64,000 nt of DNA from Isoetes taiwanensis (Eukaryota; Streptophyta; Lycopodiopsida; Isoetales; Isoetaceae): the NCBI GenBank assembly GCA_021234155.1, contig JAJEKV010000329.1:186001-250000 (forward strand), read 5' to 3'. Of this stretch, positions 1-64,000 are shown in pieces. The notes under the pieces are model-generated. The model worked only from the letters and a program-made list of their open reading frames with translations. It was not told the DNA's origin and ran no database searches. Position numbers and translations under genes: made by a program. Within the stretch, counting starts at the first letter, position 1, and every line of letters begins with the position of its first letter.

Positions 1-599
1 AAATGATCCTCACATTGCATTCTTGCCAAGTTTTTGCAAGGGGCAAAGACTATGCGACAAATAGAGTCATTAGGTGGCTAGGAAAATGGCTTTTCGCAAA
101 GGCATAGGTTCTATAAACATTTGTGTTTTATAAATCATATGGGGATTTTCAACAAGAAACACAAGCCTGTGGCTAGGGTAGAGTTTCGAAACATGGGCTT
201 CGAAAAAAACAAGGACCTATTTTTTTTGTTTTTTGCGTTTTTTTATGATATATGCAAGACTAAGCAACAATGGGTAGGATTGAAAAAAATGGTATTTTGG
301 GCAACGACTATGGGCCTAATTTTTTGTTTTTAGTGATGTATATGCAAGACTAGGGAGAGGAAAGCATTGGAAAAATTAAGGCTATGGAATGGAACCTATG
401 GCTAAAATGAAAATGGAAAACAGGCATAAACAGGAAAGGCAAATGGGATCTTGTTCCAGCAACATCTATGCCATGGTAACTCCTCCATGGCCTTGTTATG
501 CTGATAAAGCACTACAAGAGGTGCTCCAACACAACAGGTCTTCATCTGATTCTTTTTCCAATCTGTTACATATTAGATAGTAATGATGCCCAAAAACAA
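1..599. other. Decayed, probably Ty1/copia-derived flank
   Basis: No intact gene is visible. The stretch adjoins a copia reverse-transcriptase fragment (600-743, minus strand), so it is probably the continuation of that element, but I could not follow the reading frame beyond about position 600 because stops and shifts interrupt it. Short frames on both strands are not convincing. Confidence 0.4.
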
Positions 600-743
600 A
601 ATGGTGCCTACTTCTTCATGTAGATCGCCATTGAGAAAAGCATTGTTGAAATCCATCTGATGAATATGAAAACGATTGTGAGTGGCATATGCAAGAGTAC
701 TGCGTACAGAGGCCATTTTGACAACGGGTGCGTATGTGCGCTC
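600..743 (-). pseudogene. Ty1/copia reverse transcriptase fragment
   Basis: Read on the minus strand, the segment encodes a peptide with the copia RT landmarks TYAPVVKMASVR, then HQMDFNNAFLNGDLHEEV. These match the conserved N-terminal part of the copia RT domain (usual forms are TFAPVVK..SVR and QMDVKTAFLNGDLEEE). In a complete element this lies in the pol polyprotein and copies the retrotransposon RNA into DNA. The catalytic YVDD block, RNase H, integrase and gag are not seen, and the frame breaks after about 48 codons, so this is a remnant. The homology stops close to 743, only about 17 bp from the outer end of the DNA transposon at 760. The transposon may therefore have landed in this copia copy. 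I did not find the copia continuation on the far side (after 9225). Confidence 0.8.
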
Positions 744-759
744 AGACTACCCTTGCATA

Positions 760-908
760 GAGCACCCTTGATTTGCCCCTTTCTGACTTTCTCTCTCTAG
801 GGTTTACAATCTCTCTCTAGCCTCAAAACCCCCAAAAAGGTGCTCTGACCACAACACGATTGCAAATTAAACGGGAGTGTTGCATCACTCCCGTTTCAAA
901 GATTCCCT
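760..908 (+). repeat. Left inverted terminal region of the 8.4 kb transposon
   Basis: This region contains GAGCACCC (760-767), the AAAAAGGTGCTC block near 835-846 and a perfect 11-bp stem, AAACGGGAGTG (869-879) against CACTCCCGTTT (886-896). It is followed by CAAAGATTCCC. The reverse complement aligns block by block with 9042-9225. TTAA at 867-870 precedes ACGGGAG. Confidence 0.6.
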
Positions 909-1441
909 TTAAAAAAACACCAAGTTTCTAAAATAAGCCTTTTTTTGATAGTTGTTGAGAATTTCTAGAGGTTCGCATTTTTTTTCATGCCATTTTGGCC
1001 CATCATTAGACGAAAACTTTGTACTTATGAAACAGAAATCATAAAAATAGCGAAATTTAGGCATAGACTTGAAGAGACTGAAAGCATTACAGAAAACAAG
1101 CACCAGAATAGAAAGGAAAAAAAAGTACTATGTTTTTAATAAATTGTTGTACATCAATATTGAAGATTCATTGTAATAAATAATGATAATTTAAATATGC
1201 AGAGTCAAAGATCTACATCATAGTCCTCCTCATTCTTTTGCCGCTCTACGCCATCTCGCCCTTCGTTCTATCTTGCTCCTTCTTTGGGAGACTTGAGTTT
1301 TTATCCTCCTTGTCCTTGGAATGGTAGCTAAAGCTACTTCTTTAAGCTCTCGCAAAGGTTGCCTCATCGTCTAGTGAGTGGAGAATGGAGGTCAGTATCT
1401 CGGAGGACGTTAGTTTAGCATAATCGATGAAGACTTGGCCC

Positions 1442-2330
1442 CTAGCTCTTGATGTTCATCCGTAAAGTAGGTAAAGCAGCCAGTCTCATCTTCACAAAAT
1501 TAACAGCATCCTTATCAATATCCACGGCTACACAGTTGCGGCCCTTCTTAAGTGCACATGCGATAGTAGTACCAGAACCAGAGAAAGCATCAAGCACCCA
1601 GTCTCCTGGACGCGAGAACATGTCCAGGAGATGGTTGATGAGCTTTTGTGGTTTCTAGTAGTGATTCACAATCCTGCCTTATGCAGTTGGGTCCTGCAAT
1701 TTCAGAACATCGCTGGAAACTCAAGGACGTTTGAGAAGTTTTGACAAAGGCAAATGTTGAAGTGTTCCATGGTCCTCTTCCCATCAAAACTCCAATAAGC
1801 TACATGAAGGTACTCTACCTTGCTAAGCAACCTTGGTCCTCCACCATGGTAGTTGATGTTCGTTTTGTACCTAGTAAAACATTTAAAGTGATGTTTACTT
1901 AGCAAAAACAAGAACACACTTCGAAAACGAGAAGCAGGAAATACTATTCCGGAATACACTACGTAAGCAAAGAGAAAAGTAATCAGATTTCGAATAAGAC
2001 TTACTGCATAAGGTTTTCATATATCCGAACCGGAGAACCAAAGTGGTTTTAAAAGTCGATTCTACCAAGCCGCATCGCATGCTCGAATGGAAAGTAACTA
2101 AACGCCAATGTTTAGCCGTTGTAGATCTGCTTTGATTCCATCAATAAAAGCATTAAACTCTGAAAATTTGAAGGGCTGGTCGTCATATCTCGGCTGTCTT
2201 TAAGCTTAAACCCGTAGGGAAGATCAGCAATAACCAAAGTGAAGTCCCGTGGCTTAACCGTCCGGACTAGGTTCGATTGCAATCACCATGAATGATTGAA
2301 TATAAATTGTTTTGATCAAACATGCGGAAT
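1442..2330 (-). pseudogene. Beta-class DNA amino-methyltransferase (N6A/N4C type), degenerate
   Basis: The minus strand reads, in order: YSIIHGDC, then VIADLPYG (motif IV, the DPPY-class catalytic motif, here DLPY), then YDDQPFKFSEFNAFIDGIK, a probable intron, VLEFP, KPQKLINHLLDMFSRPGDW, and VLDAFSGSGTT (motif I, AdoMet binding) followed by GRNCVAVDIDKDAV and a stop at 1442. Motif IV before motif I is the order of beta-class enzymes such as CcrM, which methylate the exocyclic amino group of adenine or cytosine. At least two one-base shifts and in-frame stops are present (near 2195 and 1640-1690), so this copy is broken unless unusual splicing hides them. A possible intron at about 1870-2020 contains a copy of the ATTCCGGAAT palindrome. 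Such enzymes are typical of bacteria and rare in plants. Its position inside a transposon suggests an element-borne gene. The domain call is firm; the modified base is unknown. Confidence 0.75.
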
Positions 2331-2372
2331 CTCTCGTAGTCGGATGGTTCTAACTCACGATTCTTACGTCGA

Positions 2373-2790
2373 CTAACGACCTCTCTTCCCGTCGTTTCTA
2401 ACCAAATGCATGAAGCCCTCGGGGAAGGTCTTTGTTTTTCTTTTTGCTCGAGGAAAACATGACAACAACCGTAAGGAGATCGTGGTGTGCAAAGGCGAGG
2501 AATGTTGAGAGTACTTACCCACCCTCAAAATTTGGTGCATATTGCACAATTCGTCGAAGCCGGTGGCTGAGTGGTAGAGTTCCTTGCACCTTTCCCATGT
2601 CTCTACGTTTATTTGCTCCATCAAACATGTTTGACATGTTATGACGCTCTTTTGGCTGCAAGACGTTAAGGAAACAATGAGTTAAAAGTAAGAAACAAGG
2701 CAAAGAAGAAGAAAAACAAATAAAAGTCAAGCTAAATGTATTTCGAATACAAAACCGGTTAATCGGTGATGTTACCTCTAAACAAAATGC
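2373..2790 (-). other. Possible upstream exon of the methyltransferase gene
   Basis: On the minus strand a frame of 83 codons (2624-2373) ends shortly before the methyltransferase domain. It includes the segment ETWERCKELYHSATGFDELC and ends in FMHLVRNDGKRGR, then a stop. I do not recognise the family. It lies between the 2.8-3.0 kb palindrome array and the catalytic domain and is on the same strand, so it could be an exon of the same gene. No conserved domain supports this. Confidence 0.25.
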
Positions 2791-2792
2791 AT

Positions 2793-3010
2793 TGTGTATT
2801 CGAATACACATTGCTTCTCGAAGAAAGCAATGTGTATTCCGGAATACACAATATTTTTTTAGAAGAGGACATGTGTATTCCGAATACACATGGCTTCCTT
2901 TACATGGGCAATGTATTCCGAATACACATTGCTTGTCTCTAGAAAAGCATTGTGTATTCCGAATACACAATTGCCCATGTGAAGAAAGGTATGTGTATTC
3001 CGAATACACT
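2793..3010. repeat. Array of six palindromes phased at about 40 bp
   Basis: Six near-perfect palindromes of the form TGTGTATTC(C)(G)GAATACACA occur at 2793-2810, 2831-2850, 2872-2890, 2911-2928, 2951-2969 and 2992-3010. Their centres are 39 to 41 bp apart. A decayed copy lies near 2737-2751. The spacers differ in sequence, apart from short AAGCAAT/ATTGCTT extensions. Regular spacing of about four helical turns suggests protein binding on one face of the DNA, for example by the transposase. This is inference. Confidence 0.85.
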
Positions 3011-3059
3011 ATCTACCCCATGTTTTTGGGACTCTAACGCCTAAAGAGTAAAGTTTGTG

Positions 3060-4253
3060 GCGTAGATCTTACTTGTGCAATTCCTTTGACATTTCTTCTA
3101 GGCTAAACTCCTTGTCAACAACTTTTTGGAGAAGCCTCTCCAGTAATCTCTCGTGGTCTGAGAAGCCCGCATTTCTCCGCAGACGGTAATGGTCATTTCT
3201 TTTTGGGCACGCGGATGATTTTTCTTGGCTGTCTCCTTGCCCTTGCTCTTTAACTCCCCTCGCTTGAACATTGAAAATATCTCGCCTTGGAGTTCCCAAA
3301 TCTGTTCAAAAGATTTCACGTGAGATAGTTGATTTGTTATTCGAATACGCTTTTGTGCTTACCTTGCCATCTCTAAAAGCTAATTGAAACCGGTTATCGT
3401 GGCCAATAAGAGATCGCCTTTTATTGGCCTCGTCATATTTTAGGGCAAAGATTCAATGGCACACGCCTCCTTAAGCTCCAAGGAAAACGCTGGGCTTCTT
3501 CAGTCCTCACCGCACTTTTCCTTGAAAATTACATTATTCTCGTGCATGAACGGATCTTGTCGATTTAAGCTCATCTTTAGTTTATATTCGTTGTCGCGAT
3601 TGTGGGGTGTTGGCAACGATTTTCACTTCTTCATCGGGTAAGACCACAGTAGAGCGGCCAAGCAGAGGAGGGCGGAGAGGTACCTCGGGTTCTTCTTCTC
3701 TTTGTAAAGTTGCCTTCTTGCCTTGAAGCTGTGATTGCCTCCCAAGACGTAGTGAGTGTAGGTCTCTGCGTTTTCTCTGTCATAGTCCCGGGGTTTTTTA
3801 CCGCTGCTCCTCGTCAACAAGGACAACTATTGGGGCCACATGAGCATTTGATTGCTCCTTATTCTCGTCTTTCAGGTTCCTCAAGTGATTGCGTAAATTT
3901 TAAGTAACCTGAAGTGGCCTTTCACCAGCTTCATTTTTGGTGGAAGCTTCATACAAGTGGATCGGCAAATAAATAACACCTTGCACAAACTTGTGCGGTG
4001 TTTATCTCCTCCATTTTTTCAGATGTTTTATCAACTTTTTTTTTTCTTTGATAGCAACACCAGGTGCTTTGCCTTTCCCTTCTTCTTCTTTTGTGCCTCA
4101 GGAGCATCTTCTGTTGCAATCAAAGCCGTTTGCTTTTTTTTAGGCTCTTTAGCGGCAACGGTTTGCCTTTGCCACTTTGGTGGTGGTGACGGTGGCCTTT
4201 TCGTCGGACACTGATGGACTCCCAGATGGTGATGCACCGCCGGGCTATCCGGG
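3060..4253 (-). other. Low-complexity, possibly intronic or exonic stretch of the minus-strand gene
   Basis: Several short minus-strand frames occur here: 3319-3098 with FEQIWELQGEIF, and 4237-4031, which is lysine-rich with a KKKKGKAKH tail. None has a recognisable domain. They may be exons or remnants of the same transposon gene that ends in the methyltransferase. The lysine-rich stretch may simply reflect the T-rich plus strand. Confidence 0.25.
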
Positions 4254-4607
4254 TTATCTTCCCCTTCTTCTCGACTTCGCAGGGGAAGTCCTCGTTATTA
4301 GCTCGAACGTAGTTAATGATGGAACAGGCGACTTCTTGTTCAGGTAGTGAGAAACATACTTGTAAAGAGGATGTGGATTTACTTTCACAACTCTAAGGTA
4401 TGATTCATCAACATGAATAAAGCCTTGGGATGTCTGAAAAGAAAGTCTCCCTTCCTGACCGGACTCCCCAGCTACCTCACTGACGGCCTGGATGGTGCCC
4501 ATGCAGACAAATTCCCTGTCATCGTACCTTTTGGTTCCGTGGCTCGAAACGGACATGTAGAAAAAGTCGCAGCCGTACTTTCTGAAGTACCCCTTGTAAA
4601 GAACCAT
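4254..4607 (-). CDS. Unrecognised 117-codon frame within the transposon
   Basis: An uninterrupted minus-strand frame starts MVLYKGYFRKYGCDFFYMSV and ends with the basic SPAKSRRRGR. Its composition is protein-like (mixed hydrophobic and charged residues, segment ESYLRVVKVNPHPLYKYVSHY), unlike most chance frames nearby. It lies on the methyltransferase strand and downstream of the second palindrome array, which would be its promoter region. It could be an N-terminal exon of the methyltransferase gene or a separate accessory protein. I recognise no domain and do not assign a function. Confidence 0.35.
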   Translation of the reverse strand: MVLYKGYFRKYGCDFFYMSVSSHGTKRYDDREFVCMGTIQAVSEVAGESGQEGRLSFQTSQGFIHVDESYLRVVKVNPHPLYKYVSHYLNKKSPVPSLTTFELITRTSPAKSRRRGR

Positions 4608-4966
4608 TGAGTCTGGAAGTTTTCGTAGATAGCTGGCGCAGCTGACTCCTCAAGCCTTCTCTGTGGGTGCGGTTTTTGTACGACTTTGAGGGGCCTTTTC
4701 TGTTGTTTCTTGCTGTTGTCTTGTCTGTGCAAATTGTTTGTAAACACGACCTTGTTAGAGAAAAAAAAGATGGCAAAAACTGTTCCAGAATACAAAATGT
4801 CTTGCAAAAAGGGAAAAAAGAGGGCAAAAAGAGGACAAAAATGCCAAAAAAGCACTGCAATCTTGACAAAAAAACTGGTCTAAACAAGCTTTAAATGCAG
4901 CAAAAACGCCTAGATTAACTAAAAATCGCATGGAAAAGTAACCTCTTAAAACCTAAAAACACGAAA

Positions 4967-5150
4967 GTGTATTCCGGAATACACTTTTGCTTTCACTTTC
5001 AGAAAAGTATGGCCGGATATACTTTTGCTTTCACCGGAAAGTGTAGAAAAAGTGTATTCCGGAATACACTTTCGCCTTCGACTGAAGGCCAAAGTGTATT
5101 CCGGAATACACTTTCGCCTTCGAGTGAAAGCAAAAGTGTATTCGGGAATA
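4967..5150. repeat. Second palindrome array (GTGTATTCCGGAATACAC)
   Basis: Perfect 18-bp palindromes lie at 4967-4984, 5052-5069 and 5094-5111. A diverged one lies at 5006-5023 (AGTATGGCCGGATATACT) and a decayed one begins at 5136. Centres are 39, 46, 42 and 42 bp apart. Flanking bases extend the symmetry as AAAG and CTTT. Scattered half-sites continue to about 5405 (for example GTGTATTCCAGAATA near 5391). The array lies between the minus-strand frames (below 4.9 kb) and the transposase gene (from 5551), so it is placed like a shared divergent control region. Confidence 0.85.
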
Positions 5151-5550
5151 AGAAACAGACATGCAAATGATTGTACGTTGTACTTTCTTACTGACCTGTC
5201 CATGTTCTCTCTATGTAAATCGGAATACAGTCTCTGAATATTATAATCGGATACTGGCTATTGGGCGACTTGAGCTCAGAGACTGGAATACGCAACTGAA
5301 GGCGCCGAAATTTCCTTTTAAAGGTATCATTTTCGTCTTGCTCTTTTTCTATGTGATGCGGAATACGTTCAGCTTTACTATCCTACTCTTGTGTATTCCA
5401 GAATAGCTTTTATTTTGACTTTCACTTGATTAGTACTGGAACTTCTACTTGTACTACGTGGGCGGTATTAGGAATAAGAAAAAGCTCAGATTACAGAAAG
5501 TTTTCAAATCTCTTTACATTTTGCGCTTGTCAAGATGACGAACCGCTTAC

Positions 5551-8500
5551 GTGAACAAGCTTCCACCACCTTTTGTTGTCTCAAGCTCGCCGGTTCCGAG
5601 GACACGCTTTGGGAACAACGCCATTTCTAGTGAAGACCGCATTCTCGAAGTCCTACCTGCGCTTCATCGTTGTTGCTTCTCGAAGACACACCGAGTCCAA
5701 AGACATAACAGACTTCCACCACCCTTCCAACCGTCACCAAGTCCTCGTGAGACAAACACACTGGCATCTCCTTCCAAAGAATCACCACTAGTTCGGAGCG
5801 GGTTGCCACCACCCTTTGTTCCATCCCCGGGACCTGCAGAAGCTCCACAACAAAGGGTGCTGAAGAACAAGCTACCCCCCTTTTATAGTTTAAGCCCCTT
5901 CGTGCAAACATACAAGGAACATGAAAACACGTAAGACCGTGAGATTCACTACAATTCTCTCACCCGGGACTTCACTACAAATGAGGACGACGCTCCAGCA
6001 TGCACTCCTCTTCACACAACAACGGTTGTGACACATGGATTTGCAGAATTCCAGTCCGCTCTAAAGGAGATGTTTGCAAGAACTCCTTTTCAAGATGGTA
6101 CAAGAACAGCTGATGCCACAACCTCTTATGGGCCATCGCCATCCTTTAACACTGTACCCCCGCCTATTCCGGGAACAACTTCACGTGGTCTGTTTTCCTC
6201 TACAAGCACACCACTCAGGACAGAGGAAGTCACCCCCAGAGTAGAAGTTTCATCAGAAGATGAAGACACCAACGAGGAACAAAGAGATTACATGTTCTCA
6301 AGCCAATCTTCAAAGAAATTCAAGGTGGATTTTGGTTTGAGGGCGTGCTCCTCTGCAAGAAGAAGAAATCTTATGGATGAACACAAAATGAGGAGACTTT
6401 TGAGAACTAAATGCTGCTCATTGGGTTGCATCAACAGATTTAATATGGCTAAATTACGAGCAGTTAGAGACAACTACAGTTCCATGACATTGGCAGACCA
6501 GAATGCCTACTTAGCTTATCATGTAAGACCAGACCGCAACACCTTCTTGCACTACATTAACCGTCAAGAAGTTTGCCAGAAATGCTTTATGGTTGTCCAC
6601 CGTTTAGGGTCCACCGTAATGTCCAGAATACACAAAAAGGCGGACAAAAATCCAAAGAATCGATGATCATTGTGGGCCAAGAAGAGTTGTAACCATGCAT
6701 GCCCTTCTTTCTTTGTGTCATGGATGGAGAAATATTTTAGAGAAACATGTGAGAAGCTACCTAACAAAGCAACATGTATCATTTAACCGATAACATCACC
6801 AAAAAGATGTTTTTAATGAGTACAAAGAGACTTGCACTTTCGGCCAAAGACATCTCTTACTCACACTTCACCGGAAAATTGGAAAAGTGAATTCGGTCTT
6901 GTGAAAATTCCTAAAAACATAGAATGTCCGCTTGCTCGAGGTGTGCAGTAATTAAAGAGTCAACGAGAAACCGCAAAAGACAGAGGGTAAAGAAGTAAGC
7001 TCATGTTCTCCAATCTCTCACTTGTTTTGAGAAAATGTTTTGACCTGATTTCTTCTACAGATATTGTGCAATGTAACCTTTGCGGACATCGTGAACAACA
7101 AGCAGCAGAGAGAAGAAAGCTTGCCAAGCATAGAAAAAAAGCTCTTGAACGTCCACTGCAATACATGTCTGTTGTGATTGATGGAATGGACCAAAAAAAA
7201 AACAACTCTACCACATTTCTTGAACATTCCTAAGGATGTGCCAGAGGAATGTTTTGTTAAGGTCCACCTTGTAGGAGCTATGGTCTTCAAAGGAAGTCTA
7301 AAGTGCAAAAGTATTTTTGACGATCCAAACTTGCATGGTGACGAACCTCACAATTACAATTCTTAACAAGGTCCTCAGGCGAGCAAGAGCAATTACCACC
7401 AGTGCTTTATCTGCAACTTGACAATACTACAAGGGAGAACAAGAATCAAACACTCTTTGCGTACTGTGCCATGTTAGTGGAGCTAGGGATCTTTAGAAAA
7501 GTGAAGCTCGGTTTCTTACTTGTAGGCCACACTCATGATCAGATTGACCAAATGTTCAAGAGATTTTACGGCGCCTTTAGAAGGAAGAAGGCTTTTCGTC
7601 TTCCTTCTTTAGTCGAATTATTGAAGATTCTTACACTCCTACCCAAAGGGTCGATCTTCTTAAAGAGACCGCTGATTTTAGAGAGTTTGTTTTCTCTCAA
7701 CGCTCAAACAGAACAAGCCGTGAACAAGTTGAATGATCTCACCTTTTCAAAGATCATATCAAGTTCTACTTGAAGGATGGCCAAAGCTTCTTACAGGGGA
7801 AGAAGTATACCACAACCAAGGACTGAGTCCACCGGAGGGATTACGCTTCCTTAAATATATTCCGGACACTTCCTTCATAGAGCCGTCTTTGAACAACTTC
7901 CTCTCAAAAATCCTAAGGAGTCCAAGGTAAGAAAAGTACCCCGAGTCATCCTTAAAAGCCATTGAAAATGGAATTTCCTCAAAGCTTTAAGTACTTAGAA
8001 GAAGATCGGATGTGGTGGAGTAATTTCTTTTCTAACAGAAAATTGTTGTACAAAATATAGCTCTAAGACAGTTGCAAGAACCATTTCAATGGCCTAACAC
8101 CTTCCATCAACCCCAAAGACCAAGGTGTCCAAGCAAAGGCTACATTTGCACCGCAGTAGAAGACGAGGAGGACCGAAGTCATGTACCCTCGGACCAAGAC
8201 GCAGAATGAGCCTCAAGGTAATATCACGAAATTACCAAAGGTATGCTAATTGCTCTTCCGATCGAGGAGGATGACAAAGGTCGCACTGCTCGATAGCAAA
8301 AAGTGCTTGACACGGTCAAGGAGGAAGGCTTAGTCACTAAACTCAAGATTCATTGGCTTGCAACACGCCTCGAAAAATGCTTTTGAAGGTAGATATGAGT
8401 TAGAAATGAGAAGCCAAGGAAAAGGGAGAAAGTCCAAGAAGGTGGGTTGTAGACGAAAGCTGAACCTTAATGACGTGACTATTTTGTGCTATGATTTTAA

Positions 8501-8755
8501 ATTGAAATCGACAATCATCTACGAGAAGAAGACTATCAATTTGCTTAAAAAGCTTGTAATTACGAAGAAGATGATGAAGAAGGTGGTGACAATGCTTCAC
8601 CGTCTGTTGATAGTGATGAGGAAGATAACTCAAGCACTTCCTCGGATGTTGATGAAAGAAGTGAAGGTGATGACGATGGCATAAATGAACATGAAGACGT
8701 CCTGGATCCCTCTCTCTCATCACTCCTCACACTTTTGCACATAACCGAGTCTTAG
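5551..8755 (+). pseudogene. DUF7869-type (DDE/RNase H-like) transposase, degenerate
   Basis: The reading frame is split by shifts and stops but keeps the order of this eukaryotic family. (1) A proline-rich N-terminus (5551-5934) has four KLPPPF-like repeats. (2) At 6028-6666 a basic/Cys region has CCSLGC, then YLAYHV and VCQKCFMVVHRLG. (3) WMEKYF near 6722 and a CNLCG finger near 7075 follow. (4) The core has VVIDGMDQKK (7165-7200), LQLDNTTRENKNQTLF (about 7408-7460) and GFLLVGHTHDQIDQMFKRF (about 7510-7565). These three blocks fit the acidic positions of an RNase H-fold transposase. (5) PPEGLRFLKYIPDT lies near 7830. (6) An acidic, Ser/Asp-rich tail ends LLTLLHITES at 8755. A frame shift sits at a 10-A run near 7192. 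The family is widespread in plants, animals and protists and is thought to be transposase-derived; catalysis is inferred from motif placement only. Confidence 0.7.
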
Positions 8756-9041
8756 AAAACATTTGAATTTTGATGTGAATATGAAGATTCTATCTTCAAA
8801 TTTTGAGAATACTACAGTTTCAATTACTGGACTTACTTCAATTTTTTTGTTAAATATTTTATCCACTGAAATTAGAGTTTCTCTCTTTTAAAACATACTT
8901 TAAGAACATTCTTTTTGCTAAGAAAAGTGACACTTTAAAAAAGTCAATTCCTTCGTTGTAAAAAAATTAGTCATTTGGGGGTCAAAATAGAATTTCATGC
9001 ATCTTTTTTTTTTTTTTAACCTCATTTTACCCCTTTTTAAA
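8756..9041. other. AT-rich subterminal spacer
   Basis: No coding potential is visible between the transposase stop and the right terminal region. There are T and A runs near 9005-9050. Confidence 0.6.
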
Positions 9042-9303
9042 AAAAAAAAAAGGAATCTTTGAGGAATATTCCTTTTGCTCTCGTTTCAATGATTTGCTCC
9101 CGTTTAATACGCAACTTTGTTCCACGATTTTGAGTCCCCAAATTGGATTCTGAGCACCCTTTTTGCAGCTAGAGACCCCTCAAACTTTGGAACCCCAAAA
9201 CCCCCAAACCCCCAAAAAGGTGCTCGACCGCGATTTTTGAGTCCCCAAATTGGATTCTCGAGCACACGTTTACCAACCGAGACCCCCTCAAACTTTGGAA
9301 GTC
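9042..9303 (-). repeat. Right inverted terminal region with a tandem repeat of about 107 bp
   Basis: Reading outward there is GGAATCTTTGA (near 9052), CTCCCGT (9097-9103), TTAA (9104-9107), then GAGCACCC and finally AAAAAGGTGCTC ending at 9225. The outer part is partly duplicated: a unit containing GAGTCCCCAAATTGGATTCT and CCTCAAACTTTGGAA occurs at about 9121-9200 and again at about 9229-9303. The duplication makes the true outer end ambiguous. Confidence 0.55.
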
Positions 9304-9493
9304 AGCGCACACAATAATGTTGAGCTAGGCTCCAACATTTGCCGAACATTGCTATAGCCCAACCAACTGCCTCTTGGCCTTGCCTAGCCTGGCCACATCC
9401 CTGCCATAGCCTGCCATAGCCTGCCTAGCCCTGCCGGACCTGACACGCCCCTGCCATAGCCTAAACCTTGCTTGACATGCCGCACCCCCAGTC

Positions 9494-10693
9494 ATGGCCG
9501 CAGAAGATGGGCCAGCCTGGGAAAACCAAGGCGAGGGGCCGCCATGCAAACGGTCCCGATCAGCCATCATGGACAGAGGAGAGTCATCCTCCATGAAGAA
9601 GGAGGCTCGAGCTAAGGCTAAGGCCCCCTCAACGCGGCCAGCCCGCCGGAAGGGATTGATTGCTCAGACCACACAGGAACTCCTGCCTCGGCAGAGAATT
9701 GGAGCCACGTCAAAGCGGGCGTGGAGGCTAACATTGCCCGCATTGAGGCTAACAGTGTCCGGCTGGCTGGCATGGCAGTGGAGATGGAGTCCTCGGCACC
9801 CCATGTGCTCAGAAGGCAACTAGGGGTCGAGAAGAACCGCATCACAGGCCTGGAGACCCGCACACAGCACGTAGAAGATGGCCTTGGCCTGGCACACTTC
9901 GAACGGCAACAGGCGGGGAGAGTGACATGTGGGCCGCCCTAGACTCAATGTTCATCACTCGGACACCATGACCACGGGGAGAGGAGTGGGCAATGCGAGG
10001 CGATGGTCACCGTGTCTCGGCTTCAGTCAGAGGTTGAGGAAGCCACCACCATGGCACGGGGGCGCCGAGCTCTTCCATCTGACGAACCCCGGCTCGGGTT
10101 CTTGAGCACGTCGGAGCAGCAAGCCCGACTCTGGATGCGGATGCCCTCAGGGGCACCGGGCGCGGCGCCGCTACTTAGAGCACGGAGCTCGGGTTGCGGC
10201 GCAGCCATCCATAGAGCGGGGCGGGGTCTCCCCTTTTGAGGTTCATGTTCGGTGCTTGCGGTCTGCCGAGGAGATGGTGGCTGCGGCCGCCCGAGGCCAC
10301 AGAGGCTTTTGTGCTCCCGACTTCCACCGGGGAGGCAGGGGACTGGCGGCTCGGACCGCTACCCGCCAACCCCGGTATGCACGGCGCACTTGTGCCCGGC
10401 CCGGGGACCAGGACCTGGCTGCCCGCATTCAAAGCCACCATCGCCATCCACGGCCACCCACCACCACCACCACCACCACCACCACCACCCGGCCACGAGC
10501 CCCGGCCCTCGCCCTGCTGACCCGCGGGCGCATAACTCAAAGAGCGTGGCGGAGGCCACAATCTGGTAGTGCAGGGGCATGCGGAAAGAGGAGGGAGAGT
10601 CTTGCCCACAACATCCGAACACATTCTCGTCGGATGACATTCCACAGGCGATTCACATTTCGGCGGCTTACCATGGGGCTCGGCGCCCATTAA
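9494..10693 (+). pseudogene. LINE ORF1-like region
   Basis: The plus strand begins with MAAEDGPAWENQGEG and a basic KRSRS cluster. It continues with a coiled-coil-like stretch at 9721-9900 (EANIARIEANSVRLAGMAVE, then ITGLETRTQHVEDGL), typical of the nucleic-acid-binding ORF1 proteins of LINEs. A proline/histidine-coding CCA microsatellite lies at 10455-10489. The frame changes several times and no CCHC knuckle is evident. Assignment as ORF1 rests mainly on position upstream of the endonuclease and on the coiled coil. Confidence 0.5.
10455..10489 (+). repeat. (CCA)n microsatellite
   Basis: About eleven CCA units occur within the LINE ORF1-like region. Confidence 0.9.
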
Positions 10694-11146
10694 ATGCCAT
10701 TGTCATATTAGCGGTTCCCGGATCTTGCAGTCGCGTGATGCCATATTGCGCGCGGGGGCAAGATCTTTGAAGGGGCGTCCTGTCGTGGGCCAGGGACCTC
10801 ACACCCGACAGCGGGGAGGCACGCAGGCGGGGAAGCTTGCCGAGGTCGAGGCATCCACCACCAAGGGGATGCCCACGGGGATTGGTTGAGGCGGGGATGC
10901 ACTTTTTTACGCCCGACACACTCAGCTGCTGCAGGACCTTGCAGCCCCAATTCTGGTGAGCGTGGCCCTGCCTTCTCCTACCATAGCCCCCCTTCTCCTG
11001 CTCCTACTCCTGCTCCCTCGACCCGCCCTCTCGGCCACATCTTTTGCCTCAGCTCCATCTACTTCTCACCCGACCTCTGCTTCAAAGTCCTCCCCGCGAC
11101 TTCGTTGCGCATACCCTTCTTGTTGACAAATAGGAATTGTTCCTCG

Positions 11147-11925
11147 GGTGGTCTCATGGAATTGTCGAGGGTTTCTCTTGGCGAGAAGGGGGCGATCTCA
11201 ACTCGTGGCAGTAGATATGGATCTCGTCTTTCTCATGGAGACATGGGAGCATCTTTGAGCCACAGGCTACGATCTGTAGGGTTACCAATATTTCTCGGTC
11301 TTCAATACCTGTACATGATAGAGGGGTCATGGTGGGGTTGCTTGCTACTACCGGACAACCTTGGCACATTCGGTTACCCTCGAGAAAACGAGCCGGACAC
11401 AAGCCGGTACTTGTGGGTTCATGTGCATAATACCGGTGACAACCCTCTTTTTTTACGGTGCTGTTGTTATTTCCCTCAGAGAGAGCACCTTCTATCGCAG
11501 CCACTCCGATGCGGATAGGATGGACCCTTATGTCAATCTATATGATGACATACAGCAGCACAAGCAGTTGGGTAGGGTCGTCCTTCTTGGGCATTTCAAT
11601 GCACGGACAGGAGTAGAGTAGCCCGGCAACCTGACCATGAGGATCGGATGACAGCCAGGTCACTCGCTTTGACAGACAGTTGCTCACGCTATGTGGTATT
11701 TTTGACTTGATAATTTGCAATGGCCTGTCACGGTGGCCAGCTTCATAAGTACACGTAGGCGGGGACAATCGAGGGAGGTCTAGTGTGGTGGACTATGTGC
11801 TCGTGAGTTGCACAAGATATGCATCTCATCGGTCGTTTCGGGTGGGCGCAAACGGTCGGGATTAGGAGGTCGACTGAGATCACCTCCCACTTTATTTGGA
11901 CATGGTTTAGCAAGCCACCAGAACC
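11147..11925 (+). pseudogene. LINE apurinic-type endonuclease domain, broken
   Basis: A plus-strand frame reads VVSWNCRGF, then VDMDLVFLMETWEH (N-terminal endonuclease motifs WNxRG and ET). Later, in another frame, come STFYRSHSDADRMDPYVNLY and VVLLGHFNARTG, then SSVVDYVLVSC and DHLPLYL. The LLGHFNAR block corresponds to the LLGDFNAR metal-binding motif, with Asp replaced by His (codon near 11594), which by itself should impair nicking of target DNA. Frames change at least twice. This domain makes the first-strand nick for target-primed reverse transcription in APE-type LINEs. Confidence 0.8.
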
Positions 11926-12479
11926 CCCACTATGCCAGCCCCTCGCCATCCCTCGGTTACAAGCGGATTATGGAGAGAGGACTTCTGTAGGGAGATGCTC
12001 ATGGGCGCCCGCCGGCAATTGCGGACCCCCACACTAAGAGTGAGGCGAACCCGGTTGGCCCGAGCTATTGCGGGTTGCGGCCGGACCAGTGCTTTGGCGG
12101 GCCCGCGTCGCCGCTCGGGGACAACAACATTTCCACGTAATGGGTGGTTTGATGCGGAGTGTAAAAACATAGCGCCGGCTCGGTCACATACGGATCCGGT
12201 GCCGCTTGCGAGGCCACCACCTGATACCGCGCCCATCCCGAAGGACACAAAGGCGCAATACCTTGCCAGGCATCGGGGAGATGTTCGCCTGTTGGACACT
12301 CATCCTCGAACCTTTTGGCGAGAGTGCTTGAGGCCGGCCCGCCCTGAGGGGACATCACACGGGCGGTGGGAGCGGTACTGCGGCGGCTCTATGACCCACT
12401 AAGGGCGCCAGACGCCCATACCCCCCCGGGATGGCAGCCCATTGGTTCTCAAGCCAGTTGTGGAGGGCACGCAATGGCT

Positions 12480-13420
12480 GGCTAATGGGAAGGTAGCCCG
12501 ACCTCGATGGTATGCGGGCCGAGTTACTCAAATGGGTGAGGCGGCTGGTGCCGATCCTCACTACCCTATTCAACGAGCATTGCAAGAAGGTTAACCAGAC
12601 AATGGACCACAAGCGGGGTTGTCCCCATTCACAAAAGGCGACCCACCTTGTCCGACCAATTCTGGGGACGATCATGGTCGATTCGGTATTTGCCAAATTG
12701 TTGGTTGGCATTCTCGGCGGCAGTGACCCACAAGACGGCAGGCGGCCGGATGTCGCGAGCCCTCACACACAAGCAAGCTTTAGACCGCCACTCAACGATT
12801 GACCATATCTTTACTGCGGGCCTTGATTGAAGACAACGGAAACCATCGGCAGGACTTGTATTCTTTGCTTTGTGGACTTAGCGACTTATGAAGGCTTTTA
12901 ATCTGATCCCGGGGAAAAGCTATGGGCTAGGCGCATCAATCGGGCTGCCGCTGCTGTGCGAGAATGCCATATCTGAGGCTGTATGAGAGTTGTTTTGGCG
13001 GGGATGCAGCCGGGCCAGACCAAACATTCACCGGTAGTATCGGGTCCCGCCAGTCTGCCCCCCTCTCACCAACACTTTTGGCCTCTACATTGACCCGGTT
13101 AGAGCCGGCTTCTGAAAGCATGGGGATGGCATACGACTTTTGCACCGGTCATCCGCCCGGCTCATATATGCGGGGCGATGTTGACCTTCCTCGCCCACAT
13201 CCCGAAGCTATGCGGTCTCATCCGGATGCCCTAGACACGATACGCGGGCTCTGGACATGCGGCGTGAATCTCGCCAAGACCGGTGGTTCTCATATCCTCT
13301 TCCCACCCCGCCTCCCGCACTCACATATCGGGGGACGGGCTGTGGAGGTCGCCCACCTACAAATACCTAGGGGTGGAGTTCCCCCTTCGCTATGTTGGGA
13401 GGCGTCCATCCGCTTGGGGT
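12480..13420 (+). pseudogene. LINE reverse transcriptase domain, broken
   Basis: Fragments in shifting frames include AELLKWVRRLVPILTTLFNE (near 12514), VVPIHKKGDP (near 12625), FRPRHSTIDHIFTAGL (near 12780) and, near 13360, YKYLGVEFPLRYVG. These are the usual non-LTR RT landmarks in the right order. At the position of the catalytic YADD box the sequence reads roughly YMRGDVDL (near 13165), so the active site is damaged. Confidence 0.75.
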
Positions 13421-13959
13421 GATGATAAGGCTGAAAGCGTTTTATGCCATCTGCAAAGAACAACTTGTCCACCCGGTGAGCTCTATGATTGGGGCCATCG
13501 GTCACATCTGTTTGGCGGTCGAGCTGTCCCTTCAGCGGGGTCGAGGTTTGGGGCCCGTCGTCTCTTTGGCGACACTGGAATGACTGGAGCAGGTGCAGAA
13601 GGCATTTTTGGCACGGGCGCAGGGTGAAAACCCGGCCCTATCGGTCTAACTGCGAGAAACCGGATTCTTGCCGCCCGGTGGGCGACCCTTGATGAACCAT
13701 CGTCTATTTTGAGAAAGTGGTTAATATGGGTGATGCTCGGCTCCCTTGACCGGGCTTCTGTTGTGGCAATGGGCCCGCAGCGGCGGGGGCCTGTTGGAGG
13801 GTAAGAGATCGATGGTTCGTTAAATGGAACATGCGAGAACCTGGATGCATGCAGTGGACCACAGAGGCCGATCGTGGCCGGCGTGCGGGGAGTACACGGA
13901 GGCTTGCTTTCTTGGCAAGCTCGGGATCGGCGGCTCTAGAGCAGGTCAAACAGCCCATT

Positions 13960-14245
13960 ACAAGGAGCACATCAACCCGCGTTGGCGGGGCGCTGGCTCT
14001 CTGCGTTCCCTACCGCCTGAAAAAGCGTGAGACTCATTGCCTCCATTACAGACAGTGTCCACCATCTTCGCGCCGAGGCGGGCAGGTGGATTGGGGAGCC
14101 CCGCTTAGGACAGGCTCTGTCGGTCTTTGTCAAACGGGTGCCATTGAGGATGAGTCTCACACTTTCTAGAGTTGTCCATTCCCGGTCGGATCCGGGCGAT
14201 CATCGTTCCCTTAAATGCGGTAGAACTTGCCCCTACATTTGCTGA
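13960..14245 (+). pseudogene. LINE C-terminal zinc-finger region
   Basis: The segments RLIASITDSVHHLRAEAGRW and then QTGAIEDESHTF correspond to RLIASIRTGAHRLRIETGRW and HQGAIEDECHALQICPAF in the better-preserved copy at 25966-26494, and to IEDEHHALQRCPAY at 41827-42024. The family consensus is CxxC...IEDExH...C. Here the frame breaks inside the finger. Confidence 0.7.
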
Positions 14246-14379
14246 TGACCGCACCGTCAGTACGTGCTCTGGGGTCATACATTCAGGAGGTACTGGATCT
14301 GGATCTGCGAGCCCACCTTTGCCCCCGCCTGGCTGTCCGCTGATCAGGCACTACGGGTACGGTACATGAGTGTATATAT

Positions 14380-14732
14380 TTCAAAGAATATGAGAATAAG
14401 ATACTGTTGAGAAAGACGAGGAAGAGTCGATGAAGCATTGATGAAGAACCTTCCATTAAGATGCCATCTCCCAAACGGACCAGAGTGCTAAAAAAATGCA
14501 TGCAATGAATGCATGCAAGACATGCATGCTCGCCCTTTCTAGAATCTTGATCCAATGTATCGAATTGATGGGATTATCATAAAGCCCACTTGGACTCCCC
14601 ATAGCCTCAACTAGTGGGTCGATTATTTCTTTAAATTAAAAGACTTTGATGACTATAGTTGACATCTGAGGTTTTTCGCATCAATGACCTAGTGGGGCCC
14701 CATGATTGGGATCATTTTGCCAACTTAGATAT
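14380..14732 (+). repeat. Direct repeat A, copy 1
   Basis: This begins TTCAAAGAATATGAGAATAA and ends TTTTGCCAACTTAGATA. It is repeated nearly identically at 16501-16818. Copy 1 has about 30 extra bases rich in GCATGC around 14490-14530. The two copies bracket the left inverted arm. Distantly related sequence occurs inside the arm at about 16150-16290. Confidence 0.85.
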
Positions 14733-16481
14733 ATGCAATGGGAACCAACATTGCAACCTTATCAACCATTTGAGCCACTTGAAAAATATTGCAAATGCAA
14801 TTTTGTTGTGCTAAATGCATCAGCAACTCTATAACAACTAGCTAGAAAGAGTGAATTTTTTTTTGAGGGTTTTTTTTTGAAGAGGGCATAGAGGGTTTTT
14901 AAAAGGATCTATTTAAATATTACCATATGTTTCCTTGTCCTCCAATTCAAGATGGATTGCCCCCCAGTATTAATCTTTGTGGTCAACAACGCTTCTTGCC
15001 TACTAGAACCTTTGGCATATTAGAGAAGATCAAGAGGATGAAAAAGAGAGAGACATACAAAACAAAAATATGCAAGGAGAAAACAACAAATCCAATTTCC
15101 ACTGTGTCAAATCCAACACGCAAGGAAGGGTGAAAAGAGTACATGATACCGGTAAAAGAATTCTGCGGATGTGAAGCTGGAGCATGAATTGACTTATACT
15201 CTATTAGAAGAAGTATGACAACAACGTTCTTATAAAATGTCTTACTCTAGAAACCACAAAAGAGAGAAATATAAGGATATCCTAGTGCCATGGAAGTAGA
15301 AGTGGCAAAAAATATAATAGTAGAGGAAGATACACCGGCAATAATTCTATTATTGAACTATCCGATGCTATACACCAATGGAAAGTTTACAGTCCAGGCT
15401 TTCCAAATCACCAAAAAACGCCTGAATCCGATCCTCGGGGAGAGAGATATGCATAGAAATGTCAAACGATGTCTCATATGGCGCCTTCAATGACCCCTTC
15501 TTTGTTGCAACATCAACGTTGATGGGAAGTGTCTCCTTGCATATGGAGATTCTTCTTCTAATTTTTTGAATAAAGGAGGCTCTCTACCCCCAACCCTTTA
15601 TTGCTTGTGTCTCCAGCATGTCTTCGTCATGACATTCTAGAATTGGGCTCACATGACTACGAAAAAATTGATAGATAGACTTCTCATTCATCTCAGCAGA
15701 TTTTCTATAATAGTGGATAGTGGATAGCCGCACACCTATAAACTACCTATAAAAATGAAAATTATAAAGAATATTCAATTACACAACTTGAACCCTAAAA
15801 TATATAATATTAATAGATGTTGATTGGTGTACCTGCCCTGCCCTTTGAGGTTTTCGAGGAAAACCCTGATAAGCCCTCAACAAGGGGCGTGGACAAACAT
15901 AAGACTGAATAATCGCTCTCATAAAGAACCCACGAAGGAAAAAGTTGAAGTAGCTTGCCATCCTGTATCATTAACACTAGAATATAACATGAAAAAACAA
16001 ACCTCCCAAAATGAAGGGGCTGATCATGCGTGCCACGTGACAAAACAACCTCTTCAACTAGAGGGGCTATTCAAGCATACCACGTGCAAATTACATTAAA
16101 CAAAGAAATGGGGATTTGGTTGGGAAGAGAGGGGAATGGGCTTCAAAAATTGAGAATAAGGTACTGTTAAAAGAGATGATGAAGCGCCGATGAGACGTTG
16201 ATGAAGAACCACCGCGCATTAAGTAGCAATCTCTCAAATGAACTAGAAGCCCAAAATATACATGCATGTGTACGAGACATGCATGCCTGCCAATTCTAGA
16301 ATTCTGATTCAATGGCTCAGATCGATGGCATTCTAGAATTGGATTCGGATCAATACGACAAAACTCCCGATAAGAAGAGGACTTTAGTTTACAAGAACAA
16401 GGTCGAAAGTCGAAGGAATCTGTCCAAAGAAGATAGAAAGCCAAGAAAAAAATGCCACAATGAGGAAAGAAATACCAAGTG
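14730..16481 (+). repeat. Left arm of large inverted repeat
   Basis: About 1.75 kb, repeated in inverse orientation at 24465-26783. The outer end reads ATATATGCAATGGGAACC and the inner end AGGAAAGAAATACCAAGT. Identity is high (a few differences per hundred bases by eye). No recognised coding domain is present. It contains the 13-bp-stem hairpin at 16290-16342 and lacks the LINE and a roughly 40-bp insertion found in the right arm. Confidence 0.9.
16290..16342 (+). other. Hairpin with conserved loop (left arm)
   Basis: The stem is CCAATTCTAGAAT (16290-16302) against ATTCTAGAATTGG (16330-16342). The loop holds GATTCAATGGCTCAGATCGA. It is repeated inverted at 24601-24653. The same loop with a different but self-complementary stem occurs at 47574-47628. 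Confidence 0.85.
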
Positions 16482-16500
16482 GCGAGAAGCCCCTCCCCTG

Positions 16501-16818
16501 CATTCAAAGAATATGAGAATAAGATACTGTTGAGAAAGACGAGGAAGAGTCGATGAAGCATTGATGAAGAACCTTCCATTAAGTTGCCATCTCCCAAATG
16601 GACCAGAGTGCATGCTCGCCCCTTCTAGAATCTTGATCCAATGTATCGAATTGATGGGATTATCATAAAGCCCACTTGGACTCCCCATAGCCTCAACTAG
16701 TGGGTCGATTATTTCTTTAAATTAAAAGACTTTGATGACTATAGTTGACATCTGAGGTTTTTCGCATCAGTGACCTAGTGGGGCCCCATGATTGTAATCA
16801 TTTTGCCAACTTAGATAA
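16501..16818 (+). repeat. Direct repeat A, copy 2
   Basis: This is the second copy of the 14380-14732 sequence, lacking the GCATGC-rich insertion. It abuts the inner end of the left inverted arm (about 16481). Confidence 0.85.
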
Positions 16819-17404
16819 CCATTGTGACGTCCCCTACTTCTCTACGATGCTCCCATCATATTGGAAGACGGAGTTCATCCCCTTGGCAGCCAAGCTGACA
16901 GAGGCCGTCCACCTGACACCAATCCTTTAGCAATGGATTGATGAGGAAGAATGGACAGGTCATTTGTCTGTCTTCCCTCGGGACTGTCCTAGCTGCAGAA
17001 GCGTAAATAAACGTAAGCACATGACATCAAATGCAAACAGAATCACCTTGAAGGGCGATTGCACCATAGCATACATGTAAAAACACATCAACAATATCAT
17101 CATCACATGGGAGATCCTACCCAAGGCTCAGACTCCAGGGTATGGACTGATGGCTTGGGTCTCCCAGAAGTCATTGCAGACAAAATTCATGAGAGTGGAT
17201 TGGGCTGGTATAGGAATATGGCTGTTGGGTAGTCCGCTCCATCCGCCCCTCTCGTGTACACTTTGCAGAATAGGTTGAAGAGTCTAGGGACTGGACCATA
17301 GCCTGCCGGGTGCGTCGCCAAAGGGGCTACTACTGGGTTTCATCTCCCCAGCCCCGATGAGGCAGGAAGGGGATCACCCCCCGTCCAGAGGCATGCATGC
17401 CCAT
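16819..17404. other. Flank of the LTR element with a coding-like fragment
   Basis: A plus-strand frame with one stop reads PYFSTMLPSYWKTEFIPLAA, then LSVFPRDCPSCRSVNKRKH (about 16830-17020). It looks like a decayed protein-coding segment, perhaps of a transposon, but I do not recognise it. The LTR array is inserted downstream at 17405. Confidence 0.35.
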
Positions 17405-17744
17405 TGTTAGTTGTGAGTTCTTGGCATACACCTTGCAGCAGCAGTCTATGACTGCCGGATGATACAAAGTTGCCATGCTCATGATCACAAAACAAGAACA
17501 AGACAAATAAATATGTACAAAGAGTGAAGGGAACGTGGCCAAATGAGGCTCTCCAAATATGAGATCAAACCTGAGTACATCTGAAGAGGCTCCGGTCTAA
17601 TATAGTGTAGACCGCAAATCTGAGCCCTACATCTAACTAAATCTATACCATACACTTAAGTTAACCTAAGCATGCCAAGTGTCAGCCTGCCACCACTGAC
17701 ACCTAACATGTGCATGCACAATGTTAACCACTAGGTGGTTAACA
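17405..17744 (-). repeat. LTR 1 (340 bp)
   Basis: On the plus strand it begins TGTTAGTTGTGAG and ends GGTGGTTAACA. The short terminal inverted repeat is TGTTA/TAACA. Confidence 0.92.
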
Positions 17745-17760
17745 CTGCCTCCCCCTAAAA
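17745..17760 (-). promoter_or_regulatory. Polypurine tract (unit 1)
   Basis: On the minus strand TTTTAGGGGGAGGCAG immediately precedes the LTR, the expected site for plus-strand priming. Confidence 0.75.
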
Positions 17761-18079
17761 GTTTTTAGCACAAAAACATGTACAGACTTTTATAAGACAA
17801 GTCCGACAATTACAACATGGTGCCAAAAATTTTAGGGGCGAAAATGATGGTAATGGTTGGGTTGTGTCGCCGTAAAAGATCTTCATGAATGTGTCGATGA
17901 CGGATAAGATCCGAAAGAATGTCAATGCAGAACGTGGATCATAGGAACTGGGCAAGAAAAATATGAAGACTATCCCATTATATCAAGGGGAAGTCCATTT
18001 GAACAAACAATGCCCAAAATTTTACTTACAAACAAGTATGATAGGGGCTTAAAAAAGTAAGCACCATAAAAGCGTGCCC

Positions 18080-18420
18080 CGTGATCAGCCATAGGGGAGC
18101 GTAAGCGTGGGCGTCAGCGTGGCCCGTGGGTCAGCAGCATGAGCATGGAAAATAAAAAGCATGAAGAGCGTGGCAAAGCGTGGGTCTTAAAAAACAGAGC
18201 GTGGGTTTTGTGAGGACAAAAATTACAGAGCGTGGCTTTTGCGTGGTCAATCTGCGTGGTTAATTTGCGTGGTCAATCGTGGGCAAAAATACAGAGCGTG
18301 GGCTGTGATCGTGACTTTTTAATTAGCGTGCCGTGAGCGGTTATCAGCCAGCAAAAATATTTTGCCTGTGGCGTGGAACGTGACCCGTGGGTACAAGCGT
18401 GGGTGCCCTGCACGTGAGTA
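18080..18420. repeat. GCGTGG-rich tract inside the LTR element
   Basis: Many irregularly spaced GCGTGG, GCGTGGG and CGTGGC words occur here and again at about 20740-21080 in the second unit. No reading frame spans the tract on either strand, so it looks like non-coding filler or a structured RNA region. Confidence 0.7.
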
Positions 18421-20046
18421 GGGCACGGCAAGAATATAGGGTACCCTAAAAAGTGCAGAAAGGGGCGGCCAAATCTGAGCCGTTGAGGGGAAAAACCCTA
18501 GCATGAGCTGCAACCCTAGCCGAAAATGCTCTGTACTGCCGACCTGCAATGGTGCAGGTAACCGGATTTGAAGGTGAAAGTGCTGGTTCTTGCTTAACAC
18601 AGATGCAAGCTGGAAGTTACTAATTTGGTATAGCGGATATGATGCCGAAATATGAGCGCTTATGGATAGGAACTGGCCGGTGGTGCACAGGAATGCTCAA
18701 ATCTTCAGAAATGATGGCCAGAAATTGTTGCAACAGTGAAAACTTGATGGATGCAGACCAAAAATCGGTGCCCACAGAGGCTCAAAGCCATGGGTGACGT
18801 ATAGATGAGGAAGAAGCCAAGGGATCAATAGGTAAAGTTGAAAATAAATTGGTGCTCCAATCACGGCCGGAACTGTAATGTGCTGAGAATGCTTGTGTGT
18901 AGATGATGAAGACCAGAGAGACGTGAGAAATCCGAGTTTGAGGCTTCAAGGTGGAAGAGTTTCTTCAATCCAATTTGTGCTTGAATAGTTCTCTATAACT
19001 GGTATCTGCATGGAGCAGATGAATGGGGGCTAGTAGGGATGCTGGCCCTCTTAAAAACTCAATAAAAAATAGGATCATTTGTGTGCGGTAAAAAGGCATC
19101 GATGGAATGTATAGAAGGAAGAACTTGAATCCTTCTAGAGCCGGAAATGCGAGAATGATTTCTTTGTACTGATAAAATGAAACTTTAGTGCAGGTACTGG
19201 CAGGACAAACAAGTGATAGGAGTTGCCCCAACTCATGGATTCTGAGCTTCCTTTTGAATGTATGCAGAGACCGAGCTGAGAAGAACTAGAGAAAAAGGGC
19301 TGCACCAATTCTGAACCCAGGTAAAGCCTAATGCTTGAAATAATCCCTGTGGGCGCTCCAAATGAACTGACCATAATCGGAACTGTGATGCAGGGACTGA
19401 GATGGGCTGCATAAAGCATGCTACGATTTTTCTTGTAACAGGGTATGAGGGCTAGCCAGAGTGCTGGCCCTCCACAAAAATAAAACAAGAAAGCTTTGAA
19501 AACGTGTTCTGGATGCCAATAAATGAAGTGCTCCTGCACAAAGCTGCCCCAAAGCATGTTTGCATATAGCTGCACCAAATAAGATTGGAAATTTTTGATG
19601 TGCAGAATAGAGTTGTGCTGCACGAGTTTTTGGAAAAATATTGAGGAAAAGACAATCAAATTATTTTTAGAGTTTGCTGAAAAACCTGTAAGCAGGAATA
19701 AGAACGACCATAAAGGATTCAAAGTGTGATTTTTTTGATGATCTTGCACAGTGGAGTGCTGTCACCACTCCAGAAATCCTTGACTGCAAACTGGGCTTGC
19801 TGCACCTTAAGAACAGGGTCTTGAGAACAGATTTACGAGATTAAATGGATCAGCTGGCAGAATCATCAACTGTTTTGAAAAATTAAAGCCTTCAAGCGGA
19901 TACAGGAATCAGGAATCGACTTGGTTGGGCAAACTAAGGAAATCTAAAGGGTGAAGAATAGTATACAAGAAGTCTTCAAAACAGAGAAACATGAGAGCAG
20001 CAAGACAACAGCAGGCAGTAAGGCGAAGGAAAGTGATCACGAGCGA

Positions 20047-20063
20047 CCCCGGCAACGGCGCCA
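20047..20063 (-). promoter_or_regulatory. Primer binding site, tRNA-Asp type (unit 1)
   Basis: On the minus strand the sequence one base inside the LTR is TGGCGCCGTTGCCGGGG, complementary to the 3' end of plant tRNA-Asp including CCA. This would prime minus-strand DNA synthesis. Confidence 0.85.
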
Positions 20064-20064
20064 G

Positions 20065-20404
20065 TGTTAGTTGTGAGTTCTTGGCATACACCTTGCAGCA
20101 GCAGTCTATGACTGCCGGATGATACAAAGTTGCCATGCTCATGATCACAAAACAAGAACAAGACAAATAAATATGTACAAAGAGTGAAGGGAACGTGGCC
20201 AAATGAGGCTCTCCAAATATGAGATCAAACCTGAGTACATCTGAAGAGGCTCCGGTCTAATATAGTGTAGACCGCAAATCTGAGCCCTACATCTAACTAA
20301 ATCTATACCATACACTTAAGTTAACCTAAGCATGCCAAGTGTCAGTCTGCCACCACTGACACCTAACATGTGCATGCACAATGTTAACCACTAGGTGGTT
20401 AACA
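20065..20404 (-). repeat. LTR 2 (340 bp), shared by both units
   Basis: This lies exactly 2660 bp from LTR 1 and is nearly identical to it. It serves as the 5' LTR of one unit and the 3' LTR of the other. Confidence 0.92.
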
Positions 20405-20420
20405 CTGCCTCCCCCTAAAA
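20405..20420 (-). promoter_or_regulatory. Polypurine tract (unit 2)
   Basis: This has the same sequence and position relative to LTR 2 as the tract at 17745-17760. Confidence 0.75.
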
Positions 20421-22703
20421 GTTTTTAGCACAAAAACATGTACAGACTTTTATAAGACAAGTCCGACAATTACAACATGGTGCCAAAAATTTTAGGGGCG
20501 AAAATGATGGTAATGGTTGGGTTGGGTCGCCGTAAAAGATCTTCATTAATGTGTCGGTGACGGATAAGATCCGAAAGAATGTCAATGCAGAACGTGGATC
20601 ATAGGAACTGGGCAAGAAAAATATGAAGACTATCCCCTTATATCATGGGGAAGTCCATTTGAACAAACAATGCCCAAAATTTTACTTACAAACAAGTATG
20701 ATAGGGGCTTAAAAAAGTAAGCACCATAAAAGCGTGCCCCGTGATCAGCCATAGGGGAGCGTGAGCGTGGGCGTCAGCGTGGCCCGTGGGTCAGCAGCAT
20801 GAGCATGGAAAATAAAAAGCATGAAGAGCGTGGCAAAGCGTGGGTCTTAAAAAACAGAGCGTGGGTTTTGTGAGGACAAAAATTACAGAGCGTGGCTTTT
20901 GCGTGGTCAATCTGCGTGGTTAATTTGCGTGGTCAATCGTGGGCAAAAATACAGAGCGTGGGCTGTGATCGTGACTTTTTAATTAGCGTGCCGTGAGCGG
21001 TTATCAGCCAGCAAAAATATTTTGCCTGTGGCGTGGAACGTGACCCGTGGGTACAAGCGTGGGTGCCCTGCACGTGAGTAGGGCACGGCAAGAATATAGG
21101 GTACCCTAAAAAGTGCAGAAAGGGGCGGCCAAATCTGAGCCGTTGAGGGGAAAAACCCTAGCATGAGCTGCAACCCTAGCCGAAAATGCTCTGTACTGCC
21201 GACCTGCAATGGTGCAGGTAACCGGATTTGAAGGTGAAAGTGCTGGTTCTTGCTTAACACAGATGCAAGCTGGAAGTTACTAATTTGGTATAGCGGATAT
21301 GATGCCGAAATATGAGCGCTTATGGATAGGAACTGGCCGGTGGTGCACAGGAATGCTCAAATCTTCAGAAATGATGGCCAGAAATTGTTGCAACAGTGAA
21401 AACTTGATGGATGCAGACCAAAAATCGGTGCCCACAGAGGCTCAAAGCCATGGGTGACGTATAGATGAGGAAGAAGCCAAGGGATCAATAGGTAAAGTTG
21501 AAAATAAATTGGTGCTCCAATCACGGCCGGAACTGTAATGTGCTGAGAATGCTTGTGTGTAGATGATGAAGACCAGAGAGACGTGAGAAATCCGAGTTTG
21601 AGGCTTCAAGGTGGAAGAGTTTCTTCAATCCAATTTGTGCTTGAATAGTTCTCTATAACTGGTATCTGCATGGAGCAGATGAATGGGGGCTAGTAGGGAT
21701 GCTGGCCCTCTTAAAAACTCAATAAAAAAATAGGATCGCTGTGTGCAGGTGCAGACTGATGGAATGTATAGAAGGAAGAACTTGAATCCTTCTAGAGCCG
21801 GAAATGCGAGAATGATTTCTTTGTACTGATAAAATGAAACTTTAGTGTAGGTACTGGCAGGACAAACAAGTGATAGGAGTTGCCCCAACTCATGGATTCT
21901 GAGCTTCCTTTTGAATGTATGCAGAGACCGAGCTGAGAAGAACTAGAGAAAAAGGGCTGCACCAATTCTGAACCCAGGTAAAGCCTAATGCTTGAAATAA
22001 TCCCTGTGGGCGCTCCAAATGAACTGACCATAATCGGAACTGTGATGCAGGGACTGAGATGGGCTGCATAAAGCATGCTACGATTTTTCTTGTAACAGGG
22101 TATGAGGGCTAGCCAGAGTGCTGGCCCTCCACAAAAATAAAACAAGAAAGCTTTGAAAACGTGTTCTGGATGCCAATAAATGAAGTGCTCCTGCACAAAG
22201 CTGCCCCAAAGCATGTTTGCATATAGCTGCACCAAATAAGATTGGAAATTTTTGATGTGCAGAATAGAGTTGTGCTGCACGAGTTTTTGGAAAAATATTG
22301 AGGAAAAGACAATCAAATTATTTTTAGAGTTTGCTGAAAAACCTGTAAGCAGGAATAAGAACGACCATAAAGGATTCAAAGTGTGATTTTTTTGATGATC
22401 TTGCACAGTGGAGTGCTGTCACCACTCCAGAAATCCTTGACTGCAAACTGGGCTTGCTGCACCTTAAGAACAGGGTCTTGAGAACAGATTTACGAGATTA
22501 AATGGATCAGCTGGCAGAATCATCAACTGTTTTGAAAAATTAAAGCCTTCAAGCGGATACAGGAATCAGGAATCGACTTGGTTGGGCAAACTAAGGAAAT
22601 CTAAAGGGTGAAGAATAGTATACAAGAAGTCTTCAAAACAGAGAAACATGAGAGCAGCAAGACAACAGCAGGCAGTAAGGCGAAGGAAAGTGATCACGAG
22701 CGA

Positions 22704-22720
22704 CCCCGGCAACGGCGCCA
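22704..22720 (-). promoter_or_regulatory. Primer binding site, tRNA-Asp type (unit 2)
   Basis: This is identical to the site at 20047-20063 and lies one base from LTR 3. Confidence 0.85.
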
Positions 22721-22721
22721 G

Positions 22722-23061
22722 TGTTAGTTGTGAGTTCTTGGCATACACCTTGCAGCAGCAGTCTATGACTGCCGGATGCCACAAAGCTGCCATGCTCATG
22801 ATCACAAAACAAGAACAAGACAAATAAATATGTACAAAGAGTGAAGGGAACGTGGCCAAATGAGGCTCTCCAAATATGAGATCAAACCTGAGTACATCTG
22901 AAGAGGCTCCGGTCTAATATAGTGTAGACTGCAAATCTGAGCCCTACATCTAACTAAATCTATACCATACACTTAAGTTAACCTAAGCATGCCAAGTGTC
23001 AGTCTGCCACCACTGACACCTAACATGTGCATGCACAATGTTAACCACTAGGTGGTTAACA
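22722..23061 (-). repeat. LTR 3 (340 bp)
   Basis: This lies 2657 bp from LTR 2. It carries about four private differences (for example GCCACAAAGCTGCC instead of ATACAAAGTTGCC near 22778). Confidence 0.92.
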
Positions 23062-23066
23062 CCCAT

Positions 23067-24255
23067 CACAGCCGGCTAGAGGGCCATTGCCCATCTTCAA
23101 CTTGAACCTCATTGAAGGTGACTCATCACCCAAGAGGTGTCGAGCTCATGCCTTGCCACACGCAGTGGCAAGCCATTAAGCCTAGCCCGCTAAGATCCCT
23201 GGTAGGTTTTACACACAAGAGGGATTAGTCTGTAATGGGACAAGTCCTCCTTATTCCACCGGTCTAGCCCCGCCACTCACAACCAGGCGGGCTCTTGTAT
23301 ACAGGCCGCATTAATTGGGAATTATTGAGGCTATCTAGATGCATCTACTATTGAAGGTTTCATGGCCTCTACCCCCCTTCCAATACACCGGAGTGAGCAT
23401 AGAATGGAACACCATCATCAAAGAACTGAAATACTGAATAATATCTGTACTAAGCATACATGGTTAGGTTCATTCGTTAAGGCTTGTGATCTTAGGATCT
23501 ATAAGGCTTCTAAGACTGATCTACCATGCTATCCTCTAGCTCATTGCCAGGCTAAAAGTTGGCATTGCACAATGGAATCACAGGTTACCTGTGTATGTCA
23601 TGCCCTATCGACGGCCAGGAAGGTGCCACGTGGCACAATTTTGTCCAACAATGATAAATACATATAAAAAAATTCACAGGCTTCTGGAAATTTCTTGAAG
23701 CTTCGTACATGATGCTCGAGCATCTAGAAGCTTTCGGATTGTCCCGACATCATATAAAAAGAGTGAGAGGCAAACAGTTTGAAAGATTCAGCGACCGAGT
23801 TATGGCGTCTTCGAGCACTGCGAGCGACTGCTGGCGGCTAAAGGTGGAGCGGCGACGTTCATATGGGCTCTTTTCTTGGTGGCAAGCAAAGCTTCCCTTA
23901 CAGGGCAATTCTATTGAACATAATTAGGGCCAAAGACATTACCACATTATACTTCTTTTAATTTTTCCAAACATAAGGAAGCTCAAGAATAAGCGGGTAT
24001 GCACATTCATTACTCATTATTTATATAAGAGAGTCCAAGCATGCAATATGGTGGTGCATGGAATAGAAGAATAATTGGACCAGGAGGTCAGGGATGAAGT
24101 TGCTAAAGGTTGAATATTCAATAATTATGTACTGGGTAATTTTCAACAACTATGTACCAGGTATTTTCATGGGGAGCTTTATGCTGCATAAAAAGTTTAG
24201 GCGGCTGGAAGATGAGGCATCACGAATGGAGGAGCCACCAATCATGCCAAGTCTA
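23067..24255. other. Spacer between LTR element and LINE tail
   Basis: No recognisable gene. The first 270 bp are GC-richer and continue the insertion target of the LTR element. The remainder has short frames only (for example 23362-23667, 101 codons, unrecognised). Confidence 0.4.
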
Positions 24256-24440
24256 GTAGCACTGAGACTTTTTAAGGAAGGAAGGAAGAAAGGAAGGTAT
24301 TTTTATCGTCCACGGAGACCAATCGGTCTATGGGACCCATACAAAAGCGCAGCAAGCGGATTACTACCCGGATTAAAAAACCCCCGCCCCGAAGGGTTTT
24401 CGAGGGAAAAACCGTGGCAGCAATCAGCCTGCTGACAAAC
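24256..24440 (-). mobile_element. LINE 3' end with GGAAG-type tail
   Basis: On the plus strand a run of GGAAG/GGAAA repeats (24275-24297) is followed by TTTTATCGTCCACGGAGACC, a short hydrophobic spacer and the palindrome-like AGGGTTTTCGAGGGAAAAACC (24393-24413). On the minus strand this is a LINE 3' UTR ending in a CTTCC-type microsatellite. The same order is seen in 26358-26494 (opposite strand) and 41637-41820. Confidence 0.8.
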
Positions 24441-24600
24441 TGTTCCAATATACGAAATGCAAACTTGGCATTTCTTTCCTCATTGTGGCATTTTTTTCTT
24501 GGCTTTCTATCTTTTTTGGACAGATTCCTTCGACTTTCGACCTTGTTCTTGTAAACTAAAGTCCTCTTCTTATCGAGAGTTTTGTCGTATTCATCCGAAT

Positions 24601-24653
24601 CCAATTCTAGAATCCCATCGATCCGAGCCCTTGAATCAGAATTCTAGAATTGG
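24601..24653 (-). other. Hairpin with conserved loop (right arm)
   Basis: This is the inverse copy of the 16290-16342 hairpin, with 13-bp stems at 24601-24613 and 24641-24653. Confidence 0.85.
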
Positions 24654-25965
24654 CAGGCATGCATGTCTCGTACACATGCATGTAAATTTTGGGCTTCTAG
24701 TTCATTTGAGAGATTGCTACTTAATGCACGGTGGTTCTTCATCAACGTCTCATCGGCGCTTCATCATCTCTTTTAACAGTACCTTATTCTCAATTTTTGA
24801 AGCCCATTCCCCTCTCTTCCCAACCAAATCCCCATTTCTTTGTTTAATGTAATTTGCACGTGGTATGCTTGAATAGCCCCTCTAGTTGAAGAGGTTGTTT
24901 TGTCGCGTGGCACGCATGATCAGCCCCTTCATTTTGGGAGGTTTGTTTTTTCATGTTATATTCTAGTGTTAATGATACAGGATGGCAAGCTACTTCAACT
25001 TTTTCCTTCGTGGGTTCTTTATAAGAGCGATTATTCAGTCTTATGTTTGTCCACGCCCCTTGTTGAGGGCTTATCACCAGGGTTTTCCTCGAAAACCTCA
25101 AAGGGCAGGGCAGGTACACCAATCAACATCTATTAATATTATATATTTTAGGGTTCAAGTTGTGTAATTGAATATTCTTTATAATTTTCATTTTTATAGG
25201 TAGTTTATAGGTGTGCGGCTACCCACTATCCACTATTATAGAAAATCTGCTGAGATGAATGAGAAGTCTATCTATCAATTTTTTCGTAGTCATGTGACCC
25301 CAATTCTAGAATGTCATGACGAAGACATGCTGGAGACACAAGCAATAAAGGGTTGGGCTGAGAGCCTCTTTTATTCAAAACGTAGTAGCAATTGAAGGAA
25401 TCTCCATATGCAAGGAGACACTTCCCATCAACGTTGATGTTGCAACAAAGAAGGGGTCATTGAAGGCGCCATATGAGACATCGTTTGACATTTCTATGCA
25501 TATCTCTCTCCCCGAGGATCGGATTCAGGCGTTTTTTGGTGATTTGGAAAGCCTGGACTGTAAACTTTCCATTGGTGTATAGTATCGGACAGTTCAATAA
25601 TAGAATTATTGCCTGATTTGAGGTTTCACATTTCGGCTTTTTTTGGTTAACCCGGTGTATCTTCCTCTACTATTATATTTTTTGCCACTTCTACTTCCAT
25701 GGCACTAGGATATCCTTATATTTCTCTCTTTTGTGGTTTCTAGAGTAAGACATTTTATAAGAACGTTGTTGTGATACTTCTTCTAATAGAGTATAAGTCA
25801 ATTCATGCTCCAGCTTCACATCCGCAGAATTCTTTTACCGGTATCATGTACTCTTTTCACCCTTACTTGCGTGTCGGATTTGACACAGTGGAAATTGGAT
25901 TTGTTGTTTTCTCCTTGCATTATTTGTTTTGTATGTCTCTCTCTTTTTCATCCTCTTGATCTTCT

Positions 25966-26494
25966 GTACTTGTACACCCAGCTACCCATGAAGAAGCACA
26001 GGCTTATAGCTTCCATTCGCACGGGGGCACATCGCCTCCGCATTGAAACAGGACGTTGGGCTCGGGAAGCACGAGAGCAAAGGCTTTGCCAGTGTTGCCA
26101 CCAGGGCGCGATTGAGGATGAATGTCATGCCCTCCAGATCTGCCCAGCATTTGCCCATATCAGAGAGCGATATGTTCGATTACTAGTGCACGGCCGGCCC
26201 GTTGCATCGGTTATTGACTACGGCGTCGGTGGGGTTTGTTGGGGTCGTACCTCCGGAGGTTATGGATGCACGGACGTTTCGTTTGTGTCCTACGGGGGCG
26301 GTCTTGAACCTGTCCTATGCAATTGGACGGTGTGCCGGCCTGAGCTTATTATCGCTAAGGTTTTTCCTCGGAAACCCAGGGTAGGGGTTTTTAATCCTCT
26401 CAATTACTTGCTGCTCTCTTTTTGTTTGGGTCCCATAGGCCAATTGGTCTCCGTGGACGCTAAATTCTATTCTATTCTATTCTATTCTATTCTA
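25966..26494 (+). mobile_element. 5'-truncated LINE insertion in the right arm
   Basis: About 528 bp interrupt the right arm between CATCCTCTTGATCTTCT and ATATGCC. The left arm keeps the uninterrupted site (rc of about 15016-15034). The insert encodes the LINE C-terminus on the plus strand: RLIASIRTGAHRLRIETGRW, then CQCCHQGAIEDECHALQICP with a CxxC-H-C finger. Next come the 3' UTR motif AAGGTTTTTCCTCGGAAACC and CCAATTGGTCTCCGTGGACG, then five TTCTA units (26465-26494). There is at most a 2-4 base overlap at the junctions instead of a long target duplication. The zinc finger is thought to help bind the RNA or the target. Confidence 0.9.
26465..26494 (+). repeat. (TTCTA)n tail of the LINE
   Basis: Perfect TTCTA pentamers end the LINE, in place of a poly(A) tail. 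Confidence 0.9.
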
Positions 26495-26783
26495 ATATGC
26501 CAAAGGTTCTAGTAGGCAAGAAGCGTTGCTGACCACAAAGATTAATACTGGGGGGCAATCCATCTTGAATTGGAGGACAAGGAAACATATGGTAATATTT
26601 AAATAGATCCTTTTAAAAACCCTCTATGCCCTCTTCAAAAAAAACCCTCAAAAAAAAATTCCCTCTTTCTAGCTAGTTGTTATAGAGTTGCTGATGCATT
26701 TAGCACAACAAAATTGCATTTGCAATATTTTTCAAGTGGCTCAAATGGTTGATAAAGTTGCAATGTTGGTTCCCATTGCATAT

Positions 26784-27202
26784 ATTAATCATGTCAACAT
26801 CATTTTGGCTGTTTCAGCCAGTATCTACATTGAAATGATAAGTCTTTTTGAAGAAAATATTATGAATTTTCTGTGGGTCCATATAATTATTGTTATGTGT
26901 CTGTAACCTGCAACCGATTCAAAAGCTTGGATTTATGTATTCATCCTTCTAAGTTCCAGTTGTACGCCATGAATTGTTTTTTAAGTGTTCAATTTACTTT
27001 GGACCTGCTTATATTTTATTAGTTGCAGTAATTGGAGTCGTGCAGATAATTTAAAAGGAATTTTTGACAAATGCATCTCAGAGTCATCAAGGAATACTAG
27101 GTATGTGACCAATGCCAAAACAGAAAGGAGTTTAAACTGGTATATGAAGGAATGGAAATTAAATGTGCAGCTTCAAGGGGAGGGTTTAGATGATAATTCA
27201 AA
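26784..27202. other. Spacer with one exon-like frame
   Basis: AT-rich. A plus-strand frame at 26985-27206 starts after a TTAGTTGCAG acceptor-like site and reads NWSRADNLKGIFDKCISESS and so on. I do not recognise it, and its stop codon coincides with the Helitron boundary. Confidence 0.3.
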
Positions 27203-27231
27203 CTAGTAATGTTGCCCGGCGTTGCCGGGCA
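27203..27231 (-). mobile_element. Helitron 3' terminus
   Basis: On the minus strand an 8-bp stem hairpin, TGCCCGGC-AAC-GCCGGGCA (27231-27213), is followed by six bases and CTAG (27206-27203), then T in the flank. Hairpin, then about 10 bases to a CTRR end inserted before a T, is the standard signature of Helitron rolling-circle transposons. The element body lies to the right (above 27231). I did not find its TC 5' end or a Rep/helicase gene, so it is probably non-autonomous or truncated. Confidence 0.75.
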
Positions 27232-27962
27232 TAGATACATTTTAATTGTAGACATCTATTCAGCATATTCTTAATTTGAAAGCAAAATGGGAGAAGGGGA
27301 GATGATGTTAGATTGTATTAAAAAGGTTTTATCATGGCTTTATCATTCCCTCAACGACCATTTCTTGTGTAGATATATGACAAATGGAATGCTGAATTTG
27401 AAAGGCGGCCAAGAGTAGAAGGAAAGATCTTGTCCAATTGGGCTTCAAAGGAATTAATATACTTTATGCTAGGCAAATACACTTGAAGTGGATCGACATT
27501 TCAACTATATAACAACATTACGCAAGCCCAGTTTCATGTTAGGATAAGTTCATAACTCGCAAAGGAATCTTTACCCTTGAATGTAACGATTGTGTTGTTG
27601 AAGCCTGGAACATGTTCGGTTTGAAGGGGTAGTTGTGCATGGTTAAGGTTATAGAAATAAGTGTTCAACATTGTTGAAATGATACTTGTCCACTCTATAT
27701 TTGAAAGTGGGATAAAGGATGGTTTCGTTGTAGGCAAGTAGTGTCCATTTTCTAATGCTCTCTTTAAGTCAAAACCTTAACTCGAAGGCTTTTATTTAAA
27801 ATGAAAGCCTTTACTCAAATCCTCCCTAAGTCGTAAGTCAAATCTTGGATAAAAGTAAGTTTGGTTGTACTTTCAAGGACATTAATCATTCTTAAAAGCA
27901 GCCACACAAAATACAAAAATACAGACATTTTTCTTCATCCATGTAAAGCTCTAGAACATAAT
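27232..27962. other. Presumed Helitron interior, no recognised gene
   Basis: AT-rich sequence with no convincing reading frame. It would belong to the Helitron whose 3' end lies at 27203. Confidence 0.35.
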
Positions 27963-28905
27963 ACAAACCAAACCAAACCAAAGGGGGTTTAAGGGGGATT
28001 TTAATTTAAATGTGTTGGACCCAATGGTTGTGTTAATTAATGTCAATGGTAGTTATGTGTTGGTTGTTAATGTCAATGGTTGTTATGTGTTGGTTGTTAT
28101 ATGTTGGGGGATTTAATTTTTATATGTTATAAGTAAAAGTTACCATAAAGATAGAGCAGATTGATACCATTATTCTGAAAGTCATAAAGTTTGCAACACC
28201 CATACACAAACATTTTTCATTTGGAATTTAACAATGACCTTTGGCCTCCATGGATTCTTGTGGTGAGAAACCAAAGTGGGAAACTTTTCTGCTTGTTAGC
28301 ACAAGGATCTAGAAGCCTCAAGATCTAAAAATACATGGTAAATTTTTGCAAGCTTCATTCGGAATGAGCCATAAAACAATATCCAATAGTGCAATCCTAT
28401 ATTAATCAGCTGGTAGGATGTGAAAGCCTACCAAACCCGGCCGAAAACTTGCTGTTTTAGCATATATAACTTAACCAAACATATCAATATCATACACTAT
28501 CAAAAAGATCTCTGGAGAGATCTTTCCATATAACAAAAATCATCTCAAGCGAGCTCACGGATCAAAAGTTATGATAAGAAATGTGTTTCACGTGAAACTG
28601 CACTACATGCGCCCTTCAAGCCCTTCATGTGCCCATTATGCACCACACACACAAAAAGAGGGCTTTTGTTGTGAGCCATTGGTTGTTGACCATTATGCAC
28701 CACACGCACAAAAAAAGGGCTTTTGTTGTGAGCCATTGGTTGTTGACCATTGGAAAAAAAAAGGCTAAAATCAATGGCTCAGAAATGGTGCACTCTAGAT
28801 GTACGCATTAGTACATCCATTTGAATACATCACGAAATCATAGGAAAACCTTAGTGAAAAGCGTACAAAAACACAAAGAAAACCCCCTGTTATTATGCTA
28901 CATAT
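27963..28905 (+). repeat. Dispersed repeat D, copy 1
   Basis: About 940 bp beginning with the foldback-type end CCAAAGGGGGTTTAAGGGGG and ending AAAACCCCCTGTTATTATGC. It is repeated inverted at 54640-55580, with partial matches at 51812-52000. It contains a 58-bp tandem duplication (GCACCACACACACAAAAAG...TTGGTTGTTGACCATTATG) at about 28635-28745. No protein family is recognised. Confidence 0.85.
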
Positions 28906-29770
28906 TGATGGGTTCTATGTGGTATTAAAGGGTAGGTGTGCTAAAGGGATAAATAAATAGATAATAAATAAATGAGCCCAAAGTGACATCTAATAACATA
29001 CACCTATAATTATTGCTTTTAGCAAGAATGGAATATAATGTATTCTATCATCCATCTACGGAGACCAATTGGCCTATGTGGGCTTGGACTCCATCAAGAT
29101 TCAATTAATCTTCCCAAGATTTCAAATATGATGTACTGAACATCAATATCTATATGCAATTAGTGTGATGGAGAAAATGGTGTGCAATGGAGCTTCCCTC
29201 ATAGGAAGTAGGTGATCATACCGATGAATAAACGTTCAAATGGAACTTGGACCAATTCTTGTATAAATAAGGATGCATCAAGTACAAAATAGTTTAAGAC
29301 GCATTAATTCATTTGTTCACTATTAATTCACTTGTTGTATATTTCCTTTGTCTTTTTAAGTTAAATAGCTACGTGATTGATGCATGAATGTGATATCAGA
29401 AATAAAATTAGTTACATGCATGCATGTTAAAAGTTGGAGGACGGAATTGCCAATAAAGACTATTTGCTTCCTTTTTATAATCATCAGGCCAAATGCTCAC
29501 ATCAAATTACAGCTTTCTTAGTATCTCTAACTAAAATTGGAGCAGGTTTTCTATGATGAGAAATTTATGGAAAGTTCACTCAAGTGACATCCTTCACAAG
29601 GCACCCAGAATTAAAACACTACATGGTTTTTCCCTTGGTTATGACTAGAAAACCATTCTACAAAACTAATGGGTGTTTGGGGGTTAATTTCATTAAAAAC
29701 CATATGTGGCTAAACTAATGGTTTCTTTTGTTAGGTTTGTTAGTGTGGTATTATGTCATGGTAATGGCAA
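28906..29770. other. AT-rich spacer with a diverged LINE 3' end
   Basis: Mostly featureless. At about 29046-29090 TCTACGGAGACCAATTGGCC and CTATGTGGG match the LINE 3' UTR on the minus strand, preceded by a decayed ATTCTAT tail. No gene seen. Confidence 0.55.
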
Positions 29771-29838
29771 ATAGCTTCTTTCTAGAGTTTGTCAAAGTGG
29801 TATTACATGTTGGTAAATGAATGTGGTATAATTATAGT

Positions 29839-31897
29839 TTTTTTTTTTTTTTTTTTTTTTTTTGAAGGCAAGGTATTTTTATATTTTATTAATAGAAGTG
29901 GTCCAAAAGACCTTATTACAAGGCTCCTCAAGAGCCAAATTGGAAGAATCATATCAGTCAGTAGAACACATAAAGATGACACATAACAAAATATCAGCGT
30001 ACTTAGGTTGGAACCCCCTCGACCTCTTCTTTGCTCTGAGTACTATGTGGGGCACTACTAGTTTCCATCAGTACTAGAGCAACGACCACAACCTCTTCCT
30101 CAGTAGCAATCAATTGAGCAGAGATAAGTCCTAAAGCTGCCACCATCTGAAGCTCCTCCACCGAAAGATGCAAGCTAATGAAGATCTCACAAGAGCAATC
30201 ATTCATTCAGCGTTAACTTGGCTCGCTATATTAACCTACATAGAAGTACTAAAAGAGGTCGGGTCTCGCTCCAAAGAATGTACTAAGAGATTCTTTCCTC
30301 TCTCTTCCAACTAAGTAGAACATCGCATGTGCCTTCCCCAAGGGGTGGTCGATTATCCCATATACTTCTTCACTATCCGCATAGGCACCAAATCTAAAAT
30401 CCATAAGCTCCACCCTCTTCTTTTGCTCTAAGTACTATGTGGGGCACTACCGGTTTCCATCAAGATTAGAGAGCAATGACCACAACCTCTTCCCCAAGAG
30501 CCAAGTACTATAGAAGAAGGTTCCTTGCTTTTCCATTGTTATTTTGCTTCAAGAATCGTCCACATGCTTCTACTAAGCCTCCAAAAAGGACTGCTCAAAG
30601 ATATGACAATTTAAAGCACAATACTCCCGTAGGCCATCCTAGCCAACAATGTTATGCAAAGGGCCCATATCAGCTGCTAAAATCAGAGCCTGCATTCCCA
30701 TGAAGATCCTCCCCGGATGTAGCAAGCCTTAAGCTCACCCTGAAATTCGGCCCAAAGATAGCCCACATGCATTCAACTCTATGGTCTTGTCACCCATATA
30801 AGTCAAGTGTTCACATATTAGAACCTCCCGATTTCTAACCGTATTGAGCCCATCACACTTCAAGGTTGGTTTAGATTTCCTTAGAGCATTCTCCTGGCTG
30901 GGACAGGAGATCATGAGCTGCTCCAAATCCCCATCCTAAAATACTAGTTCCCTTACCAAGGCATGGGTTAAGAGGCCAAAACAAAAGAGACCATTTCTTA
31001 GCAATACAACAGGTTTAGCTGCCATAGTTCCCTGCACTATCTCACAAGAATAGCTTAAGCCCTCATCTGAAACAATAAAGCAAAATGAGACAAATCCCCA
31101 CCTAAAAAGATGTTCTTGCAAAGTTGCCTGAACTTGTTACCTCAGCATAAGCACATCGAACTTAATCTCAAGCCCAGCCACGGATGCCGGCTCAATAAAT
31201 CCATAGCTAGTCAAGATCTTTAGCTAACATACTTCACTAAATAGTCTAAAGCGATTCGGAAGATAGAAAGCAAAAACACAATACCAAACTAGTCATAGAA
31301 AAGATTCAATCCTCGCGTGCCTTTTTACGCACATACTTAGAGAGGAAACACTTGGTGTTGTAGGGGATTTAGATAAATGGTAAGTCCCAATAGCATTCAA
31401 CACATAAGCCTTCAGGTAGGCTATGCAAAGAAAAGCTGTCTTGCAAGTTATATATCCGAACGTCCCGTCCCAATCAAGCATATTCGCCAAGACACCGCAA
31501 TGAGTGCAGGTCATAAATCAAGACCGGAGCAGCCTTCAAAACCAAAGCCGGAAATGACGATATCCGAAACTAACCAAAGAAGCAAAACTCAAAGACCTAA
31601 AAATAACAAACAAGACTTACCATAGTAGGCATGATCGTAATCGAAGCAAAACAGAGTGAGTGGTGGCAGTATCTATAGCTTGAGGCCATAGAAGAAGCTC
31701 CACACGCCACTCCTTATCCACTGCCTGAACCATGCCGCCTGGCCCGTCGAGCTCTTCCAAAGAACCATTTGAGAGAGATCTGCAAGAACAATGAGTGGTC
31801 GCCTCCCCGCCGACCCCTAAAGAGTTGCGGCCCTAAGCCATCATCAAATGAAGATTTCACATTTTGTCTCCAGCCTCCCTCATGATACAATTTTTTC
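29839..31897 (-). mobile_element. Poly(A)-tailed retroposon with 10-bp target duplication
   Basis: A run of about 26 T (29838-29863) is a poly(A) tail on the minus strand, preceded on that strand by TATTAATAAAATATAAAAATA, like plant L1 3' ends. TAATTATAGT flanks the unit at 29829-29838 and 31898-31907. The body of about 2.06 kb has no recognisable RT or endonuclease. It has two related blocks (ACTATGTGGGGCACTAC at about 30042 and 30433, with AACCTCTTCC following each). On the minus strand short coding-like pieces occur (GEYAWLGRDVRIYNLQ in mixed frames) that I cannot identify. It may be a non-autonomous L1-mobilised sequence or a processed transcript. Confidence 0.75.
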
Positions 31898-31918
31898 TAA
31901 TTATAGTGTTTTAAGCTT

Positions 31919-31995
31919 AGCTTCTTTCTAGAGTTTGTCAAAGTGGTATTACATGTTGGTAAATGAATGTGGTATAATTATAGTGTTTTAAGCTT
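31919..31995 (+). repeat. Duplicate of the retroposon's upstream flank
   Basis: AGCTTCTTTCTAGAGTTTGT and the following 50 bases repeat the sequence at 29773-29839 that lies on the other side of the retroposon. Tandem duplication of the target region, before or during insertion, would explain this. Confidence 0.8.
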
Positions 31996-32049
31996 ATGGT
32001 TTTGTCTATGTGGTATAACATTATGGTTGTGGATGTGGTTTAATGTAGT

Positions 32050-32738
32050 GCTTGGCAGCGTTGGGGAAACTTTCAAACCTTGTTAGGAAAATTTCCTGCA
32101 AGTCCTAAAACTATTCTGGAATTCATAAGTTAAGCTCCCTTTTGCTAATACTTCAAACGGAAATAATATATATTCAATACCTTTTTTTTAATTAGAAACT
32201 CAAAATGATTAAATAGTAGGAATAAAGTTGATAATTTTAAAATTAAGATCTTCACCACAAGTTTAACACAAAAGAGTACAAAAGGACTTACGATGTTTAA
32301 TAGTAGCTTTCATCAAGTGTAATGTTCAATTACATCATCAACAATGGGTCAAATTTGTGAATGTAGCAATGGGGCCCTGACAGCGCCCAAATCCTTCATA
32401 ATCCATGCCAAAGGCAATGAAATGAGCTGCAGTATTGCCTTAAGCCCACCCTGCAGATGCTAGTTATGAAGGATTGCAAAATGCTATTAATAGAACATAT
32501 TTGGATATTACCATCCAAGTAGAAGGTAATAGTATCTCCCGTGATCCATGGCAAAGGAACACCGTTTTGAGCTTGCCCGATTCAGGAGGCCAATTTTTGT
32601 ATATAACTCGCCCACTTCGAGTTCTTTACATATTTCTATACACAAAGAAAGAACACACAAAAGAACCCCTCCAATAAGGCGCTTGTAAAAAAACAATTCA
32701 ATGTTAAAGCACAAGGTAGACTTTCTTTTACCTCTGTT
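32050..32738. other. Spacer, no recognised gene
   Basis: AT-rich sequence with only short frames. Confidence 0.5.
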
Positions 32739-33062
32739 TCAACTTGACTCCAAAGAGAAGATTTTCACGCCAATGCATAATACAGTAAGAACCCAACCAT
32801 AGATAATGCTCGACCTAGAATTTGTTCTCCCTACAACTTTAACATTACGAATCTTTAAATAAATTTGTTTCTCACGAAAAACAAGGGGTGCTTTAACCCC
32901 TTCGACTTTTTTCGTAAGAGGCAAAGACTCTTCTTCTTGAGCGAAATCTAAACTCTCTTGAAACTGAAGCTTTCCATTCTTTGGTTGCAACTCAATTCCT
33001 GCTCCATCCAGATATTTGTAGCAGCAGAGGGCGCTTACGCCATTGCCCACCCCTGGTCTCAA
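32739..33062 (-). CDS. Unrecognised 107-codon frame
   Basis: A minus-strand frame starts MRPGVGNGVSALCCYKYLDG, contains a charged middle (FAQEEESLPLTKKVEG) and ends with a hydrophobic stretch (IIYGWVLTVLCIGVKIF) that could be a membrane segment. It lies about 700 bp downstream of the DUF1005 remnant on the same strand, but nothing ties it to that gene. No family is recognised and it could be a chance frame. Confidence 0.2.
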   Translation of the reverse strand: MRPGVGNGVSALCCYKYLDGAGIELQPKNGKLQFQESLDFAQEEESLPLTKKVEGVKAPLVFREKQIYLKIRNVKVVGRTNSRSSIIYGWVLTVLCIGVKIFSLESS

Positions 33063-33749
33063 ACATTGCTTTCTGCTTCGAAGCTAAAAATCACTTGGGA
33101 TTGAATAGCCCAAATGAGAGAATTTTTTCCCCCTTGCCGTTCTAGAGCTGGTCTTAGCATATGGAGTCAAGTGCGGGAAGCAGGATCCCGGTTTAGACAA
33201 GGGATATTTGCCAAGGAATGATCGCTAGCCTATTTCATGGGAGAAATGATCGTAAAACAAAAAACGAGAGGACCTGAATGTCGCCGAACAGGTTTTTTGT
33301 GTTGAGTGAGAGCTCTTACAAAAAAAAAAATGCAAATTTCTGTTCAATACTCATTCTCAATAAAAATCCATGTCTAATAATTGAATTGTTTTAGAATCCT
33401 TGTTGCTCGACGGAATGCGGCTGGTGCAAGAATCGACCAGATAGGGGTACAAGATCCGGCTCTGTTCTTGCTGGGCGGGAAGGATCCGGAAACCAGGGAA
33501 TTTCGGCCAGGAGGGCTTCCGGATGGCTGCCAGCTAGGACGGTTTTTTGTCCAGCATGGACGGTTCACAATATGTTGTTCTAATATGCATGGTTTTGCAT
33601 GAGCTTTATCTAAACATATGTAATTGAGTCTCCAATTTTTCTTTTTTCTTTTTTCGTGTTCTCCGCCGCAATCTAAATTCTTATCTTCTTGACACCTATT
33701 CTTGTGGCCACTATCAAACGACACGCAAACAACACAAACCTGCTGTAAG

Positions 33750-34363
33750 AGATTTGCAAGACCTGCTGTAATGGCAAATCCGAAGCCATAGCCAGCTTCT
33801 GGAGCAGATGGAGGGGTGGAGCAGGCGCCAGTTTCTCCGTTGAACTGGAAGACATAACGAGGATCTGCCCTTCACAAGAACATGGAGGTGAGTTCTTGGA
33901 GTAGAAGATTGAACCAACTTATTGCCACAATCTTTTCCAATATCAATCCATCCGTTATGAATCTGAACAGGCATTTCCTTCATCCATTCTGGCCCTACCG
34001 TAATGGCTTACCTTCACTTAATCCGCAAGAAGTGCCATGTCTGCCCGTATAAATCATAACCTCCAGAAAAAGCCATGAAGATCTGGCACAAGAAGAAGAA
34101 GAAAAAAGCTTCGCCACAACATCTTCGTCCAGGTCAAAACTCGTAGCGACATTTAACGGATTTGGATCTGCAGATTCGGGAGTTAAGAGCGGCACAGGGG
34201 CAGATTGAACAGGTAAATTTGGCAGCCTGACCTCGCAGAAACAGGGCGAAGAAGAGGAATGGATTCGATTTGTAGCGCTTTTTTTTGCAACAGAGATATG
34301 TAATCCTCGAGCGGCAACCAAAACCTTAACGAATGATCTTGGATCCATGAAAAGGGAGCTGGA
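33750..34363 (-). pseudogene. DUF1005-family plant protein, broken
   Basis: The first exon-like frame (start at 34363 or, better by family comparison, the MDP at 34342) reads MDPRSFVKVLVAARGL, then HSSSSPCFCEVRLPNLPVQS and VMIYTGRHGTSCGLSEGK. These are hallmark DUF1005 segments (N-terminal MDP, SSPCFC, YTGRxGxxCG). After a break at about 34000 another frame gives VQIHNGWIDIGKDCGNK and LHVLVKG. After a further one-base shift it gives DPRYVFQFNGE, the next conserved block. The C-terminal half of the family is missing. DUF1005 proteins are plant-specific and of unknown function. The shifts and truncation indicate a pseudogene, unless short introns account for the first break (a GTAAGC donor-like site follows CGLSEG). 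Confidence 0.75.
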
Positions 34364-34810
34364 AGCCATGATCGTAAGCAATGATCTTAAGCCATGGAAA
34401 AAGAATTCCAACAAAATGCGAAGAAAAGACCGAGACTAACAGATTCGGCAGGAAAAAGAAAACAATCAGGCGAGTTTTTGAAGTAACAAAGCAGGGGAAG
34501 GTCTGGCTATGGTGGACAAGCCGGAGCTGAGGTTCGTGATGTCCAGCTATGGCAGTGCACGACCTTCAAGGGCCCGCATTTTTGGTCTTGTGCCCCAACC
34601 CTAGTCCCTTCACATTACTATGGTTGCTCTGTCTAGATATGGCTATGGCGCCAAGAAGTTATCAGTTTTCTATCCAGACTTAACAGATATGGCCTTACAG
34701 ACATAGCCACAAAATCTGTCCTGGTGAAAATAGCTACAAAATCTGTCCTGGTGAAAATAGAAGAATATTTGTGGAGTGCGTGGAGCTAGGAACAAAATAT
34801 TTTTACCCCG

Positions 34811-35400
34811 GTTATTGTGATTCCATCGCAAAAAATTCCATCCCGCGGAATCACCAGGCCGGAGACCCCGTTATCCGTACCAGAGCCCCTGTTATCCGTA
34901 CCTGACAGGGTCGCTTTCAGGTCATTTATACTTTCCGGCGGAATCACAACTTTGCTATTCCGCCAGATGGAATCACCAATTTACGATTCTTCGAGATGGA
35001 ATCACCGCTCATGTATTCTCGCCGATTTTAATCACAAATCAGATATTTATTCCGCGAGACGGAATCACAACCTCGCTATTCCGCCAGATGGAATCATTTA
35101 ATGTCCGATTTTGTGAGATGGAATCACCACTTACGATCCCCGCCCACGTAATCACAACATTGCTATTCCGCCAGATGGAATCACAACCATGCGATTCTGG
35201 CCCCGGTGGAATCACAAATGTAAGATTCTTCGAGATGGAATCACCACTAATGCATTACGCCTCGACGGTATCACAAACCGCTTATTTCGTGGGGGCGGAA
35301 TCACGCTTTAGTGATTCCGGCCAAATTGAATCACTCCCCGTGATTCCGCGGATGGAATCACGCCGCCCGTGATTCCGCCGGATGGAATCAATTTCTGCAG
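34811..35400. repeat. Left subterminal GATTCC/GGAATC palindrome cluster
   Basis: Roughly eighteen GGAATCA words occur, many paired with TGATTCC or CGATTCT in inverted orientation, spaced about 25-45 bp. Confidence 0.85.
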
Positions 35401-36984
35401 ATGAGCGGCAGATTCTCAAAGTATAACTTACATTTGCTTGCAAAAGCAAGCATGGTGGATTGAATTGGAAGAAAATATAAAGTTGTGTTACTCCATTTTT
35501 TGTGTGCCTGTCCATTGTTATTCTATGCACTGCCTCGAGAATTTTTACGGATGGGGATTTGAACCCCTTGCCAATATTGGCAATGCCATGGCCGCTTTGC
35601 TTTAAAGCAAGAAAAAAAAACAAGGAACATGGTATTTTCAAGTAAAGAACAACATAAAACCAAGACTCCGGGAGGAAAAAAAAAATCTGTTTAACCGGAT
35701 TGAACAGGAAGCAAAGATGCAAGATATATGTGTTCTATGCAATGCAAAATGTAACCGGAATGGAGATGATATGTAAAAATGTGGATGAAGGCAGCAAAAA
35801 TGCCGGATTAACCATGGGATCTGTAAAAAAATGCAGAAGGATTAACAGGGTCTGTGAAAATGTGACAGGAAAACGAGGGTATGGCTAGGGACATTCGAGA
35901 CAGCGGAAGATGCAGCAAGGGGCGGTTAAAAGACCAAAATCGAGCCTCCTGCTTCCGGCAGAATTGTTAATAGATGAAGTAGACCTCCTCGCTGGAATAC
36001 TCTGTGGAACGGGAGAAGATGAGTCGGGAAGGTCACTCCATGATTTGCTGGGCTTTAATCGCTCACAACTACCGGAGATGGCAACATAACAGAGCAACAT
36101 GCTGAGAGCGTAACCATGGATTTTTCCCATAGCCTTCTACCAAACCATACTACTCCTCTTTTTAAAGCGCCATAGTATTCCGATGACGACGATATCCCGG
36201 TTCCCCGAATTTGATCCGAAGTTCTTTCTTCCAACAAACCGATATTCATCACAAAGGGCACATCTAACAAAGAACGCGCCTCCTACCATTAGACCGATTC
36301 AAACAAAGCATCGAAAAGGGCAATTTTTCCCGTGGTGCGGCTTCGATCTTGATAAGAACCCTAATGCATTTTTAAGAGAAAAAGGATTCTAAGAAGCTTT
36401 TCAAGCCTCGTAAAATCAAAGAACCGAAGTCTTTTTATCGATAATCGAATTAATATGATAAATCAAAACCCCAACGTAACTCTTCCGATCCAAATGCAAA
36501 GTCGGGCCGATAGTTCTTCTCAAAGCCGATCATTTTATGCTTCATCTCATGCCGTAATCGAAGTTTCTAGACCCTAATTTTCTACGCCATAGCCTAGCCA
36601 TCTTTGCACGGATCCGTAGAAAAGAAAATAAAAAGATTAGTAAGAAAAGAAGGAAGAATATAAGGTGAAGCAGCCCGGATCCCTTTACCCTATGCCTGGA
36701 CGGAACCATGAAGAAGTATAACTATCAAAAGAAAACCAACAAATGCTTAAGTCTTATCGCCGCCATACCCTAAAGCTAAAAAAAATGAAGCACTAAATAG
36801 CTCTTATTAAATGAAGCACCGAAATGTTTTCTCGCCATAGCCACCATTCCGATCCGGAGAAGAAAGTAAAACGATAACAAGAAAAGAAAAGAAGGAAGAT
36901 CGCCGTGAGCAAGCCGCCATAGCCGGGCAGACCGGCTGAAAAACCTCCAAGAACGTAAAAAATTTGAATTTTTTAGTTTTATAT

Positions 36985-37230
36985 TTTAAAATGTGATTCC
37001 GTCCCATGGAATAACACAGCGGTGATTCCGTCCGGCGGTATTTTGCGGATGTGATTCCGCCGGAAGGTATAAAACGGACGGCCAGGATGGACCCTACAAA
37101 CGGATGGCTGGGATCCATCAAAAGGTACACCTGACGTTGTCGCACGGAACGGGCCTCCGTAACGGATCCCGTTCCCGGAGGGTTTGTGATTCCGCGGGAT
37201 GGAATTTTTTGCGATGGAATCACAATAACC
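36985..37230. repeat. Right subterminal GATTCC/GGAATC palindrome cluster
   Basis: A shorter cluster of the same words in inverse arrangement, leading into the right terminal inverted repeat. Confidence 0.85.
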
Positions 37231-37260
37231 AGGGTAAAAATATCTTCACGCGTGGAGCTA

Positions 37261-38465
37261 TATTGCAAAAAAGGAAGAGTGTTCAATATTCTAGCTATGG
37301 CGGAAGAAGGAAAGTTCAGCTATACTACAGATTTTTACATTTCTTCGTAATGCACGCCAGAGCAGAATCACAAACGGAAAATAATCTGACAGAGGAAGGC
37401 CAAGGGACAAAGCAATAAGGTAGTGGACCAGCTCTTCATCGAAGGGCTATGTAAAAAACTCTTGGTTTTTCTGATCTGGTTCCCTGCCCATTTCTAAGGA
37501 GAGTGCACATGATCATATAAAACAACAATAGCGCAGCCCAGGGCATCCCCACAATTGAATCTAGCACCACATTTTTTTTTCCTGGATATTGCCTTGGATG
37601 ATTGATTAACCAAAGGGGGCAGAATTATTTGCTCTTGGGTGACTTTTTTTTCCACCAGAACAAGTTTACCCGGCCATTGCTGGACTTGGTTGGGTGGTTC
37701 CAGAGGTAGATCGGGACCCCAATTTCGTCTAGAATGGTTGTAACAGGAATGGGTTTTTTTGTAGCCATTGCATTTTCTTTTGGACACCTCTTTGATTGGT
37801 CCAAGTATCAATGGATCAATTTGTTGGGTATTGGATTTTCAAACCCAGTAAGCTCAGTGCCTGCTATAAGTTGCTCTTTATCCTTTCACAGACCCAGGTA
37901 GTTAAGTATACAGGATCTAGCAGCACTACCAACGACATCTATCTATTATGATTGGATAAAGATTCCTAATTAGAGCGATAAAACTCAAATGATTCTCTTC
38001 CTCTGACTGATCCTCTTTCCTCGTCTTTTTTCTCCCCCTTTTTTTTTAATAAAGCACCCAATAATCTCGATTCAAACAAAGCGATCAACCCATAAATTTC
38101 TTTTCTGTACTTATTGCAAATATTCCTTATTATTGACTCAAATTTCTTAACCACAGGCGAGCCGGGAAAGAGAAATGTTCGCGGCGGCCAAGGCCGCCGC
38201 GATAAATTTCTTGTAGTTATAGTTTAGATAAACCAATAACGATAACAAGTAATGTTTGGATGGTTTCTTATGTATGGTAGTACGGCTATGTCACTATCTT
38301 TCCTCAATAGCAACAAAAATATGGAGCAAGGGGATTTGAACCCCAACCATTTCCAAAACTTATAAACAATAATAAACAAATTTAATAGAGAAAGAAAGCA
38401 AACATATAGTATAGAAAGAAAGTGATGACCTTGCATGTACTTAAAAAAAAAGCTTCTGACCTCTT
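37261..38465. other. Spacer, no recognised gene
   Basis: There is one longer minus-strand frame (37811-37494, 105 codons, with WGPDLPLEPPNQVQQWPGK) that I cannot identify. The rest is AT-rich. A T-loop-like word, GGTTCAAATCCCC, occurs on the minus strand near 38330-38343 without a supporting tRNA structure. Confidence 0.4.
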
Positions 38466-38473
38466 GCATGGGA

Positions 38474-38504
38474 AGGAAGGAAGGAAGGTACTTTTATCGT
38501 CCAC
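38474..38504 (-). mobile_element. Minimal 31-nt LINE insertion with 8-bp target duplication
   Basis: GCATGGGA at 38466-38473 is repeated at 38505-38512. Between them lie three GGAAG-like units and ACTTTTATCGTCCAC, the last bases of the LINE 3' end seen at 24275-24315. On the minus strand this is the extreme 3' end of the LINE plus its CTTCC tail. Confidence 0.85.
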
Positions 38505-38512
38505 GCATGGGA

Positions 38513-39905
38513 GATAAGGAAAGAAAGAAATAACCTCTTGAAAGCACATATCTCTAAAGTTTTCAAAAAGGCCATCTCGCATGCAACAACCAGTCTTTAT
38601 GGTTCAAAATTCCAATATATACTGTCTTTATGGTTTAAACAAGTTATTAAGTTCTTTATTCAAGCATATCGCTTGTTAATTTGAGACGGATGCCATATCC
38701 TGAGCTTGGTTCTCTGTTAAAAAATAGAGGACAAAGGATCAGTCAAAACAAAGGAATGGAAAAGGCAAAGTGTTAAGAAATATTGGAATGCACAGGTGGA
38801 GTAATATTGTTGCTTGCTAAATAGTTTAACTCCATCGCTAAACTCCATAGAGCGATCCTACATTTGTGAACGGATCAGAGAAGTTGGCCGGAAGCTTAAG
38901 GAGTTCCAAAATAGCAAGCGGAGTTCCAAAATAGCAAGCAACACATAAAAGCAAACGTGATCCAATATTCGCTCCTATGCTATGAAACGAAAGGGGCGCT
39001 CATAGCCATGTCCAGATAATAAATTCTCAAAACAGGAACGAACATGCGATGCTAGTAGCTTCGGCCAGAGATGGCAAGAGATCGCCGGAATGGCTTCCTA
39101 TGATCGAACTTGTGTTCTGGGCAAAACGGGAGGGATAAAATAAATGAAATAGAGTACAAAAGATCTTATTTGCCATCGCCAGACAATGCCTTAGTGTTAG
39201 AACCTGGAGATTGTAATCTTAGCTCATTTCCTTGCAGAAAGCTTAAGACATGTAAAATTTTACCTGTGCTGATCGCTGGATTCTGCAATAACAGTCGGCA
39301 TAGCTTCAAAGTAGAGAGCCGGAAATAGAACACTTAGGTTACCGGAAAAAAATGCACCTAAATCGCCAAGCTTCTTACAGTTTAAATGAAAACAATCGAT
39401 CAGAAGAAAGAATACCATAAAGATAAGGAAAAAGATAACCCTGCTTTGCCAGATGAATCTGAGAAAATAAGATGAATCTGAGAAAATAAGGGGCCGGAGG
39501 AACTGAGTATCCATGAAATAGAGGAAGCTGCAGATGGAGAGGCATGCATAAGTGCAGTCCAGTCCAGCGATCTGGGAAGCATCCTTTGGAGCTTCCATGT
39601 TGAAAAAAATGCTTTAGACGCCATGGCCATGGTGCATTTGGTATAAAAAAATGAAAGGCTCAAAGCGTCTGCAAATTTGAAAATCGTATTACCTGGCACG
39701 GTTTCCGTTGCGCTAAATTTTCCCCCTTATTCATTCCCCTCCTCCTAATTATTTTATAAAAAAATTTCACAAAAAACCTTGATGCTCCCTTCGTAAGTTT
39801 TAATTATGACATCTTTCATCCTTAGGCCTCCTATCTGCAAATCAACAGCATTAAAGCATCCGTTATAACCCGCCGCTTCCCAATGGGGTGATATTTTGTA
39901 TTATA
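38513..39905. other. Spacer with small tandem duplications and an unrecognised minus-strand frame
   Basis: GGAGTTCCAAAATAGCAAGC is duplicated at about 38900-38940, and GATGAATCTGAGAAAATAAG at about 39453-39491. Minus-strand frames at 39699-39400 (starts MPGNTIFKF, contains MAMASKAFFSTWKLQ) and 39598-39260 overlap. Neither is recognised, but the first has a Ser-rich, transit-peptide-like start. Confidence 0.35.
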
Positions 39906-39914
39906 AGTCTAACC

Positions 39915-40720
39915 TTCTTGGCTATGGTAATGTACCAAGGGATATGCCCTAGAGTTATATGGTCAAGGGTTCAAGCCTTTTTATTTTCCTTGTGTTTTAT
40001 ATCCCATGGTGGACCTATGAATCCCCCCATGTGATGTACTATGTATTGTGAACCTCTCTTGGTTAAGATAATGATCCGAGGGGTATGCCCCAAGGTCATA
40101 TGATCAAGGGTTCGTATAAGTCCCTCCCATGTATCCATTGTATATTTATTTATAACCTGTCAACTTTCGGTAGTAGTGGTGGTAACTCTGCTTCTCTTGC
40201 TTCATGTTCAGCTCTTTTTTGGCCTTTCTTTACTGCAAAATTATATTAGCTTTATCAATTCCGGTCAAGAATGGTCTTCTCCCCCTCTCCTCCTCTTTGG
40301 GATCATTAGGTTCCTTTGCTTCTTCATATAAACTGTTCAATTTAGCATATCAATCTTTTTTGCACTTCAAATGGTTGAAAATCCTAAAAAAAGGATAAAT
40401 GAGGTGGTCTCAACTTAAGTAAAATATATATAACCTTTTAGCCTTGCTAGGCCTAGGCCCCAATAAGCCTAACATGTTTGCTTCAAGTCTGGCTAGGCCT
40501 CCCTATGATACTTTGTATCTCTCCATGGTCGAAGTATGAGTGCACCCATGTGTGTGATGTTTAGCTACGTTTTATATCATTATTTGTGACACATAACATT
40601 CTTAGTTGTGGCGTATAGCCAAGGGGCATGCCCCAAGGCTAAATAATAAAGGTTCAATTGTGGCGTATAGCAAGGGGCATGTCCAAAGGCTAAATGGTGT
40701 AGTGTTCTTTGGGCACTAAA
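39915..40720 (+). repeat. Cluster of diverged tRNA-like (SINE-like) repeats
   Basis: Four related segments lie at about 39918-39976, 40060-40115, 40608-40655 and 40655-40710. Each has an A-box-like start, a central AAGGGGCATGCCCCAAGG-type block and, in the best copies, GGTCAAGGGTTCAAGCC or GATCAAGGGTTCGTA, resembling a Pol III B box with the T-stem. They look like tRNA-derived SINE heads. The 3' tails differ, so the family assignment is tentative. Confidence 0.45.
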
Positions 40721-40909
40721 CATGCATGAGCCATCTCATAAAGCACACGCCTAGATAAACCAAAGTCTCGATAATTAGCTCTCTGTCTTCTAGTTAGGGG
40801 GAGTATGAAAAGTCCTTAAGGTAATTTGAGTCCCTCGTTCCCCAATAGACTGGCCTACAATAATACCTAAACCCTGGTCATATACTGCACACTTGATGGT
40901 GGCACGAGT

Positions 40910-40963
40910 TCCCCCCCCCCCCCCCCCCCCCCCCCACCAAAAAAAAAAAAAAAAAAAAAAAAG
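40910..40963 (+). repeat. Poly(C) followed by poly(A)
   Basis: A run of about 26 C is followed by ACC and about 26 A. It lies in one of two diverged tandem segments of about 190 bp (40867-41060 and 41075-41170). The length may be affected by sequencing error. Confidence 0.85.
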
Positions 40964-41636
40964 AAACCCACCCCATCCATGTTGTTTGTGGTGGTTGTTC
41001 TCGTTGCAGGTATACTTGGCCATCGGGGGCCCCCGGAGGGGGGACAAGGGACATCCCCCAAGGCTTGATGGTGTATGGCTCAAACCATGGTCATGTATTA
41101 TATACTTGGTGGTGGTAAAAGTCCCTCTATGTTTGTGGTTGTTGTTGTTCTCATTGAAGGTACAGTTGGACGTTTGGTAAGGTAAGATTACATAGTCCTC
41201 CCACGTTTTTTTATCATATACTGGTTTGCTTGATATTTGAATAATGTCTAGAATGCCTTTAAAAAAAAAAAAAAAAAAGCCCATATCTATAGTGGTTTGA
41301 TAGTCGTTAATTATGACAATTGTTTTTTTTTTTTTTGGAGTAATCATTATGGATAGCCACATCCTTTTAGCTGAATGCCTATAAATAATTACCATGAAAA
41401 TTAACTTGCTTTTGAAACTATGACACAAACCACAACCATTTTATAACATACATCGTGATATAGAAAACTAGCATGATTAACCACCATGGCATTTAAGTTG
41501 ATATAGAAGTCCACGCCAGAACTACTTCAACTTTATGACAATAGAAAACCAACATAAACAACCATCACCATATTTAAAGTGATGTTGAAAAACCATGTTA
41601 CAAACCACTGTTGACATAATAAACCATGCAACATTA

Positions 41637-42024
41637 GAAGGAAGGAAGGAAGGAAGTTTATTTTAACGTCCACGGAGGCCAGAGGCCTATGAGATCGCAC
41701 GTATCGTGCAAAAAAAAGCCAAAAACCCCAACAAAGAAAAAAACAAACAATGTAATCAGACAAGAGAACCCTACTAACGGGATGAAAAAACCCCCACTTG
41801 GGAGGAAAAACCCTAACAGTAGGCTCTCAAATACCATGCCCCAGAAGAGCAAGTCTGACGGCCGAAATCTGCAGGATGTAAGCTCCCAGTCGCGCTACCA
41901 TAGGTGATGCGAGTAACTGATGTAGCGGTGTGTCAGAGCATCTAAGATCAGTGTGCACTGCTCGGACATGGGCATATGCTGGGCACCGCTGGAGGGCATG
42001 GTGCTCATCCTCTATCACGTGCAT
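41637..42024 (-). mobile_element. 5'-truncated LINE with C-terminal zinc finger
   Basis: The plus strand starts with GGAAG repeats and TTTAACGTCCACGGAGGCC. It then has paired AAAAAACCCCCACTTGGGAGG and a minus-strand frame (42024-41827) reading IEDEHHALQRCPAYAHVRAV, the end of the CxxC...IEDExH...C finger. This is the same LINE family as 25966-26494 but a more diverged copy. No clear target duplication was found. Confidence 0.82.
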
Positions 42025-44640
42025 CTACATGAATAACCACCATTGATGCTAGAAACTATGTAATAAACTAATATCGGTTTTAGTAAACCACGCTATAACA
42101 AAAAATCAACATGAATAACCACGTACTAGTTATAAAAACCACTATGTTATGTGGTTTTTATTAACAATGAAAATTTTAACATAAAAAATCACATTTATAG
42201 TGGTTTTTTAGTGGTTTATTATAGTGGTTAAATTTTTGGGTGCCTTGTGCTTGGTCTAGCAAATTTGCAGCTCAATGCCCCATAGCTACGTGGAAAGCAA
42301 GGGCCAATTCAACACCGTGGAAGCTTCTCTACGACTTGCAGGACCCTGATTACAATGTAGAAGAAACCGTGGCCATTAGCAAATGTCAATAGCTGCAGTA
42401 TTGGCATGTTAAAATGGATCTATATAAGGCAAACATGGCAAGCTATACTTCAGAAATCAGTATCGAAACCCCGCACCACTGAAAAAGCAATCCAACATCA
42501 AGGTTGTTCAAAGCCTGAAACAAAATTTGGAAATGCCTGAGAATCTATATTTTACGATTATCAGGTTATTCAAGAAAATTGCATGGACTTATCAATGCAG
42601 GATCTAGATCTATTTCTTGCTGCAATCACAATAATTGGTTTATCTTTCTTGGATCCAAGACCATCCTGCATGTGTGTGTACCTGCAATAAGGGAGCAAAA
42701 GTTAATCAACTTTAAGGAAATACTCTAATGGATATCGGATTAGGCTTACATTAACTCCTTCTTTGATTATTCTTTTATACTTTTGTCCGGAATTTACAGC
42801 ATTTTTCCTGGTTTTTCAAACTCCTTTTTCTACTTCTTTTTTTCTTTTTATTATTATTTGAAATTCAGGTATTTATTAAGAAGATTGCCGTTTAACTGCT
42901 TATAGGGACTTTTATGGTCGTATTGGATAATATGATGCTCCAAGATGAACAAATATAAGCTCGATAATATGCCTCTGTGCATTCCACAGACTTCGAATAA
43001 GCATCCAGATGCTCTTGCAATTAGTTAGGCGAGTTTGAAACGTTACATCTTGAAGTATTTCGTGCTTCTGCTATTGCCAATCAAAAATGATGCCAGTACT
43101 ATTAATTGCTACACTTCCTATAAGCTGGTTTTTTCACGTTTTTGTGGAAAGTTCTCTTCATATGTCTAGGCTATACTACATTTACTGCCGCTGAGCAATT
43201 TCTTTGGAAGGTGGAGTGCAATTGCACCAAACAGTATTGGAGCACCAAGCCCAACCAAAACTGGCATCGCCATACCAATATTTTTTAGCAGCTTTTGGAG
43301 GATGGCTAATCGATGTACTGATAGAGGTAACTATAAGATTTCAACAGATTATAGCTACGGAATATTCACCTGGTAATATCCACAGCAAGAATGACTGTTG
43401 TGCTATGCCAGATTGATGAGAGCAACAACGTCGAATTGGTTCACGTCCTAAGCATATGAGCTGTAGCCACTACACATCTGATGACCACTCCATTCAACTT
43501 AATTAGTTACATACCTTAATTGCTACAAAGGTAGCAGATGTATTATGAAGTTTTCATATGGAGATCCTATAATCACCATTCGTGTGATTTTCAAATCAAA
43601 CTGGTCATGGATGTCCTATACTTCTCATTTATGTGATTTCCAAATCAAACTAGTAGTTTTAGTCAATACATAAGTTGACACAAAACATCACATGTTGAAA
43701 GTTGGAAGGTTAAAAATCTCTAAATAAAAAACATACCTTCAAATATGTCCTCCAAGCAAAAAGTTTTCTACGCAATCAATGCCATTGCCCGAAGTTTAGA
43801 TGGCTGACAATTGTTGTATACATGTATGTGTGTGTCTCAGTTCCTTGTCTGCACCAATAGGCAAGGGAAAATTGATTATAAGCAATATAAGTGCAGCAAG
43901 ACTCTGACCTAGAGTTTTATCTATTCATATGCAATTGGAAAATAATAGCAGATCAAATGCAACAACAATAAAATTGCAATTTGAAGACAAACAACAACTA
44001 TTATGTTACACATTATTAACAAAGAAACAAAAGCAATTCAAGATGTAGAATAGTCAAATTCACATGAAGGAGGGTCGTTCAACTGTTGAGCCATTCGTAG
44101 CAGTAATAGATTAGACTATCCAAGGCAATATCAACCCATGCTCATGGAGAATGGAAGAGATATTGATCATAGACAACCTCTTGGAATGCGTAACTGAGCC
44201 AATAGAATAGATACCTCAACAATTTGTTGCATCCACCATAGGCGACCTTTTGGGAATGTGGATAATTGAGCCAATAGAAAAGATTCGCCGGCTTGTTTAT
44301 AAGTTTCTTCAGCCTAGGAAAAAAGATAAAACATTTAATCCTTCTTATCCAATGGAATCTGAGATGAAGCCCAGAAACCACAAAAGATATGAGATGGAGC
44401 CCAGAAACCACAAAAGACATAAGGTATCTCAGAATTTAAATAAATTAGTCGCATCCTTTAAACCTGAATTTGCAAGCTTAAGCGCATAATGTCATGTGTG
44501 CATGCCCATATAGTTTAATGATAGATAGGCTTGTCATTCATCACAGCAGCAGTATACAATGTTTGGAAGAGAGAGGGGTAGCCGACCATAGGAACAATAT
44601 CGGACTACCCCATAAGAAAATATGCCAAGGCAATATAGAA
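42025..44640. other. AT-rich spacer, no recognised gene
   Basis: The first 220 bp are rich in AACCAC and GTGGTTT words. At 43200-43310 the minus strand reads KLLKNIGMAMPVLVGLGAPI, then LFGAIALHLPKK, a hydrophobic, protein-like stretch of about 40 residues that I cannot assign. A duplicated ATGGAGCCCAGAAACCACAA occurs near 44370-44410. Confidence 0.4.
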
Positions 44641-44659
44641 GGGCAATGGCGACAACTTC

Positions 44660-44715
44660 TCATCGGGATAAAAAAACCCCGCCCTTTCGGGTTTTCGAGG
44701 AAAACCCTAATGAGA
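44660..44715 (+). repeat. LINE 3'-UTR-like palindrome segment
   Basis: GGGATAAAAAAACCCC, then CGGGTTTTCGAGGAAAACCC (44688-44707), matches the 3' UTR structure of the LINE copies at 24393-24413 and 26358-26378. Confidence 0.65.
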
Positions 44716-45029
44716 AATGGTCGCCACCAACCTCGAATGTGTTGCCTGGAGAACGAGAGAAAAACGGACGAAAAGCCGTTTAACTAACATAGAGCACGAC
44801 CCCGCATAATGGTGAAAAACCCAAAGGTAACGAAGAGGAGGACTAACGAACGCCGACAGTCCCCAAAGAATGGGCGGAATATACGAAAATCTGCAAGACC
44901 CATGAACTCCCAAAAAAACACCCGTAACGGTTAGAACCACAAAACAAGCATAGCCATAAAAAGAAGCTGGATCAACAAAGGACCGAAGAGACGAGAAATA
45001 AAAATAGGTAGAAAGAACATAACAGGAAA

Positions 45030-45205
45030 AGATGGCATCACCCATAGGGTGGAAAAAGCATCACCCAGCGGGTGGAAAATCACTATATCAAAATATGCCT
45101 CACCCTCAAGGTGGAAATAAATAGCATCGCCCACAGGTGGAGAATAACCCAGTAGAATTTGAAGGAAACAACAACATGGAAAAGCCACACCCACAGGTGG
45201 GGAAC
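45030..45205. repeat. Array of CACCC...GGGTGG mini-hairpins
   Basis: Five short inverted repeats, such as CATCACCCATAGGGTGG, CATCACCCAGCGGGTGG, CCTCACCCTCAAGGTGG, CATCGCCCACAGGTGG and CACACCCACAGGTGG, occur in 176 bp with A-rich spacers of variable length. Confidence 0.75.
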
Positions 45206-45540
45206 ACAAAAGTGCATGAACAAATAAAAATATATAAATGAAAAAGAGGTATATGCCCACGTAGCAAGGGGGGGGAAAGGGGGGGAAGCTACGAGAAATA
45301 ATGTTTTCCTTCGTTTCACCGAATAGAAGGAAAACTAGATTCTAGAACTACAATGCGGTTAGAAGGTAGTTATTTTGTCTTCTTCCTAGCTCTATTTAGC
45401 ATCTTTATCGTCCCTTTCTTCCTTCATCAGCCTTCATAGCATCTCCGTTTCCTTTTTCCTGCGTTTTGGCCATATTCCTGCCTCACGGTACTGCTTTCTT
45501 TGTCTTGGAAGTTGCTGCCGGTACATCCGGCCTGCTTGCT

Positions 45541-46092
45541 ATGGCCCCAAAGTCTGGTGCTATAAAGTTCGGGAAGAGACGTGCATCTGATTCCTCTGGG
45601 CATGTTCCGGCATGGCTTCAAGCCATGGAGGGCAGATTGGAAGCGAAGTTTGATAATCTGAGCGGCCTTATGGAGAGCAGGTTGCAGGCTAAGTTTGATG
45701 ATCTGAGTAGCTCAAGGGCAGAAATGTTTACGGCACTGGAGGCCAAGGTTTCATCTCTGCAGGAAGAGATCCAACAGAGGAGCAAGAAAGTAAGAGCCCC
45801 TCTCTTGAAATATTACGAAAATATGAAACAATATGATGTCTGGAATAAGTTGGAGGACTGTTTTCTAGATTTAGAGAGCCACTTACGGTCGCTCAAATCC
45901 CTGGACGCAACAGCCGAAGTCATCATTGCTAGAGGTAAGTTTTTGATTTCTAACAGGAAAGACATAATTTGCATCAGGGATAGGGAGGGGCCAAGAGTTG
46001 CAGACTTCTATGAGATGGGGGATTTTACCCTTTGCAATTTGAAAAACGGCTCAAAGATAGGGCTAGATGGATCTGTGGTCACTCTGTCTTAA
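45541..46092 (+). CDS. Intact coiled-coil protein of unknown identity
   Basis: The frame runs from an upstream ATG at 45466. I prefer the ATG at 45541 (MAPKSGAIKFGKRRAS), because the intervening residues look like read-through of a T/C-rich leader. Residues about 20-85 form heptad-like repeats with three related segments (MEGRLEAKFDNLSG, MESRLQAKFDDLSS, MFTALEAKVSSLQEE), predicting a long coiled coil. The C-terminal part contains YDVWNKLEDCFLDLESHLRS, then KDIICIRDREGPRVADFYEM, and ends in a stop at 46092. There is no signal peptide or membrane segment. It has the layout of a retroelement ORF1/Gag-like protein (basic start, coiled coil, compact C-terminal domain), but no zinc knuckle is visible and it may be a small host protein. 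It is one of the few uninterrupted frames over 180 codons here. Confidence 0.55.
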   Translation: MAPKSGAIKFGKRRASDSSGHVPAWLQAMEGRLEAKFDNLSGLMESRLQAKFDDLSSSRAEMFTALEAKVSSLQEEIQQRSKKVRAPLLKYYENMKQYDVWNKLEDCFLDLESHLRSLKSLDATAEVIIARGKFLISNRKDIICIRDREGPRVADFYEMGDFTLCNLKNGSKIGLDGSVVTLS

Positions 46093-47502
46093 GGCTCAGT
46101 ATGTTTTGCTAATTTATAAAACCTGTTCTGATTATTCGGTTGGTTTCTTGTGGTTCAGTCGTTCTGCTTAATGCTGCTCAGTTGTTGGTTGGTTGAGAAG
46201 TGAAATTGTTTGTTTTATTCTTAATAAGAGACAAAGTTTCGGGAAGTGGGTTGCTAAATGGTGGTTTCTGGTTGAGTTTCTCAGAGTTTGTTTCTTTATC
46301 AATTTTTGTACTGCCAATGCTCGTGTCTACCTTGGCTGCACTTGTGCTCTTGTTTCACTTAATTGCCAGGTTATGTACTCAGCCTACCTTAGCTGCGGGC
46401 GGTTTGATGACCCAAAATTGTTGGCAGGGAGGGCAGTCATATCCAAAGATCTGTGATAAAAGAAAAACCCCTTTTACCATGTTTCGTCTGTGTTTTCCGG
46501 CCTGTTTCATTTAACCTACCTAACCTACCTAAGAGCTCTGTATTTCGGATTTGAGGACTTCGAACCCTGGAGTCAAGCGGGAAACGTGCCAAACCGTGCA
46601 AGACCTAGGAATCGTCTTTCGGCTCTGCGCTTTTCTTCATTCATATATCTCCTTGGTGCGCGTCAGGTGACAAACAATGGAATTAGACCACATAATATTA
46701 TCATGTAGTTTCCACCTATTAATACTGAATTGCATTGGCACCGTTTCACCATTTGGAAGGGGCCTTTCTCTTTATCAAAATTACATTTGCAAATTGATAC
46801 ATACAAGCAGCAACTTCACGGAACCTCTATAAGCTTCCAACGGAAGAGAATTGGTTTATAAAATTACATTTAATAACCACCTATGGTCCTCGCCACCCTG
46901 ACCTAGGAGGGATTGAATTTATCCAAGGCGCTTGATATTGAGGTCTCAGCAATTCACATATATTTACATATTACTCTTTTCAGCTTTATTCATACACTCA
47001 TAATAATTTTTATATATTGCTTCGTTAGTACACATTGGATTGCATGTTTACATGTGAATATGGTTTTATTTTAAAGCATTGTGTCTCCTAATGCTCATTT
47101 AATTCGAAAGCATAGTGTTTTCTGAATGCTGTGAACTATGGAGTGCATCATTTTTCCAGTGTTTTACGGAGTCTGTTATAACCATACTGGATGGTGATTG
47201 TTACTTTATGATGTTGTGGCTCGAACGTTATATTTGTTGGGTGTTTATATATGGTTACTTTGGTGTGCCGAAGTAAGCAGAAAAGTTGTTTTACCTTGGG
47301 CTTTGTATCTTCCAACCTTATTTCATCATAGATATTTTTGCCCTTTTTCTCTTTGCCATTGGTGTGTGCATATTCTCTAAGAACAATTTTTTCTTTGGGA
47401 TTTTTGGAGAGTATGTGGTCTTCTATGTTACCCAATTGTTTAGGCCTTGGCCATTTCTTATGATCAGCATTCTTGTCTGTTCTGTCCCATAGTAGTTCTA
47501 AA
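46093..47502. other. Downstream spacer, no recognised gene
   Basis: T-rich sequence with short frames only. CCTACCTAACCTACCTAA occurs near 46514. Confidence 0.45.
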
Positions 47503-47615
47503 ACGAAGAATGCTGCTGTGAGAAGACGCCGATAACCAGGCGGAAAACGACAATGGCCTAATATAGGCGCTCGTCCTTTCCCAGAATGGCGATCCGATGG
47601 CTCGGATCGATGGGA
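47503..47615 (-). repeat. Element end repeat R, recombinase-proximal copy
   Basis: This contains GAAGAATGCTGCTGTGAGAA, then CGACAATGGCCTAATATAGG and CGATCCGATGGCTCGGATCG. It matches 49277-49392 with about four differences. Confidence 0.85.
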
Positions 47616-47628
47616 TTCTGGGAAAGGA
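47574..47628 (-). other. Hairpin with conserved loop beside the recombinase
   Basis: The stems are TCCTTTCCCAGAAT (47574-47587) and ATTCTGGGAAAGGA (47615-47628). The loop is GATCCGATGGCTCGGATCGA, itself a smaller palindrome. Confidence 0.85.
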
Positions 47629-47674
47629 CTCGCGAGAGACACAAAACCGGCCGACTACCAAAGGACTTCCTCCA

Positions 47675-47956
47675 CTATAAGCCCAGCCGCCGCGACACCT
47701 CCAAGTGTTGAGTCGGATCGCGAAGCACATAGCGAGAGTGAGAAGAAGAAGAGCGCCAGCGACCGTGAGCACGCGCAGCCTCATGTGGAACTCCCCGAGC
47801 AGCAGCTGCTGAAGCTCCTCCGCGACGAGCCGAATGAGTACCATATTGGGATGGATTTAAGCCGATAGCCAGAAGACACTCCCGCCACGGAAAGATAAGC
47901 CAACTGCGAATAAGACAAAGTGGAACTAACGAAAACAAAGAATCTCCCAAATCCAT
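47675..47956 (-). pseudogene. Tyrosine recombinase, catalytic C-terminal fragment
   Basis: The frame reads FPWRECLLAIGLNPSQYGTH and SARRGGASAAAARGVPHEA, then HGRWRSSSSHSRYV, and stops soon after (EVSRRLGL). It contains the HxxR motif (HSAR), the HGRW block (His/Trp position) and the nucleophile Tyr in RYV with normal spacing. These residues cut and rejoin DNA through a 3'-phosphotyrosine. The N-terminal half with the first catalytic Arg is missing, replaced upstream by duplicated, T-rich sequence. GC content is higher than in the neighbourhood. The family is clear; whether it came from a DIRS-like retroelement or a Crypton cannot be told from this fragment. Confidence 0.78.
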
Positions 47957-48352
47957 AAAAATGGTACACCTACAACATCACCCATCACCGATGTTCAAGA
48001 ACACAGAATGCAACTTCGTGAAGCAACAAAATAATTGCGCTAATATAGAATGTGCCGAAGATAATACCCCATGCACAATAACTCAATATATGCCACATCT
48101 AGAGAAAGATAAGCATCAAAAAGAAAAAATGATCCATTAGAAACCCCTGTCACTAGAAAGCCAACGAGGGAATATACATGCTAAAGGAAATGAAAACACA
48201 ATGAGGATGAAATGGTACATATTGTAAGCAAAACTATTCACGGAAAGATAAGCCAATCATGAAGTAAGACAAAGTGGAGCTAACGAAAACAAAGAATCTC
48301 CCAAATCCATAAAAATGGTACACCTAACAACATCACCCATCACCAATGTGCA
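47886..48352. repeat. Internal direct duplication
   Basis: ACGGAAAGATAAGCCAA through ACATCACCCATCACC occurs at about 47886-47999 and 48239-48352, with few differences. Confidence 0.85.
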
Positions 48353-48536
48353 AGCACACAGTGCCCTGGATGATCATGCCAAAAAGAAAAAAATGTTAAA
48401 CTAAAGCCCAAATATGCAAATCCAAGGATAGGTCCAAAACCAAATACATAATATACATATAAGAAATTTAGCCACAAAGGACAAAACACTTTAATGGGAC
48501 AGAAAAGGACTCAGAAAATTTAAGTGGAACGACAAT

Positions 48537-48730
<194 letters not shown>

Positions 48731-49276
48731 TTTTGGAGGCAAACCCGAGAAGAGAAAGTTGTGATGTCGCCATAGAAGAGCCCGAAAGGATCAAAGTGGG
48801 CCAGGTTGACAAAAGAGCGGAGATGGTCATGGGCAGGACAGTTGTGTGGAAGGAAGAGTGGAGAGAGCGAAGACGACAGCAAGGTGAATCAAAATCAAAT
48901 CGAAATCCCAAGCGCAAGGTAGAACTCCAAGTCAAGAATGAGGAGAAGTGCCCCAACCCCTCCCCAAGATCCAGCCAGAGATACCTGCAGAAAAACATCG
49001 AAGGAGCACTACTAGATCATGACAGGAAGAGGTTGTAGACTAGGTAAAGTGACGGATTTTTTTTTTGTAGGCAAGCTTTTTTTCATTTTCTATTGATAGA
49101 CGGATTAAAAATAAAGCTAGGGCCATATATAGGGTCTGAAATACTAAAGCAAAAAACAATAGTGGACATGATAAATGAACCAAAAACACAATGACAATCG
49201 GAAGGGACATGATAGAAAAATAAGAACGCATGTTGAAATGTAAAATATAAAAGAACGCCTAAAGAAGAACTACGAG

Positions 49277-49392
49277 AACGAAGAATGCTGCTGTGAGAAG
49301 ACTCCGATAACCAGGCAGAAAACGACAATGGCCTAATATAGGCGCTCGTCCTTTCCCAGAATAGCGATCCGATGGCTCGGATCGATGGGATA
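49277..49392 (-). repeat. Element end repeat R, distal copy
   Basis: This is the second copy. Similarity stops exactly after CGATCGATGGGAT-type sequence, that is, at the end of the hairpin loop, leaving one stem arm only. Confidence 0.85.
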
Positions 49393-51811
49393 TCTAACCT
49401 CCGGCTAAGAAGGAAGAGCTTACTTAATGAATTCCTTCAGATAACAAAGATATAGCTCAAAAAAGCTTAAGCACAGACAAAAAAAAATATCTGAGCATGC
49501 GCAAATGCATGGGCCATAAATGAACAAATGCTCATCATCAATGCATGTTTCACCTTTTTATCAGCCTTCTAAATGTATATGCCATCAATTATGAATTGAT
49601 TGTACCTGCTAGCAAAACAAAAAAAATGGATGTTAAGCAAGTAGATGAACAGAGAAATGGGAATGCAGATGTAGTGCACATATGGATATGCAGATGTAAT
49701 GCAAGGAATCCAAGACAAATCATAAAAATAACTAAGAGGGTTCGTGACTCATTGCAAGGAGACAATCTGGCAAATATCATTCCAAATACATGTACATAGA
49801 GGAGAGACAATGCATACATATAAGCGAATTGAAATACAGGATAAAAAATTAACTACGAAGGTTCAATGACTGCAAACAATATTTCCCCTGGTGTGCTGCA
49901 ATCCCCTCAAGCTATAGCAGCTCTAACAACAGCAGCAATCGTGAGCCCAGCAACCACACCAGATCCTGTGGCACTTAACGCGAGCTCCAAGCACTCCAAC
50001 AATAGCTCCAGCTCCCATGGCTACAACCAAGGAAATGGAAAACCAGCTTCCATACCTGCAAAGAATGAATATCTAATGATCATAAAGAAGCCTTGGACGC
50101 TTCATCGTTCAAAAGCTCACCCGGATGCCATAAATCCATTGGCCAGACTACTGTTACTGTCGGACAAACTTCTAAGCTTCCAATCAAAACCAGAATTTAG
50201 GACAAAGAGCAAATATGCTCGCAACCAGAATTTAGGACAAAAAGCAAATATGCTCGCAATCTCAATTTATGGCACAGAGCAAATATAGAGATTGTAGACA
50301 CATGTAATGATGGGAAAAATTTAGAGATATGAATCATAGCAGCTTAGAAAGAGCAAATATGGAGATTGTAGAAACGTCTAACGGTGAAAATGATGCTCAT
50401 AGAAGTAATCAATAAAAATTTGAAACACATCTTACCTACATCACCTAACTTCTGGTAGGATATGATTTATGTTCGAATACCAATTTGCATGAAAATGCCA
50501 AACAAATCCCTTCTTCAAAAGGATTCTCTTTCGAATCTAAATTAGCCAACTACCAAATTAGCCGATTAGACTCTGTTAATCCAAGCAGTGGAGGGAATTG
50601 CATGCCATCTATTCCAAGCAGTGGCCGGAACCGCATGCCATATGTTTGAAAGTAAACTCCAAATTCCAGAGTAAACTCCAGTGCAGGCATTCAGGTATGT
50701 TGAGCTTTCATGGCATGCATGCACGACACCTGCGATCATCCCAAAAAGGAATCGTCCACAGCCAAACCCCAATCCCGAAGCCATACCAAGGTCTGAGTTT
50801 TGGTTTTCTGATTTTTGGGTCAACGGAAAGTGTTTTTGGAGCCAAAAATCCCCAAACCTTAGAAAAACTTGCCGGAAAAAAAAATCCAAAAAGTTTTCCA
50901 CTTGCCGGGAAAACCAAATTTAAACAATAGATAGATTTGGAAGATGTTGGGCTATCAAGGCATTTAATTATAGTGACAAAAGAGTCATCAAATAGACCTT
51001 CTTAATTGGCTTTGTGTCATTTTTCCTTCTTCTTTTGAGTTGTTTCTTCTATCACATTGGCTTATGGTTAAATCTTTTCAGTCTTTTAGTTTATTGCAGA
51101 TGAGATGACATTGTACTATGCATGTATCCATGATCTCAAGGTACCTTAGAGAGTATGGGATGACTATCCAGCTTCAACTTTATTCTTTACGGGGGCAAAT
51201 GCAACATGCTTTAAGGTAGGTGACACAAACTCTATTTATGCAGAATTTATCTTTTTGTAGCACTTATTTGTGTGATAAATTCTTTTGAAAATGACTAGAA
51301 ATTTACTTCAAGATTATGTTGGATGCTGCAATATTTGAGTATGATGATAATTCTAAACTCCATCTCAAAATTTCAGCATGAATTCACCTTTGGCATCTAC
51401 AATGTTGTAGACGATTTATTTGTCGCACCACCAATCAGCCCGAAGCTCTATTTTGAATACATCGCAAGTTTTATTGGATGCTCGATTTCTGAGATTGTTA
51501 TTGGGGATTGTGCAAAGTTTATAAATTAGCCTCAACTTTATTGGATGCTTGATTTCAAAGATTGCTATTGTGGATTGTGAAAAGTTTATACTTCCATAAA
51601 GATGTTGGATTTCATTTATATAATTTGGAATAGATCTCCCTTTTTTGCAAGCATTATAAAGTTGGACCTAAATTGCAGTAGAACTACTACTGTTGTATGT
51701 GTATCTTCACAATTTTTTTATTTTTTTGATATTCTTGCAATGCTATGCAAAATAATTTATCCAAATATATTTATTGATATCTGAAGAAGCAATTCTTTTT
51801 GTGTATATGTA
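49393..51811. other. Spacer, no recognised gene
   Basis: AT-rich. On the minus strand at 49885-50060 a protein-like segment occurs in two frames (VVAMGAGAIVGVLGA, then ALSATGSGVVAGLTIAAVVR), preceded by an acceptor-like TTTGCAG near 50060. It suggests a hydrophobic exon but I do not recognise it. A GAATTTAGGACAAA motif is duplicated near 50190-50240. Confidence 0.4.
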
Positions 51812-52000
51812 GCATAATAACAAGGGGTTTTCTTTGTGTTTTTGTACGCTTTTCACAAAGGTTTTCCTAAGATTTCATGGCGTATTCGAATGGATGTACT
51901 AATGCGTACATCTAGAGTGCACCATTTCTTAGTCGTTGATTTAACTTTTTTTTTTCAATGGTCCAACATCCAAGGGCTCACAACAAAAGCCCTCTTTTTT
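51812..52000 (-). repeat. Dispersed repeat D, partial copy
   Basis: This matches the end of repeat D (28700-28905, inverted): GTAGCATAATAACAAGGGGT to AGTGCACCATTTCTTAG and the poly(T) block. It is more diverged than the 54640-55580 copy. Confidence 0.8.
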
Positions 52001-52102
52001 TTAGTTGCCATTTTCAGGATTTTGCATGCAAGCATCGTGCCATCATGTTTTAGGGTTATTTTAGGGTAAGTAAGAAAGAAGGCAAGAATCGAAAGCAATA
52101 CA

Positions 52103-52390
52103 ATGCTGCAGGGTTCGAACATGCTAGCCAGTTCCGCATTTTTTGAGAAGTCGGGCTTTAACAGTAGGCAACGCGTAAAAAGATCTGGAATTCCTCCTTT
52201 CGGCGAAATGAGCAGGGTCCGATTCGTTAGAAGAGAATACACAAATGTTAAAGCGATGGTCAGAGAATCAGCAGCTTGGATTGTATGGTCGTTTTCTATA
52301 TACATACTTGAAATCCTTGATCTGGTTGCGGGAAACCTCAGTTTAGACCTCAAAATCGAGGGGGATGTAGCTTGCATTGGCGTTCCTTGA
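52103..52390 (+). CDS. Possible N-terminal exon with transit-peptide-like composition
   Basis: A 95-codon frame starts MLQGSNMLASSAFFEKSGFN and continues with Ser, Arg and Val-rich sequence (RVRFVRREYTNVKAMVRES), a composition typical of plastid transit peptides, then a hydrophobic stretch (IYILEILDLVAGNLSLDL). A second frame follows (52377-52577) with an acidic segment, DEEDDEVSS. No conserved domain is visible. It could be the 5' exon of a nuclear gene for a plastid protein, or chance. There is no sign of the rest of such a gene before the PPR remnant at 53.5 kb. Confidence 0.25.
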   Translation: MLQGSNMLASSAFFEKSGFNSRQRVKRSGIPPFGEMSRVRFVRREYTNVKAMVRESAAWIVWSFSIYILEILDLVAGNLSLDLKIEGDVACIGVP

Positions 52391-52577
52391 ATGCTTTTGC
52401 ATTTTTAATGCTTGCATAGGCTCTAAACTGCAGCGGCGAGGTGATCCTGCCTTGATTTCTGGGGTTACCATGGAGCTAGGCTACCAGGACGAAGAAGATG
52501 ATGAGGTTAGTAGCTCTGCCCATTATTTTCTCTTCTCTCAAGCATTTCTTCCCCTAATGCATCAGATTGCAACATAA

Positions 52578-53515
52578 AACGCCAAGATTGGGCTCTTTTC
52601 GATCTGCCTTTAGGTTTAGGATCTTACTTTTTTGTGCCAATGCTCTCATCGGTTTTGCCCATTGGGTTTGGAAAACTAGTCCGCTCATAAAATAATAGGC
52701 TAAAAAGGGCCGGTGTCTGCGAACACTAAAGCAGAATCGAAATGATCTAACAACCGTTTCTTGGAGATGCGGAAATTGATGTACCATTTTGCTTAGTCTC
52801 ATCCAATTGAAGCATGAACTGTTAAATAACGAGTGTGTATTAGTGGGTACCATCGTTTTGCACATACTGATTTTGGTAATATGTTTCGGAGAGGATTTGA
52901 GTAAAGGAGCATCTTTTAATATTCCAAAGAAGAGAGGTCATGCTTTGTCTACTATAGATCATTGCGGTGAGAAAATACAATAACGATGTGCGTAAAAGGT
53001 AACCATGTTATACTTCCATTGCACATGGTATGAGTTTACTTGTCTTGCAAAATGAAGGGCCCTATCCTTGAAACAACATGCAAACTTGGTTTATGACCAT
53101 TATTAGGATGCAAACGATTTGCTAGTTACAGTTTGCGAAACATGCATAAATGGATTATTAAATGGGTCAACATCTGACAATCTAAAGTAGGAGGATTATG
53201 AGTCTTGCAAAGTAGGAGGATTATGAGTCTTGCATTTCAATCGGGTACATCTATATAATAAGATTTATTTGGATGCAATTCATATGCCATAATGAAGGTG
53301 ATAATTGGCTCTTTTAGGATGGCCATACAATGTACCGACCGATGGATGGTTGTGAGACAAAGATTTTCGCCGTGGTTTTTCTTTCTCGCCTTCTTTGTTT
53401 TTTGTGTCAAGTGCCTCATCCGGTAGGGCACTTTATAATGTTAGATATTTTCATCGTGGGTGCATTTTTTTTTCCTATATAATTTTGTTCAAGTTAGAAT
53501 GTCTGTTTGTTGTTA
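52578..53515. other. Spacer, no recognised gene
   Basis: AT-rich. A GTAGGAGGATTATGAGTCTTG unit is duplicated at about 53187-53235. Confidence 0.45.
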
Positions 53516-53519
53516 TCAA

Positions 53520-53990
53520 CAGAGATTGCTAAGGACTGAGCAACCAAGTGTGGTTGCACCAGCCAATCATGTCCTCAAAGATGATGCAGCAGCAGGTATG
53601 CCTATACCCAAAGACACTGTTTTGGGTCTTCTTCAAGAGTGCACAAAACTTCAAGACCTGGAAGTCAGCAGGCAGGTGTACAGTTTGATGGTTTATAATT
53701 CATTACATTCTGTTTCTCTCTTCTCAGACCATCTAATTCGATAAATTGGGGCATTGTATGTAAATTGGGTTGATAAATCAGGTTCCATTGTAAGGTTGAT
53801 GGTTTATAATTCATTACATTCTGTTTCTCTCTTGTCAGACCATCTAATTCGATAAATTGGGGCATGTGGAAGCCTTGTTGAAATAAATCAATCAGTCAGC
53901 AAGGTTTAACCCATTCTGGAGCAGAGAAAGTGCTTCAGACTTACAATGGAATGCCAATGCCAAATTGTGAACAACTTTCCCGGTTCAACT
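53520..53990 (+). pseudogene. PPR-repeat protein fragment
   Basis: The plus strand reads IPKDTVLGLLQECTKLQDLE, then VSRQVYSLMVYNSLHSVSLF, then SDHLIR, and after an interruption CGSLVEINQSV. This matches one PLS-type pentatricopeptide repeat array (typical form LLQACTKxxDLExGRQVHxxxV...LIRMFxxCGSLxEA), the class of organelle RNA-binding and editing factors. A stop follows HLIR, and a tandem duplication of about 111 bp (53690-53866) separates it from CGSL. The sequence is therefore inactivated. Upstream codons (MSVCCYQQRLLRTEQPSVVA) may be the protein start or intron. Only about 70 recognisable residues remain, against several hundred in a normal PPR protein. Confidence 0.65.
53690..53866 (+). 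repeat. Tandem duplication inside the PPR fragment
   Basis: TTGATGGTTTATAATTCATT to ATAAATTGGGGCAT occurs twice, offset by about 111 bp. Confidence 0.9.
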
Positions 53991-54234
53991 GGGCATCTTT
54001 TGGCATAGGGGACAGGCGTGGTGATTACACAAAATGTACTCATAGTTGTTTGCAATGGAAATAATTTGTTTGTCATGATGTTATTGTGCTTTTTAGTAAT
54101 TAATATTTATGCCCATGAAGTTTACCTATGTTTGCTTTAGTTAGGGCCGAAGGGCCCAAAAAAATTTTTAATATAACAATCAACACACAACTACCATTAA
54201 CATTATTAACACAAACCATTACATTTAACACATT

Positions 54235-54572
54235 TAAATTAAAATCCCCCTTAAACCCCCTTTGTTTGGGTGCATCTTCACACGGGGGGTTACGTAGGGC
54301 AGCGAGAGCCCCAAAAATATATTTACAATACATGTACAAAATTAACACCATTAAGTACATTCTCTCAAACCTTATAGTATTTTGCAAACCTTAATATACA
54401 GTATACAAAAACTTGTACATGCATATCCCACAAACGAGGATCGCTATGTACGGTTCAGATCTTGGAATAAAGGGCAAATATGCCCATCCGACAGCTCTCG
54501 TTGCCCGGAGTAACCCCCCGTGTGAATATGCACCCAAACCAAAGGGGGTTTAAGGGGGATTTTAATTTAAAT
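54235..54572 (+). mobile_element. Foldback/MITE-like element, copy 1
   Basis: The long inverted ends read TTAAAATCCCCCTTAAACCC, then TTTGGGTGCATCTTCACACG and GGGGGTTAC...GGGCAGCGAGAGC on the left, and the reverse order on the right (GCTCTCGTTGCCCGGAGTAA to AAGGGGGATTTTAA). About 200 bp of AT-rich centre contains no gene. Confidence 0.75.
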
Positions 54573-54639
54573 GTGTTAAATGTAATGGTTTGTGTTAATA
54601 ATGTTAATGGTAGTTGTGTGTTGTGTGTTGTGTGTGAAT

Positions 54640-55580
54640 ATGTAGCATAATAACAGGGGGTTTTCTTTGTGTTTTTGTACGCTTTTCACTAAGGTTTTCC
54701 TATGATTTCGTGATGTATTCAAATGGATGTACTAATGCGTACATCTAGAGTGCACCATTTCTGAGCCATTGATTTTAGCCTTTTTTTTTCCAATGGTCAA
54801 CAACCAATGGCTCACAACAAAAGCCCTTTTTTTGTGCGTGTGGTGCATAATGGTCAATAACCAATGGCTCACAACAAAAGCCCTCTTTTTGTGTGTGTGG
54901 TGCATAATGGGCACATGAAGGGCTTGAAGGGCGCATGTAGTGCAGTTTCCCGCCGGCAACACATTTCTTATCATAACTTTTGATCCAGAGCTCTGTTTGA
55001 GATGATTTTTATTGCGTTGGAAAGATCTCTCCGAGATCTTTTTGATAGTGTATGATATTGATATGTTTGGTTAAGTTATATATGCTAAAACAGCAAGTTT
55101 TCGGCCAGGTTTGGTAGGCTTTCACATCCTACCAGCTGATTCATATAGGATTGCGCTATTGGATATTGTTTTATGGCTCATTCCGAATGAAGCTTGCAAA
55201 AATTTACCATGTATTTTTAGATCTTGAGGCTTCTAGATCCTTGTGCTAACAAGCAGAAAAGTTTCCCACTTTGGTTTCTCACCACAAGAATCCATGGAGG
55301 CCAAAGGCTGCTGTTAAATTCTAGTTGAAAAATGTTTGTGTATGGGTGTTGCAAACTTTATGACTTTCAGAATAATGGTATCAATCTGCTCTATCTTTAT
55401 GGTAACTTTTACTTATAACATATAAAAATTAAATCCCCCAACATATAACAACCAACACATAACAACCATTGACATTAACAACCAACACATAACTACCATT
55501 GACATTAATTAACACAACCATTGGGTCCAACACATTTAAATTAAAATCCCCCTTAAACCCCCTTTGGTTTGGGTGCATAT
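54640..55580 (-). repeat. Dispersed repeat D, copy 2 (inverted)
   Basis: This matches 27963-28905 in inverse orientation over about 940 bp with high identity, including the internal 58-bp duplication. Its far end merges into the second foldback element. Confidence 0.85.
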
Positions 55581-55882
55581 TCACACGGGGGGTGACTCCG
55601 GGCAACGAGAGCTGTTGGATAGGCATATTCACCCTTTATTCCTTAATCTACACCGTACGTAAAGTTCCTCGTTTGTGGGGTATGCAAGTACAAAATTTGC
55701 TATACTATATAACAAGATTCGCAAAATACCATAAGATTTCAAGCGGAATACTATATGGTGTTGATTTCGTACGTGCAAAATATAATTATGAGGGCTCTCG
55801 CTGCCCTACGCCACCCCCCGTGTGAATATGCACCCAAACCAAAGGGGGTTTAAGGGGGATTTTAATTGAAATGTGTTGGACC
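55530..55882 (-). mobile_element. Foldback/MITE-like element, copy 2
   Basis: This is the inverse counterpart of 54235-54572, with the same roughly 75-bp terminal inverted repeats (CCCCTTAAACCCCC, GGGTGCATATTCACAC and GGGCAACGAGAGC blocks). Confidence 0.75.
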
Positions 55883-56059
55883 CAATGGTTGTGTTAATTA
55901 ATGTCAATGGTAGTGTATAAGTTGGCTATTTGCTTCGTTGATTCTTGCAGCTTAGAGAAATGTACTACTTCAGCCAAGTGATAATTAAATTTTGTTTGGA
56001 ATTTTAGTTATATATGCAATAATTAACTATCTAAAGAATATAGAAATGGCAATCTTCTC

Positions 56060-56345
56060 ACACACTTGTGGCAGTGAATGGCACATGGCAGATTGTTAGT
56101 GACACTTGAGTGGCACAGGCAATATAGATATATGTATGGCGCTTGAGTGGCACATGCACCACATATAAATGTGCCACTTGAATGGCATTTGAGTGGCACC
56201 ATATATATGTTATAAGGATGTCAATTTAATGGCATAAACATGTCTTTTAAATGGCAAATATTTTGATGGCACTTAAATTGCACAAAAAAGGCGGGCACAC
56301 AAAAAAAGGGGTCATTTATGTAGGAAATAAATGGCCCATTTATAC
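56060..56345. repeat. Degenerate GAGTGGCACATG-type repeats
   Basis: Words such as TTGAGTGGCACA, TTGAATGGCAT and TTAAATGGCA recur every 20-40 bp. This looks like a decayed minisatellite. Confidence 0.6.
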
Positions 56346-56539
56346 CTATTTTTGTAGTAGTGTTATCACTTGATCAGGCCAGGGCATTCTAGATGTTACA
56401 TGAAGTGTTGTAACAATGGTAGACACTCTTGGTTCAGAGGAAAGAACATACTCAGCAAGAAGATGTTGTGGTGCAAAAGTGTTTCTTCGATGTGAAACCC
56501 TTTTCATACGAGGGATGGACCACTCATTATGAGATGCTT

Positions 56540-58035
56540 CTAATTGTTCATGTTTGCAAGCAATAACTGCAAGCCTCTCATAATGCCCATAAGAAAAAAT
56601 GCTTTGGGATACAGAAGAAGAAGGAACAGAGGGAAGAGAGGGACAGGATGGCTAGAACCAAAAGTTGCCAGGAATGCAGAGGGAGCAGAGGAAGACGGAG
56701 TTATCTGGCCAGGGGGTGAAGATGTAGGGTCAAAGGAAGGTGCTCTTTTGACGCGGAAATTAGAGGTGGTCTCAGTATTGAAAAACATGTCTGCAAGCTC
56801 AGGACCATTAAGCAACGATAAGCCATATTTGAAGAATAATAGAACCACTTTTGACATCAACAAATTTTAGAAAAGATGCATCAGCGGGAAGAGAGACACA
56901 AATATGAGGACCATTGACAATAGAAGCAAGATGGAGACCAAAGCTACTAGCAATAGCCATCATGAATTCTAAAACTTACAACTCAATAAGAAAGTCTTCC
57001 AAGGCAAACCAACATGACATCAGAAATGCACTAGTCTTGATAGGCAGAAAGCCAGGGGTGTATGCCTGACGCAAAAGATAGTGTCCTCATAAAGGACTTA
57101 TCCCACACTCCACTAGCTTAACAACCCCTAGGGGAGACCTAAGCATGATCAGGAAGTAATTGTGTTGCTTGTCAAGGATCTTCATGTACTTATGATGGGT
57201 TAAACCCAATCTTTGTGTGTTGCTTCAAAAGCTCATCCTTCTAAGATCAACAGACTAGCCAGTAAAGTGACACACAACAACATGAGACACAAGATTTTGA
57301 ATACACTGTAAATGCACATCGTGCAATAACAAGAAGTCCTGCCTGGGTAAAAGCATTAGAACACTCATGAGTCTCATAAAAGACATTCTCCAAAGGAAGT
57401 TGAATGCCCATCTTATCCTCTACAGCATGTAACTCCTTGAAATATGTAGATACCTCATTCATATTATTCTCTATCATAATATCACAGTATCCATGATACA
57501 AGTAGAATGCACACTAGATGTCATATCACGCTTCATCCAATCACTAAAGCATGCACGTGACACACAAGCAATTATATTTCTTATCCTCCATAGCATGTAA
57601 CTCCTTGAGATATGTAGATACCTCATTCTTATTATTCTCTATCATAATATCACAGTAGCCATGATACAAGTAGAATGCACACTAGATGTCACATCACGCT
57701 TTATCCAATCATTAAAGCATGCACACGTGATACACAAGCAATTATATTACTTGAGGTTCAAGGAGCAAGAGAAGAAGAAGGCAGAAAACCCCCAGAAGAG
57801 GAAGGAATAGAAGGCAAAATTCCAACAGAGATTGAAGACAAATGGGTAGCATGAGGGCTAAAATGTACAGGATGACAAGGACTAGCAGCTGCAGTAGACA
57901 TAAAATCATCGAGAGGCAGGAATTGTTGCAAATTACTAGATGCATTAGAAGATAGATGTGCAAAAGCAAGAGGATTAAGATGCGAGTGAGAAGGTAAAGC
58001 AAGAGGAATTATAGAAGATCCAGATTGCACATGGC
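56540..58035 (-). pseudogene. Retroelement ORF1/gag remnant (DUF4283-like)
   Basis: On the minus strand a Ser/Pro/His-rich N-terminal part (58030-57758, MQSGSSIIPLALPSHSHLNP) is followed by decayed frames. A block at about 57100-56830 reads RQAYTPGFLPIKTSAFLMSC, WFALEDFLIEL, MMAIASSFGLHLAS and GPHICVSLPAD. That order (P-x-F-x-P, K-T-x-A, W-x-x-L-x-D-x-P-x-E, IASxxG, VCVxxP) resembles the DUF4283 domain found in ORF1 of plant L1 LINEs and some gag-like proteins, which bind nucleic acid. A frame at 57501-57247 (IMNEVSTYFKELHAVEDKMG) belongs to the same stretch and was partly duplicated. There are many stops, so it is a relic. Confidence 0.5.
57412..57756. repeat. Tandem duplication of about 173 bp
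   Basis: CTTATCCTCTACAGCATGTA to CACAAGCAATTATATT is repeated directly (about 57412-57583 and 57584-57756), with around ten differences, inside the ORF1 remnant. Confidence 0.9.
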
Positions 58036-61000
58036 AGTGTATAGTAAATAACTAAAATGAATATGAAAAGTTTCTTCTAGACTTAGGATAGACAGACACT
58101 TGCGGATTTGGGCGGGGCTTATCCTAGTAATAAAAGTTTGGTCTGGAAAATTTCTTTTAAATCTCAAAAACAAAAGGACACTAACAAAAATTGTAGCTTA
58201 CAAAGAAAAGTTGATATTTAGCAACATTGTATTAAATTCCAGCAAAAATAACATAAACAAGTCAACATGTTTTTGTATATTCTCTTCCTAATGCCCAATT
58301 TTCTCTTGTTATTTAGATATGGACAAAGAAATAATTAACATTCCTAGGATGGGTCCTATGACAACATCTATATCGGCGTTCTCTTGAGCTAGTTTTTTCT
58401 TTCTCCTCTGTTAGTTTTTTCTTTCTCCTCTGTCTTACCAGCTTCTCCTTCACTTCTCTACTGGATTGAATCTGCAGCTTTGCTTCGATCCAATCAGGCT
58501 TTACTTCTACCGAATCTTTCTGTTAAGCTTTTTAGATCTGATAGTTTTCCCTTCCCCTTCTAGAGTCAAACCCTTTCTATGTGATTTTTCCCTTTCATCT
58601 GGATCGAGTTGGGGCTCTGGCCTGTGGATTTGAGCGCTGGTTGCATGTCATCATGATTATGGCATCATGATCTGCGTTGGTGTGCAGAGATTATGGCAGG
58701 ATGTTTGGGGGCATGGCATGGCTGCCGTGGTTGCTTCCCGAGTCTTCAGATGGCCAGGGTCTGCATGCTCTAGATAGAGTGCCTTTTTTGCTGACAATCC
58801 CTATCCGGTACCCTGTTGAGCTCGGAGAGAGGCGGATGATGTTCCTGATGCCACGCTATGCTGAGGCGACCACAACAGATTTCGTTTGGTATGATTAGTA
58901 CCAGGGATTTTTGTGCTAAGTGTAGTCTTCTTTTGCAGATGCAGATCCCACTGTGGGATCAAAAACCTCTGATTGTTCTTATTTCGTCAGCTTTTTTTTA
59001 TAGATGTGGGATCTGGGACTGAGTGATCTTGTCGGTGAACCATGTAATGGTTCTTCTGAGTTGCCAGAAGTTTTGGGGGCGACTCTTGTTTAGATGCAGT
59101 ATCTTTTATTGCTTTCGGTTTTCGCAGGTCTGGAGGTCATCTTGGAATCGATTTGACATGGCGGCATCAGGAGCTCGACTTTGAATTGAATGCTCTTTGG
59201 GATGGCTTTCCCTCACACCGTGCTGGAAGTCGGTTTGATTTGCAAGCGCAGGATGCAGTTTGAGAGGAGATTAGTCAGCTCGAAGGTCATATAGTTCAAA
59301 AGCTCTGTGTACAACCGGATTCGGCTTAGAGGTCAGCTATAATCATTTTCTTTCATTTCTATTCTTGTGATCCAAAGCAGTAAGTATGGTTTTTGCGTTG
59401 GTTGTGCCTTGGTATTGATCTTGTGCCTGTAAATAAAATCCTTCCTCAATCGATCCCTGGCTGCAAAGATCACCGCCGATCACAACCGCTTCCACCTACG
59501 TCGGTGTTACAGATTTTTGGAGGGATACTAGGAATTGGTTTCCCTTGTTCTTTCCCTTGGCTGGGGATACCGGGTTTCGATTTCCCCTACAAGTTTATTC
59601 CTTGCTTTTTTTCTAATGGTCATTTGCCTTCCTTTGTTCTTCGGATTTTGTCTTTGACGTTTTCCATATCGCTTCTTTTAAGCTTTTGGTTCACGCCCCT
59701 TGGTTCTTGGACGCGCTTCACATTGTTCCTGTGCCGCTAGAGTATGGTTTCGTTTAGCATTGCGTTACTGCTAGCATTTTTTCATGGTTTCTTCTCGGAT
59801 TAACATCAGTGTTCTTTTTTCGGTTACGATCCTTTTCGACTACTATTGCATCTACATGTGCGCTATTCCAACGTCCTTTGACTAGGGGTGCCAAAACTGT
59901 AATATGCCTGGGCAAGGCCAAGTCTTCACGTTGTTGGAATGCGGTTATATTTGGAATGCCTGTTTAAGGTATGCGCTTTTGATATGTTTCCCACTTCTTT
60001 GAAAGTCTCCTTCGTATGGTTTCTAACCTCGTTTGTTTCGTGTATCCCTTACGTTTGTTGGTTTGTCCCTTATATGCATTTTTTCTAACCTCGTTGAGTT
60101 GTATGGCCCTTACATATGTTCGATGGTGCCGTAGATGCATCCATGTTTCTCTCGCTTCGATGCCCTTGAATTGTTTGACATTTGCATGTTGTTTTTATCA
60201 TAATAATGATGGTTGGTATTTCATGGATTTCATCTGACTGGTGTTAAGTTGCATGAGGGTTGTGCACTTTTTTGGAAATCAAGTTTTATAGATTGGAATG
60301 CCCCTCAAATGCATGTTTTGCCTCCTCTTAGCACTAGGGTGAATTTCATAGGTTGGCACAGTTAACATCGTGCTCAGTTATTAGTGCGGCTCGTTATGGT
60401 GGTTAATCATTGTACCGTCAACATTGGTTTGGTTGCATAATTCCTCAAATTCTTCTCTTTGTTTCTCCTTACCTCGATATGGTTCCAATGTCTCATGGCC
60501 CCATTATCCTGACATCTGTAGTTCGCATTAACAAGGGGTGCTTGCTTCACGTAGTTTAATGAGCTATTATGTCAATTATAGTTTCTCATTTTCTCGACGT
60601 GGTTTCGTTGTGCTGTGATTGCTTTACATAGTTTCTTGAGTTGATTTTGTTATATGGGGGTTTTAGGGTGATCCCTTTTGTTTTGAATTTTTCTCTAGTA
60701 CCATCTAGTCGAACCCCTCTCTTTATTTCTTTAATTTTCTTTTGTTGGATTGCCACATTTGCAACACCTTCACCGTTTTTTCTCATTCCAGTGAACATGT
60801 TTGGGCATGGTGTTTTAATATTTGACTAGGATTGGTGTGGTTTGGCTATATGATGGTCTTGTATCCCTTCGCCCTTTCCTTCGGTAGGTCAAATATACTT
60901 CATATTCAGCAGCTTCCTTCGATATTTGTTCTCTGCTATGCTCATGTTACTTTAGTTGTTTCTTGTTGCTTTTTTCCTATTTGCTCTTTAGTCGTATTTG

Positions 61001-61849
61001 CGCCAATTATTCATCGTGCTCCACTTATGGGATTTACAGTTATTGCTAACTCGTATTATATCATTACGTGATTTGTTGGTTTGTTGAATTTTTTCGTGAC
61101 AGATGGTCTACTCTCTTCATTCTGACGTGCTTGTATTTTCCATTTGGTACTATTTTCATTTGCCTCGTCACTTCCATTAGTTTTGTATGTCTCCAATGCA
61201 CAAGGAGCCCAAAAATGAACTATTATATCAAACTAGTATCAAACTGTGTGAAAACCATGGTATATGTGGTTTTTTATGCACGAATTTATTTGATGGAAGA
61301 AAACCACATATCATAGTGGTTTGTTGAGACTATAGTGATTTATGACATGGTTATCCATGTTGGTTATTGAAACTATAATGGATTCTTAAAACTAGCTATG
61401 GTTTATGAGATAGTTTCTTGCATACAACAACTAGTAATAGTCTATTAAAAGTATCTTGAATAGTTGTGCTTTGAAGGCTAGTTTTATTATACCCAATATC
61501 CATCAATGTGTATGATATAGATTTAAGAAATTTATGTTCATTGGGCATGTGCTTTATGGATGCTCAAGCTTTACGACGATGTGGCCAGTGGAATGAACAT
61601 TAAGAACAACCGACTTTCTTTTTTCCATTTTTTGTTGTTGTTTTTTTTGGGGGGTTGGGTTTACGAAGCTATAGGTGTTGTGCATATGGTGAGCACATGT
61701 TTTATGAAATTTGCAAAAGGAGTCATGAGATATATTAAGATATATTATTGTTTATGGATGATTGAGGTTAATTGGTTGGTTCATTTGATCGACATTGTAT
61801 AGGTCTCAAGTTCAATTCCTCGTATGGACATTTAATATCTCAAGTCAAT
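58036..61849. other. T-rich spacer, no recognised gene
   Basis: 58370-58620 is CT-rich like a 5' UTR, and a frame at 58677-58898 (VPFLLTIPIRYPVELGERRM) looks coding but is unrecognised. From about 59300 to 61500 the plus strand is very T-rich, so its long frames have hydrophobic, low-information translations. About 61230-61460 has ACCATGG/GTGGTTT words as near 42 kb. Confidence 0.4.
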
Positions 61850-62340
61850 AACTAATGTTTACAGTTATCATTCACAACAGTAGCTTCATATAGCCTACAT
61901 TCAAATGTCTTTAATCCCATGTCTTCTAAATACTCTACATTCAAATGTCTCTTTAATGTCTTTAATCCCATGTCTTCTAAATAGTCTACACTCAAATGTC
62001 TCTTTAATGTCTTTAATCCCATGTCTTCTAAATGACCCATGAGCGATGAATGTCGGCATGATGGGCATAAAAGATGGGATACTTTGTGGCATAATAGAGG
62101 GATCCCATGTCTTGCAAATTGGGGTTTTTGGCACTGTAGTTATCATTCACAACAATAGCTTCGTATAGTCTACATTCAAATGTCTCTTCAATGTCTTTAA
62201 TCCCATGTCTTCTAAATCCATGAGCGATCAATATCGGGGTGAGCGATCAATGTCGACATGATGGGCATAAAAGATGGGATCCTTTGTGGCAAGATAGAGG
62301 GATCCCATGTCTTGCAAATTGGGGTTTTGGGCATTGTATT
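61850..62340. repeat. Tandem repeats, two levels
   Basis: The short unit (about 55-60 bp, containing TTTAATCCCATGTCTTCTAA and CATTCAAATGTCTCT) occurs four times between 61885 and 62220. A larger block containing GATGGGCATAAAAGATGGGA and ATCCCATGTCTTGCAAATTG occurs at about 62055-62125 and 62258-62330. The minus strand reads through as LEDMGLKTLKRHL repeats, which is probably incidental. Confidence 0.9.
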
Positions 62341-62756
62341 TGGTTGCAATTTCATTATCCCAATTCCCGTATGGAAGCCTGAAATGTTGGACCATTTAGC
62401 ATTCTTGCAGACTTCTGTGGCATGAATGGAAGAAACAACCAGCTAAAAAGGATATCAAAAGGAAGATCTGTATCAGGCCAGAAGTATGTGGTTGTGCCGA
62501 GTATTTCGGTGTAGGGGCACTTCAATAATTTAAAGAAATACAGAGGCATTTTTATAATAATTTAAATAAAGTACAAAGGGATTATTTATAATAAATTGCA
62601 CAAAATTTTAAGGGAAAAAAGGGGGGGAAATTATAACGTGCTATTTTTTGTCGGTCGTTCATCTGATCTCTTCGCTATATGGCGAACTGTGGAGGCTATG
62701 GCGCTAGCAACCTCGGCGATCTTGGCAAACTTCCTGAAGTCTTGGGTTAATGCATA

Positions 62757-62918
62757 AGGTAGCAGATCATTTGCTCTGTTCCTTGTTGCATTTATTTTTG
62801 CTTCAGCCACTGATCTTTAGACTTCTGGCTTTTGCTTACAGATTTTGCTTCGTTCCTTGTTGCATTTATTTTTTGCTTCAGCTGCTGATCTTTAGACTTC
62901 TGGCTTTTGCTTACAGAT
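62757..62918 (+). repeat. Tandem duplication of about 80 bp ending in an acceptor-like site
   Basis: CGTTCCTTGTTGCATTTATT to TTCTGGCTTTTGCTTACAG occurs twice. The second copy is followed by ATTCGCGATGGAGCTTCC. Confidence 0.9.
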
Positions 62919-63330
62919 TCGCGATGGAGCTTCCCTTTGACATCTTCATAGCCATAGCAACATGTGCCATCATAGCGCCAGTGTGATTATTTTGATATCT
63001 AAATTGCTGGAGTTAATACTCATAATTGGAATATTGATTTGGAAAAATGTCGGAAGAGGTCCTGGCTGGCTTTATGCATTTCGGATTTTGCCGATCAGTT
63101 GCTTGTGGTAAAGATTCTATCCTGAACTCCTGTGTTAATCTCTGAGGAAATGGTTCATAGCGTCTTAGGATTGCCATTCCAGGTTCTTCGGCAGACACAG
63201 GTGCCCCTTCTGTGTAAGGAGATAACCAGGTAACCATGATCTGTCGTTACTTCATTTTTAAGTGGATAGAATATAGTGTGTAATTTTTGGCACTCCAGCT
63301 TGCCAGGGAGCGGATCTCTACGGTTTTTTA

Positions 63331-63592
63331 ATGTTTAATAAGCGTGTTACAGTAGGTGATGGCGCTGTTGGTAAAACTTGCATGTTGATCTCATATGCCA
63401 GCAATACCTTTCCAATTGTAAGCTTTCAGACTTCTGCTTTGTTTCAGGCAACAAAGCTATGATCATCATGTTATAATCTGATTTCATGAAATGCTTCATC
63501 CCAGGCCTACGTACCTACTGCCTTCGATAATTTTAGTGCAAATATTGTGGTAGATGGGAACACTGTCAACCTCGGCCTTTGGGATATGGCAG
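63331..63592 (+). pseudogene. ROP/RAC-type small GTPase, two exons, probably a pseudogene
   Basis: Exon 1 (63331-63417) encodes [20 protein letters not shown] and TFP, the P-loop GDGAVGKT of plant ROP GTPases. It ends at a GTAAGC donor. Exon 2 (63505-63592) encodes [20 protein letters not shown] and NLGLWDMAG, the switch I and start of switch II, and ends at a GTAATC donor in the usual phase inside the Gly codon. Both intron positions match plant ROP genes, so this is not a retrocopy. ROPs are membrane-tethered switches controlling polar growth. Odd points: the conserved DTAG reads DMAG, TDYVPTVFD reads IAYVPTAFD, and the normal first codons (SxSRFIKC) are disrupted (LRFFN in another frame, then stops). 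The next exon (QEDYNRLRPL) is not found in the remaining 400 bp. Damage to invariant residues argues for a pseudogene. Confidence 0.8.
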
Positions 63593-63952
63593 GTAATCTT
63601 TGCCCAACAAAAGTATGCTTTATGTACTGTACGGTGCATTCCATATGAACTTAATAGTGTTTGTTAGGTGCATAAGGATGTAGTTGTTGGGCTTTACATT
63701 GCATGGTGGGTGAAAGCATGTTGTAGTGGAACACCCTGGGTGTCCCCCCGTCCCCCCTAAAAATGTGGTGGGAGATATGAAAGTTGTGTGCGATTTTAAA
63801 TTTTTGTTTGGCGCCTAGTGCATAACTGCCCGGATTCAATCATTTCTTGAACTGCAACGACCCGACTCTTACGCCACCCGTCCCATTCCAATCTCCACCG
63901 AACCGATTTCTAAACCCACGATCCACCCGCGCCTTTCCTGAAGCACACGGCT
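63593..63952. other. Downstream sequence, no ROP exon found
   Basis: I looked for the conserved QEDYNRLRPLSYRGAD exon and did not see it. The last 100 bases are GC-richer and C-rich, like a 5' UTR. Confidence 0.5.
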
Positions 63953-64000
63953 ATGGCGACTAATTCGGTTGTGGATCAATCCGGTTCATACCTTCAATCA
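63953..64000 (+). CDS. Possible start of a new reading frame at the window edge
   Basis: An ATG in a GCTATGGCG context opens MATNSVVDQSGSYLQS, which runs off the window. The Kozak-like context and the C-rich upstream sequence hint at a gene start, but 16 codons cannot identify it. Confidence 0.2.
   Translation, partial: MATNSVVDQSGSYLQS

Follow-up and report, generated by a model that had tools for sequence, protein, structure and literature searches.

The window, a 64,000-nucleotide stretch of an Isoetes taiwanensis contig (assembly GCA_021234155.1, JAJEKV010000329.1, positions 186,001 to 250,000), holds a DNA transposon in which a DUF7869 transposase gene on the + strand lies divergent to a gene for a putative beta-class amino-methyltransferase on the - strand, within shared terminal inverted repeats (TIRs) (Table 1). 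The window copy has broken reading frames in both genes, and exon limits were transferred from an 8.25-kb consensus of 14 rows, comprising the window and 13 copies (L021 and L024 to L027 were left out).

Table 1. Features of the transposon and its surroundings, in window positions
Feature	Position	Strand	Basis or remark
Left target-site duplication (TSD), CCAC	849..852		
Whole DNA transposon	853..9121		Homology limits of 20 fetched copies
Left TIR, AACACGATTGCAAATTAAACGGGAG	853..877	+	25 bp
Methyltransferase gene	1208..4640	-	Consensus ORFs, GT..AG junctions, N6_N4_Mtase match, Adiantum homologue
Methyltransferase exon 4	~1870-1208	-	Approximate transfer from consensus
DAFSGSGTT, C-terminal part of putative beta-class methyltransferase	1442..1654	-	N6_N4_Mtase, E 2.1e-15, window's own frame
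Palindrome TATTCCGGAATA, last methyltransferase intron	1945..1956		Sites also in diverged lineages
Methyltransferase exon 3b	~2449-2007	-	Approximate transfer from consensus
DLPYG	2112..2282	-	Motif seen; fragment alone without Pfam match
Methyltransferase exon 3a	~2656-2518	-	Approximate transfer from consensus
Palindrome array, methyltransferase intron	2797..3006		Six sites, ~38-41-bp spacing, five centre-shortened in window copy
Methyltransferase exon 2	~3303-3073	-	Approximate transfer from consensus
Shortened palindrome TATTCGAATA, first methyltransferase intron	3338..3347		Consensus form TATTCTGGAATA
Methyltransferase exon 1	~4640-3364	-	Approximate transfer from consensus
ParB-like stretch (PIVVLVD..THYVLGGNHSFKARRQL), tentative	3623..3950	-	TIGR03764
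Palindrome array, central region between divergent genes	4970..5150		
Palindrome TATTCCAGAATA, upstream of transposase start	5394..5405		
Transposase gene, approximate limits, frame-broken	5535..8755	+	Reading frames, consensus, 106 homologues
DUF7869 core with IDGMD, LQLDN, GHTHDQID	7162..7770	+	Pfam DUF7869
Probable BAH-like C-terminal domain, transposase	8150..8420	+	Placement inferred from modelled fern homologue
Right TIR, reverse complement AACAAAGTTGCGTATTAAACGGGAG	9097..9121	-	25 bp
Right TSD, CCAC	9122..9125		
Related empty site (flanking-repeat copy without insertion)	9201..9258		Joined-flank alignment

A DNA transposon family with two divergent genes

The limits of the element were set by homology among copies, which begins at window position 850-853 in all 20 fetched copies and stops at 9120-9124 in 17 of them. 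The match of copy L024 ceases at 9001. Some 3-4 kb of DNA from outside the element interrupts L015 and L028, whose right ends consequently fall beyond the stretch that was fetched. The original prediction had placed the limits at 760 and 9225; the flanking DNA thereby included is host repeat, and the same repeat recurs nearby as the related empty site that the prediction had proposed looking for. The joined flanks align with it over 87 columns (score 104, versus at most 24 in 200 shuffles). The 25-bp TIRs are present at both ends (majority letters of 18 copies; L015 and L028 were left out of the alignment), and exact 4-bp TSDs flank 17 of the 18 copies tested, in a count that leaves L015, L024 and L028 out of the 20 fetched copies. 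Taken together, these data show that the element represents an ~8.3-kb DNA transposon family of the cut-and-paste type with two divergent genes. Roughly 40 scored places, distributed over many contigs of the 1.66-Gb assembly, carry it, and its copy number probably runs to hundreds. A 4-bp TSD is a trait of the Sola superfamily, with which the element agrees; Sola is for this reason our candidate, although membership is a guess. Physcomitrella Sola1 is included in a review of land plants (PMC9033089).

The transposase blocks that were first noticed in the sequence are all present on the + strand (IDGMD at ~7178, LQLDN at ~7411, GHTHDQID at ~7525), and the proposed search against Pfam DUF7869 (PF25273) gave scores above the gathering cut-off of 26 both in the window (7402-7773, E 1.8e-29, 103.1 bits) and in the 14-copy consensus (E 1.4e-50, 172 bits). 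The transposase has 106 homologues at E <= 0.001, the top one 85% identical, and their hosts include Ceratopteris, Adiantum, Riccia, sea urchin, amphioxus and coral. None of these 106 carries a methyltransferase domain in the precomputed Pfam lists, a comparison that covers the proteins themselves. BAH-type matches at residues 681-796 of a modelled fern homologue suggest that the transposase C-terminus is probably BAH-like. No publication on DUF7869 was found in the open-licence literature.

In the window and in all 17 fetched copies with two readable ends, one pair of ends encloses both genes, as predicted; this sample is biased, because its copies were chosen by their methyltransferase. Another set of copies was chosen by their transposase: among 40 scored transposase matches, 8 (the window included) lay near an earlier methyltransferase match, and 20 of the 32 best matches with no such match nearby were probed, leaving 12 unprobed. 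The methyltransferase gene was found at the first probe in 16 of the 20. In the other four, exon 1 lay nearer in, the gene was truncated inside exon 1, other DNA interrupted, or neither probe held element DNA. Thus at least part of the gene is present in 18 of the 20, the remaining two being interrupted or devoid of element DNA at the probes; the latter copy may lack the gene. TIR-bounded copies without the methyltransferase were not seen among the fetched and probed copies. Among the titles and abstract openings listed from the open-licence literature, we found none on a plant element that pairs a DUF7869 transposase with a methyltransferase.

The methyltransferase and selection on its protein

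The methyltransferase gene contains spliceosomal-type introns with GT..AG junctions in the consensus, and the motifs originally reported are present on the - strand (GDC at ~2285, DLPYG at ~2215, DAFSGSGTT at ~1590). We take DAFSGSGTT to be the SAM-binding motif and DLPYG to be catalytic motif IV. Beta-class enzymes carry catalytic motif IV ahead of the SAM motif, and this order is found here, with DLPYG in exon 3 and FSGSGTT in exon 4. Pfam N6_N4_Mtase (PF01555) matched the window with 57.7 bits against a gathering score of 26.7 (E as in Table 1) and the 14-copy consensus with E 9.3e-17, in line with the search that had been suggested; on this score we place the protein in N6_N4_Mtase as a putative enzyme of the N6A/N4C type. 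The canonical catalytic motif of amino-methyltransferases is D/S-P-P-Y, from which both the element (D-L-P-Y) and the Adiantum protein P0001 (A-P-Y-G) depart. Ahead of the methyltransferase domain, a stretch matched the TIGR03764 ParB family in two lineages with E 2.5e-4 and 3e-3 (20.8 and 17.2 bits, cut-off 143.75), and scanning both stretches against Pfam yielded only DUF6551 (E 0.016) for one and an unrelated match (E 0.062) for the other. These scores weakly suggest a resemblance to ParB, and the scans identified no DNA-binding domain in the protein.

A homologue search with the consensus methyltransferase returned one of 5350 scored candidates, a relative from the fern Adiantum nelumboides (gene L7F22_048967, E 4.6e-33), and the broken reading of the window copy returned none of 7994. 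Prokaryotic relatives comprise the phage and bacterial DNA methyltransferases of PHROG 67, matched over 417 consensus residues (E 3.9e-27), and CcrM (structure 6pbd, E 6.1e-11; NCBIfam CcrM, E 1.1e-13, below its cut-off), which aligns DPPY where the Isoetes protein has DLPY. Searches by tblastn gave 394 phage and 272 plasmid records, none of which had one place spanning 80% of the query; the matches listed (15 phage, 8 plasmid) cover the methyltransferase part alone, and for this reason we name no donor.

We compared lineages with our own two-sequence codon model, restricted to codons from stretches with a local identity of 50% or more and, in the pooled fragments, to codons seen in two or more fragments, a filter that favours conserved stretches. 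Lineage A and the pooled fragments L033-L040 differ by 15 amino acids in 226 codons (18, 8 and 123 differences at the three codon positions), with an omega of 0.011; lineage A and L043 differ by 67 amino acids in 509 codons (52, 39 and 263), with an omega of 0.033. These comparisons show that strong purifying selection acted on the predicted protein as several lineages of it multiplied, and since the lineages diverge heavily at third positions and little in protein, the enzyme was maintained rather than dragged along. Within lineage A, shared substitutions are at most mildly constrained (ratios 0.74-0.99) and singletons range from 0.56 to 2.61; this test is uninformative, because the copies are too young and error-laden.

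Palindromes outside the coding sequence

The consensus contains 16 sites of the palindrome TATTCNNGAATA, none of them in coding sequence, to which 72% of the consensus was assigned. The original prediction had described hairpin-rich ends; the palindromes instead occupy the methyltransferase introns and the shared promoter and central region between the genes. They are perfect, ~18 bp long and spaced at ~41 bp, and number 207 in 142 kb of element DNA versus none in 27.6 kb of flanks, with 0.03 expected from shuffles. All 11 diverged fragments hold one or two sites, and exact palindrome 18-mers occur 2585 times genome-wide versus 0 for the control. CpG retention is 80% in palindromes (nine sites only), 69% in other noncoding DNA and 63% in coding DNA. 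Central indels in the palindromes were considered as a trace of a special mark and dropped, because CCGG, CCAG and CTGG outside palindromes change nearly as often (17, 16 and 12%, compared with 21% in palindromes and 4.6% for other 4-mers).

Related systems and possible roles of the enzyme

Transposons with their own epigenetic enzyme are already known, and the Isoetes element differs from those compared here in pairing a putative beta-class methyltransferase with a DUF7869 transposase. The motif layout recalls Arabidopsis VANDAL21, likewise a DNA transposon of plants that carries an additional gene, that of the anti-silencing protein VANC, whose targets are motif arrays, mainly non-coding, in introns and upstream regions (PMC5735166). 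The likeness ends with that layout: VANC is not described as a methyltransferase in the passages of that paper drawn on here, the VANDAL motif is YAGTATTAY, compared with the palindromic TATTCNNGAATA here, and VANDAL elements use a MULE transposase. Fungal DNA transposons of several superfamilies encode TET/JBP dioxygenases, and Phytophthora Harbinger and MuDR elements encode SET histone methyltransferases (PMC12730594); these too are DNA transposons with an epigenetic enzyme, but with a methylcytosine oxidase or a histone enzyme, other transposases and hosts other than plants. DNA methyltransferases travel aboard DIRS retrotransposons (Dam-like, adenine) and DNMT-bearing retrotransposons of dinoflagellates and Klebsormidium, of which KnitGypsy-Dnmt3 is likewise under purifying selection (Ka/Ks < 0.2) (PMC5890265). 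In contrast to these Dam-like or C5-cytosine enzymes of retrotransposons, the Isoetes enzyme is of the beta class beside a DNA-transposon transposase, and neither reverse transcriptase nor tyrosine recombinase, the DIRS traits, turned up when its main reading frames were scanned with Pfam. DNMT-encoding DNA transposons, reported from marine viruses (PMC5890265), share the combination of DNA transposon and DNA methyltransferase, but are viral, with enzymes that, in that paper's usage of DNMT, are of the C5-cytosine type. The bdelloid N4CMT is also a bacterial-type amino-methyltransferase gained by a eukaryote, but it aids transposon silencing as a host gene (PMC8885841), whereas the Isoetes enzyme is carried by the transposon.

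Strong selection on the enzyme and the clustering of palindromes outside coding sequence suggest an element that writes its own DNA mark. We infer from these features a self-directed marking or anti-silencing role, a modified base and a link between enzyme and palindromes. The methyltransferase would bind or modify the palindromes of its own introns and of the shared promoter, with N6-methyladenine a likelier product than N4-methylcytosine because motif IV reads D-L-P-Y-G; the mark, or the bound protein, would keep promoter and element body active despite host cytosine methylation and would also set the enzyme's own dose, much as in VANC/VANDAL, and the transposase, probably BAH-like at its C-terminus, would then mobilize the element. 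We hold it about evenly balanced that the methyltransferase is such an epigenetic tool of the element's own, with VANC-like anti-silencing through the palindromes. The fuller picture, of a land-plant DNA transposon writing a bacterial-type 6mA or 4mC mark on a self-made intron and promoter palindrome array, its ParB-like/methyltransferase anti-silencing system spread over synonymously much-diverged lineages and present in ferns too in one form or another, we advance tentatively, as possible but on balance doubtful.

The palindromes could serve a protein other than the methyltransferase, such as the transposase or a host regulator in promoter control or autoregulation, leaving the enzyme to act genome-wide or on other sequences. 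Perfect palindromes so regularly spaced do fit a dimeric DNA-binding protein, and the link to the enzyme is a proposed one, but the methyltransferase's own introns contain the largest array and additional sites, and sites persist in every diverged fragment, making this reading rather unlikely. Dam gating of bacterial Tn10 and Tn5 is a precedent for methylation-controlled transposition, and the transposase here, or its BAH-like tail, might work on one modification state only. The divergent gene pair, the constrained enzyme and the probable BAH-like C-terminus of the modelled homologue accord with such gating. One would expect this control beside the TIRs, however, and not at the central promoter or in introns, where the palindromes are found; we consider gating unlikely. 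That the enzyme is a functionless passenger, taken up a single time and then multiplied by hitch-hiking, might be read from the broken frames of the window copy and of most fetched copies and from the slight constraint visible within lineage A. The between-lineage omega values largely refute it, the Adiantum relative also speaks against it, and we regard it as very improbable. An assembly or contamination artefact that set a bacterial gene beside a plant repeat would account for the bacterial type of the methyltransferase, but copy number on many contigs and exact ends with TIRs and TSDs, together with the spliceosomal-type introns, refute it, and its probability is negligible.

It is disputed whether plants have N6-methyladenine or N4-methylcytosine as a genuine mark written by an enzyme. 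If the element marks its own palindromes, the arms race of transposons against silencing, which already includes VANC-type binders and TET/JBP erasers, would gain an amino-methyltransferase writer carried by a DNA transposon of plants. A candidate prokaryotic-type writer, kept by selection and travelling with its candidate target sites, makes the question testable on native reads.

Some of the frame breaks may reflect nanopore errors at methylated positions instead of decay, since short deletions concentrate at CNG/CG-type words, affecting 2.4-4.4% of their bases, compared with 0.3-0.4% for AA/TT and 0.8-0.9% for AAAA/TTTT.

Ends of the element and related empty site

The ends of the element were defined by comparison among copies. 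A search of 1,658,258,908 bases (1110 contigs) with window positions 1442-4610, in which 40 of 2013 first-look candidates were scored, gave at least 103 matches grouped into at least 40 places including the window, and 20 of the 39 other places were fetched with their flanks. In all 20 copies the match to the window starts at 850-853, and in 17 it ends at 9120-9124; the match of copy L024 ends at 9001, and L015 and L028 contain ~3-4 kb of foreign DNA, the fetched stretch running out before the right end. The borders originally predicted, 760-9225, were thus too wide, because a flanking repeat surrounds the element. The termini are 25-bp inverted repeats, AACACGATTGCAAATTAAACGGGAG and AACAAAGTTGCGTATTAAACGGGAG, and an exact 4-bp target duplication of variable sequence was present in 17 of 18 copies (window counted), the exception, L014, lacking one base at its right end. 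A neighboring repeat represents a related empty site, aligning with the window flanks joined over one copy of the duplication (score 104 versus at most 24 in 200 shuffles). Insertions within three copies, at which the flanking matches overlap by 3-6 bp, look as if they came from other transposons (see the table).

Positions of palindromes and other features in the consensus, the window, and individual copies
Feature	Sequence	Position	Detail
Palindromes	Consensus	Around divergent promoter	n=6
Palindromes	Consensus	First methyltransferase intron	n=1
Palindromes	Consensus	Middle methyltransferase intron	n=7, spacing mostly ~41 bp
Palindromes	Consensus	Last methyltransferase intron	n=2
Related empty site	Window	9201-9258	
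Insertion	L027	Near 556-1132	~0.6 kb
Insertion	L021	Near 3930-4210	~0.3 kb
Insertion	L015	Near 1159-4348	~3.2 kb
Sub-type with different central region	L025-L027	Window ~4964-5368	67-68% identity
Same sub-type	L025-L027	Window ~4103-4963	Unmatched by pieces of ≥150 bases
Reading frame	Window	19135-19749 (- strand)	204 aa
Reading frame	Window	21792-22406 (- strand)	204 aa
Reading frame	Window	40790-41428 (- strand)	

A constrained methyltransferase accompanies the transposase

The reading frames of the window copy are broken, and the majority sequence of 14 copies gives longer frames on both strands. Both predicted gene identities held on this consensus: the plus strand encodes a DUF7869 transposase (E 1.4e-50) and the minus strand, in several exons with GT..AG junctions, an N6_N4_Mtase protein (E 9.3e-17). 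The latter matches phage family PHROG 67 across 417 residues (E 3.9e-27) and the CcrM structure 6pbd (E 6.1e-11). Upstream of the enzyme domain lies a stretch resembling ParB (PIVVLVD...YVLGGNHSFKARRQL), in which a Pfam scan gave no firm match and the only NCBIfam match, TIGR03764 (E 2.5e-4 in L013, 3e-3 in L043), falls far under its cut-off. The fern Adiantum nelumboides has a relative of the methyltransferase (P0001, E 4.6e-33), whose gene model is odd: it reads APYG at the catalytic-motif position and matches no Pfam methyltransferase family.

In the alignment of the window with L009-L023, short deletions strike CNG/CCGG-type words ~6-13 times as often as AA/TT (2.4-4.4% of bases deleted at CTG, CAG, CCGG, CCTG, and similar words versus 0.3-0.4% at AA/TT). 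The assembly was built with nanopore reads, according to the available text of PMC8566536, and the excess probably reflects nanopore errors left in repeats at CG/CHG-methylated cytosines. Such errors may account for some broken frames, and we therefore conclude neither that all copies are dead nor that any is live.

Because the first sample had been selected by the methyltransferase and was therefore biased, a second search used the transposase (40 of 1948 candidates scored). Eight of the 40 scored places, window counted, had a methyltransferase match from the first search no more than 10 kb away; 20 of the remaining 32 were probed with 801 bases each at the expected methyltransferase position, and 16 encoded part of the gene. 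For the other four, 1.3-1.4 kb adjoining the transposase was also read. C438 has methyltransferase exon 1 beside the transposase, and in C963 unrelated DNA cuts the gene off inside exon 1. In C1034 other DNA breaks into the element, the transposase gene resumes on its far side, and the stretches examined end before the methyltransferase region; C985 shows no element DNA in the two stretches probed and may be a copy without the gene. At least part of the methyltransferase gene is therefore present in 18 of 20 transposase-selected copies, the other two being C1034 and C985. We found no plant element with this pairing among the open-licence papers listed.

In the transposase, these copies share 91-94% identity with the window. 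Their methyltransferase DNA is 66-73% identical to reference copies in 11 of the 16 probes (L033, L034, L036, L038, L039, L040, L045, L046, L048, L049, and L054) and 87-92% identical in 5, and element lineages seem to have swapped halves or parts. The two kinds are similar in protein sequence. Between the consensus of one methyltransferase lineage, lineage A, and pooled L033-L040, 226 codons showed 15 amino-acid changes, with 18/8/123 differences by codon position (omega 0.011; likelihood-ratio statistic of 332 relative to omega 1). For L043 the figures were 509 codons, 67 changes, and 52/39/263 (omega 0.033; statistic 519). An earlier run gave 47 differences at 75 fourfold sites. The codon filter tilts towards conserved stretches, but we do not think that it produces a third-position excess of this size. 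This excess, with so few amino-acid changes, indicates that the methyltransferase has long been maintained within the element family. Within lineage A the test showed little, shared changes giving ratios of 0.74-0.99 and singletons 0.56-2.61, as expected if most copies are dead.

Palindrome arrays and a possible self-directed mark

The consensus contains 16 TATTCNNGAATA palindromes (0.03 expected from shuffles), none in sequence assigned as coding. Across 17 copies there were 207 in 142 kb of element versus 0 in 27.6 kb of flanks. The exact 18-mer GTGTATTCCGGAATACAC occurs 2585 times genome-wide (reversed control, 0), which, at a few per copy, roughly suggests several hundred copies. All 11 diverged methyltransferase fragments carry one or two palindromes (centre of 0-3 bases allowed), located, where checked against protein, immediately 3' of the 5' splice site of a last intron that is otherwise barely alignable. 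This layout of intron and upstream arrays resembles that of the Arabidopsis transposon VANDAL21, in which targets of the anti-silencing protein VANC form arrays within VANC and VANB introns and upstream of VANA, as described in the available text of PMC5735166.

A self-directed mark would most simply explain why the enzyme is constrained, why the element has kept it, and why the motif arrays exist. The methyltransferase would recognize the palindromes and modify them or DNA nearby, and this modification might favor expression of both element genes and oppose host methylation; all steps past a constrained enzyme plus conserved arrays are ones that we infer. There are two main rivals. The palindromes might be bound by a separate protein rather than by the methyltransferase, which we think unlikely, or the methyltransferase might gate transposition in a Dam-like manner, which seems to us about as unlikely.

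Elsewhere in the window, the two near-identical 204-aa frames, 2657 bp apart, look like a duplication. The frame at 40790-41428 has an ending that resembles plastid rpoC2, and is perhaps plastid DNA in the nucleus.
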